Shown piece by piece: positions 1-64,000 of a stretch of DNA of 64,000 nucleotides (position 1 is its first letter; every line of letters begins with the position of its first letter). This DNA is from Verrucomicrobium sp. GAS474. GTDB lineage: Bacteria > Verrucomicrobiota > Verrucomicrobiia > Methylacidiphilales > GAS474. The DNA lies in contig NZ_LT629781.1 in NCBI RefSeq assembly GCF_900105685.1, positions 2,790,001-2,854,000 of the forward strand. Direction: 5' to 3'. Below the pieces are notes generated by a model. It had not been told where the DNA came from. It saw only the letters and a program-made list of their open reading frames with translations, and did no database searches. Position numbers and translations under genes: made by a program.

Positions 1-2
1 GC

Positions 3-1088
3 AAGGCCAAGGGCCTTTCCTCCGCGATGCTCGACCGCCTGGCGATCAAGGAGAAGACCCTCGCCGACATGATCGACGGCGTCCGGCAGGTGATCTCCCT
101 TCCCAACCCCGTCGGGGAGACGCTGAAGGAATGGACGCAGCCCAACGGCATCGCGATCCGCAAGGTCCGGACGCCCCTCGGCGTCATCGGCATCATCTAC
201 GAGTCCCGTCCCAACGTGACGATCGACGCCGCCGTCCTCTGCCTGAAGACCGGCAATGGCGTCGTCCTGCGCGGGGGGAGCGAGGCGTTCCACTCGAACC
301 ACGCCTTGGCCACGGCTCTCCGCAAGGGCCTCGAACGGGGCGGCATTCCCGCCGACGCCGTCCGCGTCATCGGGACGGTCGACCGCCACGCCATCGCGGC
401 TCTCTGCCGCCAGGACAAGACGGTCGACGTGTTGATCCCCCGGGGCGGCCACGGCCTCATCGAGGCGGTGGTGAAGGAGGCGCGGATGCCGGTCATCAAG
501 CATTTCCACGGCGTCTGCTACGCCTACGTCCACCGGGACGCCGACCTCGGCATGGCCGAGGAGATCATCGTCAACGCCAAGGTGCAGCGCCCCAGCGCCT
601 GCAACTCGATCGAGAACCTCCTCGTCGACCGCGCCGTCGCCGCGACCTTCATCCCCCGCATCGTCGCCCGCCTGCACAAGGAAAAGGTCGAGGTCCGGGG
701 CGACGGGGAGACCCGCCAGCTCGGCGGCTCCGAGGTGAAGGAAGTGACCGAGGCCGACTGGACGACCGAATACCTCGACCTCATCCTCTCCGCCGCCGTA
801 GTGGGCGACGAGAGCGAGGCGATCGCCCATATCGAACGGTACGGTTCGCACCATTCCGACGTGATCATCACGGAGGACGCAAAGGCTGCCGAGCGCTTCT
901 TCCAGGAAATCGATTCGGCGACGGTCTATTGGAACGCCTCGACGCGGTTCACCGACGGCGCGCAGTTCGGCTTCGGCGCGGAGATCGGGATCAGCACGGA
1001 CAAGCTCCACGCGCGCGGGCCGATGGCCCTGGAGGAGCTGACCTCTTACAAGTATCTGATCACCGGCAACGGGCAGGTGCGGAAGTAG
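3..1088 (+). CDS. proA: Gamma-glutamyl phosphate reductase (5' end outside window)
   Basis: Second step of proline synthesis: NADPH-dependent reduction of gamma-glutamyl phosphate to glutamate semialdehyde in the cytosol. The frame is already open at base 3 and reads KAKGLSSAMLDRL, matching the family interior, so the true start lies upstream; the ATG at 27 is internal. About 361 of the usual ~415 residues are present. Visible hallmarks are VRTPLGVIGIIYESRPNVT, the substrate loop LRGGSEA and the catalytic-cysteine motif RPSACNSIE. It ends convergently with the DAHP synthase gene 29 bases away. proB is not in the window. Family assignment is secure. Confidence 0.97.
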   Translation, partial: KAKGLSSAMLDRLAIKEKTLADMIDGVRQVISLPNPVGETLKEWTQPNGIAIRKVRTPLGVIGIIYESRPNVTIDAAVLCLKTGNGVVLRGGSEAFHSNHALATALRKGLERGGIPADAVRVIGTVDRHAIAALCRQDKTVDVLIPRGGHGLIEAVVKEARMPVIKHFHGVCYAYVHRDADLGMAEEIIVNAKVQRPSACNSIENLLVDRAVAATFIPRIVARLHKEKVEVRGDGETRQLGGSEVKEVTEADWTTEYLDLILSAAVVGDESEAIAHIERYGSHHSDVIITEDAKAAERFFQEIDSATVYWNASTRFTDGAQFGFGAEIGISTDKLHARGPMALEELTSYKYLITGNGQVRK

Positions 1089-1117
1089 GGCGCTGGCCCC
1101 TTCGGGGCAGAGAGCTT

Positions 1118-2209
1118 CTACGCCGCCGCCAGCTTCGCCGCGCGGAGCCGTTCGGCTCCTTCGAGGAGGATTTTTTCCGTCATCGCCCAGCCGATGCAGG
1201 CATCGGTGATCGAGACGCCCGGCTTCAGCCCGGCGGGATTCGGGAAGGGCTGGTTGCCCTCGTTGATGTTGCTCTCGACCATGGCGCCGATGAGGTCGGG
1301 GCTGCCCTTCAGCTCGGCGCTCAGCTTCTGGTCGATGAGGGAGTTCCAGACGGTTTCCTGACGCTCGAATTTCTTTTCCGAATTGGCGTGGCTGCAGTCG
1401 ACCATGAGGCCGGGGGGGAGCTTCGCGGCGCGGAGCCGGGTGGCGGCGTCGGCGATGCTCTCGGGATCGAAGTTCGTCCGCTTATGGCCGCCGCGCAGGA
1501 TGATGTGGCCCCAGGGATTGCCCTTCGCGGAGACGACGGCGGTGCAGCCGTCCTGGTCGATTCCCAGGAAACTGTGCGGGTGCCGGGCCGACTGCATCGC
1601 GTCCATCGCGACCTGGAGGCTGCCGTCGGTGCCGTTCTTGAAGCCGATCGGCATGGAAAGGCCGCTCGCCATCTCGCGATGGGTCTGGGACTCGGTCGTC
1701 CGGGCGCCGATGGCGGCCCAGCTGACGATGTCCGAGGTGTATTGGGGGACGATGGGGTCGAGGAATTCGCTCGCCGTCGGTATCCCCATTTCGGTGATCT
1801 TCAGGAGGATTTCCCGGCCGAGGACGAGGCCCGCCTCCATGTCGTAGGTGCCGTTGAGATGGGGGTCGTTGATCAGGCCCTTCCAGCCGATGGTCGTCCG
1901 GGGCTTCTCGAAGTAGACCCGCATCAGGATGACGAAGACATCCTTCGTCGCTTCCTGGACCGCGCGGAGGCGGCGGGCGTAGTCGAAGGCGCTCTCGGGA
2001 TCGTGGATCGAGCACGGCCCGATAACGACGAGGAAGCGGGAATCGCGGCCCTCGAGGACGGCCTTGACGGCCTCGCGCCCTTCGATGACGGTTTTTTCCG
2101 CCGCCGCGGTGAGGGGACGCCGCGCCTTGATCTCCTTCGGCGAAGGGATCCGGACAATGGAGGCGACGTTGAGGTCTTGAATCGGCAGTACCATGGGAGG
2201 GTCTATCAT
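1118..2209 (-). CDS. aroG: 3-deoxy-7-phosphoheptulonate (DAHP) synthase, type I
   Basis: Condenses phosphoenolpyruvate with erythrose 4-phosphate, the entry to the shikimate pathway. The 363-residue product is close to the AroF/G/H length. Motifs include GPCSIHDPESA (PEP and phosphate site), KPRTTIGWKG, ILRGGHKRTNFD and the metal-ligand segment DCSHANSEKK. The start at 2209 is preceded by GGGAGGAG at good spacing, which favours it over the ATG at 2194. The paralogue cannot be fixed by eye, so which aromatic amino acid inhibits it is unknown. trpC is nearby but on the other strand. Confidence 0.96.
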   Translation of the reverse strand: MIDPPMVLPIQDLNVASIVRIPSPKEIKARRPLTAAAEKTVIEGREAVKAVLEGRDSRFLVVIGPCSIHDPESAFDYARRLRAVQEATKDVFVILMRVYFEKPRTTIGWKGLINDPHLNGTYDMEAGLVLGREILLKITEMGIPTASEFLDPIVPQYTSDIVSWAAIGARTTESQTHREMASGLSMPIGFKNGTDGSLQVAMDAMQSARHPHSFLGIDQDGCTAVVSAKGNPWGHIILRGGHKRTNFDPESIADAATRLRAAKLPPGLMVDCSHANSEKKFERQETVWNSLIDQKLSAELKGSPDLIGAMVESNINEGNQPFPNPAGLKPGVSITDACIGWAMTEKILLEGAERLRAAKLAAA

Positions 2210-2362
2210 GGCGTAAATCTCCTCCCAAGCGCAAGCCGCAAACGGCGCGTGGAAGGAGGCCGGAAGAGCGGGCGCGCCATTTTACGCGTTTTCTTCTAGG
2301 TAATTTTAACTGGTTAAAGGGCAGAATGTTGCGATGGGGATTTGTTGTGGTATAACGGAAGA

Positions 2363-2932
2363 ATGCTCCTGATTGTCGCTCCTCAGAATGGATTCCTGGA
2401 AAAGTGCAATAGCGGGGTCCTGAAAAGCATTGTCGAAGCGGCCGACTTGATGGAGGACGTCTACATCCTCAAGTGGCAGAATCCCCCCGATTGGGCCTTT
2501 GAAAAGGCCTTCGAGGAAGTCCGCCTCGATTACGACCGGGCGATCTATCCCGAGCTCGAACAGATGGGGCTGCCGACGATCCCGATGCATGCCGCCGACG
2601 ATCTCCCCCAGGTCATCCGGGACAAGGTGAAGACGGCCAAGGAAGTCTTCGTCATCGGGGCGAACGTCCATGATTGGCTCCAGGGTGTCGCCGCCGAGGT
2701 CTGGTCCCAGCGGGTGAAACCCCAATTTTTCTACGACGCGTGGTTCACTCCCGGCAAGGGAACCCACGCCACGGCGATCGCGAACCTGACGCGCCAGTTC
2801 GGCGCGAAGGTCTTCCACAGCTGGGAACTCTACGGAGCCCCCCTCCGCGCGAAGAAGGAAGCGGCGGCCAAGGCGGCGGCCGAGGCCGCGACGTTCAATC
2901 CGGAATCGGATCCGGAAGTCCACCACGCCTAG
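2363..2932 (+). CDS. Isochorismatase-fold protein lacking catalytic residues
   Basis: A 189-residue cytosolic protein with the outline of the isochorismatase / cysteine hydrolase fold. The N-terminus MLLIVAPQNGF aligns with the family's LLVIDMQNDF, but the catalytic Asp is Ala6. The block from VIGAN to FYDA aligns without gaps to the region carrying the nucleophile cysteine, and that position is Trp. The segment THATAIANLTRQFGAKVF resembles the family C-terminus. Activity of the usual kind is therefore unlikely; a binding or scaffold role is possible. I chose the ATG at 2363 because the family starts at this strand; a TTG at 2342 would add seven residues. The tail is alanine-rich. Confidence 0.7.
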   Translation: MLLIVAPQNGFLEKCNSGVLKSIVEAADLMEDVYILKWQNPPDWAFEKAFEEVRLDYDRAIYPELEQMGLPTIPMHAADDLPQVIRDKVKTAKEVFVIGANVHDWLQGVAAEVWSQRVKPQFFYDAWFTPGKGTHATAIANLTRQFGAKVFHSWELYGAPLRAKKEAAAKAAAEAATFNPESDPEVHHA

Positions 2933-2991
2933 GGCACTGGCGAGGCGGGGGCCTTATTTTGGGCTTTCCCGCCCTCTCTCTCGGGGTGTAG

Positions 2992-3017
2992 AAAAGGCGT
3001 TCCCTTCACGCCTTTTT
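2992..3017 (+). terminator. Hairpin terminator after the isochorismatase-fold gene
   Basis: AAAAGGCG and CGCCTTTT form an 8-bp stem around a 9-base loop and run into TTTTT. It lies 60 bases after the stop codon and just before trpC. The A-tract on the left arm would also give a U-tract on the other strand, so it could work in both directions. Confidence 0.55.
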
Positions 3018-3031
3018 CCTCTTCCATCCCG

Positions 3032-3829
3032 ATGACTGCCCCTCTCTCGAACAAGCTTCTCGAAATCCTCGCCTCGAAGGAGGCCGAATGGCAGCGCCTC
3101 GTCCCGATCGCCGACCTGGTGCGGCGCAAGGCCCTCGCCCGAAACGATTTCCGCCCTTTCCGCCCCGGCCTCTACCGGGAGCCCGGCCTCTCCCTGATCG
3201 CCGAGGTGAAGCGCTCCTCGCCCTCCGCCGGGATCATCGCGGAGAACTTCGATCCGATCACCCAGGCCCGCGAGTACGAGAAGGCCGGTGCCCACGCGCT
3301 GAGCATCCTGACCGACGAGAAATACTTCGGCGGCCATCTCAGCTACCTCGACGACGTGCGGGGCCAGGTCGGCCTCCCGCTGCTGCGGAAGGATTTCATC
3401 GTCCATGAATTGCAGGTCTACGAGAGCGTCGTGGCCGGGGCCGACGCGATTCTCCTGATCGTCGCCGCGCTGCCGCAGGAGAGCCTCGTCCGGCTCTACG
3501 AGCTGGCGAGGACCCTCCAGCTCGACGTCCTCGTCGAGGTCCACGACCTGCGCGAGATGGACCGCGCCCTCGACCTGGGAGCCGACCTCATCGGAATCAA
3601 CAACCGGAACCTGGCGACGTTTCAGGTCTCCCTCCAGACGACGGCCGACCTCGCCGAGGAGATCCCGAACGACGCCATCGCGGTGAGCGAGAGCGGGATC
3701 AAGACCGCCGACGATGTGAAGTTCCTCCGGGCGAACGGCATCAACTCGATTCTCGTCGGCGAGACCCTCATGCGGGCGAAAAACGTCGGCGACAAGGTCC
3801 GCGAGCTTCTCCTCGAAGAGGAGGAGTAG
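3032..3829 (+). CDS. trpC: Indole-3-glycerol phosphate synthase
   Basis: Closes the indole ring in tryptophan synthesis, converting carboxyphenylaminodeoxyribulose phosphate to indole-3-glycerol phosphate. The 265-residue TIM barrel shows the known catalytic set in order: Lys in IAEVKRSSPS, Lys in LLRKDFI, Glu in VEVHD, Asn in GINNRNL, and Glu-Ser in VSESGI, followed by the phosphate loop around ILVGETLM. Length is typical for a monofunctional enzyme with no TrpF fusion. No other trp genes are adjacent, so the tryptophan genes are probably dispersed. Confidence 0.97.
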   Translation: MTAPLSNKLLEILASKEAEWQRLVPIADLVRRKALARNDFRPFRPGLYREPGLSLIAEVKRSSPSAGIIAENFDPITQAREYEKAGAHALSILTDEKYFGGHLSYLDDVRGQVGLPLLRKDFIVHELQVYESVVAGADAILLIVAALPQESLVRLYELARTLQLDVLVEVHDLREMDRALDLGADLIGINNRNLATFQVSLQTTADLAEEIPNDAIAVSESGIKTADDVKFLRANGINSILVGETLMRAKNVGDKVRELLLEEEE

Positions 3830-3854
3830 GGCCGCGCGAGGGCGGCCTTTCTTT
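3830..3854 (+). terminator. Hairpin after trpC
   Basis: GGCCGC and GCGGCC pair around a 6-base loop, followed by TTTCTTTC. It sits in the 29-base gap between the convergent trpC and protease genes and is the likely trpC terminator. The U-tract is interrupted, hence moderate confidence. Confidence 0.5.
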
Positions 3855-3858
3855 CGCC

Positions 3859-5298
3859 CTAGCGGCGGTCGAAGGTCTCGCTCAGATGGTCGAGCTCGTC
3901 CTTGAGCTCCTTGCGGTAGGCGACTTCCTCCTTCGCCCGCTGCAGCGTGTAGCCGTAGAAGCGTTTCCTCTCGATGGAGCGGTCGATCTCCTCGCATTGC
4001 ATGTCGGCGAGGTTCCGCAGGGTGACGATGAGCTGGTTCACGGCCCGGCCCCGCGCGGTGCTCCCGTCGATGCTGTGATCGATCTGGCTGCGGAATTCGA
4101 GGTGGGCCAGGCGGATCGGATCGTCCTGCATGTAGAGGGTGGCGCTGATGCCGTTGGGCTTCTTTTCGTCGCCGTTGAGGTAGGAATCGAGTGCCTCGCT
4201 CCGGGAATGGAAGTCGTCGACGAACTTGCTCTCGCCCAGGAACTGGCCCCAATCGTAGGTCTCCCACTTCGAGACGCTGTCGACCCGGTAGCCGAAGTAG
4301 CGCATCGATCCGGTGATCGCCGAGTTCTTGCTGTTGAAGGAGGCCTTATCGAGCTCGTTGCCGGTGTTGACCTTCACTGCCTGGGTGACGACGCCGATGA
4401 CCTTGCCGATCTTCACGTCGAAGACCGGGCCGCCGCTGTTCCCGTGATAGATGGGATTGTCGAACTCGACTTTCTGGTTGCCCGACGCCAGGAGCTTCCC
4501 CCGCGTGGGGAGGATCACCTCGCCGCCCTTGCTGTTGCCGGGGGTGATGAGGTCGTCGCCGATCTGGGCCTCCTTGGAAACGTCGGAGGCGAGCTCGAGG
4601 TATTTGTATCCCTTGTCCTCGATGCTGATCTGGGCGAGGTCGCGGTCGGCGGCCCCCTTCAGCGTGGTGACGACGACTTCGTCGCCCCCCGGGGTCGTGA
4701 TCTTCAGGTTCGGGTTGTTGAAGAGGACATGAAGGTTCGTGATGACGCAGGGGCCGTCGGCGGTCTTCACGAGGAAGCCGGTCCCCTGGCCCTGATCGCC
4801 CTTGATGATGACGACCGACTGGAGCGCGGCCGACTCCGATTCGGAAGGAGCGGTCACGGCCTTGGCATCGGCCTTGACGACCGGGGTGCTGTCGGAGCCG
4901 GGACTATCGACCCCGCTCCACGCGAGGACGGCCAAATCGATTTCCTGGAGGGCGACGTCGATCGCGTCCGAGATCTTCGCGGGATCGGTCGGCTTCGAGG
5001 TCATGACGGCACCGGGAGGGAGGCCGATGGGCATATTGACTCCCATGATGGAGGAGAGCGCCTCGACTGCCTCGCCGCGGTGGCCCTTGTATTTGGTCGA
5101 GGGCGGGAGGCTGCGGAGTTGGCGCAGGGCCATGCTGAGGAAGGAAAGCTGGGCTCCGGAATTCGACGTTTCCTTGGCCTTGGCGATCAGCGCCCTCGCC
5201 TGGATGAAGACGACGGCGGGATCGGGCGGCGCGGCGTCTTCGGCAACGGAAACGGAAAGGAGGCTGAGCGTGAGCAAAAGGGCCGTGATGTACCTCAT
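3859..5298 (-). CDS. Secreted trypsin-like serine protease (HtrA-type catalytic domain)
   Basis: A 479-residue exported protein. Starting at the ATG at 5298 gives a clean signal peptide (MRYITALLLTLSLLSVSVA, cleavage before EDA); the longer frame from 5340 would bury it. After a helical segment of about 150 residues comes a chymotrypsin-fold domain: His near 190 in VITNLHV, Asp near 220 in AADRDLAQ and Ser near 288 in HGNSGGPVFD. No PDZ domain is evident; the C-terminal 150 residues are charged and helical. It is likely a periplasmic or envelope protease. Substrate unknown. Convergent with trpC. Confidence 0.85.
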   Translation of the reverse strand: MRYITALLLTLSLLSVSVAEDAAPPDPAVVFIQARALIAKAKETSNSGAQLSFLSMALRQLRSLPPSTKYKGHRGEAVEALSSIMGVNMPIGLPPGAVMTSKPTDPAKISDAIDVALQEIDLAVLAWSGVDSPGSDSTPVVKADAKAVTAPSESESAALQSVVIIKGDQGQGTGFLVKTADGPCVITNLHVLFNNPNLKITTPGGDEVVVTTLKGAADRDLAQISIEDKGYKYLELASDVSKEAQIGDDLITPGNSKGGEVILPTRGKLLASGNQKVEFDNPIYHGNSGGPVFDVKIGKVIGVVTQAVKVNTGNELDKASFNSKNSAITGSMRYFGYRVDSVSKWETYDWGQFLGESKFVDDFHSRSEALDSYLNGDEKKPNGISATLYMQDDPIRLAHLEFRSQIDHSIDGSTARGRAVNQLIVTLRNLADMQCEEIDRSIERKRFYGYTLQRAKEEVAYRKELKDELDHLSETFDRR

Positions 5299-5352
5299 CA
5301 GGCTACAGGCTGGCAAAGCGGCCCCGCTTTTGAAAAGCAAAATCGCGATTGC

Positions 5353-6543
5353 TTAGATTTTCTTCAGGGCGGAGACGAGGGCGGGGCGGGGGGAGAGGGG
5401 GAGGAGGAGGAGCATGATGCCGCCGGAGATGAAGAAGGGGAGGGCGCGGCCGTGGTCGAAGAGCCAGCCGCCGAGGAGGGGACCGGCGATGCGGCCGATG
5501 CTGCCGGAGGCGAGGATGACGCCGAGAACGAGGCCCTGCTTTTCCGGCGAGGTGGCGAGCGAGGCGGTGCCGGAGAGGACGGGGCGGACGGCCCCCAGCG
5601 CGAGGCCGAAGAGGGTGAGGCCGCAGAGCAGGAGGCCGAGGCCGGGGGCGAGGGGCATGAGGAGGGTGCCGAGGGCGGTCCCGACGAGGCCGGCGCGGAG
5701 GAGCGCCCCCTCGCCGAAACGCTTCACGAGCCGCCCGAGGAGGCCGCCCTGCATCATGGCGCTGAGGAGGCCGACGAAGGCGAAGAGTTTTCCGACGGTG
5801 CCGATGTCGTAGCCGAAGGCGGGTTGTTCCTTGAGGTAGAGGGCGAAGGTCGTCTCCCATTGGGCCATGGCGACGTTGCTGAAGCAGGCGATGGCGGCGA
5901 GGGGGGCGATGAAGGGAAGGGAGAGGGCCTCGTTCCAGCCGGTGAAGGGGTTCCGCCAGAGGGTGAGGCGGTCGGCCTTCCGGAGCTCGACCGGAAGCGA
6001 TTCGGGGAGGTGGACGAGGGTGAGGACGAAGCTGGTGGCCGAGATGCCGGAGGCGATGAGGGAGGGGACGAGGTGGCCGTGCCGTCCGAAGAGGGCGGCG
6101 AGGATGGGGCCGAAGACGAAGCCGATTCCGAAGGCGGCTCCGATGACGCCCATGCCCTTCGAGCGGTTTTCCTTCGTCGTGATGTCGGAGACGTAGGCGT
6201 TCGCCACCGCGATGTTCGCCGCGCAGATCCCGGCCAGCATGCGGGCGAGGAAGAGGAGGAGGTAGCTCTGCGCGAAGGCCATGAGGAGGTAGGAGAAGGT
6301 CGACCCGGCGAGGCTGACGAGGAGGACGGGCCGCCGCCCGACGCGGTCCGAGAGCTGGCCCCAGACCGGGGCGAAGAAGAACTGCATCAGCGAGAAGATG
6401 CCGAGGAGCCAGCCGACCTTGGCCCCGGAAGCGCCGAAGTCCCGGGCGAAGTAGGGAAGGAGCGGCATCATGAGGCCGAAGCCGATGAGGTCGATGAAGA
6501 CGATCAGGAAGAGGGAGAGGAGGGTCGGCTTGCGGAGGGACAT
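5353..6543 (-). CDS. MFS transporter, TetA/DHA1-like, 12 transmembrane segments
   Basis: Inner-membrane proton-driven exporter of about 396 residues. The N-terminal half carries LIVFIDLIGFGLMMPLLPYF, then the loop 2–3 signature GQLSDRVGRRPVLL, and a motif-C-like GFVFGPILAALFG. These match the DHA1 / tetracycline-efflux branch, but substrate cannot be told from sequence. I start at the ATG at 6543 (MSLRKPTLLS); a TTG at 6564 would add seven residues. It follows the ketoacyl synthase gene on the same strand with a 25-base gap and may be co-transcribed with it. Confidence 0.86.
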   Translation of the reverse strand: MSLRKPTLLSLFLIVFIDLIGFGLMMPLLPYFARDFGASGAKVGWLLGIFSLMQFFFAPVWGQLSDRVGRRPVLLVSLAGSTFSYLLMAFAQSYLLLFLARMLAGICAANIAVANAYVSDITTKENRSKGMGVIGAAFGIGFVFGPILAALFGRHGHLVPSLIASGISATSFVLTLVHLPESLPVELRKADRLTLWRNPFTGWNEALSLPFIAPLAAIACFSNVAMAQWETTFALYLKEQPAFGYDIGTVGKLFAFVGLLSAMMQGGLLGRLVKRFGEGALLRAGLVGTALGTLLMPLAPGLGLLLCGLTLFGLALGAVRPVLSGTASLATSPEKQGLVLGVILASGSIGRIAGPLLGGWLFDHGRALPFFISGGIMLLLLPLSPRPALVSALKKI

Positions 6544-6568
6544 GGGCGTGGGGATTTGTCTCAAAACA

Positions 6569-7825
6569 TCAGGGCCGACTCAAGACCAGAGAGGCGTTGA
6601 TGCCGCCGAAGCCGAAGGCGTTGTTCAGGACGTGGCGGACGGGGCGGGGCTGGCCCTGCAGGCGGATGAGGTCGATGCCGTCGAGGCAGGCGGGCTCGGG
6701 CTCGGTGCAGTGGAGGGTGGGGGGGAGGTACTGGTCCCGGAGCGCGAGGGCGCAGAGGACGGTCTCGATCGCGCCTGCCGCGCCGAGGGGGTGGCCGTAG
6801 AAGGGCTTCGTCCCGCTGACGGCGGGGCGGCTGCCGGAGGGGGCGAAGAGGCGTCGGATCGCGGCGACCTCGTTGGCGTCGTTCATCGGGGTGCCGCTGG
6901 CGTGGGCGTTGATGTAGTCGATCTGGCCGGGGGCGAGGGCCGCCTCGGCGAGGGCCTTCTTCATCGCCACGGCGGCGGCAGCACCGTCGGCGAGGGAGGA
7001 GGTCATGTGGTAGGCGTCGTTGTTGAGGGCGTAACCGGTAACCTCGGCATAGATCGGGGCCTGGCGCTTCAGGGCCGATTCCCGCTCTTCGAGGATCAGG
7101 GCGGCGGCACCCTCGCCCATGACGAAGCCGGTGCGGCGGAGATCGAAGGGGAGGCAGGCCAGCGCGGCGTCGGAGGGCTCCCGGCTCATCGCTTTCACGG
7201 CGGCGAAGGAACCGTAGGTGAGGGGGGCGAGGGGAGCCTCGGCGGCCCCGGCGATCATCCGCACGGCGTAGCCGTCCCGGATCGCGCGGAAGGCCTCGCC
7301 GATGGCGACGACCCCGGCGGCGCAACTGTTCGTGTTCGTCGTGGCATAGCCGCGCAGCTGGTGGCGGATGGCGATGTTGGCGTGGGCCGAGGCGCCGAAG
7401 ACCTGGAAGGCGAGGGCGGGAGGGATGGAGGCCGCTCCTTTCTCGAGGAAGCGGCTGTGCTGGGACTCGGCGATGGCGATGCCGCCGAGGGCGGTGCCGA
7501 AGCTGACGCCGGTCTCGTTGTCGGGTTCCGATTCCTCGGTGCGCGGCGGGAGCCCGGCATCGGCCCAGGCCTGGGCGGCGACGACGAGGGCGAACTGGGC
7601 GTAGCGGTCGAGCCGCTTCAGCTGGTGGGGTGGAAAGTGGGCGGCGGGATCGTAGTCCGAGGGCGGCACTTCGGCGGCCCACTTGGCGTTGAAGGGGGTG
7701 GCGTCGAAGCGGGTGAGGGGGGCGATGCCGCTCCGCCCGTCGTGGACGGCCTGCCAGAGGGAGGCCGCGTCGGGGCCGGAGCTGGTCAGGCAGCCCAGAC
7801 CGGTGATGACGACGCGCCGTTTCAT
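6569..7825 (-). CDS. fabF: Beta-ketoacyl-ACP synthase (FabF-like)
   Basis: Claisen condensation of malonyl-ACP with an acyl chain. From the ATG at 7825 the product is 418 residues, the FabF length. The thiolase-fold catalytic set is present: Cys168, His308 (NAHASGTP), Lys340 and His345 (GTKPFYGHPLGAAG), each offset by +5 from E. coli FabF. The nucleophile context is NTNSCAAG rather than the common ACATG, and HASGTP replaces HGTSTP. No acpP or other fatty-acid gene is adjacent, so it may be a second, specialised synthase rather than the main housekeeping one. The frame extends 54 residues upstream with no family similarity. Confidence 0.88.
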   Translation of the reverse strand: MKRRVVITGLGCLTSSGPDAASLWQAVHDGRSGIAPLTRFDATPFNAKWAAEVPPSDYDPAAHFPPHQLKRLDRYAQFALVVAAQAWADAGLPPRTEESEPDNETGVSFGTALGGIAIAESQHSRFLEKGAASIPPALAFQVFGASAHANIAIRHQLRGYATTNTNSCAAGVVAIGEAFRAIRDGYAVRMIAGAAEAPLAPLTYGSFAAVKAMSREPSDAALACLPFDLRRTGFVMGEGAAALILEERESALKRQAPIYAEVTGYALNNDAYHMTSSLADGAAAAVAMKKALAEAALAPGQIDYINAHASGTPMNDANEVAAIRRLFAPSGSRPAVSGTKPFYGHPLGAAGAIETVLCALALRDQYLPPTLHCTEPEPACLDGIDLIRLQGQPRPVRHVLNNAFGFGGINASLVLSRP

Positions 7826-8197
7826 GAAGAGGGAGAGGGTAAAGCCAATCGCCGGTGAGGACAAGGCCGGGGAAGCGACTCTCTCCTCGGCTTCCCCATC
7901 TCGCCAAGGGTCATGGCACCCCATCGAGTTAGATTCAGCGGAGTAGAGCGGGCTTAGGGAAGATAGGCCTCTTGGGTTGCGCCCCATCTACACCACGGCC
8001 TATCAGACAGGACTGCCTGCGCGATAGCGCAACATCTTGTAAAGGGGAACTAACTTGCAGGGTAGGGATACAAGGTCCGGAGGGGTGTGCCCCTCCGTTC
8101 GTTCAAACGCGCGGATCGCCTCCAGCTGTACGGGGAAGCGAAGTGATTCTACCCTGCCCGAAGGGCCTCCTCAACCCGCGCCCCCCCCTTTTAATCC
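7826..8197. other. Intergenic gap upstream of fabF
   Basis: This 372-base stretch separates two leftward genes. I see no credible ORF, tRNA or rRNA. Its right half holds a paired-hairpin repeat, listed separately. The left half must contain the promoter for fabF and the MFS gene, but no convincing -35/-10 pair stood out. Confidence 0.6.
8078..8166. repeat. Paired-hairpin intergenic repeat, copy 1
   Basis: An 8-bp perfect stem (CGGAGGGG, loop TGTG, CCCCTCCG) is followed 23 bases later by TCCAGCTGTAC and then, 24 bases on, by a second small hairpin GCCC-GAA-GGGC. The same order of elements recurs at 39306–39390 with identical TCCAGCTGTAC and near-identical hairpins. This points to a dispersed element. 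It lies between genes in both places. Confidence 0.65.
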
Positions 8198-9829
8198 CTA
8201 ATGCGCTTCCGCCGCCGCTTCCGCCGCGATCTTCGGATCGCTCTTCTTGAAGAAGAGGAGGAGCGGAAGGGTGAGACCGAACAGGATGACCATCAGCCAG
8301 AAGATATCGACATACGCGAGGAGCGCCGACTGCCCGTTCACCGCCGCGTCGATCATCGCGATGGCCTGCTTCTGCGCGGTCTCGGGATCGGAGCCGGAGG
8401 CGGTGAAGGAGGCGATGCCCGATTGGAGGCGCTCCGCGTAGGCGGCCTGGTAGGGATCGATGTGGGTGACGATCTCGGCGCGGTGGGTCGCCGTCGCTTT
8501 CTGGACCATCGTCGTGATGATCGCGATGCCCACGCTGGAGCCGAGCTGCCGGGTGAGGCTGAAGAATCCCGCGCCCGCCGCGACGTCGATCTTCGGCAGG
8601 GAGCCGAGGGTGGCGATCGAGAGCGGCATGAAGATCATCGCCGAGCCGAACCCGCGCAGGACGAGGGGCCAGAAGAGCGCCCCGGCCCCGGTCCCCGGAT
8701 TGATGTCGACGAGCTGGAGCATCGAGACGACGGTGACGATGGCCCCGAAGGCGATCAGCATGCGGGGGTCGAACCGCTTCATCCCGATGTTCACCGCGAT
8801 CATCGCGACGGCGGAGGCGAGCGCGCCGGGGATGAGGATGAGGCCGGTCTTCGCCGCGGTGAAGTTGAGGGAGTGCTGGGTGAAAAGGGGGACGGCGAAC
8901 ATCGCCCCGTAGAGGCCGATCCCGAGGACAATCGAATAGAGGCTGCCGACGGCGAGGGTCCGGTGCCGGAGGACGCGGAGGTCGACGGCGGGGTGGGGTG
9001 TTTTCAACTCGTGCCGGACGAAGAAGAAGAGCGCCACGGCGCTGATGACGAGGGAATTCCGGATGAAGCTCGAGTCGAACCAATCTTCCTGCTCGCCCTG
9101 TTCGAGGACGATCTGGAGGGTGCCGAGGCCGATGGAGAGGAGGGCGATGCCGAGCCAATCGACGTCCTCGTCCTTCTTCAGGTCGGCCGGATTGTCCTTC
9201 AGGAAGAAGAGGTAGGCGATCCAGACGCCGAGGATGCCGAAGGGGATGTTGATGAAGAAAATCCAGCGCCAGTTGAACGCGTCGGTCAGGTAGCCGCCCA
9301 GCGCCGGGCCGATGGCGGGGCCGACGATGACGCAGAGGCCGAAGATCGCCGTCGCCTTGCCTTGATCCTTTTTCGGGAAGGTCTCGTAGAGGATGCCCTG
9401 GGCCTTGGCCAGGAGGCCGCCCCCCGCGAGGCCCTGGAGGGCGCGGGCGATGAGGAGCATCGTGAGGTTCACCGACATGCCGCAGAGGACCGAGGCGAAG
9501 GTGAAGCCGGTGAGGGAGAAGATGAAGTAACGCTTCTTCCCGAAGCGATGGCCGAGCCAGGCGGAGAGGGGGATGACGATGATGTTCGCCATCGTGTAGG
9601 CCGTGGAGACCCAGCCGATTTCGGAAAGGGTCGCGCCGAGGTTCCCCTGCATGTCGGGGACGGCGACGTTCACGATGCTGACGTCGATGACCTCGAGGAT
9701 CGCGCCGAAGGAGGCGGCGAGGAGGATCGCCCATTTCAGCCAACCATGCTCGGCAGCCCGCCGCGCGATCTTGCTCGCGTAAGGATCGAAGGCGGGGGAG
9801 GAAACAGGGGCGAGGGCGGCGGGTTCCAT
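8198..9829 (-). CDS. DHA2-family drug exporter, EmrB/QacA type, 14 transmembrane segments
   Basis: Inner-membrane proton antiporter of 543 residues, the usual length for the 14-helix branch. Signatures include FGAILEVIDVSIVNVAVPDM in helix 1 (with Asp), the loop motif LGHRFGKKRYF, and motif C GPAIGPALGGYLTD followed by NWRWIFFINIP. The cytosolic tail is rich in Ala and Glu. No EmrA-like membrane-fusion partner or TolC is adjacent, so it may pump to the periplasm alone or use unlinked partners. A 0.5 kb non-coding region lies upstream, with a small palindrome at 9969–9978. Confidence 0.9.
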   Translation of the reverse strand: MEPAALAPVSSPAFDPYASKIARRAAEHGWLKWAILLAASFGAILEVIDVSIVNVAVPDMQGNLGATLSEIGWVSTAYTMANIIVIPLSAWLGHRFGKKRYFIFSLTGFTFASVLCGMSVNLTMLLIARALQGLAGGGLLAKAQGILYETFPKKDQGKATAIFGLCVIVGPAIGPALGGYLTDAFNWRWIFFINIPFGILGVWIAYLFFLKDNPADLKKDEDVDWLGIALLSIGLGTLQIVLEQGEQEDWFDSSFIRNSLVISAVALFFFVRHELKTPHPAVDLRVLRHRTLAVGSLYSIVLGIGLYGAMFAVPLFTQHSLNFTAAKTGLILIPGALASAVAMIAVNIGMKRFDPRMLIAFGAIVTVVSMLQLVDINPGTGAGALFWPLVLRGFGSAMIFMPLSIATLGSLPKIDVAAGAGFFSLTRQLGSSVGIAIITTMVQKATATHRAEIVTHIDPYQAAYAERLQSGIASFTASGSDPETAQKQAIAMIDAAVNGQSALLAYVDIFWLMVILFGLTLPLLLFFKKSDPKIAAEAAAEAH

Positions 9830-10336
9830 GAACGGCCCTCTAGATTAACGGCTTTTGGAAAGGAGGCAATCTTATGAGGGTGAAAAGTTCATGAGATGAA
9901 CTACATGAGTGTTAAGGGAATGCGCTATCCAGGCTGAACATTGGGAAGCTTGGATCATGATGCGATGCAATGATCATTCCATGCATTGGATTGCTATCCT
10001 GCTCTTTGTGGGGCTTCTTATCTGGGTCTCGCCAGAGCATCGTCTCTAGCTCGAAGCAATGAATCCCTGAAACTCGGGGGGATTGCGATCAGGGCGGAGT
10101 CTATGCGAAGAAAGGGGGGGACACCCGGCGAACCAAACGAAGATCCCGATTCGTTGCGGCCTTTGCATCACCGGACTACACGTTTTGCGTCCAATAATGA
10201 GAGCGGGTGCGATTCCCATCTTATTCTAAACAAGACTGAAGTGCAATGCATGAGCCTGTGGGATGGCCGCCCGTTTTGACTTCACCACCCCGGGAAGTCG
10301 CTTGGAATGGAGACTCTCGAAATCTCGGCCTCGTGC
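9830..10336. other. Non-coding gap of lower GC
   Basis: About 500 bases with visibly lower GC than the surroundings. It contains a perfect 10-base palindrome AATGATCATT at 9969–9978 within a looser inverted repeat (ATGCA...TGCAT), and no recognisable RNA gene. A 97-residue frame at 9986–10279 has no coding look. It must hold the promoter of the DHA2 exporter gene. Confidence 0.5.
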
Positions 10337-10375
10337 AAAAAAGAACCCAAGGCTCCGGGGGGGAGGCCTTGGGTT
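10337..10375 (-). terminator. Rho-independent terminator of infB
   Basis: On the minus strand a perfect 10-bp stem (AACCCAAGGC with GCCTTGGGTT) and 12-base loop is followed by G and then TTCTTTTTT. It lies 18 bases past the infB stop codon. This is a textbook intrinsic terminator. Confidence 0.85.
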
Positions 10376-10393
10376 CGGTCGAGCCGGGACGGG

Positions 10394-12310
10394 CTAGAGG
10401 CTCTGGGGGAACTTCTCGAGGGTGTAGCACTCGATGATGTCGCCCTCCTCGTATTCGGTGAAGTCGCCGAGGCGGATGCCGCACTCCATGCCGGAGCGGA
10501 CTTCGGAGACGTCGTCCTGGAACCGCTTGAGGGTCTGGACGCCGCCGTCGTAGATCGGCTGCTTGCGCCGGATGATGCGGGCGCGGGCGTTGCGGGTGAC
10601 GCGTCCGGTCTGGACGGAGCAACCGGCGACGGGGTACTTCGAGAGGTCGAAGACCTTCTTGACGATGGCGGTGCCGATCTGGTTTTCACGCAGTTCGGGG
10701 TCGAGGAGGCCGGCCATGGCGTCCTTGATCTGGTCGACGAGCTCGTAAATGATGCTGAAGAGCTTGATCTGGATTCCTTCGCGCTTGGCGGCGTTCGCGG
10801 CGGCGTTGTCGGTCTTCGTGCCGAAGCCGATGACGATGGCCTGGGAGGCTTTGGCGAGGAGGATGTCCGACTCGCTGATCGGGCCGACGGCGGTGTGGAC
10901 GACCTCGAGGTCGACCTTCTTGCTCTCGATCTTCCGCAGCTGGCCGACGACGGCCTCGAGGGAGCCCTGGACGTCACCCTTGATGATGAGATTGAGGACT
11001 TTCTTCTGGCCGTCGGCGATGGTGGCGAAGAGGTTTTCGAGGGTGACCTTGGGGGCCGACTCGATCTTCTTCGTGCGGAGGGCGGCGGCCCGCTCTTCGG
11101 CGGTCGTCCGGGCCTGGCGCTCGTTCTCCAGCGTGACGAGTTCCTCGCCGGGGGAGGGGACGCCGTCGAGGCCGATGACTTTGACGGGGGTCGAGGGGGT
11201 CGCCTCCTTGACGTTCTTGCCCATGTCGTCGATGAGGGCCTTGACGCGGCCGTAGAAGGGGCCGCAGAGGGCGATCTCGCCGACCTTCAGGCAGCCTTCG
11301 AGGACGAGGACGGTGGCGGTGGGGCCGCGGCCGACCTCGGTCTGGGACTCGATGACGCGGCACTTCGCGTCGCCGGTGTAGCGGGCCTTGAGCTCGAGGA
11401 CTTCGGCCTGGAGCAGGATCATGTCGAGGAGGGCGTCGATGCCGGTCCCCTTGGTCGCCGAGACTTCGACGACGATGGTGTCGCCGCCGTATTCCTCGGG
11501 GGCGAGGCCCTGCTCCTGGAGCTGGCCCTTGACCTTCATGGGGTTCGCGGCGGGAAGGTCGCACTTGTTGATGGCGACCATGATCGGGGCCTTGGCGGCC
11601 TTGGCGTGGGCGATGGCCTCGAGGGTCTGGGGCATGAGGCCGTCGTCGGAGGCGACGACGATGACGACGATGTCGGTGACCTTGGCCCCGCGGGAACGCA
11701 TCTCGGTGAAGGCGGCGTGGCCGGGGGTGTCGATGAAGGTGATGTGCTGCTCGCCGCGCTTCACGCTGTAGGCGCCGATGTGCTGGGTGATGCCGCCGGC
11801 TTCGCCGGAGGCGACGCGGGTCTTGCGGATGGCGTCGAGGAGGGAGGTCTTGCCGTGGTCGACGTGGCCCATGAAGGTGACGACGGGGGCGCGGAGCTTG
11901 AGGGTGGTGTCGACGGAGACTTCCTCCTTCTTCGGCTTGTCCTTCTTCGGCGTGGGGGGCGTGGGCGGATGGGCGGCGCGGTCCCGCTTCTCCGTATGGA
12001 AGGAGTAGCCGAGCTTCGTGCAGACCTTCTTGGCCGATTCCTCGTCGAGGACCTGGGTGAGGGTGGCGAAGATGTTCAGCTCCATCAGGTGATGGATGAG
12101 CTGGAACGGCTTCAGGCCGAGGTTCCCGGCGAGGTCCTTGACGACGACGGGGCCCTTGATGGTGATCAGCTTTTCCTCGGAAGCGGCTTCCGCACCAGGA
12201 TTGCCGCCGCCGACGGGAGTTTCGACGGCCGGGGCCGCTGCCGTGGCAGGAGCGGGAGCGGCGGGAGCCGAGGGTTTCGTGGCGGGGGCGGTGGTCTTGG
12301 CGGGAGGCAT
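10394..12310 (-). CDS. infB: Translation initiation factor IF-2
   Basis: GTPase that places fMet-tRNA on the small subunit and drives subunit joining. The 638 residues include a short Ala/Pro-rich N-terminus (~40 residues), a single IF2-N-like module near 45–110, and the full GTPase: GHVDHGKTS (G1), [10 protein letters not shown] (G2), DTPGHAAF (G3), NKCDL (G4) and SATKGTG (G5). Domains II, III and the C2 fMet-tRNA domain follow. It is shorter than the ~890-residue enterobacterial form because the linker is reduced. It follows nusA by 69 bases, the conserved nusA–infB pairing. Confidence 0.97.
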
Positions 12311-12379
12311 GCGGTGGGGTGGGGCTGGATCGGGCGGCGGTTGAGAGGGCGGGATCGGAGGGTTGTCTGGCTGCGGGGA

Positions 12380-13642
12380 TTAAGCGGTGGCGTTGACCTT
12401 GTCGAGGGCGGCCTTGCGGACGCCCTTGGCGACTTCGGGGTCGATGTCGGGGAGGGCGTCGAGGAAGTCGGCCTCCTCGACCTCGGCGATCGCCTCGGCG
12501 CTGACGAGGCCGGCGTGGACGATCTTGTCGGCGAGGGCGGCGTCGATGGAGAGGGAGAGGGCCAGTTCGCCGGCGGCCTTCGCGATCTGCTCGGCGAAGT
12601 TTTCCTCGGCGGTGTGTTCCTTCGTGATGTCGATCTCCCAGCCGACGCCGAGGATCTTCGTGGCGAGGCGGGTGTTCTGCCCCTTGCGTCCGAGGACGAG
12701 GGAGTAGTTCTCGCCGTCGACGAGGACCTTGACGCGCTTGGCGGCCTCGTCGACCTCGATGCTCTTCAGCTTCGCGGGCTTGAGGGCCTCGACGGCGAGT
12801 TCGCGGGGGTTCGACGACCACTTGAAGAGGTCGATCTTCTCGTTGTTGAGCTCGCGGACGATGTTCTTCACCCGGGCGCCCCGGATGCCGACGCAGGCGC
12901 CGACGGGGTCGATCTTGTCGTTGGCGGAGAAGACGGCGATCTTCGTGCGGTAGCCGGCCTCGCGGGCCATCGCCTTGATCTCGACGGTCTTGTCGTTGAT
13001 CTCGTTGACCTCGAGCTCCAGGAGGCGGCGGACGAAGTTCGGGTGGCTGCGGCTGACGATGATCTCGGGGCCGCGGAGGCCGTCGTCGACGGTGACGACG
13101 TAGGCGCGGATCCGCTCGCCGGGGTTGTATTCCTCGGTGGGGACGCGCTCGCGGGAGGGCATGATGGCCTCGAACTTGCCGAGGTCGACGATGATGTCGG
13201 AACGCTCGAAGCGGCGGATGGTGCCGCTGACGATGGAGCCGGCACGGTCCTTGAACTCGGAGAAGATCATCTTCCGCTCGATGCCGCGGAGGGTCTGGTT
13301 GATCGTCTGCTTGAAGACCTGGGCGGCGATGCGGCCGAATTCCTTCGGGGTCACCTCGATGTCGACGGACTCGCCGAGCTGGACGTCGGGCTTGATGTCC
13401 CGGGCGCGGAAGAGGGAGATCTGGTCGTGGGCGACGGTGACTTTCTCAACGACCTCGAGACGGGCGAAGGCGCGGATCTTGCCGTTCTTCGGGTCGATTT
13501 CGACGCGAAGGTCCTTCGCAGGGCCGAAGCTCTTGCGCGAGGAGGCCAGCAGGGCGTTCTGCATCGCTTCGATGAGAATCTCCCGCTTGATCCCTTTTTC
13601 CTTCTCCATGTACTCCATGATCGCAACGATTTCTTGACTCAT
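12380..13642 (-). CDS. nusA: Transcription termination/antitermination factor NusA
   Basis: Binds RNA polymerase and nascent RNA, modulating pausing, termination and antitermination. The 420 residues contain the N-terminal polymerase-binding domain, an S1 domain around IVSGTIRRFERSDIIVDLGK, and KH1 and KH2 with GACVGIRGARVKNI and VLGRKGQNTRL. The short C-terminus carries one helix-hairpin-like segment. The start at 13642 is fixed by AGAAGGAGA six bases upstream. rimP, which often precedes nusA, is absent. The leader carries a terminator-like hairpin, listed separately, which suggests autoregulation. Confidence 0.97.
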   Translation of the reverse strand: MSQEIVAIMEYMEKEKGIKREILIEAMQNALLASSRKSFGPAKDLRVEIDPKNGKIRAFARLEVVEKVTVAHDQISLFRARDIKPDVQLGESVDIEVTPKEFGRIAAQVFKQTINQTLRGIERKMIFSEFKDRAGSIVSGTIRRFERSDIIVDLGKFEAIMPSRERVPTEEYNPGERIRAYVVTVDDGLRGPEIIVSRSHPNFVRRLLELEVNEINDKTVEIKAMAREAGYRTKIAVFSANDKIDPVGACVGIRGARVKNIVRELNNEKIDLFKWSSNPRELAVEALKPAKLKSIEVDEAAKRVKVLVDGENYSLVLGRKGQNTRLATKILGVGWEIDITKEHTAEENFAEQIAKAAGELALSLSIDAALADKIVHAGLVSAEAIAEVEEADFLDALPDIDPEVAKGVRKAALDKVNATA

Positions 13643-13673
13643 GGTTGTCTCCTTCTGTTTGATCGCCGGAGAC

Positions 13674-13702
13674 AAAAAAGTGGAAACTAGCGAAAGTTTC
13701 CA
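13674..13702 (-). terminator. Terminator-like hairpin in the nusA leader (candidate attenuator)
   Basis: Read leftward: a perfect 8-bp stem TGGAAACT / AGTTTCCA with loop TTCGCT, then C and TTTTTTG. It lies 39–60 bases before the nusA start codon. The upstream neighbour is transcribed the other way, so no minus-strand gene exists for it to terminate. It sits between a candidate promoter and the nusA ribosome-binding site. A role as an attenuator is inferred. Confidence 0.6.
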
Positions 13703-13722
13703 CCTCCTCCGACGAACTGCTT

Positions 13723-13751
13723 AGTGTACCAAAAGACAAGTAACCTAGCAA
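13723..13751 (-). promoter_or_regulatory. Candidate sigma-70 promoter for nusA–infB
   Basis: Read leftward: TTGCTA, 17 bases, TACACT. Transcription would begin about 20 bases before the leader hairpin. A second weaker pair (TTGACC, 16 bases, TAGGTT) lies just upstream. A short inverted repeat ACGGTC-AAG-GACCGT at 13762–13776 sits between the divergent nusA and lpxI genes and could be an operator. Confidence 0.45.
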
Positions 13752-13806
13752 TTCGAGGTAGACGGTCAAGGACCGTTTTGTTTCGCCATCTATTCTTTAC
13801 GTAAAA

Positions 13807-14619
13807 ATGCCTCCCTCTCTTATCCACCTCGGTCTCATTGCGGGCAAGGGGAGCTATCCGGTCCTCCTGGCCAAGGCGGCCCGCGCCGCCGGGGTGCAGC
13901 GTCTTTCCCTGGTCGCCTTCGATGCCGAAACGGACCCCTCGCTCCATGCCCTCGCCGACGAGGCGACGACGCTCCGGGTGGGACAACTCGGCGCGCTTCT
14001 TTCCTTTTTCAAGGAGCACGGCGTCAAAAAAGCGGTGATGGCGGGGCAGATCACCCCGGGCCGCCTCTTCGACCTGAAGCCCGACCTGAAGGCTTTCCTC
14101 CTCCTGGCGAAGCTGAAGCAGCGGAACGCGGAGACGATCTTCGGCGCGGTGGCCGACGAGCTGGCGAAGGGCGGGACGGAACTCCTTCCGGCGACGACGT
14201 TTATGGAGGATTCCCTCGCGCCGACGGGCCACTTCGGCGGTCCCAAGCCGAAGCGGCAGATCACGGAGGATACGGCCTTCGGCTTCCAGATCGCGAAGGA
14301 GATGGCCCGGCTCGACGTCGGCCAATCGGTCGTGGTGAAGCGGGGGACGGTGCTGGCGGTCGAGGCCTTCGAGGGTACCGATGCGGCGCTGAAGCGGGGA
14401 GGGGAGTTGGGGCGGAGCGGATCGACGCTTGTCAAAGTGAGCAAAGCGAATCAGGATTTCCGCTTCGACGTTCCGGTGATCGGTCCCCGGACGCTGGAGG
14501 GGGCGATCGCCTCGGGCATCGCCGCCATCGGTTGCGAGGCGGGGCGGACGCTCCTGCTCGACCGGGAGCGGGTGCTGGCCCTGGCCGCCGAGGGCAAGGT
14601 GGCGCTGATCGGTTTATAG
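13807..14619 (+). CDS. lpxI: UDP-2,3-diacylglucosamine pyrophosphatase LpxI
   Basis: Hydrolyses UDP-2,3-diacylglucosamine to lipid X in lipid A synthesis; LpxI replaces LpxH in many non-gamma lineages. The 270-residue product begins with the family's GLIAGKGSYPVLLAKAAR and carries MAGQITPGRLFDLKPDLKA, an EDTAFGFQIAKEMARLDVGQ segment and AVEAFEGTDA, all characteristic of the LpxI C-terminal domain. lpxB, the next step, is two genes downstream on the same strand. Divergent from nusA. Confidence 0.94.
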   Translation: MPPSLIHLGLIAGKGSYPVLLAKAARAAGVQRLSLVAFDAETDPSLHALADEATTLRVGQLGALLSFFKEHGVKKAVMAGQITPGRLFDLKPDLKAFLLLAKLKQRNAETIFGAVADELAKGGTELLPATTFMEDSLAPTGHFGGPKPKRQITEDTAFGFQIAKEMARLDVGQSVVVKRGTVLAVEAFEGTDAALKRGGELGRSGSTLVKVSKANQDFRFDVPVIGPRTLEGAIASGIAAIGCEAGRTLLLDRERVLALAAEGKVALIGL

Positions 14620-14673
14620 GCTAGGCTTGGTTCACGTTCGTCGTTCGCTGCGGTATTTCTGTATTTATAAAAG

Positions 14674-15654
14674 ATGAGTAAAGTGCGTGTCGGGGTCGTG
14701 GGGGTCGGTCACATGGGCAAGGAGCATGCCCGTATCTATTCCAAGAGCGATCGGGCCGAGTTCGTCGGCCTCTATGACGCCGATGCCGGGACGGCGAAGA
14801 AGATCGCCTCCCAGCACAAGGGGACGGCCTTCGCCTCCGTCGAGGAACTCTTCGCCCAGGTCGACGCGCTGACCATCGCCTCGCCGACCTTCACCCATCA
14901 CCAGATCGGGATGGCGGCGATCGCCGCCGGGAAGCACCTCCTCATCGAGAAGCCGATCAGCGACAACCTCCCCCAGGCCCGGGAGATGGTCGAGGCGGCG
15001 GCCCGCCGGGGGACGATCCTCCAGGTCGGCCACATCGAGCGTTTCAACCCCGCCTTCCGCGCCCTCGAGGGGATGCTGACCCGGCCGAAGTTCATCGAGG
15101 CCCACCGCCTTTCCCCCTATCCGGGCCGGAGCATCGACATCGGCGTCGTCCTCGACCTGATGATCCACGACATCGAGATCATCCTCCACCTCGTCCGCTC
15201 CCCGCTGGAGAGCATCGACGCGGTCGGCGTGGCGGTGCTGAGCAAGAGCGAGGACATCGCCAACGTCCGGCTCCGCTTCCGCAACGGCTGCGTGGCGAAC
15301 ATCACGACGAGCCGGATCAGCCCGGAGAAGATGCGGAAGATCCGCGTCTTCCAGGACGACGCCTACCTCTCCCTCGATTACCAGAACCAGAGCGGCGAGA
15401 TCTACCGGAAGGCCGGGGACAAGATCACGCGGGACAAGATCCCGGTCGAGAAGGACGAGCCGCTGAAGCTCGAGCTCGAGTCGTTCCTCGAGTGCGTCGC
15501 CGCCGGGGGGACGCCCCTCGTCGACGGGGAGCGGGCCGCCGCCGCCCTCGACGTGGCGATGCGGATCACGGCGATGATCTGGGACCCGAAGCTGGCCGGT
15601 TCGGGGATGGCCCCCTTCGTGCCGCAGCCTTTGCCGCTGGGGGCGACGTCGTGA
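14674..15654 (+). CDS. Gfo/Idh/MocA-family oxidoreductase in the lipid A cluster
   Basis: NAD(P)-dependent sugar oxidoreductase of 326 residues. The Rossmann motif VGVVGVGHMGKEHARIY is followed by the catalytic-lysine motif LIEKPIS and a C-terminal alpha/beta domain with DLMIHDIEIILHL. It lies between lpxI and lpxB and overlaps lpxB by 4 bases, so a nucleotide-sugar step tied to lipid A is likely. GnnA, which oxidises UDP-GlcNAc at C3 for amide-linked lipid A, is a member of this family. Its aminotransferase partner GnnB is not adjacent, so that role is unproven. Confidence 0.88.
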   Translation: MSKVRVGVVGVGHMGKEHARIYSKSDRAEFVGLYDADAGTAKKIASQHKGTAFASVEELFAQVDALTIASPTFTHHQIGMAAIAAGKHLLIEKPISDNLPQAREMVEAAARRGTILQVGHIERFNPAFRALEGMLTRPKFIEAHRLSPYPGRSIDIGVVLDLMIHDIEIILHLVRSPLESIDAVGVAVLSKSEDIANVRLRFRNGCVANITTSRISPEKMRKIRVFQDDAYLSLDYQNQSGEIYRKAGDKITRDKIPVEKDEPLKLELESFLECVAAGGTPLVDGERAAAALDVAMRITAMIWDPKLAGSGMAPFVPQPLPLGATS

Positions 15655-16937
15655 GCGTCCCCGTTCCCGAATCCCTCGCGAAATCGGTATCGGCCCGCGC
15701 CGACGGACGGCCCCCCGTCGTCTTCCTCATTGCCGGGGAACCGAGCGGCGACGGCCACGGGGCCGAGCTGGTCAACGCCCTGCGCCGCTTCCGGCCCGAC
15801 CTCCGCTGCATTGGCACCGGCGGCCCCCGGATGCGGGCGGCGGGCCAGGAGCAGCTCTTCGACCTGACCGACCACGCCGTCGTCGGCTTCGTCGAGGTCC
15901 TCAAGCATTACCCGACGCTCCGCGACCTCTTCGGCCGCCTCCTGGCCCTGGCGAAGGAGGAGCAGCCCGACGCCGTCGTCTTCATCGATTATCCCGGCTT
16001 CAACCTCCGCTTCGCCAAGGCTCTCCGCAAGATCAAGGCGCTGAAGGCGACGAAGCTCGTCTATTACATCAGCCCGCAGGTCTGGGCGTGGAAGAGCGGG
16101 CGGGCGAAGACGATGGCGAAGATCCTCGACCTCCTCCTCGTCATCTTCCCCTTCGAGAAGGATTGGTTCGCCGAGCGGGTGCCGAAGCTCAGGACCGAGT
16201 GGGTCGGCCATCCGATCTGGGACCGCATCCAGCCGAAGGGCGAGGAGACGGGGAACCGGATCGAGCGGCGCGTCGCACTCCTCCCCGGCAGCCGGGAAGG
16301 GGAGATCCGCAAGCACCTGCCGATCCTCATCGAGACGGCGCGGGACCTGATGGGCCGCCATCCGAATCTCCGCTTCGTCTGGATGAGCCCCGACCTGGAG
16401 CGGCAACGCCTCGGCCAGCGGATCCTCCTCGAATGCGGCGGCGGCGACATCCCGATCGAATCGTACGTCGGCTACCAGCTCTCCCACCTCAGCCGGTGCG
16501 ATCTGGCCCTCCTCGCCTCGGGAACGGTCTCCCTCGAGTGCGCCTGCATGGACGTCCCGCAGATCGTCTTCTACAAGGTCAATCCGCTCACCTATTTCAT
16601 CGGCCGGATGGTCGTGAAGGTTCCCTACGTCAGCATGGTCAACGTCCTGGCCGACCGCGAGGTGGTCCCCGAGTTCATCCAGAGCGACCTCAGCCCCGCC
16701 CTCCTCTCCGCCCGGGCCTCCGAGCTGCTGAAGGACGCCGTCCAGCAGGAGGAGATGCGGAAGGGGATGCGCCGCGTCGTCGAGCGCCTCGGCAAGGCCG
16801 GGGCGAGCGTCCGGGCTGCCGAGGCGGTGCTGCGGGAGATCGGGGTCGCCCCGCTTCCCGTTGCCGCCGAGGCCGTAGCCGCGAAATCGTCCCCTCCTCC
16901 CGCAGGCAAGGCTTCCCTTTCGGCGCCGCTCGCCTAG
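15651..16937 (+). CDS. lpxB: Lipid-A-disaccharide synthase
   Basis: GT19 glycosyltransferase joining lipid X and UDP-2,3-diacylglucosamine at the inner membrane face. The GTG at 15651 overlaps the preceding TGA (GTGA), indicating coupling; upstream in-frame sequence is a shadow of the previous gene. The ~428-residue protein shows IAGEPSGDGHGAELVNAL, PQVWAWKSGRAK, the UDP-binding LLPGSREGEIRKHLP and LASGTVSLECACMDVP. A Pro/Ala-rich tail of about 30 residues is extra. Confidence 0.96.
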   Translation: MSVPVPESLAKSVSARADGRPPVVFLIAGEPSGDGHGAELVNALRRFRPDLRCIGTGGPRMRAAGQEQLFDLTDHAVVGFVEVLKHYPTLRDLFGRLLALAKEEQPDAVVFIDYPGFNLRFAKALRKIKALKATKLVYYISPQVWAWKSGRAKTMAKILDLLLVIFPFEKDWFAERVPKLRTEWVGHPIWDRIQPKGEETGNRIERRVALLPGSREGEIRKHLPILIETARDLMGRHPNLRFVWMSPDLERQRLGQRILLECGGGDIPIESYVGYQLSHLSRCDLALLASGTVSLECACMDVPQIVFYKVNPLTYFIGRMVVKVPYVSMVNVLADREVVPEFIQSDLSPALLSARASELLKDAVQQEEMRKGMRRVVERLGKAGASVRAAEAVLREIGVAPLPVAAEAVAAKSSPPPAGKASLSAPLA

Positions 16938-16968
16938 CGTCACTTCCTTTTTAGCGTTACTTTTTCCA

Positions 16969-19782
16969 ATGATCCATCGTCTTCTCCAAGGGGCACTCCG
17001 CCGCGCGGCCGGCATCGTCTTCCGCCGCGCCGGGACCATCGTCCTCCTGTCCCTGATCGTGACCGCCGTCGCCGCGTGGCTGACGGCGACGAAACTCCGG
17101 GTCATCAACGACACCAGCAACCTGATCCGCGCCGACTCCGACGCGAACAAGGACTACCTCGCCTACGCGAAGGAATTCGACGCCGACGACGAGTACGTCG
17201 TCATCATCCGCTCCGACGACGTCGAGAAGAACCGCGAGGCGATCCGCTGGATCGGGCCGCGGATGGAGGCGATGCAGCCCGGCATCCGCCGGGTGATGTA
17301 CCATTTCGATTTCTCCCACATCTCGGAACACTTCCTCCTCTTCCTCAACCCGGACGAGCTGAAGAAGGTCGAGGAGGAGGTCGGCGGGTATGCGACGCAG
17401 ATGCGGCAGGCGAACGTCCGCCTCGATCTCAACTCGATGCTCGATGAGACCGACCGGATGTTCAACGACAAGTACCTTCGGAAGAAGGACAACTGGAAGG
17501 AATTCAAGCCCTTCGTCGACCGCTTCGTCGACATGCTGAACCAGCTGGCCGACTCGATCGAGGGAACGGCCGACAAGGCGCCCGGCAAGACCGGCGGCAA
17601 GGGAGGGAAGCGCCCTCCGTCGCTGAATGCCTCCCCCGTCTCGAACCAGGCGAGCAGCCACGTCCAGGACCAGCTCCAGGACATCGACCGCGTCCTCGCC
17701 GAGCACGAATACCCCGGCCTCCAGGGCGGCAAGGTCCTCCTCGTCAGCGCCGTCCCCGGCCCCGTCGTCGATTCCGAGCGGCCCTACGGCAAGACGACCG
17801 AAGATCTCCGGAAGCTCCTCGTCGAGGCGCGGGCCGCCTTCCCCGGCGTCGAGTTCGGCCTCACCGGCCTTCCCGTCCTGAGCGATGACGAGCTCCAGAC
17901 CAGCTCCGCCGACAGCCTCCACGCGGGGCTCCTCGCCCTCGTCCTCGTCGTCATCCTCATGGCGGTCGGCTACCGGGCGCGGACCCGGCCCTTCGTCGCC
18001 ATCGGGGTCCTCCTGATGGGGGTCTGCTGGTCGCTCGGCTTCACCGTCATCACGGTCGGCCACCTGAACATCATCTCCCAGGCCTTCGTCGCGATGGTGA
18101 TCGGCCTCGGGATCGACTTCGGCATCCAGATCATGGGGCGGTACGAGGAGGAACTCGGCAAGGGCGCGAACCTCGAGCAGGCCCTCGTCGCCTCGATCGG
18201 CCACACCGGCGTCGCCGTCGTCACCGGCGGCAGCACGACGGCCATCGCCTTCTACACGATGTGCTTCAACGACTTCGTCGGCCTCTCCGAGTTCGGCATC
18301 GTGGCGGGTTCCGGCGTCCTCCTCTGCCTGCTGGCGAATCTCTTCCTCCTCCCCGCCTGCTACGTCCTCCTCGACCGGCGGAAGTCGCCCCAGGTTCTCC
18401 GGGAAACCGGCTCGACCGTCTCCTCCGAGCAGGCGGCGAAGATCAACGCGGTCCTCTTCTCCCGGCCCGGCCTCGTCCTCTCCGTCGCGGCGGCGGTCAC
18501 CGTCGGCGCGGCCTTCCTCGCCCCGAAGGTCGGCTTCGATTACAACACGCTCCACCTCCAGAACCCGAAGATCGATTCGGTCCGGGAACTCCACCGCCTC
18601 AACGACGACTCGCAGGCCGACAAGGAGAGCGGCAACTCGGAATCGCTCCTCTACGCCGTCTCGGTCGCCGACTCGATCGACGACGCCAAGCGGAAGATCG
18701 CGGCGTTCAAGGCCCTGCCGACCGTCGCCGACGTCCGCTGCCCTCCCGTCGACCTCATCCCGACCGACGCGGCGAGCAAGGCCGCCATCATCAAGCGGAT
18801 CGTCGATTCCCTCCAGGGCCTCTCCCTGAGCACCGACGTGAAGAACCAGGTCGACGTCGAGCGGGCGCGGACGAAGATCTCCTCCCTGCTGGCCGATTGC
18901 ACCGAAGGGGTGGCGCAGGCGAAGAAATTCGCCCCCGTCATCCCGCAGGCGCGGGAGGCCGTCGAGGTGCTCGGGAAGCTCATCCCCCCGCTCACCCGCG
19001 CCCAGGCGGCGATGGCGGGCCTCTCCCAGGACGAACTCGGGAAGCGGCTGAATCGCTACCAGATCAGCGTCTTCGGGACGATGCAGCGGAACCTCGCCTT
19101 CCTCGCGAAGCAGAAGACGACGGGAACGATCACCTCCGCCGACATCCCGGCACCGCTGCGCGACCGCTACCTCTCGCCGAACGGAAAGCTCCTCATCGAG
19201 GTGGTGCCGAAGGAAAACATCTGGGATCGGGAGCCCGACGCCCGTTTCGTGAAGGAACTGCGGACCGTCGATCCTCATGTGACCGGGATGGCGGTACAGA
19301 ACTACGAGTACATCGACCTCCTCCGCGCCAGCTACGTGAAGGCGGCGCAGTGGGCCTTCGTCGCCATCGTCGTCCTGATCTCGCTGCACTTCCGCAAGCC
19401 GGGGCTGATCGCGCTGGCGATCTTCCCGCTCGTGATCGCGATTCTGTGGACGGTCGGGATGATGCGGCTCTTCGGGTTCGACTTCAACCCGGCCAACATC
19501 GTGACGCTGCCGCTCGTGATCGGGATCGGCGTCGCCTACGGCGTCTACACCGTCGACCGCTGCCGCGAAGACGGCGGAGTCCATCTCTTCGAGGGAAGCA
19601 CCGGCAAGGCGATCTTCCTCTCGGCGCTGACCGCGATGATCGGCTTCGGCTCGATGATGGTCAGCAAGTATACCGGCCTCTTCAGCCTCGGCTTCCTGAT
19701 GTTCGCCGGGGTCGGAATGTGCCTCATCACCAGCCTCCTGGTCGCGCCGCAGATCCTGGTGAAGTGGGGGAAGAAGGAGTAA
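16969..19782 (+). CDS. RND/MMPL-superfamily lipid exporter, HpnN-like
   Basis: A 937-residue inner-membrane protein with two repeats of the RND pattern: helix 1 (residues ~23–41), a large periplasmic loop to ~310, five helices to ~475, then helix 7, a second loop and helices 8–12. Helix 4 carries GLGIDFGIQIMGRYEEE with an intramembrane Asp, as in MMPL/HpnN proton-driven exporters. The nearest type is the hopanoid transporter HpnN. It follows lpxB by 31 bases and probably moves an envelope lipid. No membrane-fusion protein is adjacent, and cargo is not determinable. Confidence 0.82.
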   Translation: MIHRLLQGALRRAAGIVFRRAGTIVLLSLIVTAVAAWLTATKLRVINDTSNLIRADSDANKDYLAYAKEFDADDEYVVIIRSDDVEKNREAIRWIGPRMEAMQPGIRRVMYHFDFSHISEHFLLFLNPDELKKVEEEVGGYATQMRQANVRLDLNSMLDETDRMFNDKYLRKKDNWKEFKPFVDRFVDMLNQLADSIEGTADKAPGKTGGKGGKRPPSLNASPVSNQASSHVQDQLQDIDRVLAEHEYPGLQGGKVLLVSAVPGPVVDSERPYGKTTEDLRKLLVEARAAFPGVEFGLTGLPVLSDDELQTSSADSLHAGLLALVLVVILMAVGYRARTRPFVAIGVLLMGVCWSLGFTVITVGHLNIISQAFVAMVIGLGIDFGIQIMGRYEEELGKGANLEQALVASIGHTGVAVVTGGSTTAIAFYTMCFNDFVGLSEFGIVAGSGVLLCLLANLFLLPACYVLLDRRKSPQVLRETGSTVSSEQAAKINAVLFSRPGLVLSVAAAVTVGAAFLAPKVGFDYNTLHLQNPKIDSVRELHRLNDDSQADKESGNSESLLYAVSVADSIDDAKRKIAAFKALPTVADVRCPPVDLIPTDAASKAAIIKRIVDSLQGLSLSTDVKNQVDVERARTKISSLLADCTEGVAQAKKFAPVIPQAREAVEVLGKLIPPLTRAQAAMAGLSQDELGKRLNRYQISVFGTMQRNLAFLAKQKTTGTITSADIPAPLRDRYLSPNGKLLIEVVPKENIWDREPDARFVKELRTVDPHVTGMAVQNYEYIDLLRASYVKAAQWAFVAIVVLISLHFRKPGLIALAIFPLVIAILWTVGMMRLFGFDFNPANIVTLPLVIGIGVAYGVYTVDRCREDGGVHLFEGSTGKAIFLSALTAMIGFGSMMVSKYTGLFSLGFLMFAGVGMCLITSLLVAPQILVKWGKKE

Positions 19783-19791
19783 GCCTTTCTT

Positions 19792-19872
19792 GACCCTGAA
19801 AGGGTCGAAGAAATTAGCCGGGGGTATCGCTTCGCTCAACCCCCGGCTACCTTCTTTGATCCCTTCGGGATC
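19792..19872. repeat. Triple-hairpin REP-like element between convergent genes
   Basis: Three hairpins in a row: GACCCT-GAA-AGGGTC (19792–19806), a 10-bp perfect stem TAGCCGGGGG / CCCCCGGCTA with a 15-base loop (19815–19849), and GATCCC-TTC-GGGATC (19858–19872). It fills the gap between the RND exporter and ccsA, which converge. The form resembles REP sequences mobilised by RAYT transposases and may also act as a two-way terminator. Confidence 0.6.
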
Positions 19873-19888
19873 AGGAAGGAAAAACGTT

Positions 19889-21562
19889 CTAGGCTTTCTT
19901 CCTCTGCCGCAAAACCACCGCGACAAAAGCAATCTCGATCACCGCGTAAATCACCGCCCACGTCGTCCCCCCCGTCCCGAAGCCGTAGCTGTGGAGCCCC
20001 TTGCCCAGGACGAAGTTTACCCCATACCACGCCATGACGACGGAGAGGAATCCGACGATGGCGCCGACCGCGAGGCCGAAGTCGCCCCACCATTTCGCGA
20101 TCCGCCCGTGGAGGACGGCGAGGTAGCCCAGGAGGGTGATGAGCGCCCAAGTTTCCTTCGGGTCCCAATCCCAGAACCGGCCCCATGAATAATTGGCCCA
20201 GACGCCGCCGAGGATCGTCCCGGCGGCGAGGAGGAGGACGCCGATCTGGAGGGCGCGGTAGACGTAGAGGGTGATGGCGTCGTTCTTCAGGGCCAGCTTG
20301 CCCCGCAGGGAGCGGAAGAGGGTGACGTGGCCGAGGGCCATGGCGAGGGCGAAGGCCCCGTAGGAGAGGGTGATCGTCATGACGTGGATCGCGAGCCAGA
20401 AGTTGTTCCGCAGGACGGGGGTCAGCGGCTGGATCGAGGCGTCGAAGGCGAGGGGCTGGAAGTCGACGGCCATGAGGGCGAGGACGGCGAGGGGCGTCCC
20501 GGCGGCGAGGAAGACGCGGGAACGGTGGACGGCCTCGAGGATGAGGGCGAAGAGGACGACGGCGAACGAGACCCAGATGATCGACTCGTACATGTTCGTG
20601 ACCGGGGGGCGTCCCGCGATGAGGATCCGGCAGACGAAGCCGAAGAGCTGGCAGGCGAACCCGGCCAGCGCCAGCGCCCATCCCGCCCGGTAACCGCCCT
20701 GCGGGAACCAGCGGGCGGTGAGGAGGAAGGCGAGGACGGCCGCGCCGTAGCAGATCCATGCCCAGCGCCACGGATGGAGGCGGAGGTAGGCGGCCTCGAG
20801 GGAGAGCTTCGCCGAGGTCGGATAGGCGGCGGGGTTGAGGGAGCGGAGGGAACGGGCGAGGCGGACCGAGGCGTCGTCGAGTTCCTTCTGTTTTCCACCC
20901 TTCCATGCATCGACGAAATCGCGGAAGGGGAGGAGGACGTCGAGGCAGGTCTCCTTCGGGTAGAGGGAGACGATGTCGGTGAGGACGTGCCAGGCCCCGT
21001 TCTCGGCGTGCGGCGGGGAGGGGAGGAGGGTGAAGGCGCGGCCGGTGGCGATCGCCTCGAAGAGATGGAGCCGGGCGGCGACATCCTCGGCGGCCTTCTG
21101 GAGGCGCGGGGCGCCGTCGTTCCCGCCCGCGGGATTGAGCGTCGGCTTCATCCGTCCGCCGTCGGCGAGGAGGGTCTGGAGGGCGGCGTTCCCGGCGAGT
21201 TCGCGATAGGTGAACCGCTTCTTCTCGGCGGGGAGGCCGAGGGCCTTGCGGAGGGGGAGGTAATCGACGAGGAGGAGCGGTTTCTCGTCCCACCCCTCGG
21301 AATTGAGCCAGAGGGTGAGAATGAAGGCGTCGGCCGAAAGGGTGCGGTGTTCGTCCTCGAGGAGAACGCTCGTCCGCCCGGTGAGCTGGAGGGTCGCCTC
21401 GCGGGTGAAGGTGGTCAGCGGCTTCTTGCGGCTCTGGTCCTGGATGGCGACCTGGGAGAGGGAATCGAATTTCAATTCCGGAGCGGCCCCGGCCGCATCG
21501 GCATCGTGAAGTCCGACGATGAGCGCAAGCGCAAGGAGCAGAAGAAGGAGGAGGCGTTTCAT
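19889..21562 (-). CDS. ccsA: Cytochrome c biogenesis protein CcsA/ResC (System II haem handling)
   Basis: Membrane subunit of the System II cytochrome c synthase, which moves haem outward and attaches it to apocytochromes. The start at 21562 (MKRLLLLLLLALALI) overlaps the resB stop by 4 bases. A signal-like first helix precedes a ~230-residue periplasmic domain, then eight or so membrane helices carrying the WWD haem-handling motif SWGRFWDWDPKETWAL and flanking histidines (LAIHVMT, VLHGR, GLHSYGF). The 557 residues exceed a minimal CcsA because of the N-terminal domain. The much longer upstream frame overlaps resB and is not real. Confidence 0.92.
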   Translation of the reverse strand: MKRLLLLLLLALALIVGLHDADAAGAAPELKFDSLSQVAIQDQSRKKPLTTFTREATLQLTGRTSVLLEDEHRTLSADAFILTLWLNSEGWDEKPLLLVDYLPLRKALGLPAEKKRFTYRELAGNAALQTLLADGGRMKPTLNPAGGNDGAPRLQKAAEDVAARLHLFEAIATGRAFTLLPSPPHAENGAWHVLTDIVSLYPKETCLDVLLPFRDFVDAWKGGKQKELDDASVRLARSLRSLNPAAYPTSAKLSLEAAYLRLHPWRWAWICYGAAVLAFLLTARWFPQGGYRAGWALALAGFACQLFGFVCRILIAGRPPVTNMYESIIWVSFAVVLFALILEAVHRSRVFLAAGTPLAVLALMAVDFQPLAFDASIQPLTPVLRNNFWLAIHVMTITLSYGAFALAMALGHVTLFRSLRGKLALKNDAITLYVYRALQIGVLLLAAGTILGGVWANYSWGRFWDWDPKETWALITLLGYLAVLHGRIAKWWGDFGLAVGAIVGFLSVVMAWYGVNFVLGKGLHSYGFGTGGTTWAVIYAVIEIAFVAVVLRQRKKA

Positions 21563-23058
21563 GGGGAAGGGGTGCGGGAGTAGAAGAGAGAGGCGATGCC
21601 GAAGACGATCAGCAGGGAGCCGACCCATTTCAGCGGCCAGCCCGGATCGTGGAGGACCTGGAGCGTGGTGTGGTCGAGGTTGTCGGGATCCCAGTTGGCC
21701 TGGGAGAACTTGTAGTTGAGGCCGAGCGCGGAGAGCCAGAAACCGGCGGGGTAGGTGGCCGGGTAGTTCATGTGGGCGGTCGCCTTCGAGGTCGTCCCCC
21801 GGAGGTCGTAGAAGCGGAGGGTGCTGATGAAATCGGAGGGGGTGGTTCCGCCCTCGTCGCGGGGAACGTCGAAGGAGACGAGCTCGACGGCGAAGGGGAG
21901 GGGCTTCGTCTGGAGTCCGAAGCCGACCCGGACGGGATGTTCGGCGTTGAGCGGATTGGGGAGGTCCTGGGAGGTGCCGGACGGAATCCACAGGGACGGG
22001 GAAACCGGTTTCTCCCCGTCGAGGAGCGCGACCCGGATGCCCGAGTTGGCTTCGGCCGTGGCGGCGATCGTCGGGGCGATGGTTTTCTCGACGCGGGCGT
22101 TCGGCAGGGCGCTTTCGAGGGTCACCTGCCATTCGGCCCAGCCGAGGGGAAGGGGAGTGCCGGAGAGGAGGGTCCCTTCCTTTTCGACCCGCTCGCCGCG
22201 CAGCAGGCGGTAACGGAGGGGGGCCTCGGTTCCGCCGAGGAGTTGGAGCGTCGGTGTCGGCTTCTCCTCGTGGGCGGGGGCGTCGAAAGAGGCGACCCAA
22301 TCGACGCTGGCCAGCCCGAAGAAACTCCGTTTCCGTCCCGCCTCGCTCTCCCGGAGGAGGACGAGGGGCATCTCCTGCCCGGTCGCGCCGTTGCGGAAGC
22401 GGAGGAGGAGGCCGGGGCCGCCTTGAGCGTCGGGTGCCAGCGATTCGACCCAGCCGAGCGAGGTCGCGTAGCCGTCGATCTTCAGCGTCAGGGGGTGATT
22501 GGCGGGGGCTTCCGGAACCGAGATCAGGTGGGGACGGGAGGCGTCGGGGAGGTCGACGAGCGTCGAGAAGGGATGCTCGTAGGTGCCGCCGGTGCGGAGC
22601 CCCTGGATCACGACGATGTTCTGGTTGAGGGCGACGCGGCCCTCGGGAACGCCTCCCTTCTCGAGGCTCATGAAGGCCTCGTAGCCGAAGCGGGAGCCGA
22701 CCGCCGCGCCGAGGAGGAGGGTGATGATCCCGTAGTGGGTGATGACGAAGGGAAGGTGCCGCTTCTGCCAGGGCCAGCGGTCGAGGGTGACGCAGAAGAG
22801 GTTCAGGAAGAGGATGGCGAGCCAGCCGAGGAAGAGCGGATTGCGGTAGATGTAATACCGGGCGACGTCGGTGTTGAAGCGGGACTCGGTGATCGTCGCC
22901 GCGGCGCAGGCGAGGCCGAGGGTCAGGAGGAGGGTCATCGCCACGTTGAGGGAGGCCCCGCGGTGGACCCAGCGCCAGAAAAGGGACCGCTGCCGCCGCG
23001 CCGCGATCCGGGCGGAACGCTCCTCGCTGGTCAGGGAGGTGACGAAGGGGAGGCGCAT
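21559..23058 (-). CDS. resB: Cytochrome c biogenesis protein ResB (System II)
   Basis: Partner of CcsA that holds the apocytochrome or haem delivery path at the outer face of the membrane. From the ATG at 23058 the product is ~499 residues: three N-terminal helices (around NVAMTLLLTLGLACAAATI, LGWLAILFLNLFCV and VITHYGIITLLLGAAVG), a large periplasmic beta-rich domain, and a final helix WVGSLLIVFGIASLFYS. The ITHYGIITLLLGA segment with its His is typical of ResB. Coupled to ccsA by an ATGA overlap. Divergent from the oxidase operon, which needs haem-c-dependent electron delivery. Confidence 0.87.
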   Translation of the reverse strand: MRLPFVTSLTSEERSARIAARRQRSLFWRWVHRGASLNVAMTLLLTLGLACAAATITESRFNTDVARYYIYRNPLFLGWLAILFLNLFCVTLDRWPWQKRHLPFVITHYGIITLLLGAAVGSRFGYEAFMSLEKGGVPEGRVALNQNIVVIQGLRTGGTYEHPFSTLVDLPDASRPHLISVPEAPANHPLTLKIDGYATSLGWVESLAPDAQGGPGLLLRFRNGATGQEMPLVLLRESEAGRKRSFFGLASVDWVASFDAPAHEEKPTPTLQLLGGTEAPLRYRLLRGERVEKEGTLLSGTPLPLGWAEWQVTLESALPNARVEKTIAPTIAATAEANSGIRVALLDGEKPVSPSLWIPSGTSQDLPNPLNAEHPVRVGFGLQTKPLPFAVELVSFDVPRDEGGTTPSDFISTLRFYDLRGTTSKATAHMNYPATYPAGFWLSALGLNYKFSQANWDPDNLDHTTLQVLHDPGWPLKWVGSLLIVFGIASLFYSRTPSP

Positions 23059-23213
23059 GAAGAGGGAAAGGCTACCGTCTCCCCAAGTCCCGCCGCAATA
23101 CATTCTGGCCCAGCGGCAAAACGCCGCAGGAAAGGGGAACCGGCCCATGGTTTTAAGCTGGCAAGGCGCGGCGTCGGGGTGATTCAATTTGCACTTCCCT
23201 TTCGGGACTCCCC

Positions 23214-24017
23214 TTGAAGCGCCTCCTGTCCATCGCCGCCCTCCTTTTTTTCGCCCTCCCCCTCCCGCTCCGGGCCGAGGTGCGGCAGAGCGGCCTCTGG
23301 TTCCTCCCTCCCTGCGTCACCGTCGGCGGGCATGAGATCGACGGGTTGCTCCTCCTCATCTTCTGGATCGTCTTGGCGGTCTTCGTCGGGGTCCAGGGGA
23401 CGTTGCTCTGGTTCCTCTACCGGTACCGGCGGCAGGAGGGGAGGACGGCGAGTCCCGTCGCGGGCAGCTGGAAGGCCGAGGTGATCTGGACGGTGATCCC
23501 GACGGCGGTCTTTCTCCTCCTTTTCTGCCTCGGGGAGGGGCTCTGGAAGCGGATGATCGTCCCGCCGCCGCCCGGCACGGCCATCGACATCGAGGTCTGC
23601 GGGGAGCAGTACGACTGGGTGATCCGCTATCCCGGCCCCGACGGCCTCCTGGGCCGGGCTGACGATGCGAAGCGGAGCCCCGACAACAAGGTCGGCCTCG
23701 ATCCCGCCGACCCGGCCGGGGCCGACGACGTGACGGCGTTCAACGAGCTCGTCGTCCCCGTCGGGAAATTGATCCATCTCCATCTCCGCTCCCTCGACGT
23801 GATCCACGGCTTCTACGCGCCCGAGTTCCGCATCCATCAGGACCTCCTGCCGGGCCGGACGATCAACTGGATCTCCTTCACGGCGGAGCGGACGGGCGAG
23901 TTCTCGATCGCCTGCAGCCAGCTTTGCGGCTCGGGCCACGGCCTGATGCAGGGCCGCTTCCGCGTCGTGACGGAGGCCGAATGGGAAGCCTGGGTGAAGG
24001 GGGCGAGGAAACCATGA
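23214..24017 (+). CDS. coxB: Cytochrome c oxidase subunit II
   Basis: Accepts electrons from cytochrome c through the CuA centre. The 267-residue precursor has a signal peptide (MKRLLSIAALLFFALPLPLRA), two transmembrane helices, and a periplasmic cupredoxin domain. CuA ligands are visible: His in DVIHGFYAPEF, and CSQLCGSGHGLM supplying two Cys, His and Met. The usual Glu between the cysteines (CSELC) is Gln here. A ~30-residue insertion follows the YDWVIRYPG strand. The start codon is TTG at 23214. It overlaps coxA by 4 bases. No C-terminal cytochrome c domain. Confidence 0.95.
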   Translation: MKRLLSIAALLFFALPLPLRAEVRQSGLWFLPPCVTVGGHEIDGLLLLIFWIVLAVFVGVQGTLLWFLYRYRRQEGRTASPVAGSWKAEVIWTVIPTAVFLLLFCLGEGLWKRMIVPPPPGTAIDIEVCGEQYDWVIRYPGPDGLLGRADDAKRSPDNKVGLDPADPAGADDVTAFNELVVPVGKLIHLHLRSLDVIHGFYAPEFRIHQDLLPGRTINWISFTAERTGEFSIACSQLCGSGHGLMQGRFRVVTEAEWEAWVKGARKP

Positions 24018-25669
24018 ACGACCTGACCCGCCCTCCCGCCTTCCGCTCCCTCTTCGCCTCCGACGACCACAAGGCCGTCGGCCTCCGCTACGTCGTCTCG
24101 GCCCTCGGCTTCCTCTTCGTTGGCGGGGCGCTGGCCTTGCTGATCCGCTGCCAGATGGCCTTCCCGAAGCTCGGCCTCCTCGGGGCCGAGGGGTACAATG
24201 TCTCCTTCACGATGCACGCGACGGTGATGATCTTCCTCGTCGTCATGCCGCTGCTGCTGGGCGGGCTGGGGAACTACATCGTGCCGCTCCAGATCGGCGC
24301 GCGGGGGACGGCGTTCCCCAGGCTCGGCGCGATCGCGTGGTGGCTCTACCTCCTCTCGGGCGCGGTCTGGATCGCGAGCTTCCTCGCCCCGGGCGGGGCG
24401 GCGGCGACGGGATGGACGGCCTACGCGCCGCTCTCGACCTTCGCCCGCTACAACCAGAGCCTCGCCGGGCAATCGCTCTGGTGCGTCGCCCTCGGGATCA
24501 ACAGCCTCGGCTCCCTCCTCACGGCGGCGAACCTCGCCGTGACGGTCGCGACGCAGCGGGCCCCGGGGATGACTCTCTTCCGGATGCCGGTCTTCACCTG
24601 GTCGCTCTTCATCACCGGGTTCCTCGTCCTGATCGCCGTCCCGGTCCTCCTCGTCGCCGACGTCATGCTGATCCTCGACCTCGATTTCGGGACCGCCTTC
24701 TTCGACGTCACGCGGGGAGGGCAGCCGCTCCTCTGGCAGCACCTGTTCTGGTTCTTCGGCCATCCCGAGGTCTACATCCTGATCCTCCCCGCGATGGGGG
24801 TGGTCTCGGAGATCCTCCCCGTCTTCGCCCGCCGCCCCCTCTTCGGCTACCGGGCGATGGTCTGGGCGATGATCGCCATCGGCGGCCTCGGCTTCGTCGT
24901 CTGGGGACATCACATGTTCGTGAGCGGGATGAGCCTCCTCCTCTCGGCCGCCTTCTCCTTCTCGACCTTCCTGATCGCCGTCCCCTCCTCGGTGAAGACC
25001 TTCAACTGGCTCGGGACGCTCTGGCGGGGCTCGATCCGGTTCGACCTCCCGATGTGCCACGCGCTCGCCTTCATCTCGATGTTCGTCATCGGGGGGCTGA
25101 GCGGGATCTTCATGGCGGCGACCCCGGTCGACCTCTTCATCCACAACACCTACTTCATCGTCGCCCACATCCATTACGTCCTCTTCGGGGGGAGCCTCTT
25201 CGGCGTCTTCGGGGCGATCGCCTACTGGTTCCCCAAGGTCTGTGGGCGGAAGATGGGGGAGGGGCTGGGGAAGCTCCACTTCTGGCTTACCCTGGTCTTT
25301 TTCAACCTGACCTTCTTCCCGATGCACACCCTCGGCCTCGGCGGGATGATGCGGCGGATTCCCGACGCGACCCAGTACGAGCACCTCCGCTCCCTCCAGC
25401 CGCTCAACCAGTTCGTCACCCTCGCCGCTGTCGGCCTCGGGCTGGCGCAGCTCGTTTTCCTCGTGAACCTCTGCCTCAGCCTCCGCCGCGGGGAACCGGC
25501 CGGGGAGAACCCGTGGCGGGCCGCGACCCTCGAATGGGCCTGCCCGTCGCCCCCTCCGCCGGGAAACTTCGGAAAAATACCTGTCGTCCACCGGGGCCCG
25601 TATGAATACAGTGCCTCTTCCGCTTCCGACGAAAACTCGGACTTTTCATCGCAGGACAAGCCGCTCTAA
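24014..25669 (+). CDS. coxA: Cytochrome c oxidase subunit I
   Basis: Catalytic haem-copper subunit. The 551-residue product starts at ATG 24014 (ATGA overlap with coxB); the frame open from 23924 is not coding there. Ligands present: low-spin haem His68 (SFTMHATVMI), FFGHPEVYILI with the CuB His and cross-linked Tyr, WGHHMFVSGM, and VAHIHYVLFGG. The K-channel Lys lies in SSVKTFNW. The D-channel entry Asp of the canonical GAPDMAFPRLNN motif is Gly98 (GARGTAFPRLGA), and the paired Asn residues are Gly and Ala. The soluble ~50-residue C-terminus is Ser/Pro-rich and atypical. Confidence 0.95.
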   Translation: MNDLTRPPAFRSLFASDDHKAVGLRYVVSALGFLFVGGALALLIRCQMAFPKLGLLGAEGYNVSFTMHATVMIFLVVMPLLLGGLGNYIVPLQIGARGTAFPRLGAIAWWLYLLSGAVWIASFLAPGGAAATGWTAYAPLSTFARYNQSLAGQSLWCVALGINSLGSLLTAANLAVTVATQRAPGMTLFRMPVFTWSLFITGFLVLIAVPVLLVADVMLILDLDFGTAFFDVTRGGQPLLWQHLFWFFGHPEVYILILPAMGVVSEILPVFARRPLFGYRAMVWAMIAIGGLGFVVWGHHMFVSGMSLLLSAAFSFSTFLIAVPSSVKTFNWLGTLWRGSIRFDLPMCHALAFISMFVIGGLSGIFMAATPVDLFIHNTYFIVAHIHYVLFGGSLFGVFGAIAYWFPKVCGRKMGEGLGKLHFWLTLVFFNLTFFPMHTLGLGGMMRRIPDATQYEHLRSLQPLNQFVTLAAVGLGLAQLVFLVNLCLSLRRGEPAGENPWRAATLEWACPSPPPPGNFGKIPVVHRGPYEYSASSASDENSDFSSQDKPL

Positions 25670-25693
25670 CCTTCCTCCCTTGCCAACCCCGTA

Positions 25694-26722
25694 ATGAGCC
25701 AGCCCCAGCCCCCCTCTCCGCCTGCCTTCCCCACGTTCCCTGCTTTCCCAAAGGGCCTTCCCCTCTACAGCGCCTTCGTCGCCGCCTCGGTTGTCTTCCT
25801 GATCTGCATCGGGGCGCTGGTCACGAGCTTCAATGCCGGGATGTCGGTCCCCGACTGGCCGACGAGCTACGGGTACAACATGTTCACCTTCCCCATCCAG
25901 AAATGGATCGGGCCGATCTTCTACGAGCACACCCACCGCCTCGTCGCCTCGGTCGTCGGCCTCTTCACCGTCATCCTCGCCGGGTGGGTCTGGCTGAAGG
26001 AACCGCGCCCCTGGGTGCGGAAGCTGGCGGTCTTCGCCGTCGCCCTCGTCATACTCCAGGGCGTCGTCGGCGGCATCCGGGTGATCAAGGCCCAGCAGGA
26101 TTACGGCATCGTCCACGGCACCCTCGCCCAGCTCTTCCTCGTCACCACCGGCCTCCTCGCCCTCGTCTACAGCCGGAACTGGCGGGTCCTCCCCTCGAAC
26201 GGCGCGCGCCTGCCGAAGGGGTGGGAGCAGGGCATCGCCTTCGTCTCGGCGCTGATCTTCTGCCAGCTCATCCTCGGCGCGGTCATGCGGCACCAGCACG
26301 CCGGGCTCTCGATCCCCGACTTCCCCACCGTCTACGGCCACGTCGTCCCCCACGTGACCGAGGCCGACCTCGTCCGCATCAACGCGCACCGGCAGCAGGC
26401 GGGCCAGGTGCCGACCTCGCTCGTCCAGATCTACCTCCAGGTGGCCCACCGGGCGATGGCCCTCGTCATCCTCTCGGGGATCATCGCCGCGACGCTCGCC
26501 ATCTTCCGCTGCCGCCAGAGCCCGCCCCATCTCCGCTTCCTGAGCGGGATCTGGACCGGCCTCGTCTGCCTCCAGGTCGCCCTCGGGATGACGGTGATCT
26601 GGAGCCAGAAGAATCCGTTCATCACCTCGCTCCACGTGGTGACGGGGGCGCTCCTCCTCCTGGTCGGCTCCCACCTGACCTTCCTGATCATCCATTGGCG
26701 GCGCATGGAGAAACTCCGATGA
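25694..26722 (+). CDS. ctaA: Haem A synthase (CtaA/COX15)
   Basis: Oxidises the C8 methyl of haem O to the formyl group of haem A. The 342-residue membrane protein shows eight helices in two four-helix repeats. Conserved histidines are in FYEHTHRLVAS (repeat 1), GIVHGTLAQ, QVAHRAMALV (repeat 2) and ITSLHVVTGA, plus the GAVMRHQHAGLSIPDFP segment. The Pro-rich first 20 residues are unusual. It overlaps ctaB by 4 bases, so haem O made by CtaB can be passed on directly. The presence of both genes identifies the oxidase as haem-A-containing. Confidence 0.94.
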   Translation: MSQPQPPSPPAFPTFPAFPKGLPLYSAFVAASVVFLICIGALVTSFNAGMSVPDWPTSYGYNMFTFPIQKWIGPIFYEHTHRLVASVVGLFTVILAGWVWLKEPRPWVRKLAVFAVALVILQGVVGGIRVIKAQQDYGIVHGTLAQLFLVTTGLLALVYSRNWRVLPSNGARLPKGWEQGIAFVSALIFCQLILGAVMRHQHAGLSIPDFPTVYGHVVPHVTEADLVRINAHRQQAGQVPTSLVQIYLQVAHRAMALVILSGIIAATLAIFRCRQSPPHLRFLSGIWTGLVCLQVALGMTVIWSQKNPFITSLHVVTGALLLLVGSHLTFLIIHWRRMEKLR

Positions 26723-27630
26723 AGGGCGACGAGACCGCCGCCGCCGTCGAGATCGAGGCCCCCGCTGAGAGGCACACCCTCCTCTCCGACCTCTTCGAGC
26801 TGGTGAAATTCCGGCTGACGTTCTTCAACCTGATGACGACGCTGGCCGGGTTCTACCTCGGCAATCCGAGCGTCGTCAGCGGGCGGCTCCTCCTCCACAC
26901 GATCCTCGCGACCGGCCTCGTCGCCGCCTCGGCCTCGGCCCTGAACCAGGTCATCGAGCGGAAGCACGACGCCCGGATGGCCCGGACGGCCTCCCGGCCG
27001 CTCCCCTCGGGACGGCGGCGCGTCGGCGAGGTCTTCGTCGGGGCGCTCCTCGCCGGGATCGGCGGGACGGTCTGGCTCGCCCTGGCGGTGAACGTCCTCT
27101 CGGCCGTCATCGCGGCGGCGACCCTCCTTTCCTACGTCCTCGTCTACACCCCGATGAAGCGGCACACGACGCTGAACACCCTCGTCGGCGCGATCCCCGG
27201 GGCGCTGCCGCCGGTCATCGGCTTCACCGCCGCCCGGGACGAGGTCGGCCCCCAGGCCTACATCCTCTTCGCCATCCTCTTCCTCTGGCAGATCCCCCAC
27301 TTCCTTGCCATCGCCTGGCTTTACCGGGACGAATACCGCGACGCCGGGTTCCGCATGATCACGGGGGACGACCCCCAGGGGGAGAAGACCTCCCGGCATT
27401 CCCTCTACACGGCCGCGGCCCTCCTTCCCATCGGCCTCCTTCCGACCTTCTTCCACATCGCCGGGAAGCCCTACTTCTGGGGCGCGGTGGTGATCGGCGG
27501 GGGATACGTCTGGGCGGGCTGGCGCTTCTTCCAGCGCCGGGACCGTGCCTCGGCCCGCGTCCTCTTCCTCGCCTCGATCCTCTATCTCCCGCTCCTGCTC
27601 GGCCTCATGGCCTATGATGCCGTCAAGTGA
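26719..27630 (+). CDS. ctaB: Protohaem IX farnesyltransferase (haem O synthase)
   Basis: UbiA-family prenyltransferase that adds a farnesyl group to haem B, giving haem O. The 303-residue product begins with the family's LVKFRLTFFNLMTTLAGFYL, carries the first polyprenyl site as NQVIERKHDARMARTASRPL, then YTPMKRHTTLNTLVGAIPGA and ALPPVIGF, and HFLAIAWLYRDEYRDAGFRM. Start ATG at 26719 overlaps the ctaA stop (ATGA). The next gene starts inside its last 17 bases. Confidence 0.95.
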   Translation: MKGDETAAAVEIEAPAERHTLLSDLFELVKFRLTFFNLMTTLAGFYLGNPSVVSGRLLLHTILATGLVAASASALNQVIERKHDARMARTASRPLPSGRRRVGEVFVGALLAGIGGTVWLALAVNVLSAVIAAATLLSYVLVYTPMKRHTTLNTLVGAIPGALPPVIGFTAARDEVGPQAYILFAILFLWQIPHFLAIAWLYRDEYRDAGFRMITGDDPQGEKTSRHSLYTAAALLPIGLLPTFFHIAGKPYFWGAVVIGGGYVWAGWRFFQRRDRASARVLFLASILYLPLLLGLMAYDAVK

Positions 27631-28105
27631 GGCTCCCTCTCCGGCGGTCCGCCTCGGCTTTTTCTTCCTGCTGGCCGTCGACTTCATGCTCTTCGCCGCC
27701 CTCGTCGGCGGGGCGATCGTCCTGAGGGAAGGGGCCGCCTTCTGGGTCGCTCCCGGAACGGCCCTGGCCCTGCGCGGGCTCTGGCCCGCCGCCGTCGCTT
27801 CGGTGGTCCTCCTGCTCTCTCTCGGCTGGGGGAAGACGCCCTCCCTCATCGCGATGGCCGCGGGACTCCTTCCCTGGTCGCTCGGCCTGGAGGCATGGTT
27901 CGGGTTGCGGCATCAGCCCCTCTCTTCCTTCGCCGCCTTCTTCCTGCTCGCGCAGGCCTACGTCGGCCTCAACGCCCTCGCGCTCTTCGTCTGGCTGACG
28001 GGGAGGGGAACGGCCCCCGAGGCTCTCCTCCTTCCGGGGCGGCGCTTCGTCGCGGGCTCGGGCCTCGGCCTCCTTCTCTTCCTGCACTGGTCGCTTTACT
28101 CTTGA
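27614..28105 (+). CDS. Short cytochrome c oxidase subunit III-like membrane protein
   Basis: A 163-residue protein with about five hydrophobic helices. The first, LGFFFLLAVDFMLFAALVGG followed by AIVLREG, resembles the subunit III helix with its E/D-containing LLSEVMFFGALF-type sequence. It starts at ATG 27614 (or 27617) inside the end of ctaB and ends the oxidase operon. It is much shorter than the ~260-residue subunit III, lacking at least two helices, so it could be a reduced subunit III or a subunit IV-like accessory. No full coxC exists in the window. Confidence 0.62.
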   Translation: MMPSSEAPSPAVRLGFFFLLAVDFMLFAALVGGAIVLREGAAFWVAPGTALALRGLWPAAVASVVLLLSLGWGKTPSLIAMAAGLLPWSLGLEAWFGLRHQPLSSFAAFFLLAQAYVGLNALALFVWLTGRGTAPEALLLPGRRFVAGSGLGLLLFLHWSLYS

Positions 28106-28131
28106 GAGAGAGGCCGTATTCTTCCCCTCTT

Positions 28132-28611
28132 ATGTCACGTGTCGGAATCGGTTATGACGTCCATCCCCTTGTCCCGGGGCGCAAGCTCTTCCTCGGAGGA
28201 GTCGAGATCCCCTATGACCGGGGCCTCGACGGCCATTCCGACGCCGACGTCCTGATCCACGCGATCGCCGACGCCATCCTCGGTGCCATCGGTTCCCTCG
28301 ACATCGGCCACCACTTCCCCAACAGCGACGAGCGTTGGCGGGGCGTCCGCAGCACCGTCTTCCTCACCGAGATTGCCCGGATCGCCAAGGAAAAGGGCTT
28401 CGTCATCGAGAACATCGATTCCTCCCTCATCTCCGAAGCGCCGAAGATCGGGCCGTTCCTCGCCCAGATGCGCGAGGCGATGGGGACCGCCCTCGGCATC
28501 GAGGCCGAGCGGATCGGCATCAAGGCGACGACCAACGAGCGCCTCGGCTTCGTCGGACGCGGCGAGGGGATCGCGGCGATGGCTGTGGCCTCGCTGACGA
28601 AGGTTTCCTGA
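28132..28611 (+). CDS. ispF: 2-C-methyl-D-erythritol 2,4-cyclodiphosphate synthase
   Basis: Fifth step of the MEP isoprenoid pathway. The 159-residue product has the family length. Metal ligands sit in GIGYDVHPL (Asp, His) and GHSDADVLIHAIADAILGA. The family LDIGHHFPNSD segment and KATTNERLGFVGRGEGIAA follow. Start ATG at 28132; a longer frame from 27895 overlaps the preceding gene and is not real. ispD is not adjacent. It leads an ispF–cysS–tmk–holB run with 9- to 32-base gaps or overlaps. Confidence 0.97.
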   Translation: MSRVGIGYDVHPLVPGRKLFLGGVEIPYDRGLDGHSDADVLIHAIADAILGAIGSLDIGHHFPNSDERWRGVRSTVFLTEIARIAKEKGFVIENIDSSLISEAPKIGPFLAQMREAMGTALGIEAERIGIKATTNERLGFVGRGEGIAAMAVASLTKVS

Positions 28612-28643
28612 ACCAATCCTCAAGCGGACTCTTACCCGACCCG

Positions 28644-30041
28644 ATGAGCGCCGACCTCCGGCTCTACAACTCCCTGACCCGGACGGTCGAGGCCTTCCAG
28701 CCCCGCGAGGCGAAGCGCGTCGGCATGTACTCCTGCGGGCCGACGGTCTACAACCACGCCCACATCGGGAACTTCCGCTCCTTCCTCTACGGCGACCTCC
28801 TCCGGCGGACCCTCCGCCACTTCGGCTTCTCCGTGACCAGCGTGATGAACTTCACCGACGTCGACGACAAGACGATCCGGGGTTCCCGCGCCGCGGGCGA
28901 AGGCCTCCGCGCCTTCACCGACCGCCATATCACCGAGTTCCGCCGGGACATGGAGATCCTCAACATCACCCCCCACGACGAGCAGCCCCGGGCCACCGAC
29001 CACATCCCGGAGATGGTCGCCCTCATCGGGAAGCTGATCGGGAAGGGCCTCGCCTACGTCTCCGGGAACGGCGCGGACAGCGGCTCCGTCTACTTCCGCG
29101 TCGCCGCCCTGCCCGATTACGGGAAGCTCTCCCACCTCGATAAGGAGGGGCTGAAGCCCGGTGCCCGCGTCGCCCAGGACGAGTACGAGAAGGAGACCCT
29201 CGGCGACTTCGCCCTCTGGAAGGCGTGGACCGAGGACGACGGCGACGTCGCCTGGGAATCCCCCTGGGGGAAGGGCCGCCCCGGCTGGCACATCGAGTGC
29301 TCCGCCATGGCGATGCGCTACCTCGGCGAGGAACTCGACCTCCATTGCGGCGGGATCGACCTCCTCTTCCCCCATCACGAGAACGAGATCGCCCAGAGCG
29401 AGGGCGCGACGGGCCGCCCCTTCGCCCGGTGCTGGGGCCACAGCGCCCACCTCCTCGTCGATTCCCAGAAGATGTCGAAGTCGCTCGGGAACCTCTTCAC
29501 CGTCCGCGACGTCGAGGCGAAGGGCTTCACCGGCCGCCAGCTCCGCTACGTCCTGGTGAAGACCCACTACCGCCAGTCGCTCAACTTCACCTGGGCCGAG
29601 CTCGAGGCCGCCAGCACCGCGCTCACGAGGGTCGACAACTGGATCGTCCGCTGGAAGGCCGAGTCGCCGGAACGCTTCATGGTCACCCATCCCGACGGGA
29701 AGGCCTTCCTCGACGCCTTCTCCGCCGCCCTGGCCGACGACCTGAACATCTCCGGCGCCCTCGGCCACCTCTTCGATTTCATTCGCGAGACCAACAACCT
29801 CATGGACCAGAAGAAGCCGCTCCCCGATCTTCCCGCCATCTGGGAAAAGATCGACGCCGTCCTCGGCCTCGGCATCCTCAAGACCGAGATCCCCCCGGAA
29901 ATCGCGGCCCTCGGGGAGGAGCGCCTCGCCGCCCGCGCCGCGAAGGACTGGAAGAAAAGCGACGCCGTCCGCGACGAGCTCGCCCGCCTCGGCTGGTCGG
30001 TCCGCGATTCGGCCAAGGGGCAGGAATTGGTCAAAAAATAA
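28644..30041 (+). CDS. cysS: Cysteinyl-tRNA synthetase
   Basis: Class I aminoacyl-tRNA synthetase charging tRNA-Cys. The 465-residue product starts at ATG 28644 (MSADLRLYNSLT). It carries the zinc-site cysteine in MYSCGPTVYNHAHIGNFRS, which also contains the HIGH-type motif HIGN, plus WHIECSAMAMRYLG, DLLFPHHENEIAQSE and the KMSKS loop QKMSKSLGN. An insertion-free C-terminal anticodon-binding domain follows. It sits 32 bases after ispF. Confidence 0.97.
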   Translation: MSADLRLYNSLTRTVEAFQPREAKRVGMYSCGPTVYNHAHIGNFRSFLYGDLLRRTLRHFGFSVTSVMNFTDVDDKTIRGSRAAGEGLRAFTDRHITEFRRDMEILNITPHDEQPRATDHIPEMVALIGKLIGKGLAYVSGNGADSGSVYFRVAALPDYGKLSHLDKEGLKPGARVAQDEYEKETLGDFALWKAWTEDDGDVAWESPWGKGRPGWHIECSAMAMRYLGEELDLHCGGIDLLFPHHENEIAQSEGATGRPFARCWGHSAHLLVDSQKMSKSLGNLFTVRDVEAKGFTGRQLRYVLVKTHYRQSLNFTWAELEAASTALTRVDNWIVRWKAESPERFMVTHPDGKAFLDAFSAALADDLNISGALGHLFDFIRETNNLMDQKKPLPDLPAIWEKIDAVLGLGILKTEIPPEIAALGEERLAARAAKDWKKSDAVRDELARLGWSVRDSAKGQELVKK

Positions 30042-30050
30042 GGAAGACGC

Positions 30051-30674
30051 ATGAACCGGCTCATCACGTTCGAGGGCTCCGAGGGTTGCGGCAAGACGAC
30101 CCAGATCAGCCTCCTCAAGGAAAAGCTCGAAACGCGCGGCGAGACCGTCCTCGTCACCCGCGAGCCGGGCGGCACCCCGCTCGGCGAAAAGATCCGCCAC
30201 CTCCTGAAGGACGCCCCCGAAGGGAAGGGGATGACCGACGCCACTGAGCTCCTCCTCTTCTCCGCGAGCCGGGCCGAGCTCGTCACGAAGGTCATCGCCC
30301 CCGCGCTGAAGGAAGGGGCCTGGGTCCTCTGCGACCGCTTCACCGACTCGACCTTCGTCTACCAGGGGATCGCCCGCGAGCTCCCCATCGAGTTCATCAG
30401 CACGCTGAACCTCTTCGCCACCGGCGATCTCGTCCCCGGCCTCACCCTCCTCCTCGAGGTCTCTCCCGCGAAGGCGGCGGAACGGATGGCCCACCGCGCC
30501 ACCCGGGACCGGATCGAGGACGAGGAGCCCGAGTTCTTCGACATCGTCCGCGAGGGCTTCGTCACGCTGGCCGAGTCGGAACCCGACCGGATCAAGCGGA
30601 TCAACGCCGACGCCGATCCCGGCACCGTCGCCGAGATCATCTGGACCCATTTCCTCCATGCCTTTCCCGCCTGA
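30051..30674 (+). CDS. tmk: Thymidylate kinase
   Basis: Phosphorylates dTMP to dTDP. The 207-residue product has the P-loop FEGSEGCGKTTQ, the DR motif CDRFTDSTFVYQGIAREL and a LID segment with MAHRATRDRIE. An ATG at 30051 lies nine bases after the cysS stop. It overlaps holB by 17 bases; tmk–holB adjacency is widely conserved. Confidence 0.96.
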   Translation: MNRLITFEGSEGCGKTTQISLLKEKLETRGETVLVTREPGGTPLGEKIRHLLKDAPEGKGMTDATELLLFSASRAELVTKVIAPALKEGAWVLCDRFTDSTFVYQGIARELPIEFISTLNLFATGDLVPGLTLLLEVSPAKAAERMAHRATRDRIEDEEPEFFDIVREGFVTLAESEPDRIKRINADADPGTVAEIIWTHFLHAFPA

Positions 30675-31557
30675 CGAAGTCCTCGCCCGGCTCAACCGGG
30701 CCCGCGCCGATGGCCGCCTCGCCCACGCCTACCTCCTGACCGGCGACGACCGGAACGGCCTGAAGGAACTCGGCCTCCGCGTCGCCGCCGCCGTCCTCGG
30801 CCTCCCCGCCGGGGAGACGCCCGATCTTCATCCCGACTTCCATCTCCTCCAGCCGGAGTCGAAGTCCCGCCGCATCCGCATCGAGCAGATCCGCGACCTC
30901 GAAAAGGCGCTCCATCTCAAGGCCTACCGCGGGGGATACAAGGTCGCCCTCCTCTGCGAGGTCGAGCGGATGTGCCTCGGCAGCGCCGACGCGGCCAACG
31001 CCTTCCTCAAGACGCTGGAGGAGCCCCAGCCCGGCACGCTCCTCCTCCTCACCACGGCGGAGGCGCAGGCCGTCCTCCCGACGATCCTTTCGCGCTGCAT
31101 CCGCCTGCCCGTCACCGACCGCGCGCAGGACGATCCGCGCTTCCCCGCCTTCGCCGGCGAGTGGTTCCATGCGGGGGGGCAGGCTCCCGGATCGCTCCGC
31201 GCGTATTTCCGCGCCGCGCTTTTTTCGACGCGCTGCCAGGAACTCCGCGACGAAATCGAGAGCGCGGCGAAGGCCGCCGCGCGCGAGGCCGACGACGATT
31301 CCGACGAGGCGGAGGAAATGATGAAGGCGGCGATCGAGGGCGAGTATCTCCTCGCCCGCCGCCGCCTCATCGCCGCGCTCGAGCACGAGGCCTGGCGCGG
31401 GGCCGTCGTCGAGGGGGAGGCTTCGACCCTTGATTCCACGGCCTTCCGATCGGTCCGCGCCCTCGAGGAGCTCAACGCCAGCCTCCTGCAGAATGTCGAC
31501 CAGAACCTCGCCGTGGAGCGCGCGACGCTCGCGATCGAGGGGACCTTCGGCTCGTAA
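30658..31557 (+). CDS. holB: DNA polymerase III delta' subunit
   Basis: Clamp-loader subunit with a AAA+ fold. The 299-residue product shows HAYLLTGDDRNGLKEL where an active AAA+ would carry a P-loop; the GxxGxGK pattern is absent, as is normal for delta'. Other hallmarks are SADAANAFLKTLEEP and the sensor-1 region ending LSRCIRL (SRC motif). Residues about 200–240 are an acidic, alanine-rich stretch. The assignment also rests on overlap with tmk. Confidence 0.85.
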   Translation: MPFPPDEVLARLNRARADGRLAHAYLLTGDDRNGLKELGLRVAAAVLGLPAGETPDLHPDFHLLQPESKSRRIRIEQIRDLEKALHLKAYRGGYKVALLCEVERMCLGSADAANAFLKTLEEPQPGTLLLLTTAEAQAVLPTILSRCIRLPVTDRAQDDPRFPAFAGEWFHAGGQAPGSLRAYFRAALFSTRCQELRDEIESAAKAAAREADDDSDEAEEMMKAAIEGEYLLARRRLIAALEHEAWRGAVVEGEASTLDSTAFRSVRALEELNASLLQNVDQNLAVERATLAIEGTFGS

Positions 31558-31597
31558 AAGCCGGCGCGAATCGACGCGGAGCGACGGGCCCCGATCC

Positions 31598-31642
31598 CCG
31601 CGGAGGCCTGATTTTACAGGGTTCCGCGGAATTTCTTTTTTT
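31598..31642 (+). terminator. Candidate terminator after holB
   Basis: CCGCGGA and TCCGCGG form a 7-bp stem with an 18-base loop, followed by AATTTCTTTTTTT. It lies 41 bases after the holB stop. The large loop lowers confidence. Confidence 0.45.
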
Positions 31643-31661
31643 CAAAAAATCACTTTTGAAG

Positions 31662-31689
31662 TTGACGGTTTTCCCCCGCACTGTAACTA
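31662..31689 (+). promoter_or_regulatory. Candidate promoter of the HU gene
   Basis: TTGACG, 16 bases, then TG-TAACTA. It lies 75 bases before the HU start and directly follows a small inverted repeat TTCAAAA...TTTTGAA. HU is expected to be strongly expressed from its own promoter, which fits. Confidence 0.45.
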
Positions 31690-31763
31690 CCGAATAGCGG
31701 CTCGACGCCCACTGCATAAGGGGCGGAGGGCCAAGCAAAACCAAAAAGGAGTAAAAACAAACC

Positions 31764-32045
31764 ATGAGTTTGAATCGCGCAGAATTGGTCGCCCAGGTCC
31801 AGAAGGCCCTCGGCAAGGAAACCACGAAGGCCGCCGCTGAGCGCGCCGTCGAGGCCGTCATCGAAAGCATCAAGGTCGGGGTCAAGAAGTCGGGCGGCGT
31901 CCAGCTGATCGGTTTCGGCACCTTCAAGGTTGCCAATCGCAAGGCTCGCACGGGCATCAACCCGAAGACGGGCGAGAAGATCAAGATCAAGGCCTCCAAG
32001 ACGGTGAAGTTCTCCGTCGGCAGCGGCTTCAAGAAGAGCCTCTAG
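31764..32045 (+). CDS. hup: HU/IHF-family DNA-binding protein
   Basis: Small basic nucleoid protein of 93 residues that bends DNA as a dimer. The beta-arm region reads LIGFGTFKVANRKARTGINP, with the family's GFGTF and RxGxNPxTGE signatures, followed by IKIKASKTVKFSVG. An AAAAGGAG ribosome site is visible ten bases before the ATG. A strong terminator follows. HU versus IHF cannot be separated by eye; the sequence is HU-like. Confidence 0.95.
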   Translation: MSLNRAELVAQVQKALGKETTKAAAERAVEAVIESIKVGVKKSGGVQLIGFGTFKVANRKARTGINPKTGEKIKIKASKTVKFSVGSGFKKSL

Positions 32046-32083
32046 TTCTTCTCTTCGATCTTGGATTCTTTCCAAGTTTGACG

Positions 32084-32115
32084 AAAACCCGGACAGCTTG
32101 CTGTCCGGGTTTTTT
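32084..32115 (+). terminator. Strong Rho-independent terminator after HU
   Basis: AAAACCCGGACAG and CTGTCCGGGTTTT form a 13-bp stem on a CTTG tetraloop, running into TTTTTT. It lies 39 bases past the stop codon. It is the clearest terminator in the window. Confidence 0.92.
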
Positions 32116-32188
32116 CGTGCCCGGGCCGAAGCTTCTTTCGAGTTCGCCTGAATTGATCCGGTTTCGCGGACGAAGAGGCCTGCGCGTT

Positions 32189-33340
32189 TTACGTCGCGCG
32201 CAGTTTTTCAGCGGCCTTGGAGACGATGGCGCAGGCGGCGGCGATCTCCTCCCCGGTCGTTCCCGCCCCGAGGGTGAAGAGGACATTGGAGCGGCTCCGC
32301 TCCGGCGGCAGCCCGAGGGCGGCGAGGACGTGGGAACTCCGCTCCTCGCGGCTCACGCAGAGCGCCCCGCTGGAGAGCGCGAGGCCCCGCATGTCGCAAA
32401 GGAGGACGAGGGCCTCGCCGTCGAGGCCGGGGATGCCGACGTTGAGATTGGCGGCGTTCCGCAGCGGCCCGGGCTCGGGACCGTTGAGGAGAAGGCCGGG
32501 GATTGTGGCGCGGAGGGTGTCGAGCAGGAGGCGTTGGCAGCGGCCCAGCGTTTCCTGCCGGGAGGGAAGGGCTGCGGTGACCTCGGCCGCGGCGGCCCCC
32601 ATGCCGACGATGGCGGGGAGATTCTCGGTCCCCGCGCGGAGGCCTCCCTCCTGTTCCCCGCCGTGGAGGAGCGGTTCCAGGGCGATTCCCCGACGGCGAT
32701 AGAGCGCCCCCGCGCCCTGCGGCCCGCCGAAGCGATGGGCGCTTAAGGAGAGGAGGGAGACCGGCGCGGCGGCCACGTCGATCGGGATCGAGCCCGCCGC
32801 CGCCCCGGCGTCGGTGAAGAAGGCAATGCTCCGCTCGGCGCAGCGGGAGGCGAGCTCGGCGATCGGCTCGATCGTTCCGATCTCGTGGTTCGCCCAATGG
32901 ACGGCGGCGAGGATCGTCCCGGCCCGGGCGGCGGCAAGGAAGGTGTCGGCGGAGAGAAGGCCTGCGGCATCGACGGGGACGAGGGTGACGGTGAAGCCTT
33001 CCCGCTCGAGGGCGGCCGCCGTGCGGAGGACGGCGCGATGTTCGGTCGCTCCGAGGAGGAGATGGGTTCCCTTGTCTCGATTGGCCCGGGCATAGCCGAG
33101 GAGGGCCAGGTTCACGCTCTCGGTGCCGGAGGCGGTGAAGACGATCTCCTCGGGCGAGGCGGCTCCGATCAGCGTTGCCACCTCGCGCCGCGCCAGGTCG
33201 AGGGCCTCGCGGGCCCGGACGCCTCCGCGATGGTGGCTCGCCGGGTTGGCCGGTTCGTTCAAAAAGGGAAGCATCGCCGCCCGGACCCCCTCGGAAAGGG
33301 GGGCTCCCGCCTGATGGTCGAGGAAGATATAGGGGGGCAT
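32189..33340 (-). CDS. Cysteine desulfurase-like class V aminotransferase with PLP lysine replaced by arginine
   Basis: A 383-residue NifS/IscS-type fold protein. Aligned to E. coli IscS with a constant offset of three, His101 (TEHRAV), Thr73 (SGTES), Asp177 and His202 are kept and the mobile-loop Cys328 is in SSGALCVS. The Schiff-base lysine (SGHK in IscS) is Arg203 in SAHRFGGPQG (codon CGC), and the PLP-contacting Gln of DATQ is Ala180 (TDAGA). PLP could still bind non-covalently, but normal desulfuration should fail. No iscU, suf or thiI gene is adjacent. It is divergent from an ECF sigma gene, 58 bases apart. Confidence 0.82.
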   Translation of the reverse strand: MPPYIFLDHQAGAPLSEGVRAAMLPFLNEPANPASHHRGGVRAREALDLARREVATLIGAASPEEIVFTASGTESVNLALLGYARANRDKGTHLLLGATEHRAVLRTAAALEREGFTVTLVPVDAAGLLSADTFLAAARAGTILAAVHWANHEIGTIEPIAELASRCAERSIAFFTDAGAAAGSIPIDVAAAPVSLLSLSAHRFGGPQGAGALYRRRGIALEPLLHGGEQEGGLRAGTENLPAIVGMGAAAAEVTAALPSRQETLGRCQRLLLDTLRATIPGLLLNGPEPGPLRNAANLNVGIPGLDGEALVLLCDMRGLALSSGALCVSREERSSHVLAALGLPPERSRSNVLFTLGAGTTGEEIAAACAIVSKAAEKLRAT

Positions 33341-33398
33341 GAGGTTCGGGATGGTTTTCGCGACGGTACCTAAATAAGATCGTCGGACCGAAATCGCA

Positions 33399-34001
33399 AT
33401 GGAATTGACCGATCATCAGCTCATGGAGGCCGTCGCGAAGGGCGACGAGGGGGCCTTCCGGCTGCTGATGGAGCGGCACCAGCGCCTCGTCCACGGCACG
33501 GTGCTGCGGATGCTGGGCGATCCCTTCGAGGCGGAGGACGTGGCGCAGCGGGTCTTCGTCCGTGTCTGGCAGGCGGCCCCCCGCTACCGGCCCGAGGCGA
33601 AGTTCAACACCTGGCTCCTCACCATCGTCCGCCATCTGGTTTTCAACGAGAGCCGCCGCCTCTCCCGCCTCCGGACAGTCGAGACGAAGCTCTTCCAGCC
33701 GAGGGAAGGTGAGGAGGAGCCGTCGGAGCCCGATCTCTTCGACCCGAGGCAGCGCGATCCGGCGAGCCTCCTGGCGGGGAAGGAATTCCGTGGGAAGCTC
33801 GACCGCGCCATCGCCGCCCTTCCGGAGAACCAGCGGATGGCGATCCTGCTGAAGGCCCACGAGGATCTCCCCTACGAGGAGATTGCCGCCATCCTCGAAA
33901 CCTCCCTCGGCGCGACCAAGTCGCTCCTCTTCCGCGCCCGCGAAGCCCTGAAGGCTTCCCTGGGGGAGGCGGCGGGCGACCTCTTCGATGGGGCTTTTTG
34001 A
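33399..34001 (+). CDS. ECF-type RNA polymerase sigma factor (RpoE-like)
   Basis: A 200-residue sigma-70 family group 4 factor. Region 2 spans ~10–80 with DPFEAEDVAQRVFVRVWQ and FNTWLLTIVRHLVFNESRR (-10 recognition and melting). Region 4 spans ~130–190 with ALPENQRMAILLKAHEDLPY and IAAILETSLGATKSLLFRAR (-35 helix-turn-helix). The linker is acidic. It is followed 57 bases later by a single-pass membrane protein and a secreted protein, a typical envelope-stress sigma/anti-sigma/effector layout. Confidence 0.93.
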   Translation: MELTDHQLMEAVAKGDEGAFRLLMERHQRLVHGTVLRMLGDPFEAEDVAQRVFVRVWQAAPRYRPEAKFNTWLLTIVRHLVFNESRRLSRLRTVETKLFQPREGEEEPSEPDLFDPRQRDPASLLAGKEFRGKLDRAIAALPENQRMAILLKAHEDLPYEEIAAILETSLGATKSLLFRAREALKASLGEAAGDLFDGAF

Positions 34002-34058
34002 TCGAAACTTTTTGAGAAACAAGGTGTTTAATCGAAATAGACCGACGGCTTCAGCGCG

Positions 34059-34487
34059 ATGAAACGGCATTTCCTCTCTTTCCTGACCTCCTTCCTCTCC
34101 TCCCACCCCGGAGCGGTGGAACGGGATCCCGTGCCCCCGGCGCTCCTCGCCGCCATCCGCATTCGCGGAGGCGCGGCCACGCCCGAGCCCTCGGCCTGGT
34201 TCGCCACCTCGGTGCTCGCCCGCATCCGCCGGGAGGAGTCGGAGCAGGCCGAACGCCGGATGCGCCGCCAGCATTGGGCTCGCGTCCTGATCCCCTCCGG
34301 GTTGGTCGCGCTCTTCATTCTCCTCCTCGGCATCGGGGAGCATGCGAAGACGGTCTCGGAAGAGGATCAGGTCACCTTCGCCGCCCTCGACGCCATCGCG
34401 CAGGGAGGGAAGGGGACGGCCCAGGCCAATGTTGATGGGGCTTCCGTTCCGCTCGTCGTCGAAGGGGTTTCATGGTCCGCGCCCTGA
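34059..34487 (+). CDS. Putative anti-sigma factor, single-pass membrane protein
   Basis: A 142-residue protein with a basic cytosolic half of about 85 residues (many Arg, pattern RIRREESEQAERRMRRQHW), one helix near 87–105 (VLIPSGLVALFILLLGIG) and a ~40-residue external tail. No zinc-binding HxxxCxxC motif is present. The call rests on position directly after the ECF sigma gene and on topology, not on a recognised domain. Its end overlaps the next gene by 16 bases. Confidence 0.55.
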   Translation: MKRHFLSFLTSFLSSHPGAVERDPVPPALLAAIRIRGGAATPEPSAWFATSVLARIRREESEQAERRMRRQHWARVLIPSGLVALFILLLGIGEHAKTVSEEDQVTFAALDAIAQGGKGTAQANVDGASVPLVVEGVSWSAP

Positions 34488-35038
34488 TCGTCCTCCTTTC
34501 CCTCCTCTCGATCTACCCCCTCCTCGCGCAGGAACGGGTACAGGTCCAGGGCGGCGAGCTTCAGGAAGGAGGCCAGCCGCAGCAGCCTCCCGAAGTCCGG
34601 GAACGGATGGCCGAACTCCTCCTCCTGCCGAAGGACAAGCTCTGGAAGGAGCTCTCCAAGTGGCCGTCCTTCAAGAAGATGACCCTGGAAGAGCAGTCGG
34701 CCTTCCTGGGCCGGATGGCGGCGATGCGGAAGCAGACTGAGAAACGGGCCCTGGAGCATGCCGTGAAGATCGGCCTCGCCGTCCCCCCGGAGAAGCACGA
34801 CGCCTTCACCGACGACTACCTCCGGGAACGGCTCCGGCTCCACAAACGGTTCATCGCCGAGAAGAAAAAGGGGAAGAGCCCCGCGCCCGAGGCTTACGAC
34901 CGGGAACTCGACCGCCATCTCACGAAGAAATACGGTCCCGTCGTCGTCCCGAAAACCGACGCTAGCGGGCCTGCTCCGGAGCCGTCGGCACCGGTCCCGT
35001 CGGCTGCCCCGTCGAGTACCGCGCCAAAAACGCCGTGA
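34472..35038 (+). CDS. Secreted helical protein of the ECF operon
   Basis: A 188-residue exported protein: signal peptide MVRALIVLLSLLSIYPLLAQ, a Gln/Gly-rich linker, then ~120 residues of charged amphipathic helix (PPEVRERMAELLLLPKDKLW, MTLEEQSAFLGRMAAMRKQT) and a Pro/Ala/Ser-rich tail. The helical core recalls periplasmic DUF3106 or CpxP/Spy/ZraP-like proteins controlled by envelope stress, but I cannot assign a family. Its last 77 bases overlap the convergent hydrolase gene. Confidence 0.65.
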   Translation: MVRALIVLLSLLSIYPLLAQERVQVQGGELQEGGQPQQPPEVRERMAELLLLPKDKLWKELSKWPSFKKMTLEEQSAFLGRMAAMRKQTEKRALEHAVKIGLAVPPEKHDAFTDDYLRERLRLHKRFIAEKKKGKSPAPEAYDRELDRHLTKKYGPVVVPKTDASGPAPEPSAPVPSAAPSSTAPKTP

Positions 35039-35975
35039 TCCGTTCGCGGAATGCGGGGGCGAAGCGCCGCGTCTCGTGGGTCTCCCCCGGGATCAGGTAA
35101 AATTCCTTCGGTTCGGCCGCCGCCTCGTAGATCGCGTGGACTTCGGGCCGGGGCATCCGTTGATCGAGTTCGGCCGCCAGGATCAGGACCGGCGCGTGGA
35201 GATGCCGTACGGCGGCCAGGGAATCGACCTCGGAGGTTGCGAAGCCGAATTTCCGGTGAATCTGCCATTCGGTCAGGGGGACCAGGGGGAAATAGGGGAG
35301 GTGAAAGAAGATCCGGCCGTGATTCGCGATCGAATGGGGGAGGGTATCGAAGGGGGCGTCGGCGATCACCCCGGCGACGGAGAGACCCTGCAGGCCGGAG
35401 ACGGGATCGGATGCGGCCTTCTCGACCGCCGCCGCACCGCGAAGGGAGGTGACCGCCCCAAGGGAGGTCCCCCAGAAGATCACGCGGGTCGTTCCCGCCG
35501 CCCGCAGCGTCCGTGCCCAGGCGACGATATCGAGCGGCTCCCGGTAGCCGAGCGTCGTCAGGCCGGGGGCGCTCGCCCCATGGCCCCGGAGGTCGATCGC
35601 CAGGACGGGATACCCCTGCTGATGGGCGAGCAGGATATAATTCACCATGAATTCCTTGCCCGCGCCGAGCCCGTGGACGATCACCACCGTCGGCAGGTTG
35701 CGTCCCTGCGCCCGTTCGTCCGGGGCGATGAACCAACCGGCCAGCCGGACCCCGTCGGAGGCCGTCGCCTCCCGTTCCTCGTACCCGAGACCGGCCATCG
35801 CCGGGGTCCATCCCGAATGGGAGACCGGCGGAATCGTCATTGCGATATCGGCGAGAATCGCGGAAAGGCAGAAGAGGATGAAGCCGATCCCGGCGAGGGT
35901 CGCGAGGAGGAGGGCGGGGAGCAGGCGGCCCCGGCGGGAACGCTTTTCCTGGAAAATCGGGAAGAGGGAGGACAT
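34962..35975 (-). CDS. Membrane-anchored alpha/beta hydrolase
   Basis: A 337-residue protein with an N-terminal anchor helix (LLPALLLATLAGIGFILFCL, residues ~18–45) and an alpha/beta-hydrolase domain. The oxyanion region is VVIVHGLGAGKEF, AIDLRGHGAS follows, the nucleophile elbow is FWGTSLGAVTS (GxSxG with Ser), the acid lies in ILAAELDQRMP and the base His in IPGETHETRR. Substrate is unknown; fold and triad suggest an esterase or lipase-like enzyme facing the periplasm. Its Pro-rich C-terminus overlaps the secreted-protein gene on the other strand. Confidence 0.84.
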   Translation of the reverse strand: MSSLFPIFQEKRSRRGRLLPALLLATLAGIGFILFCLSAILADIAMTIPPVSHSGWTPAMAGLGYEEREATASDGVRLAGWFIAPDERAQGRNLPTVVIVHGLGAGKEFMVNYILLAHQQGYPVLAIDLRGHGASAPGLTTLGYREPLDIVAWARTLRAAGTTRVIFWGTSLGAVTSLRGAAAVEKAASDPVSGLQGLSVAGVIADAPFDTLPHSIANHGRIFFHLPYFPLVPLTEWQIHRKFGFATSEVDSLAAVRHLHAPVLILAAELDQRMPRPEVHAIYEAAAEPKEFYLIPGETHETRRFAPAFRERITAFLARYSTGQPTGPVPTAPEQAR

Positions 35976-36170
35976 CGTTCTTCCTTATATCTCAAAAAGA
36001 GGGGGAAAGCGCGATTTTCCCGTTTTCACCCCGTTTTTTTATGATTTACCCCGGTTTTCAGCCCTTTTTAGGCGGTTTTTTTAGCTACAGGAAAGGGTTG
36101 ACCTTTGCCCCCGCCCCCCCCTAACGTGAACCCGAACAGCCCGCAGCAGCCTCAAACAAGGATACGTTTA

Positions 36171-36644
36171 ATGGACTTGAAGGAAATCAAAGCCGTCATC
36201 GATTTGATGACGAAAAACAGCCTCCTCGAATTTGAACTCGAAAAGCAGGATTTCAAAATTCGGATCAAAAAGGGGGAAATTCACGAGATTTCGACCTATA
36301 ACGCCCCCGTCGGCGCCGTTTTTGCCCAACCTCAGGCCGCTCCCGCCATTGCGGCTCCCGTAGCCGCCCCGGCCCCGGCGGCTCCCGCCGCCCCCGCGGC
36401 CGATGCCAAGGAGATCGTCTCCCCGATGGTCGGCACCTTCTACCACTCTCCCTCGCCCGATTCGGCTCCCTACGTCACCGTCGGACAGGAAGTCACCGAA
36501 GATACCGTGGTTTGCATCATCGAAGCCATGAAAGTCATGAATGAGATCAAGGCGGAGATCCGTGGCACGATCACCGAAGTCCTCGCCGAAAACGGCAAGC
36601 CGGTCGACTTCAACAAGCCTCTCTTCGCGGTCCGGGCGAAGTAA
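36171..36644 (+). CDS. accB: Biotin carboxyl carrier protein of acetyl-CoA carboxylase
   Basis: Carries biotin between the carboxylase and carboxyltransferase of fatty-acid synthesis. The start at ATG 36171 ([13 protein letters not shown]) matches the family N-terminus and follows an AAGGA box; a frame from 36105 adds an unlikely Pro-rich leader. The 157 residues comprise an N-terminal helix, an Ala/Pro linker (~60–80), and the biotinyl domain with [15 protein letters not shown]. accC follows 65 bases later. accA and accD are elsewhere. Confidence 0.96.
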
Positions 36645-36709
36645 GCGTTCCCCACGCTTCCTCGCCGCCTTTTGCGCCATCGGTCTTGGGTTTTGATCCG
36701 CCTTCCCAA

Positions 36710-38080
36710 ATGTTTAACAAGATTCTCATTGCGAACCGGGGGGAAATCGCCCTCCGGATCATCCGTGCCTGCCGCGACCTCGGGGTCAAGACCCTCGCGG
36801 TCTATTCCGAGGCCGACAAGAACTCCCCCCACGTCCGCCTGGCCGACGAGGCCATCTGCATCGGCAAGGCCGCCAGCAACGAGAGCTACCTGAAGATCGA
36901 GCGGATCATCGGGGCCGCCGAGATCGGCGACGTCGACGCTATCCATCCCGGCTACGGCTTCCTCGCCGAGAACGCCCACTTCGCCGAGGTCTGCGAGAGC
37001 TGCAACATCAAGTTCATCGGGCCGAAGCCCTCCGCCATCCGTTCGATGGGGGACAAGGCCGTCGCCCGCGAGACGGCCCGCAAGGCCGGCGTCCCGATCA
37101 CCCCCGGCAGCGACGGCCTCGTCGACACCGAGCAGGAGGCCCTCAAGGTCGCCAAGAAGATCGGCTACCCGGTCATGATCAAGGCCGTCGCCGGCGGCGG
37201 CGGACGCGGCATGCGCCGGGCCCACAACGACGTCAGCCTCATCCAGGGCTTCCACGCCGCGAAGATGGAGGCCGAGAAGGCCTTCGGCAACGGCGGCCTC
37301 TACGTCGAGAAGCTGATCGAGCAGCCCCACCACATCGAATTCCAGGTCCTGGCCGACCGCTTCGGCAAGGTCATCCACCTCGGCGAGCGCGATTGCTCCA
37401 TCCAGCGCCGCAACCAGAAGCTGATCGAGGAGGCCCCCTCCGCCATCGTCAACGCCGACCTCCGCAAGAAGATGGGCAAGGCGAGCGTGAAGCTGGCCGA
37501 GGCCGTCCAGTACGAGAACGCCGGGACGATCGAATACCTCGTCGACCACGCCGGGAACTTCTACTTCATGGAGATGAACACCCGGATCCAGGTCGAGCAT
37601 CCGGTGACCGAGGAGGTCTACGGCATCGACCTCGTCCGGAAGCAGATCGAGATCGCCGCCGGTCTCCCCCTCGGCAAGGAATACGACGACGTGAAGCCCC
37701 TCCGCCACGCCATCGAGATCCGGATCAACGCCGAGGACCCCTACGACAACTTCCGCCCCTCTCCGGGCAAGATCGAGTCGATGTTCGCCCCCGGCGGCAT
37801 CGGCGTCCGCCTCGATACCCACGCCTACGCCGGGTATGTGATCCCGCCCTATTACGACTCGATGATCGGCAAGCTGATCGTCACCGGCCCCGACCGGAAG
37901 ACGGCGATCGACCGCGCCCTCCGCGCCCTCGGCGAGTTCTCGATCCGCGGGGTGAAGACGACGATCCCCCTGGCTTCCGAAATCCTCCGGCACGGCGACT
38001 TCCAGAAGGGCGATTACTCGACCCACTTCATCGAGAGCCATTTCTCCGCCGGCGTTGGCGGCGCGGCGAAGAAGGAGTAG
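36710..38080 (+). CDS. accC: Biotin carboxylase subunit of acetyl-CoA carboxylase
   Basis: ATP-dependent carboxylation of biotin on AccB. The 456-residue product starts at ATG 36710 ([18 protein letters not shown]). It shows [15 protein letters not shown], the ATP-grasp glycine loop [35 protein letters not shown] and [14 protein letters not shown] with the catalytic Arg and Glu residues. Length matches the stand-alone bacterial subunit (~449). It forms an operon with accB and probably with thiE 14 bases downstream. Confidence 0.97.
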
Positions 38081-38094
38081 GGTTTCAGACAGCC

Positions 38095-38769
38095 ATGTCT
38101 GACCTCCTCCTGCAGCGGCGCATCCGCCTCCAGAAAGCCCGCCTTTACGGCATTCTCGACCTCGGCTACCTCTCCCCGGATCGACTGGTCCCGGTCGGGG
38201 AGGCGATGATCCGGGGCGGCGTCGATCTCATCCAGCTCCGCGCCAAGGGCCGGAGCCACGAGGAAATCACCGCCTGGGCCCGGCTCCTCCGCCCGATTTT
38301 CCAGGGGACCGACACCCTCTTCATCGTCAACGACGACCCCGAGGCGGCCCGCGACGCCGAGGTCGACGGCGTCCACATCGGCCAGGACGACGGCCTTGTC
38401 CCCGAGATCCGCGCCCGGATCCTGCCCGATCAGATCGTCGGCAAATCGAGCCATAGCGTCGAGCAGGCCGTCGCCGCCGCAGGGGAGGGGGCCGATTACA
38501 TCGGCGTCGGCCCGCTCTTCGCGACGCCGACGAAGCCCGATTACGTTCCCGTCGGCCTCGGCCTGATCGGCGAGGTCGCGGCCCGGGTGGCGATCCCCCG
38601 CTTTTGCATCGGCGGGATCAAGCGGGAGAACCTCGACGAGGTCCTCGCCGCCGGGGCCGACCGGGTCGTCGTCGTCTCGGGCATCCTGCAGGCCGGGGCG
38701 GACGCCGACATCGAGGCCTATTGCCGCGACCTCAAGTCCCGCGTCGGGATGAAGGGCCTCCTCGCCTGA
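38095..38769 (+). CDS. thiE: Thiamine-phosphate synthase
   Basis: Joins HMP-pyrophosphate and thiazole phosphate to thiamine phosphate. The 224-residue TIM-barrel product starts at ATG 38095. Motifs: LIQLRAKG, FIVNDDPEAARDAEVDGVHI with GQDD, GKSSHSVEQAVAAA, DYIGVGPLFATPTKPDY and RFCIGGI, covering both phosphate and pyrophosphate sites. The frame running in from 37393 is an accC shadow. No other thi genes are adjacent, and no thiamine riboswitch was seen. Confidence 0.94.
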   Translation: MSDLLLQRRIRLQKARLYGILDLGYLSPDRLVPVGEAMIRGGVDLIQLRAKGRSHEEITAWARLLRPIFQGTDTLFIVNDDPEAARDAEVDGVHIGQDDGLVPEIRARILPDQIVGKSSHSVEQAVAAAGEGADYIGVGPLFATPTKPDYVPVGLGLIGEVAARVAIPRFCIGGIKRENLDEVLAAGADRVVVVSGILQAGADADIEAYCRDLKSRVGMKGLLA

Positions 38770-38776
38770 GCTGAGC

Positions 38777-39142
38777 ATGGAAACGAACGACTCCCCCGCC
38801 GCCGATCCGATCTTCGCCCTTTCGGGAACGATCCTGAAGGCGACCGAAACGAAGGATTACGCGCTATGGTGCTCGGTGGTGAACGAGCACGTGAAAGCGG
38901 CGATCCCGCAGGCCCACTTCGAGACCGTCTCGGAAAGCCTGGGCTCCTATCTCCGCTCCTCCGAAGCGGGATGCACCTACATGGGACCGCTGCGCCACGA
39001 GGGCCACGACGTCCACTTCTGGAAGATCAGTGCCCCCGGCACCCGCTCCGATCTCCTCTTCCGGATGGCCGTGAAGGATGGATTGGTCTCGGGCGTCCTC
39101 TTTTCCTCCCCGTTCTCAGGAGCGGCGGAGAAGAAGAAGTAG
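38777..39142 (+). CDS. Small protein of unknown function
   Basis: A 121-residue soluble protein beginning METNDSPAADPIFALSGTIL seven bases after thiE. It looks like a compact alpha+beta domain: an N-terminal helix with ATETKDYALWCSVVNEHVK and later strands (DVHFWKISAPG, DLLFRMAVKDGLV). The pattern of a helix followed by beta strands resembles cystatin or NTF2-like small domains, but I do not recognise a family. A Lys-rich tail ends it. Codon use fits its neighbours. Confidence 0.6.
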   Translation: METNDSPAADPIFALSGTILKATETKDYALWCSVVNEHVKAAIPQAHFETVSESLGSYLRSSEAGCTYMGPLRHEGHDVHFWKISAPGTRSDLLFRMAVKDGLVSGVLFSSPFSGAAEKKK

Positions 39143-39455
39143 CGAAGCGCTCCTCTCCCGATAGGAATCAGGGCGCATGGGTGCCGTCTACCCCTTCAAT
39201 ACGTACCCTCGGGCGTACCGTAAGCATCCGATTTTAATCCAGTGAGAAGACGAGGCGCAGGGGGAAACGCGCCCGCCTAGTTCAGGCCCTCAGAACAGGA
39301 GGTCACGGAGGGGCAAGCCCCTCTGTGGCTATAAAACGGATTACATCCAGCTGTACAAGGTGGAATGCGCCAGCCCCGAAGGGCATTCCGAGAAGACGAC
39401 GCTAAGGCCGCGCTTTTCCCGGCCCAAGCCCTCCAAACCAAAGCGGCCGTCCCCT
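39143..39455. other. Gap between convergent genes, mostly repeat
   Basis: This 313-base stretch separates the small unknown gene from the convergent PfkB kinase gene. Its right half holds repeat copy 2. The left half has no ORF, RNA gene or clear hairpin I could identify. Confidence 0.55.
39306..39390. repeat. Paired-hairpin intergenic repeat, copy 2
   Basis: CGGAGGGG, loop CAAG, CCCCTCTG (flanking bases extend the stem), then 20 bases, TCCAGCTGTAC (39346–39356), then a hairpin GGAATGC...GCATTCC enclosing GCCC-CGAA-GGGC. Same order and same core as copy 1 at 8078–8166. Loop bases and spacers differ while stems are kept, which suggests selection on structure. Confidence 0.65.
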
Positions 39456-40358
39456 TTAAGCCAACCCCGCCGCTTCCTTGAACTCCACCGCGCGAGCCTC
39501 AATCTCCGCCTTGGTCAACTTTTCCAGGCGGCGAAGGCTGAACGCCTCGACATTGAACGAGGCGACAAGGGTTGCGTGGACGAGGGCTTCCTTCAGCGTG
39601 GCGAAGGAGGCATCCCCCTTGCTGGCGCAATAGCCGACGAGGGCGCCGACGAAGCAATCCCCGGCCCCGGTCGGGTCGAAGACGGTGTCGAGGGGGAAGG
39701 CGGGGAGGACGAAGAGCTTTTCCTTGGAGAAGAGGATCGCGCCGTGCTCGCCCTTCTTCACGATGACGAACTTGGGACCCCAGGTGAGGAGCTTCTTGCC
39801 CGCCTGGATCGCGGTCCCTTCCTCGGTGAGGGCCTTCGCCTCGCTGTCGTTCAGGACGAGGAGGTCGATCCGCTTCAGGAGGGCGAGGAGGTCGGGGCGG
39901 GCGATCTCGATCCAGAGGTCCATCGTATCGGCGACGACGAATTTCGGCTTCTCGATCTGGTCGAGGACCTGGGATTGGAGGGCGGGGGCGATGTTCGCCA
40001 GGAGGACGAAGTCGGTGCTCTTGTAGGAGGCGGGGATCTTCGGGGAGAAGTGCTCGAAGACGTTCAGGGCGAGGGAGAGGGTCTTCCGGTTGTTCATGTC
40101 GGCCTCGTATTGGCCGGTCCAGCGGAAGGTCTCGCCGTCGGCGACTTCGAGCCCCTCGAGGTCGATCTTCTTCGCCTCGTAGAGGGCGCGGTGCTGGGGG
40201 GGGAAGTCGTTCCCGACGACGCCGACGAGGCGGACGGGGGCGTAGAAGCTAGCCGAGACGGCCGCATAGCTGGCCGAGCCGCCGAGGAGCTCGGGATGGT
40301 CTTCGGTCTGGGTTTTGATGTGGTCGATACCGACGGAACCAACGACGAGTACGGGCAT
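39456..40358 (-). CDS. PfkB/ribokinase-family sugar or nucleoside kinase
   Basis: A 300-residue carbohydrate kinase. The N-terminus MPVLVVGSVGIDHIKT is family-like, GGSASYAAVSAS follows the substrate site, and the C-terminal signature DPTGAGDCFVGALVGY contains the anion hole and catalytic Asp. The substrate cannot be told; similar proteins are often labelled sugar or adenosine kinase. It ends convergently with the small unknown gene and starts 55 bases downstream of the regulator gene on the same strand. Confidence 0.88.
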   Translation of the reverse strand: MPVLVVGSVGIDHIKTQTEDHPELLGGSASYAAVSASFYAPVRLVGVVGNDFPPQHRALYEAKKIDLEGLEVADGETFRWTGQYEADMNNRKTLSLALNVFEHFSPKIPASYKSTDFVLLANIAPALQSQVLDQIEKPKFVVADTMDLWIEIARPDLLALLKRIDLLVLNDSEAKALTEEGTAIQAGKKLLTWGPKFVIVKKGEHGAILFSKEKLFVLPAFPLDTVFDPTGAGDCFVGALVGYCASKGDASFATLKEALVHATLVASFNVEAFSLRRLEKLTKAEIEARAVEFKEAAGLA

Positions 40359-40413
40359 GGCTAGGGGGAGTGGGGGGATTCGGACAGGGGGTGGGACGCT
40401 TTTCTCCGGCCGA

Positions 40414-41061
40414 TTACTCGGTGGGGAAAAGGGAGAAGGTGCACTTGTAGAGGCCGGAAATCCGCTCTTCGTTGCGGATCACGCGGGTCTCCAAGACGGC
40501 CTCGAAGAGGCGTTCTTCCATCTCCTTGATGATCGGATGATGATCGAGGAGGGGGAGGAGAGGGGAGTGGAACTCGATCACCTGATGGCGGCGGGCCTCG
40601 GTGTCGAAGTAATATTCGGCCATGTAGCCTTCGGCCTCGCGGAGGGCTGCGAAGGCGCGGGTCTTTTCCTCGAGGGAGGTGCCGACCATCTTCGCCCGCA
40701 TGCTTTCCGTCTGCGTCTGATAGATCTGGTAGAGGATCTTCTCGGGGGCGGCGGGACCGTAGACCTCACCGATGCTCTCGAGGAGGCGGCAGGTGAGATT
40801 GGTGAACTCGTTCGGGAAGAAGTCCTGGGCGCGGGGGGTGAGGCGGTAGGCCTTCTCGGGCCGTCCCATACCCTTCGGACGGCGCCACGTGTCGAGGTAG
40901 CCGTCCTTTTCGAGGGAGATGCAGTGCTGCTTCACCCCCATGTAGGAGAGGTTCACCCGTTTGCAGAGCTCGGCGACCGAGAGGCCTTGGCTGCGCTTGA
41001 TCTCGGCCAGAATCTGGTATTTCTGGCTTTTCACGACCTTTTGCAGCAAATCACTGTTCAT
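40414..41061 (-). CDS. Winged-helix transcriptional regulator (ArsR/SufR-like)
   Basis: A 215-residue DNA-binding protein. Residues ~10–75 form a winged helix: ILAEIKRSQGLSVAELCKRV, then LSYMGVKQHCISLEKDGYLD and the wing RRPKGMGRPEKAYRLT. This matches the predicted-regulator group that includes SufR. The C-terminal ~130 residues lack the spaced cysteines used by SufR to bind an iron-sulfur cluster, apart from one Cys near the end, so ligand and targets are unknown. Divergent from serA across 252 bases. Confidence 0.78.
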   Translation of the reverse strand: MNSDLLQKVVKSQKYQILAEIKRSQGLSVAELCKRVNLSYMGVKQHCISLEKDGYLDTWRRPKGMGRPEKAYRLTPRAQDFFPNEFTNLTCRLLESIGEVYGPAAPEKILYQIYQTQTESMRAKMVGTSLEEKTRAFAALREAEGYMAEYYFDTEARRHQVIEFHSPLLPLLDHHPIIKEMEERLFEAVLETRVIRNEERISGLYKCTFSLFPTE

Positions 41062-41190
41062 ACTCTTTTTGGACGGAAACGGATGAGTGTAATTAAGAAA
41101 AAAAATTGTAAAAACCGCCCCCGCATTCCGTGGTGAAACGGAAGCGCCGAGGTTTTTACTTTTTTAGGTTGATGCTTTCAAATTGCAACG

Positions 41191-41210
41191 AAAAAGAGAT
41201 CGGTCTTTTT
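41191..41210. promoter_or_regulatory. Inverted repeat abutting the serA promoter
   Basis: AAAAAGA-GATCGG-TCTTTTT, a perfect 7-bp dyad with a 6-base centre. It overlaps the candidate serA -35 by two bases and lies between the divergent regulator and serA genes, so it could be an operator for the winged-helix protein. Low GC makes chance occurrence possible. Confidence 0.4.
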
Positions 41211-41237
41211 GCAGGAAACTTTACACGTATTTAAATA
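41209..41237 (+). promoter_or_regulatory. Candidate sigma-70 promoter of serA
   Basis: TTGCAG, 17 bases, TAAATA, in a locally AT-rich stretch. The start codon is 77 bases further on. Confidence 0.45.
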
Positions 41238-41313
41238 TAAAAATCAGAAGCGGGGCGAATCGTGATTCGGTTGTTGCCGAGACGGGGACGAATATCTACT
41301 TTCGACCCCCTCT

Positions 41314-42912
41314 ATGAGTGATCTGTTCCGCGTTCTCGTCGCCGATTCGATTTCGACCAAGGGTATCGAGCTCCTTTCCAGCAATTCCCTCTTCAAGGTC
41401 GACGTGAAAACGGGGCTGAAGGAGGACGAACTCCTCCAGATCGTCGCCGAATACGACGCGATCCTGGTCCGCAGCCAGACGAAGATCTCCAAGAAGGTCA
41501 TCGCCGCCGCGACGAAGCTGAAGATCGTCGGCCGCGCCGGGGTCGGTGTCGACAACGTCGACGTCGCCGCCGCGACCGAACGGGGCGTCATCGTCATGAA
41601 CACCCCGGGCGGGAACACGATCTCGACGGCGGAACACTCGTTCTCCCTGATGCTCTCGCTGGCTCGCCAGATTCCGCAGGCCCACGCCTCGATGGTTGCG
41701 GGACGGTGGGACCGGAAGACGTTCGAGGGGACTGAGGTTTGCGGTAAGACCCTCGGCATCATCGGGATGGGGCGGATCGGGGGCGAGTTCGCCCGCCGCG
41801 CGATCGCTTTCGGGATGCGGGTGGTCTGCTTTGATCCCTATCTCTCCGCCGCCCGGGCGAAGAGCCTCCAGGTCGAGCTCGTCGACCAGCTCGACCCGCT
41901 CTTCGACGTCGCCGACTTCATCACGATCCACACCCCGCTGACCCCCGAGACGCAGGGACTGATCAACAAGGAGCGCCTGGCGAAGTGCAAGAAGGGCGTC
42001 CGCATCATCAATTGCGCCCGCGGCGGCCTCATCAACGAGGCCGACCTCTACGAGGCGCTGAAGTCGGGCCACGTCGCCGGGGCCGCCCTCGACGTCTACG
42101 AGCAGGAACCCCCGCCCGCCGACTTCCCCCTCCGCAGCCTCCCGAACGTCGTCCTCACGCCCCACCTCGCCGCCTCGACGACCGAGGCGCAGGAGAACGT
42201 CGGCATCGAGGTCGCCGAGATCCTCCGCGACGCCCTCGTCGACGGCGCGATCCGCAACGCGGTGAACATGCCGAACGTCGACGGACGGACGGCGGCCCTC
42301 CTGAAGCCCTACCTCGACCTCGGGACGAAGCTCGGCCTCCTCGTCAGCCAGCTCGCCCCGAGCCGCCTCGACAGCCTCCGCATCAATTACAGCGGCAAGG
42401 TCCGCGAGTTCGACACCACGCCGGTGACCCGCGCCGTCCTGAAGGGGATCCTCCGCAAGTCGTCGGGGAGCGACGTCAACGAGGTCAACGCGCCGATGCT
42501 GGCGAAGAACCTCGGCATCGAGATCGTCGAGACGAAGCTCTCCCAGCCGGGCGACTTCACCGACCTGATCACCGTCGAGGCCCTCTCGGGCGAGACGAAG
42601 CTCGAGATCGCGGCGACCTTCTACGGGAACAAGGCCCGGATCGTCTCCCTCGGCGGCTACTCGCTCGAATTCATCCCCTCCGGCCTCCTCTTCCTCATGG
42701 AGAACATCGACCGCCCCGGCATCGTCGGCTGGATCGGGACGATCCTCGGCAAGCACAAGGTCAACATCGGCAACATGGCCCTGGCCCGCGCCGACAAGGG
42801 CGACCGGGCGCTGAGCATCCTCAGCCTCGACAGCTTCCCCTCGGCCGAGGCGTTGAAGGAAATCGAGGCGGATAAGGACATCGTCCGCGTCCAGCTGGTG
42901 GATCTAGGCTAA
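41314..42912 (+). CDS. serA: D-3-phosphoglycerate dehydrogenase (long form)
   Basis: First step of serine synthesis from 3-phosphoglycerate. The 532-residue product is the long form with substrate, NAD, ASB and C-terminal ACT domains. The NAD loop is GIIGMGRIGGEFARR. Catalytic residues appear in NCARGGLINEADL (Arg), YEQEPPP (Glu) and TPHLAASTTEAQ (His). The last ~80 residues (from LLFLMENIDRPGIVGWIGT) are the ACT domain, which binds serine in some homologues. It has a candidate promoter upstream and a strong terminator downstream. Confidence 0.97.
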   Translation: MSDLFRVLVADSISTKGIELLSSNSLFKVDVKTGLKEDELLQIVAEYDAILVRSQTKISKKVIAAATKLKIVGRAGVGVDNVDVAAATERGVIVMNTPGGNTISTAEHSFSLMLSLARQIPQAHASMVAGRWDRKTFEGTEVCGKTLGIIGMGRIGGEFARRAIAFGMRVVCFDPYLSAARAKSLQVELVDQLDPLFDVADFITIHTPLTPETQGLINKERLAKCKKGVRIINCARGGLINEADLYEALKSGHVAGAALDVYEQEPPPADFPLRSLPNVVLTPHLAASTTEAQENVGIEVAEILRDALVDGAIRNAVNMPNVDGRTAALLKPYLDLGTKLGLLVSQLAPSRLDSLRINYSGKVREFDTTPVTRAVLKGILRKSSGSDVNEVNAPMLAKNLGIEIVETKLSQPGDFTDLITVEALSGETKLEIAATFYGNKARIVSLGGYSLEFIPSGLLFLMENIDRPGIVGWIGTILGKHKVNIGNMALARADKGDRALSILSLDSFPSAEALKEIEADKDIVRVQLVDLG

Positions 42913-42947
42913 GCCCCGGCCTGGGCTTAGGCTTAAGACCGTCCCTG

Positions 42948-42986
42948 GGGGATGACTTGGGAACGCCCTTGTCATCCCCTTTTTTT
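42948..42986 (+). terminator. Rho-independent terminator after serA
   Basis: GGGGATGAC and GTCATCCCC form a 9-bp stem around a 14-base loop, followed by TTTTTTT. A second inverted repeat TAAGCCC...GGGCTTA at 42909–42928 lies just after the stop codon but lacks a T-tract. Confidence 0.82.
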
Positions 42987-43006
42987 GGGTCAATGATCGA
43001 AATTCG

Positions 43007-44281
43007 ATGAAACGCGTCCTCCTTTCACTCCTCTTTTCCCTCGGTTTCGGCACCGCTTCCCAGGCCGCCTTCCTGATCCAGCCGAACGATGTGGTGGCCA
43101 TCTGCGGCGATTCGATCACCGAGCAGCAGATCTATTCGGTCTTCGTCGAGGACTACCTCCTCCTCTGCCAGCCGACGCCGGGGCAGCGGATCGTCCAGCT
43201 GGGCTGGGGCGGGGAACGGGTCGGCGGCTTCCTCTCCCGGCTCCAGAGCGATCTCTATCCCTTCAAGCCGACCGTCGTCACGACCTGCTACGGGATGAAC
43301 GACGGCGGATACGTCCCGGTGAAGCCCGATATCGTCGAAACCTACCGGAAGGGGCTGACCGATACGGTTGCCGACCTCAAGAAGAACGGCGTCCGATCGA
43401 TCGTTCTGGGGACGCCCGGCGTCGTCGATTCGACGACGTTCAAGCGCTCGGTCTCGGCGGCCGATTACAATGAGAACCTCCGCCAATTGAGCGATGCCGC
43501 CCTCGATGTCTCCCAGAAGGAGGGGGTCAACTTCGCCGATGTCCATGGACCGATGATGGAGGCGATGGGGAAGGCGAAGGCGGCCCTCGGCGACGCCTAT
43601 GTCTTTGCGGGCGGCGACGGCGTCCATCCCGGCCCGAACGGCCACCTCCTCATGGCGGGGGCGATCCTGAAGGGCCTCGGCTGCGACGGGGCGATCGGAA
43701 CGATCACCGTCGACCTCGCCTCGGGCAAGGGGGAGGGGACCCCTGGGCAGAAGATTGTCTCGGTGAAGGACGGCACGGTCGAGGTCGAGAGCACCCGCCT
43801 CCCCTTCTTCTTCGAGGGCGATCCGAAGGCCGTCGAGAGCACCCCCGCCGCGATCGTCGCCTTCACGACGTTCAACGAAGACCTGAACCGCTACCTCCTC
43901 GTCGTGAAGGGATTCAAGGGAGACAAGGCGAAGGTGACCTGGAGTAGCCCGGACGGCTCGGTCTCGGTCTCCCAGGTCTTCCCTGCCGCCGACCTCGAAA
44001 AGGGAGTGAACCTTGCGGCCGCCTTCATCGGGCAGACGCCGCTGAGCGCGGCCTTTCAGAAGGTCCACAACGCGGTGAAGATCCAGCAGTCCAACGAAGT
44101 CCCCCTCGTAAAGGGATTCTTTCACGGCCTGACCTCTTTCAAGAAGGTCGCCCCCCGGCACGACTCGACGTTCGATGATCTCAAGGCGGCGGCCCTGGAA
44201 CAGGATGAGACGCTCTTCAAGGACGCCGTCGGGTGCATCGCTCCGGTCCGGCATCTCATCAAGATCGAGTCGGCCCCTTAA
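43007..44281 (+). CDS. Secreted SGNH/GDSL-type hydrolase
   Basis: A 424-residue exported esterase-like protein. The signal peptide is MKRVLLSLLFSLGFGTASQA. The SGNH blocks are clear: AICGDSITEQ (block I, Ser), the Gly of QLGWGGERVGG (block II), TTCYGMNDGGY (block III, Asn) and GGDGVHPGPNGH (block V, Asp and His). The C-terminal ~190 residues form an extra region without a domain I recognise. Such proteins deacetylate or de-esterify polysaccharides or lipids; the substrate here is unknown. Confidence 0.88.
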   Translation: MKRVLLSLLFSLGFGTASQAAFLIQPNDVVAICGDSITEQQIYSVFVEDYLLLCQPTPGQRIVQLGWGGERVGGFLSRLQSDLYPFKPTVVTTCYGMNDGGYVPVKPDIVETYRKGLTDTVADLKKNGVRSIVLGTPGVVDSTTFKRSVSAADYNENLRQLSDAALDVSQKEGVNFADVHGPMMEAMGKAKAALGDAYVFAGGDGVHPGPNGHLLMAGAILKGLGCDGAIGTITVDLASGKGEGTPGQKIVSVKDGTVEVESTRLPFFFEGDPKAVESTPAAIVAFTTFNEDLNRYLLVVKGFKGDKAKVTWSSPDGSVSVSQVFPAADLEKGVNLAAAFIGQTPLSAAFQKVHNAVKIQQSNEVPLVKGFFHGLTSFKKVAPRHDSTFDDLKAAALEQDETLFKDAVGCIAPVRHLIKIESAP

Positions 44282-44338
44282 AAAGGCCTGAAATAAGTAA
44301 AAGTTGGGGTTGCCCGGGGCGTCTTCGGAGCAAATAAT

Positions 44339-44388
44339 GAAGCGGAGCGGCTGACCGAGGTCCCCGGATCCGGTTCCGCTTCTTTTTT
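44339..44388 (+). terminator. Candidate terminator before pckG
   Basis: GAAGCGGA and TCCGCTTC form an 8-bp outer stem with a partly paired 28-base interior, followed by TTTTTT. It lies 57 bases after the SGNH hydrolase stop and 17 bases before pckG, so it could be a simple terminator or part of the pckG leader. Confidence 0.55.
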
Positions 44389-44405
44389 ACCTCCCACCCC
44401 TCTTC

Positions 44406-46220
<1,815 letters not shown>

Positions 46221-46246
46221 GGGGGCTGTGGTAGGTTGACGCCACC

Positions 46247-47770
46247 TTGAAGATCCTCACGAACGAAGAAGTCCGAGCAATCGAGAACCGGATCATCGCC
46301 TCCGGAACCTCCGCCGACACCCTGATGGAACGGGCGGCGGAGGGCATCGTCGCGGCGCTCGCTCGGGAATTTCCCGCCGCCCGGGACGTCCTTTGCCTGA
46401 TCGGGAAGGGGAACAACGGCGGGGACGGCCTCGCCGTCGCCCGCCGCCTGGCCGAAGCGGGCTGGCGCGTCGCCGTCGGCCTGGCCTTCGAGCCCGCCGC
46501 CGCCACCCCCCTCTGTGCCGCGAAGTTGACATGGTTGCGGACGGCTTTTCCCGCCGTTCCCGTTTTTTCCCTGACCGAGCCTTCTCGACAACCGATCCCG
46601 TGGCCCGGAGCGCAGGGCCTCGTGATCGACGCCCTCCTCGGCATCGGGGCGAGGGGAGGCCTCTCGCCGGTCCTCGGGGAGATCGTCTCTCTCGTGAACC
46701 GGGAACGGAACGGACGTTTCTTCCGGGTCGCGGCCATCGACGGGCCGACCGGGGCGCATCGCCTGGCGGAGAAGGAGGAGGCCCTGATCGCCGACGTGAC
46801 GCTGACGCTCGGCTTCGGCAAGGAGCCGCTCTTCGCCGAGGCCGCCGCCAATGCGGTGGGACGGATCATCGCCGTTCCGATCTTTGAAGGGCAGGAAGAG
46901 GAAGAGAGGGCGGCATCGGATCGGGCCGAGGCCTTGACGCCCCCGCTCCTCCTCCCGCTGGTGCCGCGCCGCGCCGCCCGGTCCCATAAGGGGACCTATG
47001 GCCGCATCCTGATCGTCGGCGGATCGCGCGGAATGACCGGCGCGCCTGTTCTCTCCTCCCTGGGTGCGCTCCGCTCCGGCGCGGGGCTCCTTCATATCGC
47101 GACGCGGAAGGAGGCCCTTGCGACGGTCTCCCTTCGGGCACCGCTCGAAGCGATGGTCGTGGCGGCGGGCGACGGGGCCGATTTCACGGGGCTGCTGGGA
47201 AGGATGTCGGTCCTCGTCGTGGGGCCGGGCCTCGGAACCGATTATGACGCCTCGGAACTGCTCCGCCGTATTTTGGCCGAGACGACGGTGCCGCTGGTCC
47301 TCGATGCCGATGCCCTGACGCTCGCGGCGCAGGACCGGACCCTCCTCGACGCCTGCCGGGGCCGGGCGATCCTGACCCCCCACCCGGGCGAGATGGAGCG
47401 GCTCCTCGGTCGCCCCTGCGCCGAGGCGGAGCGGGAAGCGGTGGCGGTCGGTTTTGCCGAGGAGCACGGCGTCGTCCTCGTCCTGAAGGGAGTCCGCACC
47501 GTGGTGGCGGCCCCCGGTGCTCCGGCGCGGCTCAACACGACGGGCAATCCCGGGCTGGCGGCGGGGGGGAGCGGCGATCTCCTCGCCGGGATGATCGCGG
47601 CGCAGGCGGGCCGGGGGCTGGCGTTGCGGGAGGCGGCCTCGCTGGCCGTCTGGCTCCATGGCCGGGCCGCCGATCTGGCCGTACGGTCGCGCGGGGCCGA
47701 GGAAGGACTCGGCGCGGTCGAAGTGGCGGAGTGGATCGCCCCCGCGCTGGCCGACCTGCGCGGCGCGTAG
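46247..47770 (+). CDS. nnr: Bifunctional NAD(P)HX epimerase / ADP-dependent dehydratase
   Basis: Metabolite repair of hydrated NADH and NADPH. The 507-residue fusion has the epimerase (YjeF-N) at ~1–215 with IGKGNNGGDGLAVARRLAEA and AIDGPTGAH, then the dehydratase (YjeF-C) at ~235–505 with HKGTYGRILIVGGSRGMTGA, ILTPHPGEMERLL and NPGLAAGGSGDLLAGMI. Start codon is TTG at 46247, 26 bases after pckG. The epimerase active-site region reads IDGPTG where many have DIPSG, so epimerase activity is less certain. Confidence 0.93.
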   Translation: MKILTNEEVRAIENRIIASGTSADTLMERAAEGIVAALAREFPAARDVLCLIGKGNNGGDGLAVARRLAEAGWRVAVGLAFEPAAATPLCAAKLTWLRTAFPAVPVFSLTEPSRQPIPWPGAQGLVIDALLGIGARGGLSPVLGEIVSLVNRERNGRFFRVAAIDGPTGAHRLAEKEEALIADVTLTLGFGKEPLFAEAAANAVGRIIAVPIFEGQEEEERAASDRAEALTPPLLLPLVPRRAARSHKGTYGRILIVGGSRGMTGAPVLSSLGALRSGAGLLHIATRKEALATVSLRAPLEAMVVAAGDGADFTGLLGRMSVLVVGPGLGTDYDASELLRRILAETTVPLVLDADALTLAAQDRTLLDACRGRAILTPHPGEMERLLGRPCAEAEREAVAVGFAEEHGVVLVLKGVRTVVAAPGAPARLNTTGNPGLAAGGSGDLLAGMIAAQAGRGLALREAASLAVWLHGRAADLAVRSRGAEEGLGAVEVAEWIAPALADLRGA

Positions 47771-47795
47771 TTTGCCCAGGGCTTGAGCTTTTGCT

Positions 47796-48767
47796 TTAGG
47801 GCTCGAGCGTGAACGTATCGCCGAGGTGGGCCTTGAGCAGGCGCGCCGCCGATCCCTTGTTCACGATGATGAGGAGCTTGCCTTCGGGGGAGTAAATCGC
47901 GGCGTAACGGCCGATGGGGACTTCGTTCGGCGTGGCGACGAGGGGGGCATGGATCCGTTCCTTCCCGTAGAGGATCCGGAGCAGGGTTCCCTCCTTCAGC
48001 CATGTGGCGACGCCCTTCGGGATGTTCGTCACGATATTGCCCTCGGAATCGATGAAGAGGATTTCCCCGCTCACGGTCTGGCCGGCGGTGTGGGGGGTGT
48101 TGAAGGGGAGGAGATCGGGGGTCTTGACGGGGGTGCCGTAATCGTTGGTCTGCTTCTTCGGCGGCAGGGCGAGGGCGGGGGAGAGGGCGGCGAGGAGCGC
48201 GGCGAGGGCGTCGGGATCGTTCATGATGACGCGGGCCGGGGGGACCTCCCCTTCCTTGGTTTTCAGCGAACCGGCGGGGTAGTACTCCGGCTTGTCGAGG
48301 ATCCAGACCTTGTCGATGTTTTCCCGGAGGAGGAGGAGGCTGACGATGGAGCCGCTCTCGGCCAGGTAGTATTTCTTCGCCTTGCTGCGGACGAGGAGGA
48401 GGGGGTGGTCCTTGCCGCCCTGGGTGGCGACGGCGATGACGAGGAGGTTCCCTTCGGCGATCCGGGCGGTGGCCTGGTCGACGAGGTAGGCCGAAAGGCG
48501 GTCGTCGGGAAGGGAGGGAAGGTCGAGGTCGTCGATCAGGTCGCTGGCGGGGAGGTTGGGGGAGGCGGTGGCCAGGGCGTCCTGGAGGGCCTTGGCATAG
48601 GCGCCGTGCTTGTCGGTCACGATGCCGACGGGGGCATACTTCGATTTCTTCGAGCAGCCCGTCCCGAGCAGGAGGGGGAGGGCCAGGAGGAGGGCGCAAG
48701 CCAGCCGGAGCAGCGAAACGCCCCGCGCCGCCTGATCCGATACCGATACCCTTGCCAATGGATGCAC
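47796..48767 (-). CDS. Lipoprotein related to SAM hydroxide adenosyltransferases (DUF62), catalytic residues lost
   Basis: A 323-residue lipoprotein: a leader of ~35 residues with lipobox LLLGTGC. The C-terminal ~85 residues resemble the DUF62 beta-barrel: ILFIDSEGNIVTNIPKG and LLIIVNKGSAARLLKAHLGD. The N-terminal half follows the same topology, but the family TDFG becomes TDKH, the Asp/Arg segment IDPGVG..RR becomes VATQGGKDHP, and the FHGRD histidine region is not recognisable. Known family members are cytosolic enzymes, so this looks like a surface binding protein. GTG start at 48767. Convergent with the NAD(P)HX repair gene. Confidence 0.68.
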   Translation of the reverse strand: MHPLARVSVSDQAARGVSLLRLACALLLALPLLLGTGCSKKSKYAPVGIVTDKHGAYAKALQDALATASPNLPASDLIDDLDLPSLPDDRLSAYLVDQATARIAEGNLLVIAVATQGGKDHPLLLVRSKAKKYYLAESGSIVSLLLLRENIDKVWILDKPEYYPAGSLKTKEGEVPPARVIMNDPDALAALLAALSPALALPPKKQTNDYGTPVKTPDLLPFNTPHTAGQTVSGEILFIDSEGNIVTNIPKGVATWLKEGTLLRILYGKERIHAPLVATPNEVPIGRYAAIYSPEGKLLIIVNKGSAARLLKAHLGDTFTLEP

Positions 48768-48834
48768 CTTTTCTAGTTAGCCCAAGAGATCGATTTGGCA
48801 ACCCCCCTTTCCGCAGGGGGCTCCGGGGCGAAGC

Positions 48835-49491
48835 TCAGGAGAGGTCGACCTCGTCGAGGAATTCCTCCATGAAGCGGCGGAGCCGGTCCTGCCGGGTCGC
48901 GGCCATCCGGGCTCCGGCGGAGGTCTGGAAGCCGGAGGCGAGCTTCAGGAGCTTTTCCTCGAAGTGGTCGAGGGCGAAGCGGCGGTCGTCCCGGGGGCGA
49001 TGCCGGGCGCGGGGATCGGCGGGATCGTAGAGGGCGCTGGCCATCCGCCCGGCGGTGTAAAAGCAGCGGGCGACGCCGATCATCCCGATGGCGTCGAGGC
49101 GGTCGGCATCCTGGAGGATCTTCGCCTCGAGCGTCCGGGGCGCGAGGGCCGCCGTGAAGCTGTGCGCCTCGACGGCGTGCCGTACGGCCTCGACCCGCTC
49201 GGCAGGCCAACCGAGGGAGCCCAGGACCGCGGCGGCCCGCTCCGCCGCGAGGCGCGAGGCTTGGGAGCGGAGGGGGGAGCTTTTCTCGACCGTCACGCAA
49301 TCGTGGAGGAGCGTCGCCGCCGCCAGCACCTCGGCCTCGCCTCCTTCCTCGGCGTGGATGAGGAAGGCGTTTTTCCAGACCCGGACGAGATGGGCGAGGT
49401 CGTGCGCCCCGTCGCCCGCCCCGTCGATATGGGGGAGGAGGGCGGCCGCCAGGGCTTCGTGGGGCGCGAAGGAGGAAGTGGCGAGACTCAT
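48835..49491 (-). CDS. HD-domain metal-dependent phosphohydrolase
   Basis: A 218-residue protein with the HD pattern: HDLAHLVRVWKNA (first His), ATLLHDCVTV (HD pair) and LQDADRLDAIGMIGVARC (distal Asp), with a YedJ-like layout. These proteins hydrolyse phosphate esters or nucleotides; the substrate here is unknown. The start at 49491 overlaps the preceding kinase stop by 4 bases (ATGA), so it is translated together with a signalling operon. Upstream in-frame sequence is a kinase shadow. Confidence 0.86.
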   Translation of the reverse strand: MSLATSSFAPHEALAAALLPHIDGAGDGAHDLAHLVRVWKNAFLIHAEEGGEAEVLAAATLLHDCVTVEKSSPLRSQASRLAAERAAAVLGSLGWPAERVEAVRHAVEAHSFTAALAPRTLEAKILQDADRLDAIGMIGVARCFYTAGRMASALYDPADPRARHRPRDDRRFALDHFEEKLLKLASGFQTSAGARMAATRQDRLRRFMEEFLDEVDLS

Positions 49492-50690
49492 TTCGGTAGG
49501 GAGAAGGAGAAGACGCTGCCCTCGTCTTCCTTCCCCTCGGCCCACGTCTTCCCGCCGTGGTTCTCGACGATGGCGCGGACGGTGGCCAGGCCGACGCCGT
49601 TGCCCTCGAACTGGTCGTCGGAGTGGAGCCGCTGGAAGACGCCGAAGAGCTGGTTGACGTACTTCATGTCGAAGCCCGCCCCGTTGTCCCTGACGAAGAA
49701 GATCCGGTCGTTGCCGTTCTGGCTCTCGTTCCAGCCGACCTCGATCTTCGCGACGGGCCGGAGGCCGGTGTATTTCACGGCGTTCGAGAGGAGGTTGCTG
49801 AAGACCTGGCGGAGGAGGGTGGGATCGCCCTTCACCTCGGGGAGCTTCGCGATGGTCCACTCGATCCGCCGGTCCTCGGTGCGGAGGTCTTCCCGGACGA
49901 TGTCGGCGATGAGGACATCGAGGTCGATCGGCTCCTCGCTCATCGCGACGTGGCCGGAGCGGGCGTAGTTCAGCATCGAGTGGATCAGCTCCCGCATCCG
50001 GATCGCCGATTTCTTCACTTTCTCGAGGTAATCCTGGAGCTCCTCGCTGAGCTGGGGTTTATACCGCTCGACGAGGCCGATGTAGCCGGTGATGTGGGAG
50101 AGGGGCGCGCGGAGGTCGTGGGAGACGGAGTAGCTGAACGACTCGAGGCTCGAGTTGGCGACCCGGAGCTCCCGGTTCTTCTTCTCCAGCTCGAGGTTCA
50201 GCTTGCTGACCTTCGCGGCGACGCGGATCTTGTCGTCGACCTCGGCCTCCAGCTGGTGACGGATGCGGGCGAGTTCGATGAAGACCTCGACCTTGGCGCG
50301 GAGGATGCCGGTGATGACCGGCTTGATGATGTAGTCGACGGCGCCGCTCGAATAGCCCTTGAACATCATCTCCTCGGAGACGAAGGAACCGGTGACGAAG
50401 ATGATCGGCGTGTGGCGGGAACGGGGGCGCTGGCGGATCAGCTCCGCCGTCTCGAAGCCGTCGATGCCCGGCATGTGGCCGTCGAGGAGGACGACGGCGT
50501 AGTCGTCCCGCAGGAGGCGGGAGAGGGCCTCCTCGCCCGAGTTCGCCTTGACGAGTTCCTGACCCAGGCACTCCAGCGCGGCTTCCATGGAGAGGAGGTT
50601 GGAGGGCTCGTCGTCGACCAGGAGAATCTTGACCTTCGATGTAGTGCTGGTGCTGGTACTCATGGGAATGGGTTGGGTCTTAGTCGGCAT
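49488..50690 (-). CDS. Receiver–histidine kinase (REC-HisKA-HATPase)
   Basis: A 400-residue soluble signalling protein. The N-terminal receiver (~20–135) has LLVDDEPSN, phospho-acceptor Asp in VVLLDGHMPGIDG and Lys in YIIKP. A coiled-coil linker leads to HisKA with SYSVSHDLRAPLSHITGY and an ATPase domain with FSNLLSNAVKYT, RDNGAGFDM and GNGVGLATVRAIV. No membrane segment. It is probably phosphorylated by the upstream hybrid kinase. The start could be 50690 (overlapping cheR by 11 bases) or 50663 (MSTSTSTTSKVKILL); neither has a clear ribosome site. Confidence 0.92.
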   Translation of the reverse strand: MPTKTQPIPMSTSTSTTSKVKILLVDDEPSNLLSMEAALECLGQELVKANSGEEALSRLLRDDYAVVLLDGHMPGIDGFETAELIRQRPRSRHTPIIFVTGSFVSEEMMFKGYSSGAVDYIIKPVITGILRAKVEVFIELARIRHQLEAEVDDKIRVAAKVSKLNLELEKKNRELRVANSSLESFSYSVSHDLRAPLSHITGYIGLVERYKPQLSEELQDYLEKVKKSAIRMRELIHSMLNYARSGHVAMSEEPIDLDVLIADIVREDLRTEDRRIEWTIAKLPEVKGDPTLLRQVFSNLLSNAVKYTGLRPVAKIEVGWNESQNGNDRIFFVRDNGAGFDMKYVNQLFGVFQRLHSDDQFEGNGVGLATVRAIVENHGGKTWAEGKEDEGSVFSFSLPK

Positions 50691-51576
50691 GGATTTTGCG
50701 GTAGATGCGTTTCTTCTCGGCCACTTCCTCGTAGCGGTCCTGGTAGGAGGAGAGGTAGAGGCTCTCCCCGCTGCCGAGGGCGAAGAAGCCCCGGGGGATG
50801 AGGCTCTTCCAGATCAGGTCCCGGACGCGGGACTGAAGGTCGCGGTTGAAATAGATGAGGACGTTGCGGCAGAAGACGACGTGGAACTCGTTGAAGGAGC
50901 CGTCGCAGGCGAGGTTGTGGTGGGCGAAGACGATCCGCTCCGCAAGATGGGAGCGCATCATCGCGTTCTCGCCGTCGTGGACGTAGTAGTCGGAGAACTC
51001 GCGGGTGCCTCCGGCCGCCTTGTAGTTCTTGGAATACTCGGCGACGAGGGGGAAGGGGAAGACGCCCGACTGGGCCCGGGCGAGATTGCCCTCGTTGAAG
51101 TCGGTGGCGTAGATCCGGCAGCGGGAATAGAGGTCCTCCTCGTGGAGGAGGATCGCCAGGGAATAGGCCTCCTCGCCGGTCGAGCATCCGGCGACCCAGA
51201 TGCGGATGAAGGGATAGGTCTGGAGCCAGGGAATGATCTCGGAGCGGACGGCCCGGTAGAAGGCGGCGTCTCGGAAGAGGGAAGTGGTGCGGATGGTCAG
51301 GATCTCGACGAGCTGCATCATGCCGTCGGCATCGCCGAGGACGCGCGCCTCCAGCTGGGCCACGTTCTCCAGCTTGAAATCGGCCAGGGCCCGCGCGACA
51401 CGGCGTTCGAGGTAGCCTTCCGAGTAATGGCGGAAATCAAAGCCATACTGGTCGAAGACCTTCTCGAAGAGCCGGGGAACCGCCGCGACGAAGGAGGGAT
51501 CGGCGGAGAGGAGGGAGATCCCGTCCTCGTCCTCTCCGGCGAAGGCTGCGGCGCGGGCGGAATCGTCGGTCATCAT
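50680..51576 (-). CDS. cheR: CheR-type protein-glutamate methyltransferase
   Basis: SAM-dependent methyltransferase of 298 residues. The helical N-domain (~25–100) includes YLERRVARALADF; the SAM domain has IRIWVAGCSTGEEAYSLAI, IYATDFNEGNLARAQSG and VVFCRNVLIYFN. Normal substrates are chemoreceptor glutamates, but no receptor, cheA, cheW or cheB is in the window. Start ATG 51576 overlaps the hybrid kinase stop (ATGA). It may methylate the hybrid kinase or another partner. Confidence 0.93.
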   Translation of the reverse strand: MMTDDSARAAAFAGEDEDGISLLSADPSFVAAVPRLFEKVFDQYGFDFRHYSEGYLERRVARALADFKLENVAQLEARVLGDADGMMQLVEILTIRTTSLFRDAAFYRAVRSEIIPWLQTYPFIRIWVAGCSTGEEAYSLAILLHEEDLYSRCRIYATDFNEGNLARAQSGVFPFPLVAEYSKNYKAAGGTREFSDYYVHDGENAMMRSHLAERIVFAHHNLACDGSFNEFHVVFCRNVLIYFNRDLQSRVRDLIWKSLIPRGFFALGSGESLYLSSYQDRYEEVAEKKRIYRKIHAD

Positions 51577-54500
51577 TTATAGAGCCAGACGCGGAGGAGC
51601 GAGCGGAGCTGCTCCATGTCGACGGGTTTGGTGACGTAATCGGACGCTCCCGCGTCGAGGCACTTCTCGCGGTCCCCCTTCATCGCCTTCGCCGTGATGG
51701 CGAGGATCGGCAGGTCGTGGTACTTCGGGTTCGCCCGGATCCGGCGCATCGCCTCGAATCCGTCCATCTCGGGCATCATGATGTCCATCAGGACGGCCCG
51801 GATCTCGGGATGCTTCTCGACCATCTCGATCCCCTCGCGGCCGTTGTTCGCGTAGAGCACCTGCATCCGGTATTGTTCCAAACCCGCGGTGATGGAGAAG
51901 ATGTTCCGGGGGTCGTCGTCGACGATGAGGACAGCCTGCTCCGCGAGGATCGAGTCTTCCTGCCGTGCCAGCTCGATCGCCTGCCGCTTCCGCTCGGGGA
52001 GCTTGCTCTGGACGCGGTGGAGGAAGAGCGCCGTCTCGTCGAGCAGCCGCTCGGGGGACTTCACGTTCTTGATGATGATCGCCTCGCTGAACTGCTTCAG
52101 GTCCCGCTCCTCGGCCTCGGTCAGGCTCCGGCCGGTGTAGATGATGATCGGCAGGTTCTCGCCGCCCGGATGGTCCTTGATCCGCCGGATGAGGTCGAGG
52201 CCCCCGATGTCGGGCAGGCCGAGGTCGAGGATGATGCAGTCGTAATGCTTTTCCTCGATGGCGGCGAGGGCGGCGAGGCCGGTTCCCACCGCCGTCGTGA
52301 CGACGTCGCCGTTGCCGATCAGCTCGATGAGGCTCTTCCGCTGGCGCTCGTCGTCCTCGACGATGAGGAGGTTCTTCACGGAGCGGGCGGCGAATTCCTT
52401 CACCTGGCCCAGCATCCCGTCGATCTGTTCCTTCGTGACCGGCTTCTTCAGGTAGGAGACGGCGCCGAGCTTCAGGCCGCGCTCCCGTTCCTCCCGGACG
52501 CTCATGATGTGGACGGGGATGTGACGGGTGGCGGCGGAATGCTTCAGCTGGTCGAGGACGACCCAGCCCTCGCGGTCGGGCAGGCCGAGGTCGAGGGTGA
52601 TCGCGGCGGGCTTGAACCGCTCGGCGAGGAGCGGAACCGAACCGGCCTGGCGGGTGATGACGACCTTGAAGCCCTTCCCGTGGGCGAAATCGGCCATCAG
52701 CCCGGCGAAGTTGGCGTCGTCCTCGACGACGAGGAGGACGAGGTCCTCGGGAGAGATGTTCGCCCGGTCGTCCTCGACGCCGCCGCTCTCGCTGGCGAGT
52801 TCCTGGGGCTGGGCCGAAGCCGCCGGGGCATGGCCGTGGCCGATCCTCGGCTTCGGCTCCCAGGCCGAGGCGGGACGCTGGGGGGAGGGGGCCGCCGCGT
52901 CGGAGGCGGCGGCGAGGGTCGCGGGGAGAGTGAGGATGAAGGTGCTCCCCTGACCGAGGGTGCTGGAGACCCGGAGGGAGCCACCGAGGAGGCGGGCGAT
53001 CTCCCGGCTGATCGAGAGGCCGAGGCCGGTGCCGCCGTAGCGGCGGGCGGTCCCCGATTCGGCCTGCTGGAAGGCCTCGAAGATGATCTGCTGCTTTTCC
53101 TCGGAGATGCCGATGCCGCTGTCCTTCACGGAGAAGGCGATCTCGCCGTTCGGGGCGATCCCCACCTTCAGGTGGACCACGCCCTGCTCGGTGAACTTGA
53201 AGGCGTTCGAGAGGAGGTTCTTCACGACCTGATGGACGCGCCGGACGTCGGTGCGGAGGGAATCGGGGAGGTTCGGGTCGAGATCGATCGTGAAGTCGAG
53301 CTTCTTCGCCTCGGCCATCGGGCGGAAGGCCCGCTCGATCGAATGGGCGAGGTCGACGTAGACGAGGTCGCCGATCTCGATGCCGACGGTCCCCGACTCG
53401 ATCTTGGCGAGGTCGAGGATGTCGTTGATGAGCTGGAGGAGGTCGTTCCCGGCCCCGCGGATCGTCTCGGCGTATTGGATCTGCTTCTCGCTGAGGTTCC
53501 GCTCGCTGTTCTCGACAAGGATGTTCGAGAGGATGAGGAGGCTGTTCAGCGGCGTGCGGAGCTCGTGCGACATGTTCGCGAGGAACTCCGACTTGTACTT
53601 CGAGGTCTGGGCGAGCTGGCCCGCCTTTTCCTCGAGCGCCTGCTGGGCCTCCTCGATCTCGCGGTTCTTCCGCTCCATCTCGACCCGCTGCTCGTCGAGG
53701 CGGCGGGTCCGCTCCTCGAGCTCGGTGTTCGCCTGCCCCAGTTCCTCGTTCGTCTGCTGGAGCTCCTCGTTGGTCTGGCGGAGTTCCTCCTGCTGGGTCT
53801 GGAGGTTGGAAGAGAGGATCTCGGCCTGGGTGAGGAGCTCCTCGGTGCGCAGATTCGCCTCGATGGCGCTGAGGACGAGGCCGAAGCCGTTGAGGAGCTG
53901 GACGAGGAAGTTTTTCTGGAGTTCGGTCAGCTCCCGGAAGAAGGCGAGCTCGAGAACCCCCTTGGCCTTATCCTCGAAGAGGATGGGAAGGAGGACGAGG
54001 GAGCGGGGCAAGGCCTCCCCGAGGGTCGAGCCGATCGTGAAGTAATCGCGCGGGACGTCGTCGATGAAGAAGGGCTTTTTCTCGAGGAAACATTGCCCCA
54101 GGAGGCCTTCGCCCGGGCGGATCGCCCGGCGCTCCTCGGGAACCGCGAAGCCGGCCTGCCAGCGGAGGGCGAACTGCGGCTTGCCGCCCGACGTTCCGGG
54201 AACCGATTGCGCCAGGTAGAGGGAGGCGCGGCGGGTGTCGAGGATCGCGGCGAGCTGGGAGACGAGGGTCTGGCAGACTTCCTGGAGGCTCCTCTTCCCC
54301 TGGAAGAGGGAATTGAAATGGGCGAGGTTGCCCTTCAGCCATTCCTGTTTCGCCAATTGATCCTGGCGCTGCTCGACCTGGTCGGCCATCTGGTTGAAGA
54401 CGGTCGCCAATTGGCCGATCTCGTCCCGGGCGATGACGTCGGCCCGTTTGCTGTAATCGCCCGCGCCGATCTTCGTCGCCGCGTTGGTGAGGGTCCGCAG

Positions 54501-55142
54501 GGAGCTGCTGATCCCGCGCACGATGATCCAGCTGGCCAGCGCCACGATGAGGAAGGCGGCGAGGGTGCCCCAGGTGATCGTGAGCCCGGTCAGGCTCTGG
54601 GCCGACGTGGCCCGTTCCTTGCGGTCGGCGAGCAGCCGCGATTCCTGGGCCTCCATCTTCTGGATGGTGAGGCGGCAGAACTCCATGTCCTGCTGGCCCT
54701 TCGCGAAGAGGGCGACCTCGTCGAGGCCGATCTTTCCCTTGGCCTGGAAAATATGGAGGACCCGCTGGAGGAGCTCCATCCGCTCGGCAAGGACCGGTTC
54801 CAGGTCATCGAGGTTGGCCTGCTGGGAGGCGTTATCCTTCGTGAGGGTGCGGATCTGCTGGAGGTCGTCGAGGACGAAGGGAGAGAGTTCGTCGAACCGG
54901 TTGAGGAGGCCCGGAAGCCGGGTGAGAAGGAAGCCGCGCTGGCTGCTCTCCGCCTCGGTGAGGTGCGCGGAGAGGCTCTCCATCTTCTGGAGGACGAGGG
55001 CGGTATGCTCGACCCACTCCGAATCGGAGTTCAGCTGCTTGAGATTATGAAAGGAGACGACGCCGATGAGGAGCAGGGAAACCAGCACCAAACCGTAGCC
55101 GATACTGATTTTGACGCCGATAGAGAGTTTCATCACTGCCAT
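51573..55142 (-). CDS. Hybrid sensor kinase with CHASE3, HAMP, GAF, HisKA, ATPase and three receivers
   Basis: A 1189-residue membrane sensor. Helix 1 (~11–30), a CHASE3-like extracytoplasmic domain (~35–180), helix 2 (~188–209), HAMP (to ~262), GAF (~275–430), a long coiled coil with heptad repeats LRQTNEELQQTNEEL (~440–515), HisKA with phospho-His526 in MSHELRTPLNS, HATPase with GGTGLGLSISREIARLLGG, then three receivers whose Asp residues sit in ITLDLGLPD, IILDLGLPD and VLMDIMMPEMDG. Layout resembles kinases that integrate an external signal with several phosphorelay branches. It heads a four-gene overlapping operon. Confidence 0.94.
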   Translation of the reverse strand: MAVMKLSIGVKISIGYGLVLVSLLLIGVVSFHNLKQLNSDSEWVEHTALVLQKMESLSAHLTEAESSQRGFLLTRLPGLLNRFDELSPFVLDDLQQIRTLTKDNASQQANLDDLEPVLAERMELLQRVLHIFQAKGKIGLDEVALFAKGQQDMEFCRLTIQKMEAQESRLLADRKERATSAQSLTGLTITWGTLAAFLIVALASWIIVRGISSSLRTLTNAATKIGAGDYSKRADVIARDEIGQLATVFNQMADQVEQRQDQLAKQEWLKGNLAHFNSLFQGKRSLQEVCQTLVSQLAAILDTRRASLYLAQSVPGTSGGKPQFALRWQAGFAVPEERRAIRPGEGLLGQCFLEKKPFFIDDVPRDYFTIGSTLGEALPRSLVLLPILFEDKAKGVLELAFFRELTELQKNFLVQLLNGFGLVLSAIEANLRTEELLTQAEILSSNLQTQQEELRQTNEELQQTNEELGQANTELEERTRRLDEQRVEMERKNREIEEAQQALEEKAGQLAQTSKYKSEFLANMSHELRTPLNSLLILSNILVENSERNLSEKQIQYAETIRGAGNDLLQLINDILDLAKIESGTVGIEIGDLVYVDLAHSIERAFRPMAEAKKLDFTIDLDPNLPDSLRTDVRRVHQVVKNLLSNAFKFTEQGVVHLKVGIAPNGEIAFSVKDSGIGISEEKQQIIFEAFQQAESGTARRYGGTGLGLSISREIARLLGGSLRVSSTLGQGSTFILTLPATLAAASDAAAPSPQRPASAWEPKPRIGHGHAPAASAQPQELASESGGVEDDRANISPEDLVLLVVEDDANFAGLMADFAHGKGFKVVITRQAGSVPLLAERFKPAAITLDLGLPDREGWVVLDQLKHSAATRHIPVHIMSVREERERGLKLGAVSYLKKPVTKEQIDGMLGQVKEFAARSVKNLLIVEDDERQRKSLIELIGNGDVVTTAVGTGLAALAAIEEKHYDCIILDLGLPDIGGLDLIRRIKDHPGGENLPIIIYTGRSLTEAEERDLKQFSEAIIIKNVKSPERLLDETALFLHRVQSKLPERKRQAIELARQEDSILAEQAVLIVDDDPRNIFSITAGLEQYRMQVLYANNGREGIEMVEKHPEIRAVLMDIMMPEMDGFEAMRRIRANPKYHDLPILAITAKAMKGDREKCLDAGASDYVTKPVDMEQLRSLLRVWLYK

Positions 55143-55291
55143 GCATAAGCGAAGACGGCGTGAATTCCAAATATGGAATCGACGCGCGGCTCACTTCTTT
55201 CTCCCTCCCCTTATTGCCTTGGAAGTCGGCAATAGGACAAAGATAGCCCAAAAAAGCCCAGCAAGAAAAGGTCAAATCGCGCCATGGGAAA

Positions 55292-56665
55292 CTATTTGCC
55301 AATCCCGTCGGGGGCGAAGAGCTCGGTCCAGCCGAGCTTGAGGAGCGTCCCGGGAGAGTGGAACAGGGCGGCGCGGAGGCGGGGGGTGAAGTCTTCTTTC
55401 GGCTTTTCGATCGTCCCGGAGAGGGCGATCTCGGTCCAGCGGAAGCCATCGCGTTCTTCGGGGAAAAGGGTGACGCCGTGCTTCGGCAGCCACTTCAAGT
55501 CGTCGGGTCGGAGGCCGAAACGGATGGTGCCGGAGAGGACGCCGCCCTCGACGTGGACGTTGCCGTTCAGGGAGGCGAGGCCGGGGACCTCGACGGCAAT
55601 GTCGGTGATGTCGGCGGCCGGATCCCGCCAGCGCCAGGCGAGCGAGACGCGGGAGAAGTGGAGGTCGCGGAAAGCGGGATTCCCGCTGAAAAGGGCGAGC
55701 TGGTCGAGGAGGGGCAGATGGGAGGCCGTCCCGTCGTTCACCCGGAGCGCGCCGTCGCCGTGCGATTTTTCGAGGCGGGTGCCATCCCCATCCCAGGCGG
55801 CCTCGCCGTCGACCGTACCCGCGATCCGGTGCGACCAGTCCTCGGGAAGCCAGGCCGAGAGAGGCATGCGGTCGAACTTGGTTTGCAATACCAGCGATTT
55901 GTCCTGCTGGAGCCCGGCCTTGCCCGAGAGGTAGAAGCGGCCCGGATCGGCGGGATCGGCGGGGGCGAGGACGACGTGCTCCAGCGTCAGCCACGGCTTG
56001 CTCAACGTCGCGGACACTTCGGCGAGGCGGAGCGGGGGGAGGGGAGGGAAGTCGAGCGCCCCGCTGCCGTCGTAGCTCTCGAAGCGCCAATCCTTCTTTC
56101 CGTAGGGGGTGATGAGGACCCGGATATGATGGATGCCGCCGGTCTGGCCCCGGAAGTTCCAGAGGACCTCGCCGCTCTCGCAGCGGACCTCCTTGAGGTA
56201 GATCCGCTTCGGCATGAGGAAGGCGTACCACGGCTTCTTCTTCACGGGCAGGGGGATCTTCGCGGCTTGGTCGGCCTTGCGGAGGGTGATCGACGCGTGG
56301 TCGAGGGAGACCCAGTCGAGGGTCCAGCGGCGGAGGAGGACGCCCCACGGGTTGAAGCGGCCCGCGATGCCGTCGGCGTCGAGGGCGGCGATGCTCTCCC
56401 CCGGGCGGCCGACGCTCCGCCAGCCCGCCGTCGTCACCTCGAGGCCGTCGGGATGGAAGAGATCGTATTTCCCCTCGACCTTCAATCCGTGGGAGGTCGA
56501 CTCGGAGACCCTGTCGCGGAAGAGGTCGCTGGCAACGTAGGCGGTGAGCCGTTCCCCGACCAGGAATCCCCCCGCGATGCCGACCGCGAGGAGGAGCAGC
56601 AAGACGGCCGCGCTCCAGGCGAGGCCCCGGCGATGCTGGTTGAGGAAGGAAACGAAGAAGGCCAC
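55292..56665 (-). CDS. AsmA-like membrane-anchored envelope protein
   Basis: A 457-residue protein with one N-terminal helix (LAWSAAVLLLLLAVGIAGGF) and a long beta-rich periplasmic part containing repeated short strands (SLDHASITLRKAD, VSLAWRWRDPAADITDIAVE, LSGTIRFGLRPDDLKW). This is the pattern of AsmA/DUF3971 bridge-type proteins implicated in lipid traffic between membranes. Assignment is by architecture; no hallmark motif is visible. It lies between the amylase gene and the signalling operon on the same strand, separated by 54 and 149 bases. Confidence 0.6.
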   Translation of the reverse strand: MAFFVSFLNQHRRGLAWSAAVLLLLLAVGIAGGFLVGERLTAYVASDLFRDRVSESTSHGLKVEGKYDLFHPDGLEVTTAGWRSVGRPGESIAALDADGIAGRFNPWGVLLRRWTLDWVSLDHASITLRKADQAAKIPLPVKKKPWYAFLMPKRIYLKEVRCESGEVLWNFRGQTGGIHHIRVLITPYGKKDWRFESYDGSGALDFPPLPPLRLAEVSATLSKPWLTLEHVVLAPADPADPGRFYLSGKAGLQQDKSLVLQTKFDRMPLSAWLPEDWSHRIAGTVDGEAAWDGDGTRLEKSHGDGALRVNDGTASHLPLLDQLALFSGNPAFRDLHFSRVSLAWRWRDPAADITDIAVEVPGLASLNGNVHVEGGVLSGTIRFGLRPDDLKWLPKHGVTLFPEERDGFRWTEIALSGTIEKPKEDFTPRLRAALFHSPGTLLKLGWTELFAPDGIGK

Positions 56666-56719
56666 TTACCCACGTTAACGCAGTTTCAACGCATTGCGAA
56701 TCGCAAGGAAGCGGGGGCC

Positions 56720-58630
56720 TTACGATTCCCAGACGTCGCGCCACTTGGCCATCCCCTCGTACGGGAGCGGGCGGCGGCGGGTGGTCCGGTTTTCTCGGCG
56801 GGGCTGATCGATGCCCTCGTCGGCGAAGAGGACGAATTTGTAGGCGATGGTGATCCCCGCGCTCGCCTCGAAGACGAGCTGGCCGAACCACGTCGTCCCG
56901 TTCACGTAATCGAGCGGCACCGCGCGGCTCAGATCCCATTCCCCCAGCTCCGGGCAGTTCCCGATGACGGCGATCCGTTCCCCCGGCTGGGTGTGGATGC
57001 CGTTGAGTTGAAGGTGGATCACGGTCTTTCCGGTCACCACCTGGCCGATCCAGCTCAGGACGATCGCCTCCTGGGCCGCGAGGGAGACGTTCTCGATCGC
57101 CCCGTCCCGGACGGTGAGTTCCCGTCCGGTGAGGAGGCATCGGTGGAGGCCGTCGGAGAGGGAGGTCTCGATCCGGGGGACGGTGACCTCGCCGCCCTTG
57201 TTGAGAAGGGTGAAGCACCGGGAGTCGCGGTAGACGCGGGTGAAGGCGAACAGGTCCTTGGTGACGTAACGCTCCCGCTGGGCGCCCCATTGGATGGCGG
57301 GATTGTGTTTCCGCTCGTCGGAGAGGATCTTCAGGACACGGGTCATCTCGGTCGGTGCCCATCCGCTCATCATGGGGCGGTTGTAGGGATCCTCGCCGCC
57401 GTCGGTGTCGTTGTGGAGGTATTGTTCGGCCCCGTAATAGATGCAGGGGATGCCGCGGCAGGTCATGAGGAGGATGTGGGCCAGCCGATGGGTCGCATCG
57501 GAAGCGCCGAGGGACTGGAAGCGGGGCATGTCGTGATTCTCGCAGAAGGTGACGAGCTCATTCGCACCCCGGTAGCGGATGCCCTTCTCGAAGACCTGCT
57601 GGACCGCGCCGAAGCCGTCCGGATGGTTCTGGGCCAGCGCCGCCCGCACGGCGTAGCAGAGGCCGAAGTCGAGGGTCGTCATCCCCGATTTGTTCGCAAA
57701 CTCGACCGACTCCGGGACCTCGGGATCGCTCGCGTACCATTCGCCGAAGATGAAGAGGTCGGGCTTGTGGAACTGCCACTCGGAGGTCACCTCCTGCCAG
57801 AACCAGAGCGGCATGTGCTTCACCGTGTCGATCCGGAGGGAATCGACCCCGCGGTCCAGCCACGCCTTGATCGTCTCGACGATGTAGCGGCGGTAGAGAA
57901 TGTTGTTCTCGTTGAAGGTCGCCAACCCGGCCAGCTCGCAGTTCTTCACCTGCCAGTCGTCCTGCCAGTTCGTGACCTCGCCGTAATGGTGGTACCAATG
58001 GTCCTTGTCGTCATTGAAGTCGGCGACCAGCTTGCCGTCATCGTAGAGCTTGCCCTTGCCGTTCGGGGTTTCGGGGTTGCTGTGGTTGCAGACGATATCG
58101 AGGATGAACTTCATCCCGCGCCGGTGGAGCTGGTCGAGGAGTTCGTCGAAGACGGTGTGGGGATGGCTGAAGAGATGGACCTCGTCGGGCTGGTTCACCC
58201 AGCGGGAGTTGAGCTTCTTGAAATCCTGGGCCCAGTAGCCGTGCATCGGGGCGTTGCCGCCGAACATCCCTTCGACCTGCTCGAAGAGGGGCGTGCACCA
58301 GATCGCGGTCACCCCCATCGCCTGGAGGTAATCGAGCTTGTCGATCACGCCCTGAAGGTCGCCGCCCCAGTATTTGCGCCAGTCCTTGTGCTCCAGGTCG
58401 TCGAGCGTCGGATCGAGGAGACCCTGCTTCGGTCCCGCGCCGTTGAGGAAGCGGTCGACGACGATGAAGTAGATGGTTTCGCTGCGGAACTCGGCGTCGG
58501 AGACCCGCAGGAGGACATCCGTTTCCGCGGGGTAGGGGGTGGAAGGCACCCTCCACTTTACACGCCCTCTCGCGGAACGCAAAAAAGAAGGGCTCGCCCT
58601 TTCCGGCGGCGGCTCGCTCCGATTGCGCAT
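56720..58630 (-). CDS. GH13 alpha-amylase-family enzyme with C-terminal CBM20-like domain
   Basis: A 636-residue glycoside hydrolase. GH13 regions in order: DIVCNHSNPE (I), SLRIDTVKHMP with nucleophile Asp (II), IFGEWYASDP with acid/base Glu (III) and FCENHDMPRFQ with the third Asp (IV). The C-terminal ~100 residues (VIHLQLNGIHTQPGERIAVI, WDLSRAVPL) look like a CBM20 starch-binding domain. No signal peptide is evident from the ATG at 58630; a GTG at 58549 next to a GGAGG box is an alternative start. Likely acts on alpha-glucans or maltodextrins. Confidence 0.88.
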   Translation of the reverse strand: MRNRSEPPPERASPSFLRSARGRVKWRVPSTPYPAETDVLLRVSDAEFRSETIYFIVVDRFLNGAGPKQGLLDPTLDDLEHKDWRKYWGGDLQGVIDKLDYLQAMGVTAIWCTPLFEQVEGMFGGNAPMHGYWAQDFKKLNSRWVNQPDEVHLFSHPHTVFDELLDQLHRRGMKFILDIVCNHSNPETPNGKGKLYDDGKLVADFNDDKDHWYHHYGEVTNWQDDWQVKNCELAGLATFNENNILYRRYIVETIKAWLDRGVDSLRIDTVKHMPLWFWQEVTSEWQFHKPDLFIFGEWYASDPEVPESVEFANKSGMTTLDFGLCYAVRAALAQNHPDGFGAVQQVFEKGIRYRGANELVTFCENHDMPRFQSLGASDATHRLAHILLMTCRGIPCIYYGAEQYLHNDTDGGEDPYNRPMMSGWAPTEMTRVLKILSDERKHNPAIQWGAQRERYVTKDLFAFTRVYRDSRCFTLLNKGGEVTVPRIETSLSDGLHRCLLTGRELTVRDGAIENVSLAAQEAIVLSWIGQVVTGKTVIHLQLNGIHTQPGERIAVIGNCPELGEWDLSRAVPLDYVNGTTWFGQLVFEASAGITIAYKFVLFADEGIDQPRRENRTTRRRPLPYEGMAKWRDVWES

Positions 58631-58656
58631 CGGCGCGGAGGCGCTTAAATTAAGGG

Positions 58657-59337
58657 ATGAAAGCCATCGCTGAAAACCTTTGGATCGAGCACTTCGACCT
58701 CAACGTCCTCGGCGGACACCTTGGCCGGGTGGTCACGGTGATCCGGCTGAAGACGGGGGAACTGATCATCCACTCGACCGCTCCGTTTTCCCGCGCCCAC
58801 GTCGCGGAGATCGAGGCGCTGGGCCGTCCCTCGTGGCTCGTCGACTCGATGCTGCGGCACGACACCTTTGCGAAAGAGGGCCGCGCCGCCTTCCCCTACC
58901 TGCCCTACCTCGCGCCCGAGGGGTTTGCCGAGGCGGCCCATGTCAACGCCCGGCCCCTTCTGCCGCCTCCCGCCGCGTGGAGGGGCGAGGTCGAGGTGCT
59001 GCTGATCGAGGGGATGCCGAAGGCGAAAGAGCACGTCTTCCTTCACATCCCCTCCCGGACGCTGATCGTCGCCGACTTGGTCTTCAATTTCGGTCCTTCC
59101 TCGGGATGGACCCATTTCCTCCGGGAAAAGGTCGTCGGCATCCACGACCATCCCGACGTGGCGCGGAACCTGCCCGGCCAGATCGAGGACCGGGCCGCCT
59201 TCGACCGCTCGGTGCGGAGGATGCTCGAATGGGATTTCGACCGGATCATCGCCGGGCACAACGAAGTCGTGGAGACCGGCGGCAAGGAAGGCCTGCGCCG
59301 GGCCCTCGCCAATCACGACGTCCTCCCCGCCGGATAA
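58657..59337 (+). CDS. DUF4336-like metallo-beta-lactamase-fold protein
   Basis: A 226-residue protein that starts like the DUF4336 group (MKAIAENLWIEHFDLNVLGG) and carries a degenerate lactamase-type pattern: LIIHSTAPFS, SMLRHDTFAKEG, TLIVADLVFNF and IIAGHNEVVE. The HxHxDH zinc signature of active hydrolases is missing. Its function is unknown. Divergent from the amylase gene, 26 bases between start codons, so promoters must overlap the coding ends. Confidence 0.7.
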   Translation: MKAIAENLWIEHFDLNVLGGHLGRVVTVIRLKTGELIIHSTAPFSRAHVAEIEALGRPSWLVDSMLRHDTFAKEGRAAFPYLPYLAPEGFAEAAHVNARPLLPPPAAWRGEVEVLLIEGMPKAKEHVFLHIPSRTLIVADLVFNFGPSSGWTHFLREKVVGIHDHPDVARNLPGQIEDRAAFDRSVRRMLEWDFDRIIAGHNEVVETGGKEGLRRALANHDVLPAG

Positions 59338-59350
59338 GCCGCCGCTCCGC

Positions 59351-59377
59351 CACCCTCTTTCGTGCGAAAGAAGGGTG
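59351..59377. other. Hairpin between the DUF4336-like and PfpI genes
   Basis: CACCCTCTTTCG and CGAAAGAAGGGTG pair with one bulged base around TG. It follows the DUF4336-like stop by 13 bases and lacks a U-tract, so it may end the transcript only with help, or stabilise the 3' end. Confidence 0.4.
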
Positions 59378-59504
59378 CCAACGATGCAGGCTGCAACCCG
59401 GAGGGCAGGGGAGGGAAAGGGGGTTGATCGGAAAGTCGCTGGAATCAAGCGGCTTACGCCTGAATCCCGGACGCTGGCACGTGATCTGATCCTCCCCTTT
59501 TATT

Positions 59505-60071
59505 ATGACTACATACCGCTTGGATGGAAAAAAGATCGCCGTGGTCGTCGCCGACGGCTTCGAGCAAAGCGAATTTCAAAAGCCGGTCAACGCCTTGCGC
59601 GACGCGGGAGCCGAGGTCACCGTGATTTCGACCAATGAGCAGGAAGTCAAAGGCTGGAGCGACCATAACTGGGGAGCCTCGATCCTGGTTGATCTCCCTA
59701 TCGGAAACGCCACCTGCGACGACTACGACGGCCTCCTGCTTCCCGGAGGTGTGATGAATCCCGACACGCTCCGCCAGGATCAGGACGTGGTCGATTTCGT
59801 CCGCGACTTCTTCGACCAGGGCAAGCCCGTCGCCGCGATCTGCCACGGTCCCCAATTGCTGATTGAGGCCGATGTCGTCGAGGACCGCAAGCTGACCTCT
59901 TACCCCTCGATCCGCACCGACCTCGAAAACGCCGGCGCCGAATGGGTCGACGAGGAAGTCGTCGTCGACCAGGGCCTCGTCACCAGCCGTAGCCCCGCCG
60001 ACATCCCGGCCTTCAACGCCAAGATGGTCGAGGAATTCGCCGAGGGCATCCACTCCGGCCAGCACGCCTAG
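59505..60071 (+). CDS. DJ-1/PfpI-family protein (YhbO-like)
   Basis: A 188-residue cytosolic protein with the class I glutamine-amidotransferase-like fold. The nucleophile elbow is AAICHGPQLL (Cys), with the family's GLLLPGGVMNPDTLR and the acidic residue in ADGFEQSEF. This subgroup includes YhbO and PfpI, linked to stress resistance and proposed to act as protease or deglycase. It is followed by BON and glycine-zipper genes, which also suggest a stress cluster. Confidence 0.92.
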   Translation: MTTYRLDGKKIAVVVADGFEQSEFQKPVNALRDAGAEVTVISTNEQEVKGWSDHNWGASILVDLPIGNATCDDYDGLLLPGGVMNPDTLRQDQDVVDFVRDFFDQGKPVAAICHGPQLLIEADVVEDRKLTSYPSIRTDLENAGAEWVDEEVVVDQGLVTSRSPADIPAFNAKMVEEFAEGIHSGQHA

Positions 60072-60134
60072 AAAGGCCCCGCCCCCCGATCCTTTCCCGC
60101 AACAACCCTAGAAACAAATACCGAATCACCCTCC

Positions 60135-60629
60135 ATGAAGACCTCCTTGAAGATCGTCGCCCTCGCGGGCGCCGCCGCCACCCTCTCCCTGGGCAACATG
60201 TCCCTCGTCGCGCAAACTCAGTCGAGCCCGAGCAGCAAGAGTGCCTCCTCCGATACCTCCAGCAGCGCCGCCACCGCGGCCACCGAAGGAGCCCAGACCT
60301 CGAAGGACAACGTCGCCACGACGACCGCGAAGCAGACCCAGGACCGCAACGAATCGACCGTCCCCGTCATCCAGTCGACCGCCTCCGACGATCTGAAGGT
60401 CACCCAAGACATCAAGCAGGCCCTGAAGAACGACCCGAACCTCTCCCTGAAAGCCAAGCACGCCCGCGTCGTCACCACCGCCAACGGCGAGGTCTACCTC
60501 TGGGGCAAAGTGAAGAGCCAGGAAGAAGAGCAGCGCGTCATCGCGATCGCCAGCCCCCTCGTCGGCAACCGCGTCCTCAAGAGCAAGCTCCAGCAGCCCC
60601 TCGGCGACAAGCCGACGCAGAACAAGTAA
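60135..60629 (+). CDS. Secreted BON-domain protein
   Basis: A 164-residue exported protein: signal peptide about 1–27 (ALAGAAATLSLGNMSLVAQ), a Ser/Thr/Ala-rich linker (~28–75), and one BON domain (~85–160) with DLKVTQDIKQALKNDP and VVTTANGEVYLWGKVKSQEE. BON domains, as in OsmY, bind membranes or envelope components under osmotic stress. The linker composition suggests it is flexible. A terminator follows at 60662. Confidence 0.82.
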   Translation: MKTSLKIVALAGAAATLSLGNMSLVAQTQSSPSSKSASSDTSSSAATAATEGAQTSKDNVATTTAKQTQDRNESTVPVIQSTASDDLKVTQDIKQALKNDPNLSLKAKHARVVTTANGEVYLWGKVKSQEEEQRVIAIASPLVGNRVLKSKLQQPLGDKPTQNK

Positions 60630-60661
60630 TACGCCGCATCCAACACGTCGTCACATCGCCG

Positions 60662-60697
60662 CGTCCCGATCATCGCGATCGGGGCGCAGTCTTTTTT
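60662..60697 (+). terminator. Rho-independent terminator after the BON gene
   Basis: CGTCCCGATC and GATCGGGGCG form a 10-bp stem (one G·U) around ATCGC, then CAGTC and TTTTTT. It lies 33 bases past the stop. Confidence 0.78.
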
Positions 60698-60763
60698 GAT
60701 GCGGTATCAGGAGAGGCGAACTGACCGGGGGCCATCTTTTAAAGACGTTATCGAAAGATTCCT

Positions 60764-61321
60764 CTAAAGGATCGTGGCGGGCTTTTGCTGGTCGATACTC
60801 GTGGTCGTGTTCGTCGTCGAGATATCGGTCGCCCCGATTTCCTCGAACATGGCGCGCACTTCCTTTGCCTGGACCGAGTCGATGCAATGAACCGCCATGA
60901 GCGTCTTTCCCTTGCGCACCTTTTCGTCATAGGTCCCTGCCTCGTATTCGGTCAAGCCGAAGCCGATGAGGCCGCCGCCGATACCTCCCACGGCTGCGCC
61001 CACTGCCGCGCCGCTGAGAGCGGTCATGACGGGGCCGGCTGCCAGGAATGGCCCGACGCCGGGGATGACCAGCAGGCCGAGGCCCAACAGAAAACCGCCG
61101 ACACCGCCGAGAACACCCAAGGCGGTGCCGCCGACAACGGCACCTTCGGGGGCTTTCGTTGAGTTCACCGAGGAAAGCTTATTCGTTCCGGGGGCATTGA
61201 GATAAAGGAGGGAGATCGAATCGGGGAGGATGGCGGCATCGCGAAAGCGATAGACTGCGAATTCGACCTGCTCGGCATCGGAAACAAGAGCAAAGACGGT
61301 GGGTGTTTTGACGGTGATCAT
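60764..61321 (-). CDS. Glycine-zipper membrane protein, stress-protein 17M-like
   Basis: A 185-residue protein with an N-terminal alpha/beta segment (TPTVFALVSDAEQVEFAVYR), a central Gly/Ala-rich stretch (~60–120: GGTALGVLGGVGGFLLGLGL, then AAVGAAVGGIGGGLIGF) of two or more helices, and a C-terminal ferredoxin-like half (LMAVHCIDSVQAKEVRAMFE, IGATDIS). This matches the layout of YflT-like general stress proteins with an inserted glycine zipper. Convergent with the BON gene. Confidence 0.65.
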   Translation of the reverse strand: MITVKTPTVFALVSDAEQVEFAVYRFRDAAILPDSISLLYLNAPGTNKLSSVNSTKAPEGAVVGGTALGVLGGVGGFLLGLGLLVIPGVGPFLAAGPVMTALSGAAVGAAVGGIGGGLIGFGLTEYEAGTYDEKVRKGKTLMAVHCIDSVQAKEVRAMFEEIGATDISTTNTTTSIDQQKPATIL

Positions 61322-61424
61322 AAGGGATGGGTCAATATTAAGGAAGAAGCGGGTGGATATCTATGGGTCTACTCCCCGTGTCGATTGCATGATCGGGCAG
61401 AGGATCGAAAACGTGGAGACCCGA

Positions 61425-63527
61425 TCAGGCGGCTGCGGCGGAGCTTCTTCTCCCTAGGTTTTCGGCGAATGTCTTCGCCCGCAGGAACCATTCCTTGATC
61501 GGCTCCAGGTCGGGGCAGCGCTGGAGGACGACGCCGTAGATTTCCATCCTGGCGGTGGCGGCCCGGGCGGCGAGGCGCAGGAGGTCCGACGTGGTCGCGC
61601 CCAGATAGGCTGAAACCACGATGACCTGGGTCCTGGGCGGAGCCACGAGGAGGAGGTGCCACTGCTCCAGGAGCGGAGGGCCGTCGATGAGGATGAAATC
61701 CCATTTTTCCGTCAGCCGGGTCAATTCGGGTGCAAGGGATCGGCGGGAGATCAGGCTGTCGATATCGCCCTCGAAATCTCCGGCATCGATCATCGCCAGT
61801 TCCTGCACGGCAGAATAGGCGATGTGCTTTTCGATCCCGTCATCGGCGAATAGCCAGTCGGCGAGGCCGCTGGCCGGGGTGACGCCGAGACGGCGGGCGA
61901 GGCGTTTGTCGGAGAAGTTGAGGCTGACGACAAGGGTCTTCTTTTCCGACTTCGCCAGAAGAATGGCGAGCTGGGCCAGAACCTCGGTCGAATCGCCCCC
62001 CACGCCGACGGTGGTGAGGGCGAAGATCTGATTTTCCCGGCTGGTGAACGAATCCCGCAAGAGCTGCCCGCGAATGAAACCGAGGTCCGAGGGGGAGTCG
62101 GTGAAGTGGGTGGGGGGACGTCCCGAGGCGGCCTGAAGGGGAAGCGTTGCGAGGCAGGGGAAACCGGTGGCGAGTTCGATCTGGATCGGAGCCCGAAGGC
62201 GGGAGTCGAGCAGATGGATGAGGAAGGCGATGGCCGCGCCTCCGGAGAGGCCGAAAAAACCGCCGAGGACGAGGTTGAGGAAGAGGCTGGGCCGGGCGGG
62301 CTTCTTGTCCGCGAGTCCGGGATCGACGACGGCGAAGACGCTGGCCTGGTTTTCCACGCCGCCCTCCGGCTTGTCTTCGGCAAGGAGGCGCTGGCGGAGG
62401 TTGAACTCGCTGAAGGCACGGTCGAGATCGCCCTTTTTCATCTGAAGCTGTTTGATGCTTTTCTCGTTTTCCGCCACTTGCCCGGAGAGGACTCCTTCCT
62501 CGGTGCGGCTGATTTTGAGGGAGACGCGGAGGGACTGGGCAAGGTGGAAGCCCTGCCGGGAAACCTGGCTTCGGAGGTCGCGCACCTCGCCCCGCTTCCC
62601 GTCGAGGCGGGCTCCTTGCGTCAGGTGGGAGGCGAGGGAGGCGTATTCGGATTCGACGAGGATGAGCTGGGTCTTGAGGTTGTTGATCGTCGCGTCATTG
62701 CTGAAGGTGGGGAACTCCTCGAGGGGGAATTTATCGGAGGCATATGCGTCGAGCTCCCTCACTTGTTCTTCCAGCTTGAGGCGTTCCCCGCTCACGATTG
62801 CGAGATTGTCGAGAAGCTTCCCCGCCGTGCCTCTGGCAAGGAGAAGCTGGGACTGGACGTCGCCCAACCGTCCGGCGAGTGAGTTCATCGTCATGAGCTG
62901 GTCGAAGAGGGCATTGACCACCCGGGTGGCGAACTCGGGGCTCCGAGACTCGACGACGATCGTCCCGAGACGGCTGTTCCGCGTGGAGGTGATCCGGATG
63001 TTCGCGCGGTCGGAGTCGAAACGGCGGAGGGAAATCTTCGGTTCCTTGTCGGTGAAGGCGAGGGCACCGGGCAGGACATCGAGCTGCCGGGCGATGGCCT
63101 GCTTGATCTCCCGCCCCGGGATGCTGAGGATGAGGCTCTGCACCATTTCCCGCGCGGTCTCGGCGTCGTTCGCATTTTCGGCCGTGGTCTGGAAAGGGAT
63201 CTGGTCGACAAGGAAGACGCCTTTGGCCTGATAGGTGCGCGGGGTGAACAGATACATGACGATCCCCATCAGAAGCCCGAAGGCGAGGCCGATGAGCCAG
63301 ATATGCATCTGCTCCCTCGCGATGACGAAGAAGTTCTGGAAAGTGGGATCGCGGCTTTCGTCGGCGACGTAATCGACCGGAATCGGCGCGGCGGGGTGGG
63401 GCAGGAGGAGGGCGTGTCTGGCCGCAGCCTCTCCCATGCCGTAGCCCTTTCTGGTGGCGATTGCGTGGGCGTTGACCGCGGACGGGGGCAATGCGCCGGG
63501 AAAGGGAGGCGGAAGGGGAGTGGGCAT
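61425..63527 (-). CDS. Wzz-type polysaccharide chain-length protein with degenerate BY-kinase domain
   Basis: A 700-residue inner-membrane protein. A Pro-rich cytosolic N-terminus is followed by helix 1 (~76–94), a periplasmic Wzz/GNVR region with coiled coil (~95–420), helix 2 (~425–450), and a C-terminal BY-kinase-like domain (~480–690). In the latter the Walker A reads TTVGVGGDSTEV without Lys, the Walker A' reads LVVSLNFSDKR without the Asp pair, Walker B is ILIDGPPLL, and no Tyr cluster ends the protein. It is likely a regulator or co-polymerase of exopolysaccharide export, not a kinase. The locus probably continues beyond the right edge. Confidence 0.82.
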   Translation of the reverse strand: MPTPLPPPFPGALPPSAVNAHAIATRKGYGMGEAAARHALLLPHPAAPIPVDYVADESRDPTFQNFFVIAREQMHIWLIGLAFGLLMGIVMYLFTPRTYQAKGVFLVDQIPFQTTAENANDAETAREMVQSLILSIPGREIKQAIARQLDVLPGALAFTDKEPKISLRRFDSDRANIRITSTRNSRLGTIVVESRSPEFATRVVNALFDQLMTMNSLAGRLGDVQSQLLLARGTAGKLLDNLAIVSGERLKLEEQVRELDAYASDKFPLEEFPTFSNDATINNLKTQLILVESEYASLASHLTQGARLDGKRGEVRDLRSQVSRQGFHLAQSLRVSLKISRTEEGVLSGQVAENEKSIKQLQMKKGDLDRAFSEFNLRQRLLAEDKPEGGVENQASVFAVVDPGLADKKPARPSLFLNLVLGGFFGLSGGAAIAFLIHLLDSRLRAPIQIELATGFPCLATLPLQAASGRPPTHFTDSPSDLGFIRGQLLRDSFTSRENQIFALTTVGVGGDSTEVLAQLAILLAKSEKKTLVVSLNFSDKRLARRLGVTPASGLADWLFADDGIEKHIAYSAVQELAMIDAGDFEGDIDSLISRRSLAPELTRLTEKWDFILIDGPPLLEQWHLLLVAPPRTQVIVVSAYLGATTSDLLRLAARAATARMEIYGVVLQRCPDLEPIKEWFLRAKTFAENLGRRSSAAAA

Positions 63528-63980
63528 GTTTCGTGGGTGGGAAAAGAGCGAAAGTCAGGGAAGGCTCACGGGTAACCTAACACACGGAAGGATCGCAACG
63601 GCGGTCCCGAAAAAATCGAAGGGAATTTTCAGCGCGGCAATGGATGCCCGTGGGGGAGTAGGCGGCCTCCGCTTTTGGAGGCGTGGAGTGGGTGATGGGA
63701 CAAGGCTGCCGTATGACATCAGAGGCATGCGTCAGAGAACGCTGCGCGGAACACCTTACGGGTTTCCCCTAAGAGGAGTGCGCGGGAGAGGAAAGATGGA
63801 AAGGCCGACTCCGAGATCGAAAAAGAAGGTTTCGGTTTTCGGAATTAATAAATAAGGGGAGGGTGGCTATTTTGAGTTTTCCCGAATGTGCGTCACCGTT
63901 TGATCTTGTTTACGCCGCATCCTCCCATCTCTCGTTCGCCTCATTCCGGGTTTGCCCTTCGCTTCCGCCACGTCTTTGCG
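63528..63980. other. Gap upstream of the Wzz-like gene
   Basis: About 450 bases with no convincing gene. A 133-residue frame at 63454–63855 overlaps the Wzz start and has no coding character. The AT-rich stretch near 63838–63880 could hold promoters for divergent transcripts. Confidence 0.45.
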
Positions 63981-64000
63981 ATGGAGGTCATCCTTCTCGG
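63981..64000 (+). CDS. Possible start of a rightward gene, cut by the window edge
   Basis: ATG followed by codons for EVILLG with an open frame to the edge; the frame is also open upstream to 63876, so the true start may be earlier. Position divergent to the Wzz-like gene makes a gene here plausible. Too short to identify. Confidence 0.2.

Follow-up and report, generated by a model that had tools for sequence, protein, structure and literature searches.

A probably exported DUF62-fold protein and its neighbours

The window, a stretch of 64,000 nucleotides from Verrucomicrobium sp. GAS474 (contig NZ_LT629781.1, positions 2,790,001 to 2,854,000), carries on its minus strand an open reading frame at 47796..48767, which would encode 323 amino acids if read from GTG. 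The first-pass annotation had begun the gene at this GTG (48767), apparently nine bases too far upstream; the more likely start is the TTG at 48758, with AAGGTG seen by eye 6 nt upstream of it, and the frame closes at 47796 (Table 1). The signal sequence ends in LLLGTGC and its Cys is residue 35 counted from the TTG. Under the rule that we applied, a Sec-type signal followed by a lipobox-type Cys within 15-35 residues, the protein read from this start is classed as a lipoprotein, so that the export signal proposed earlier is borne out; both lgt and lspA were found in the same genome. The lipobox would provide a membrane anchor without specifying the side of the membrane, so that the surface anchoring stated in the first-pass annotation says more than the sequence does and the location of the protein is a prediction. 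The genome contains a single DUF62 gene, in that the SAM_HAT_C model picks out this frame alone and SAM_HAT_N picks out none. A promoter scan found nothing.

Table 1. Position of the lipoprotein gene, its parts and its neighbours in the window
Feature	Position	Strand	Basis and remarks
NAD(P)HX epimerase/dehydratase gene	46235..47767	+	YjeF_N + Carb_kinase; convergent; also a neighbour in G001
Exported DUF62-fold lipoprotein CDS	47796..48758	-	TTG start preferred; single copy in genome
SAM_HAT_C beta-barrel, mature residues ~188-286	47799..48095	-	E 8.4e-11; D..GN positions kept, (F/Y)GN aromatic replaced by Glu
Degenerate SAM_HAT_N domain, mature residues ~9-170	48147..48632	-	11.9 bits alone; 28.5 in G002 and 53.4 in G001; modelled fold
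Glu135, column of catalytic His127	48252..48254	-	Alignments; FHGRD motif lost
His84, column of catalytic Arg75	48405..48407	-	Alignments
Ala77 (mature numbering), column of catalytic Asp68 (PH0463 numbering)	48426..48428	-	Alignments
Lipobox end GTG-C, Ser after Cys	48654..48665 (Cys codon 48654-48656)	-	Sequence; lgt + lspA in genome
Predicted type II (lipoprotein) signal peptide, 34 aa	48657..48758	-	Mean hydropathy of hydrophobic segment 2.59; passes lipobox rule
Candidate ribosome-binding site AAGGTG	48765..48770	-	6 nt before TTG; by eye and start-codon listing
HD-domain protein gene	48835..49491	-	PF01966, E 1.7e-11; 76 nt before TTG; possibly co-transcribed

Genomes of the window's order are numbered with a G, the window's own being G000, and G001 and G002 belong to the same genus. 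The HD-domain gene adjoins the lipoprotein gene in G002 too and was not found in G001. A conserved operon was considered and rejected, as the neighbours in the window recur in G001 and G002 only. On the same strand, 49488-55142 holds in a row what appear by eye to be a response-regulator/histidine kinase, a CheR-like methyltransferase and a large hybrid sensor kinase. In four of 11 neighbourhoods of exported DUF62 genes elsewhere (L195, L198, L199 and L204), a long ORF that resembles a TypA/BipA GTPase by eye adjoins the gene; it is not in the window, and this adjacency gave no functional lead.

Domain identity, predicted fold and active site

SAM_HAT_C matched the window protein with 42.5 bits (cut-off 25.5), and SAM_HAT_N scored below its cut-off of 26.3 bits. 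The SAM_HAT_N model gave 178.9 bits in G014 and 90.1 in G006, and since the two congeners still score above the cut-off (Table 1), homology of the N-domain holds even though the model misses it in the window protein. Against the NCBIfam (R)-SAM hydrolase equivalog the window protein reached 31.5 bits, far from the cut-off of 350, which two triad-intact orthologues also miss (175-187 bits); the NCBIfam fluorinase model TIGR04507 did not match it. Searching PDB sequences with phmmer yielded matches to 2zbu and 7ccg and, weakly, to PH0463. A scan of a viral collection returned 18 pattern matches, none of them a relative.

We modelled the protein with AlphaFold2 from a 52-row alignment of the window protein and 51 relatives (mean pLDDT 87.1, pTM 0.81); the fold could be imposed by this input, since the relatives are nearly all triad-intact, and prediction from the single sequence, run as a control, gave an uninformative pLDDT of 32.8. 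All 40 Foldseek matches at E<=0.001 were DUF62, SalL, chlorinase or fluorinase chains. In VIA-align comparisons the model gave Z 25.8 with 2zbu (rmsd 3.3, 257 aligned), 22.5 with SalL, 22.1 with PH0463 (1wu8), 22.8 and 21.9 with ClA1 and ClA2, and 21.4 with FlA; the next fold reached only 6.1. The DUF62 two-domain fold is thus predicted to span the whole mature chain in a model built on the family alignment. The earlier assignment to this fold stands: the SAM_HAT_C match, the N-domain traced through congeners and the likeness of the model over both domains all point to it, and structure comparison with PH0463 and SalL returned the same fold, not an unrelated one. The observation is not due to chance, given homologous open frames in 49 of the 62 genomes of the order and a fold match over the full length.

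In order to fix the catalytic columns, we aligned a triad-intact orthologue with PH0463, whereby its Asp112, Arg119 and His171 correspond to residues 68, 75 and 127, which we take to be the published catalytic triad. At these columns the window protein reads A-H-E in place of Asp-Arg-His. The surrounding motifs have changed as well: TDFG has become TDKHG, in which the TD aspartate persists, the PNNG loop has become AESG, and in place of FHGRD stands KEG with an unrelated insertion after it. The D..GN motif of the C-domain retains its Asp and Asn, and Glu occupies the place of the (F/Y)GN aromatic, presumably the residue that lines the adenine site. The congener G001 has the same Glu at the aromatic site, Thr for the motif Asn, and a deletion of the FHGRD stretch. 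The loss of the catalytic triad, noted earlier from the letters of the sequence, is therefore upheld; a conserved triad hidden by misalignment was not what the orthologue- and PH0463-anchored columns revealed.

The closest known systems are the DUF62/(R)-SAM hydrolases (PH0463, MJ1651, StDUF62 and Thermotoga maritima 2zbu), which share the two-domain fold and, via the congeners, sequence homology in both domains. Unlike them, the window protein has A-H-E rather than D-R-H, lacks the FHGRD and PNNG loops, carries Glu for the (F/Y)GN aromatic and is a predicted lipoprotein. A passage in PMC10491745 describes how the conserved His-Arg-Asp triad of DUF62 hydrolases activates water, and states that the halogenases FlA and SalL, which have the same fold, are also without it. 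Since halogenases of this fold lack the triad as well, triad loss alone is no proof of inactivity. SalL, ClA1/ClA2 and FlA were compared with the window protein by fold only, and the latter differs from them in having no (F/Y)GN aromatic, in its export signal and in the missing NCBIfam fluorinase match.

Export and triad loss among relatives

Of the 62 genomes of the order, the 49 with the gene normally have one copy each. We read 48 of these sequences, leaving out a fragment (G042); the N-terminus is cut in three (G043, G051 and G059), so that 45 are readable there, and G002 is cut at the C-terminus by a contig end. An export-like hydrophobic segment lies just before the domain in all 45, and a lipobox-type Cys follows the segment in 39, of which 25 pass the strict lipobox rule. 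Lipobox-bearing relatives thus exist in number, and the view of the family as cytosolic is not borne out, since nearly the whole order has lipoprotein or secreted forms and most of these are triad-intact. The six members without Cys all belong to genus g12 (L016, L017, L020, L048, L049 and L055). These six look like soluble, secreted and triad-intact proteins; L021 and L056, also of g12, keep the Cys.

Export extends beyond the order. Export-like N-termini are present in at least 13 of 34 rows from other Verrucomicrobiota, with a lipobox in L062 and plain secretion signals in rows of family f12, which we guess to be Opitutaceae-like; they also occur in five Acidobacteriota loci (L124, L136, L147, L150 and L152) and, by eye, in the Planctomycetota record L154. 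Members with both such an N-terminus and an intact triad are found in all three of these groups. Six sampled exported-looking rows (L079, L080, L081, L124, L150 and L154) form one branch (SH-aLRT 98). Export of the DUF62 fold is not peculiar to the window protein, and the narrower novelty is the loss of the active site within an already exported branch. The first-pass annotation had regarded export as a new use of the fold, which does not hold with exported forms across the order and in other phyla; a use unique to the window protein was rejected for the same order-wide export. Searches of the open-access literature turned up no paper on an exported or pseudoenzyme DUF62 protein, judged by titles and the openings of abstracts, and PF20257 was mentioned in no paper of the literature searched. 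In eight other Verrucomicrobiota genomes (L165-L172), a SAM_HAT_C barrel without SAM_HAT_N follows an alpha/beta-hydrolase-like domain in proteins with a secretion-type N-terminus. Two of these were examined with Pfam (SAM_HAT_C 2.1e-11 each; Hydrolase_4 2e-07 and 2.2e-05, the latter below the cut-off), and the other six were judged from profile match and sequence start alone.

D-R-H is kept in 39 of the 48 order sequences. The nine departures are AHE in the window protein, AGE in G002, AH-gap in G001, NHP in G006, DSQ in G029, DQH in G003, DRQ in G004 and G040, and DRY in G012; triad loss is hence complete in the window's genus (3/3 genomes) and partial elsewhere in the order. The alignment of sequences from outside the order had 114 rows, with the weak row L174 dropped; after removal of L085, L087, L089 and L091, which belong to the window's order (L086 may belong too), 108 of 110 rows read DRH and the other two have a gap. 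Of these 110, 76 came from a search biased towards intact proteins, in that the 80 named loci had been collected with two motif patterns, one of them TFHGRDIF. The remaining 34 phylum rows were collected without the patterns and comprise 33 with DRH and one with a gap.

On the tree, loss of two or more triad residues needs at least two changes and any departure at least five. We propose that losses of two or more residues arose in two or more events, with the support near G006 weak and the G029 branch long. L015 (G006, family f5) and L186 (G029, genus g14) encode exported proteins with NHP and DSQ that keep signal and Cys, and may be separate pseudoenzyme lineages. Like the window protein, they have lost two or more triad residues; unlike it, they have other replacements and an undeleted FHGRD-like stretch, and G006 still scores well with SAM_HAT_N. 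The exported triad-intact lipoproteins of the order (for example those of G014, G023 and G009) are direct orthologous relatives of the window protein, sharing export signal and domain order, but have intact TDFG, DPGVG..R and FHGRD motifs.

G000, G001 and G002 group together on the tree (SH-aLRT 99), on a long stem (0.59 + 1.02). The ORF is open in all three genomes, with signal and Cys kept and no internal stop (G002 being cut by the contig end), and its GC3 of 0.81-0.88 is that of coding sequence. We compared the N-domains by the Nei-Gojobori method, which gives rough values in such GC3-rich genes. Between G000 and G002, dN was 0.22 and dS 0.59, hence dN/dS 0.38 (0.376 in a second computation), as against 0.22, 0.22 and 0.41 for three of the genes next to it, compared within the genus. 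Comparisons with G001 gave 0.83 for G000 and 0.54 for G002, estimates that are poor at such divergence. Since six triad-intact pairs from other genera lie at 0.06-0.16, constraint is weakened: the dead N-domain is under weakened but real purifying selection, at least between G000 and G002. As export is order-wide and mostly accompanied by an intact triad, the lipid anchor most likely preceded the loss of catalysis.

A probable envelope pseudoenzyme

From the results presented above, we consider it probable that the window protein is an envelope lipoprotein pseudoenzyme derived from an exported DUF62 hydrolase, with a presumed retained role and presumed inactivity. The ancestor would have been an exported lipoprotein of the DUF62 (SAM hydroxide adenosyltransferase) fold, single-copy through the order. 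The window's genus would have retained the lipid anchor and the two-domain fold but lost the catalytic triad, the loop with FHGRD and the aromatic that contacts adenine. Cys35 would be lipidated, placing the protein in the envelope, where it would face the periplasm or the outside. It would no longer hydrolyse SAM and would now serve in binding or as a scaffold, probably as a trimer. As for the intact relatives, their exported protein most likely continues to split an adenosyl compound outside the cytosol. Against a pseudoenzyme we count the retained TD aspartate and C-domain D..GN, and the fact that no partner or conserved operon hints at a role.

These retained residues, together with the overall fold, might instead indicate a protein that is still an enzyme, its pocket refitted for other adenosyl or nucleoside chemistry as in fluorinase and SalL; a passage in PMC10491745 has FlA and SalL active without the triad. 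Yet the PNNG and FHGRD loops have gone as well, and so has the aromatic of the C-domain; G001 has in addition lost the FHGRD stretch and the motif Asn, and the triad replacements differ among the three congeners, which is unlike the look of a new active site. We regard such refitting as quite improbable. That same variation between species, with the long stem branch and a dN/dS above that of the six intact pairs, would fit gene decay, in which this genus can do without the exported hydrolase and the ORF, a pseudogene at a late stage, is still open by chance. A pseudogene nevertheless seems unlikely, given a frame, signal and Cys kept in three genomes with no internal stop, coding-like GC3, and a dN/dS well below 1 and inside the range of the three neighbouring genes.

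It might further be argued that the N-terminus is a transmembrane segment or a cleaved secretion signal and the Cys incidental, as position -3 is Gly instead of the classical Leu and the six g12 members without Cys look plainly secreted. The Cys, though, ends the hydrophobic stretch in 39 of the 45 readable orthologues, 25 of them by the strict rule, and the genome has lgt and lspA. PMC10260701, a study of a membrane-associated lipoprotein of Methylacidiphilum fumariolicum, reports [FLYT]GC motifs in a family of Methylacidiphilum lipoproteins, which also speaks for a genuine lipobox. A non-functional anchor is accordingly very doubtful in our judgement.

With a probable pseudoenzyme as the preferred reading of the window protein, a broader proposal is offered only tentatively: the exported DUF62 branch may act on an extracytoplasmic ligand, and in the window's genus, as well as in G006 and G029 with their other replacements, it may now serve without catalysis as a receptor or scaffold in the envelope, which would make it the first branch of pseudoenzymes in this fold. 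If this were true, the job of the branch would not be the clearing of cytosolic (R,S)-SAM. PMC12120602 questions whether (R,S)-SAM hydrolysis is what at least some DUF62 proteins are really for. An exported branch that runs through the order, its active site stripped in places, is hard to square with a role in cytosolic metabolite repair. With forms that look active and forms that look dead, one lipoprotein offers a natural comparison for the job of this fold outside the cell membrane.
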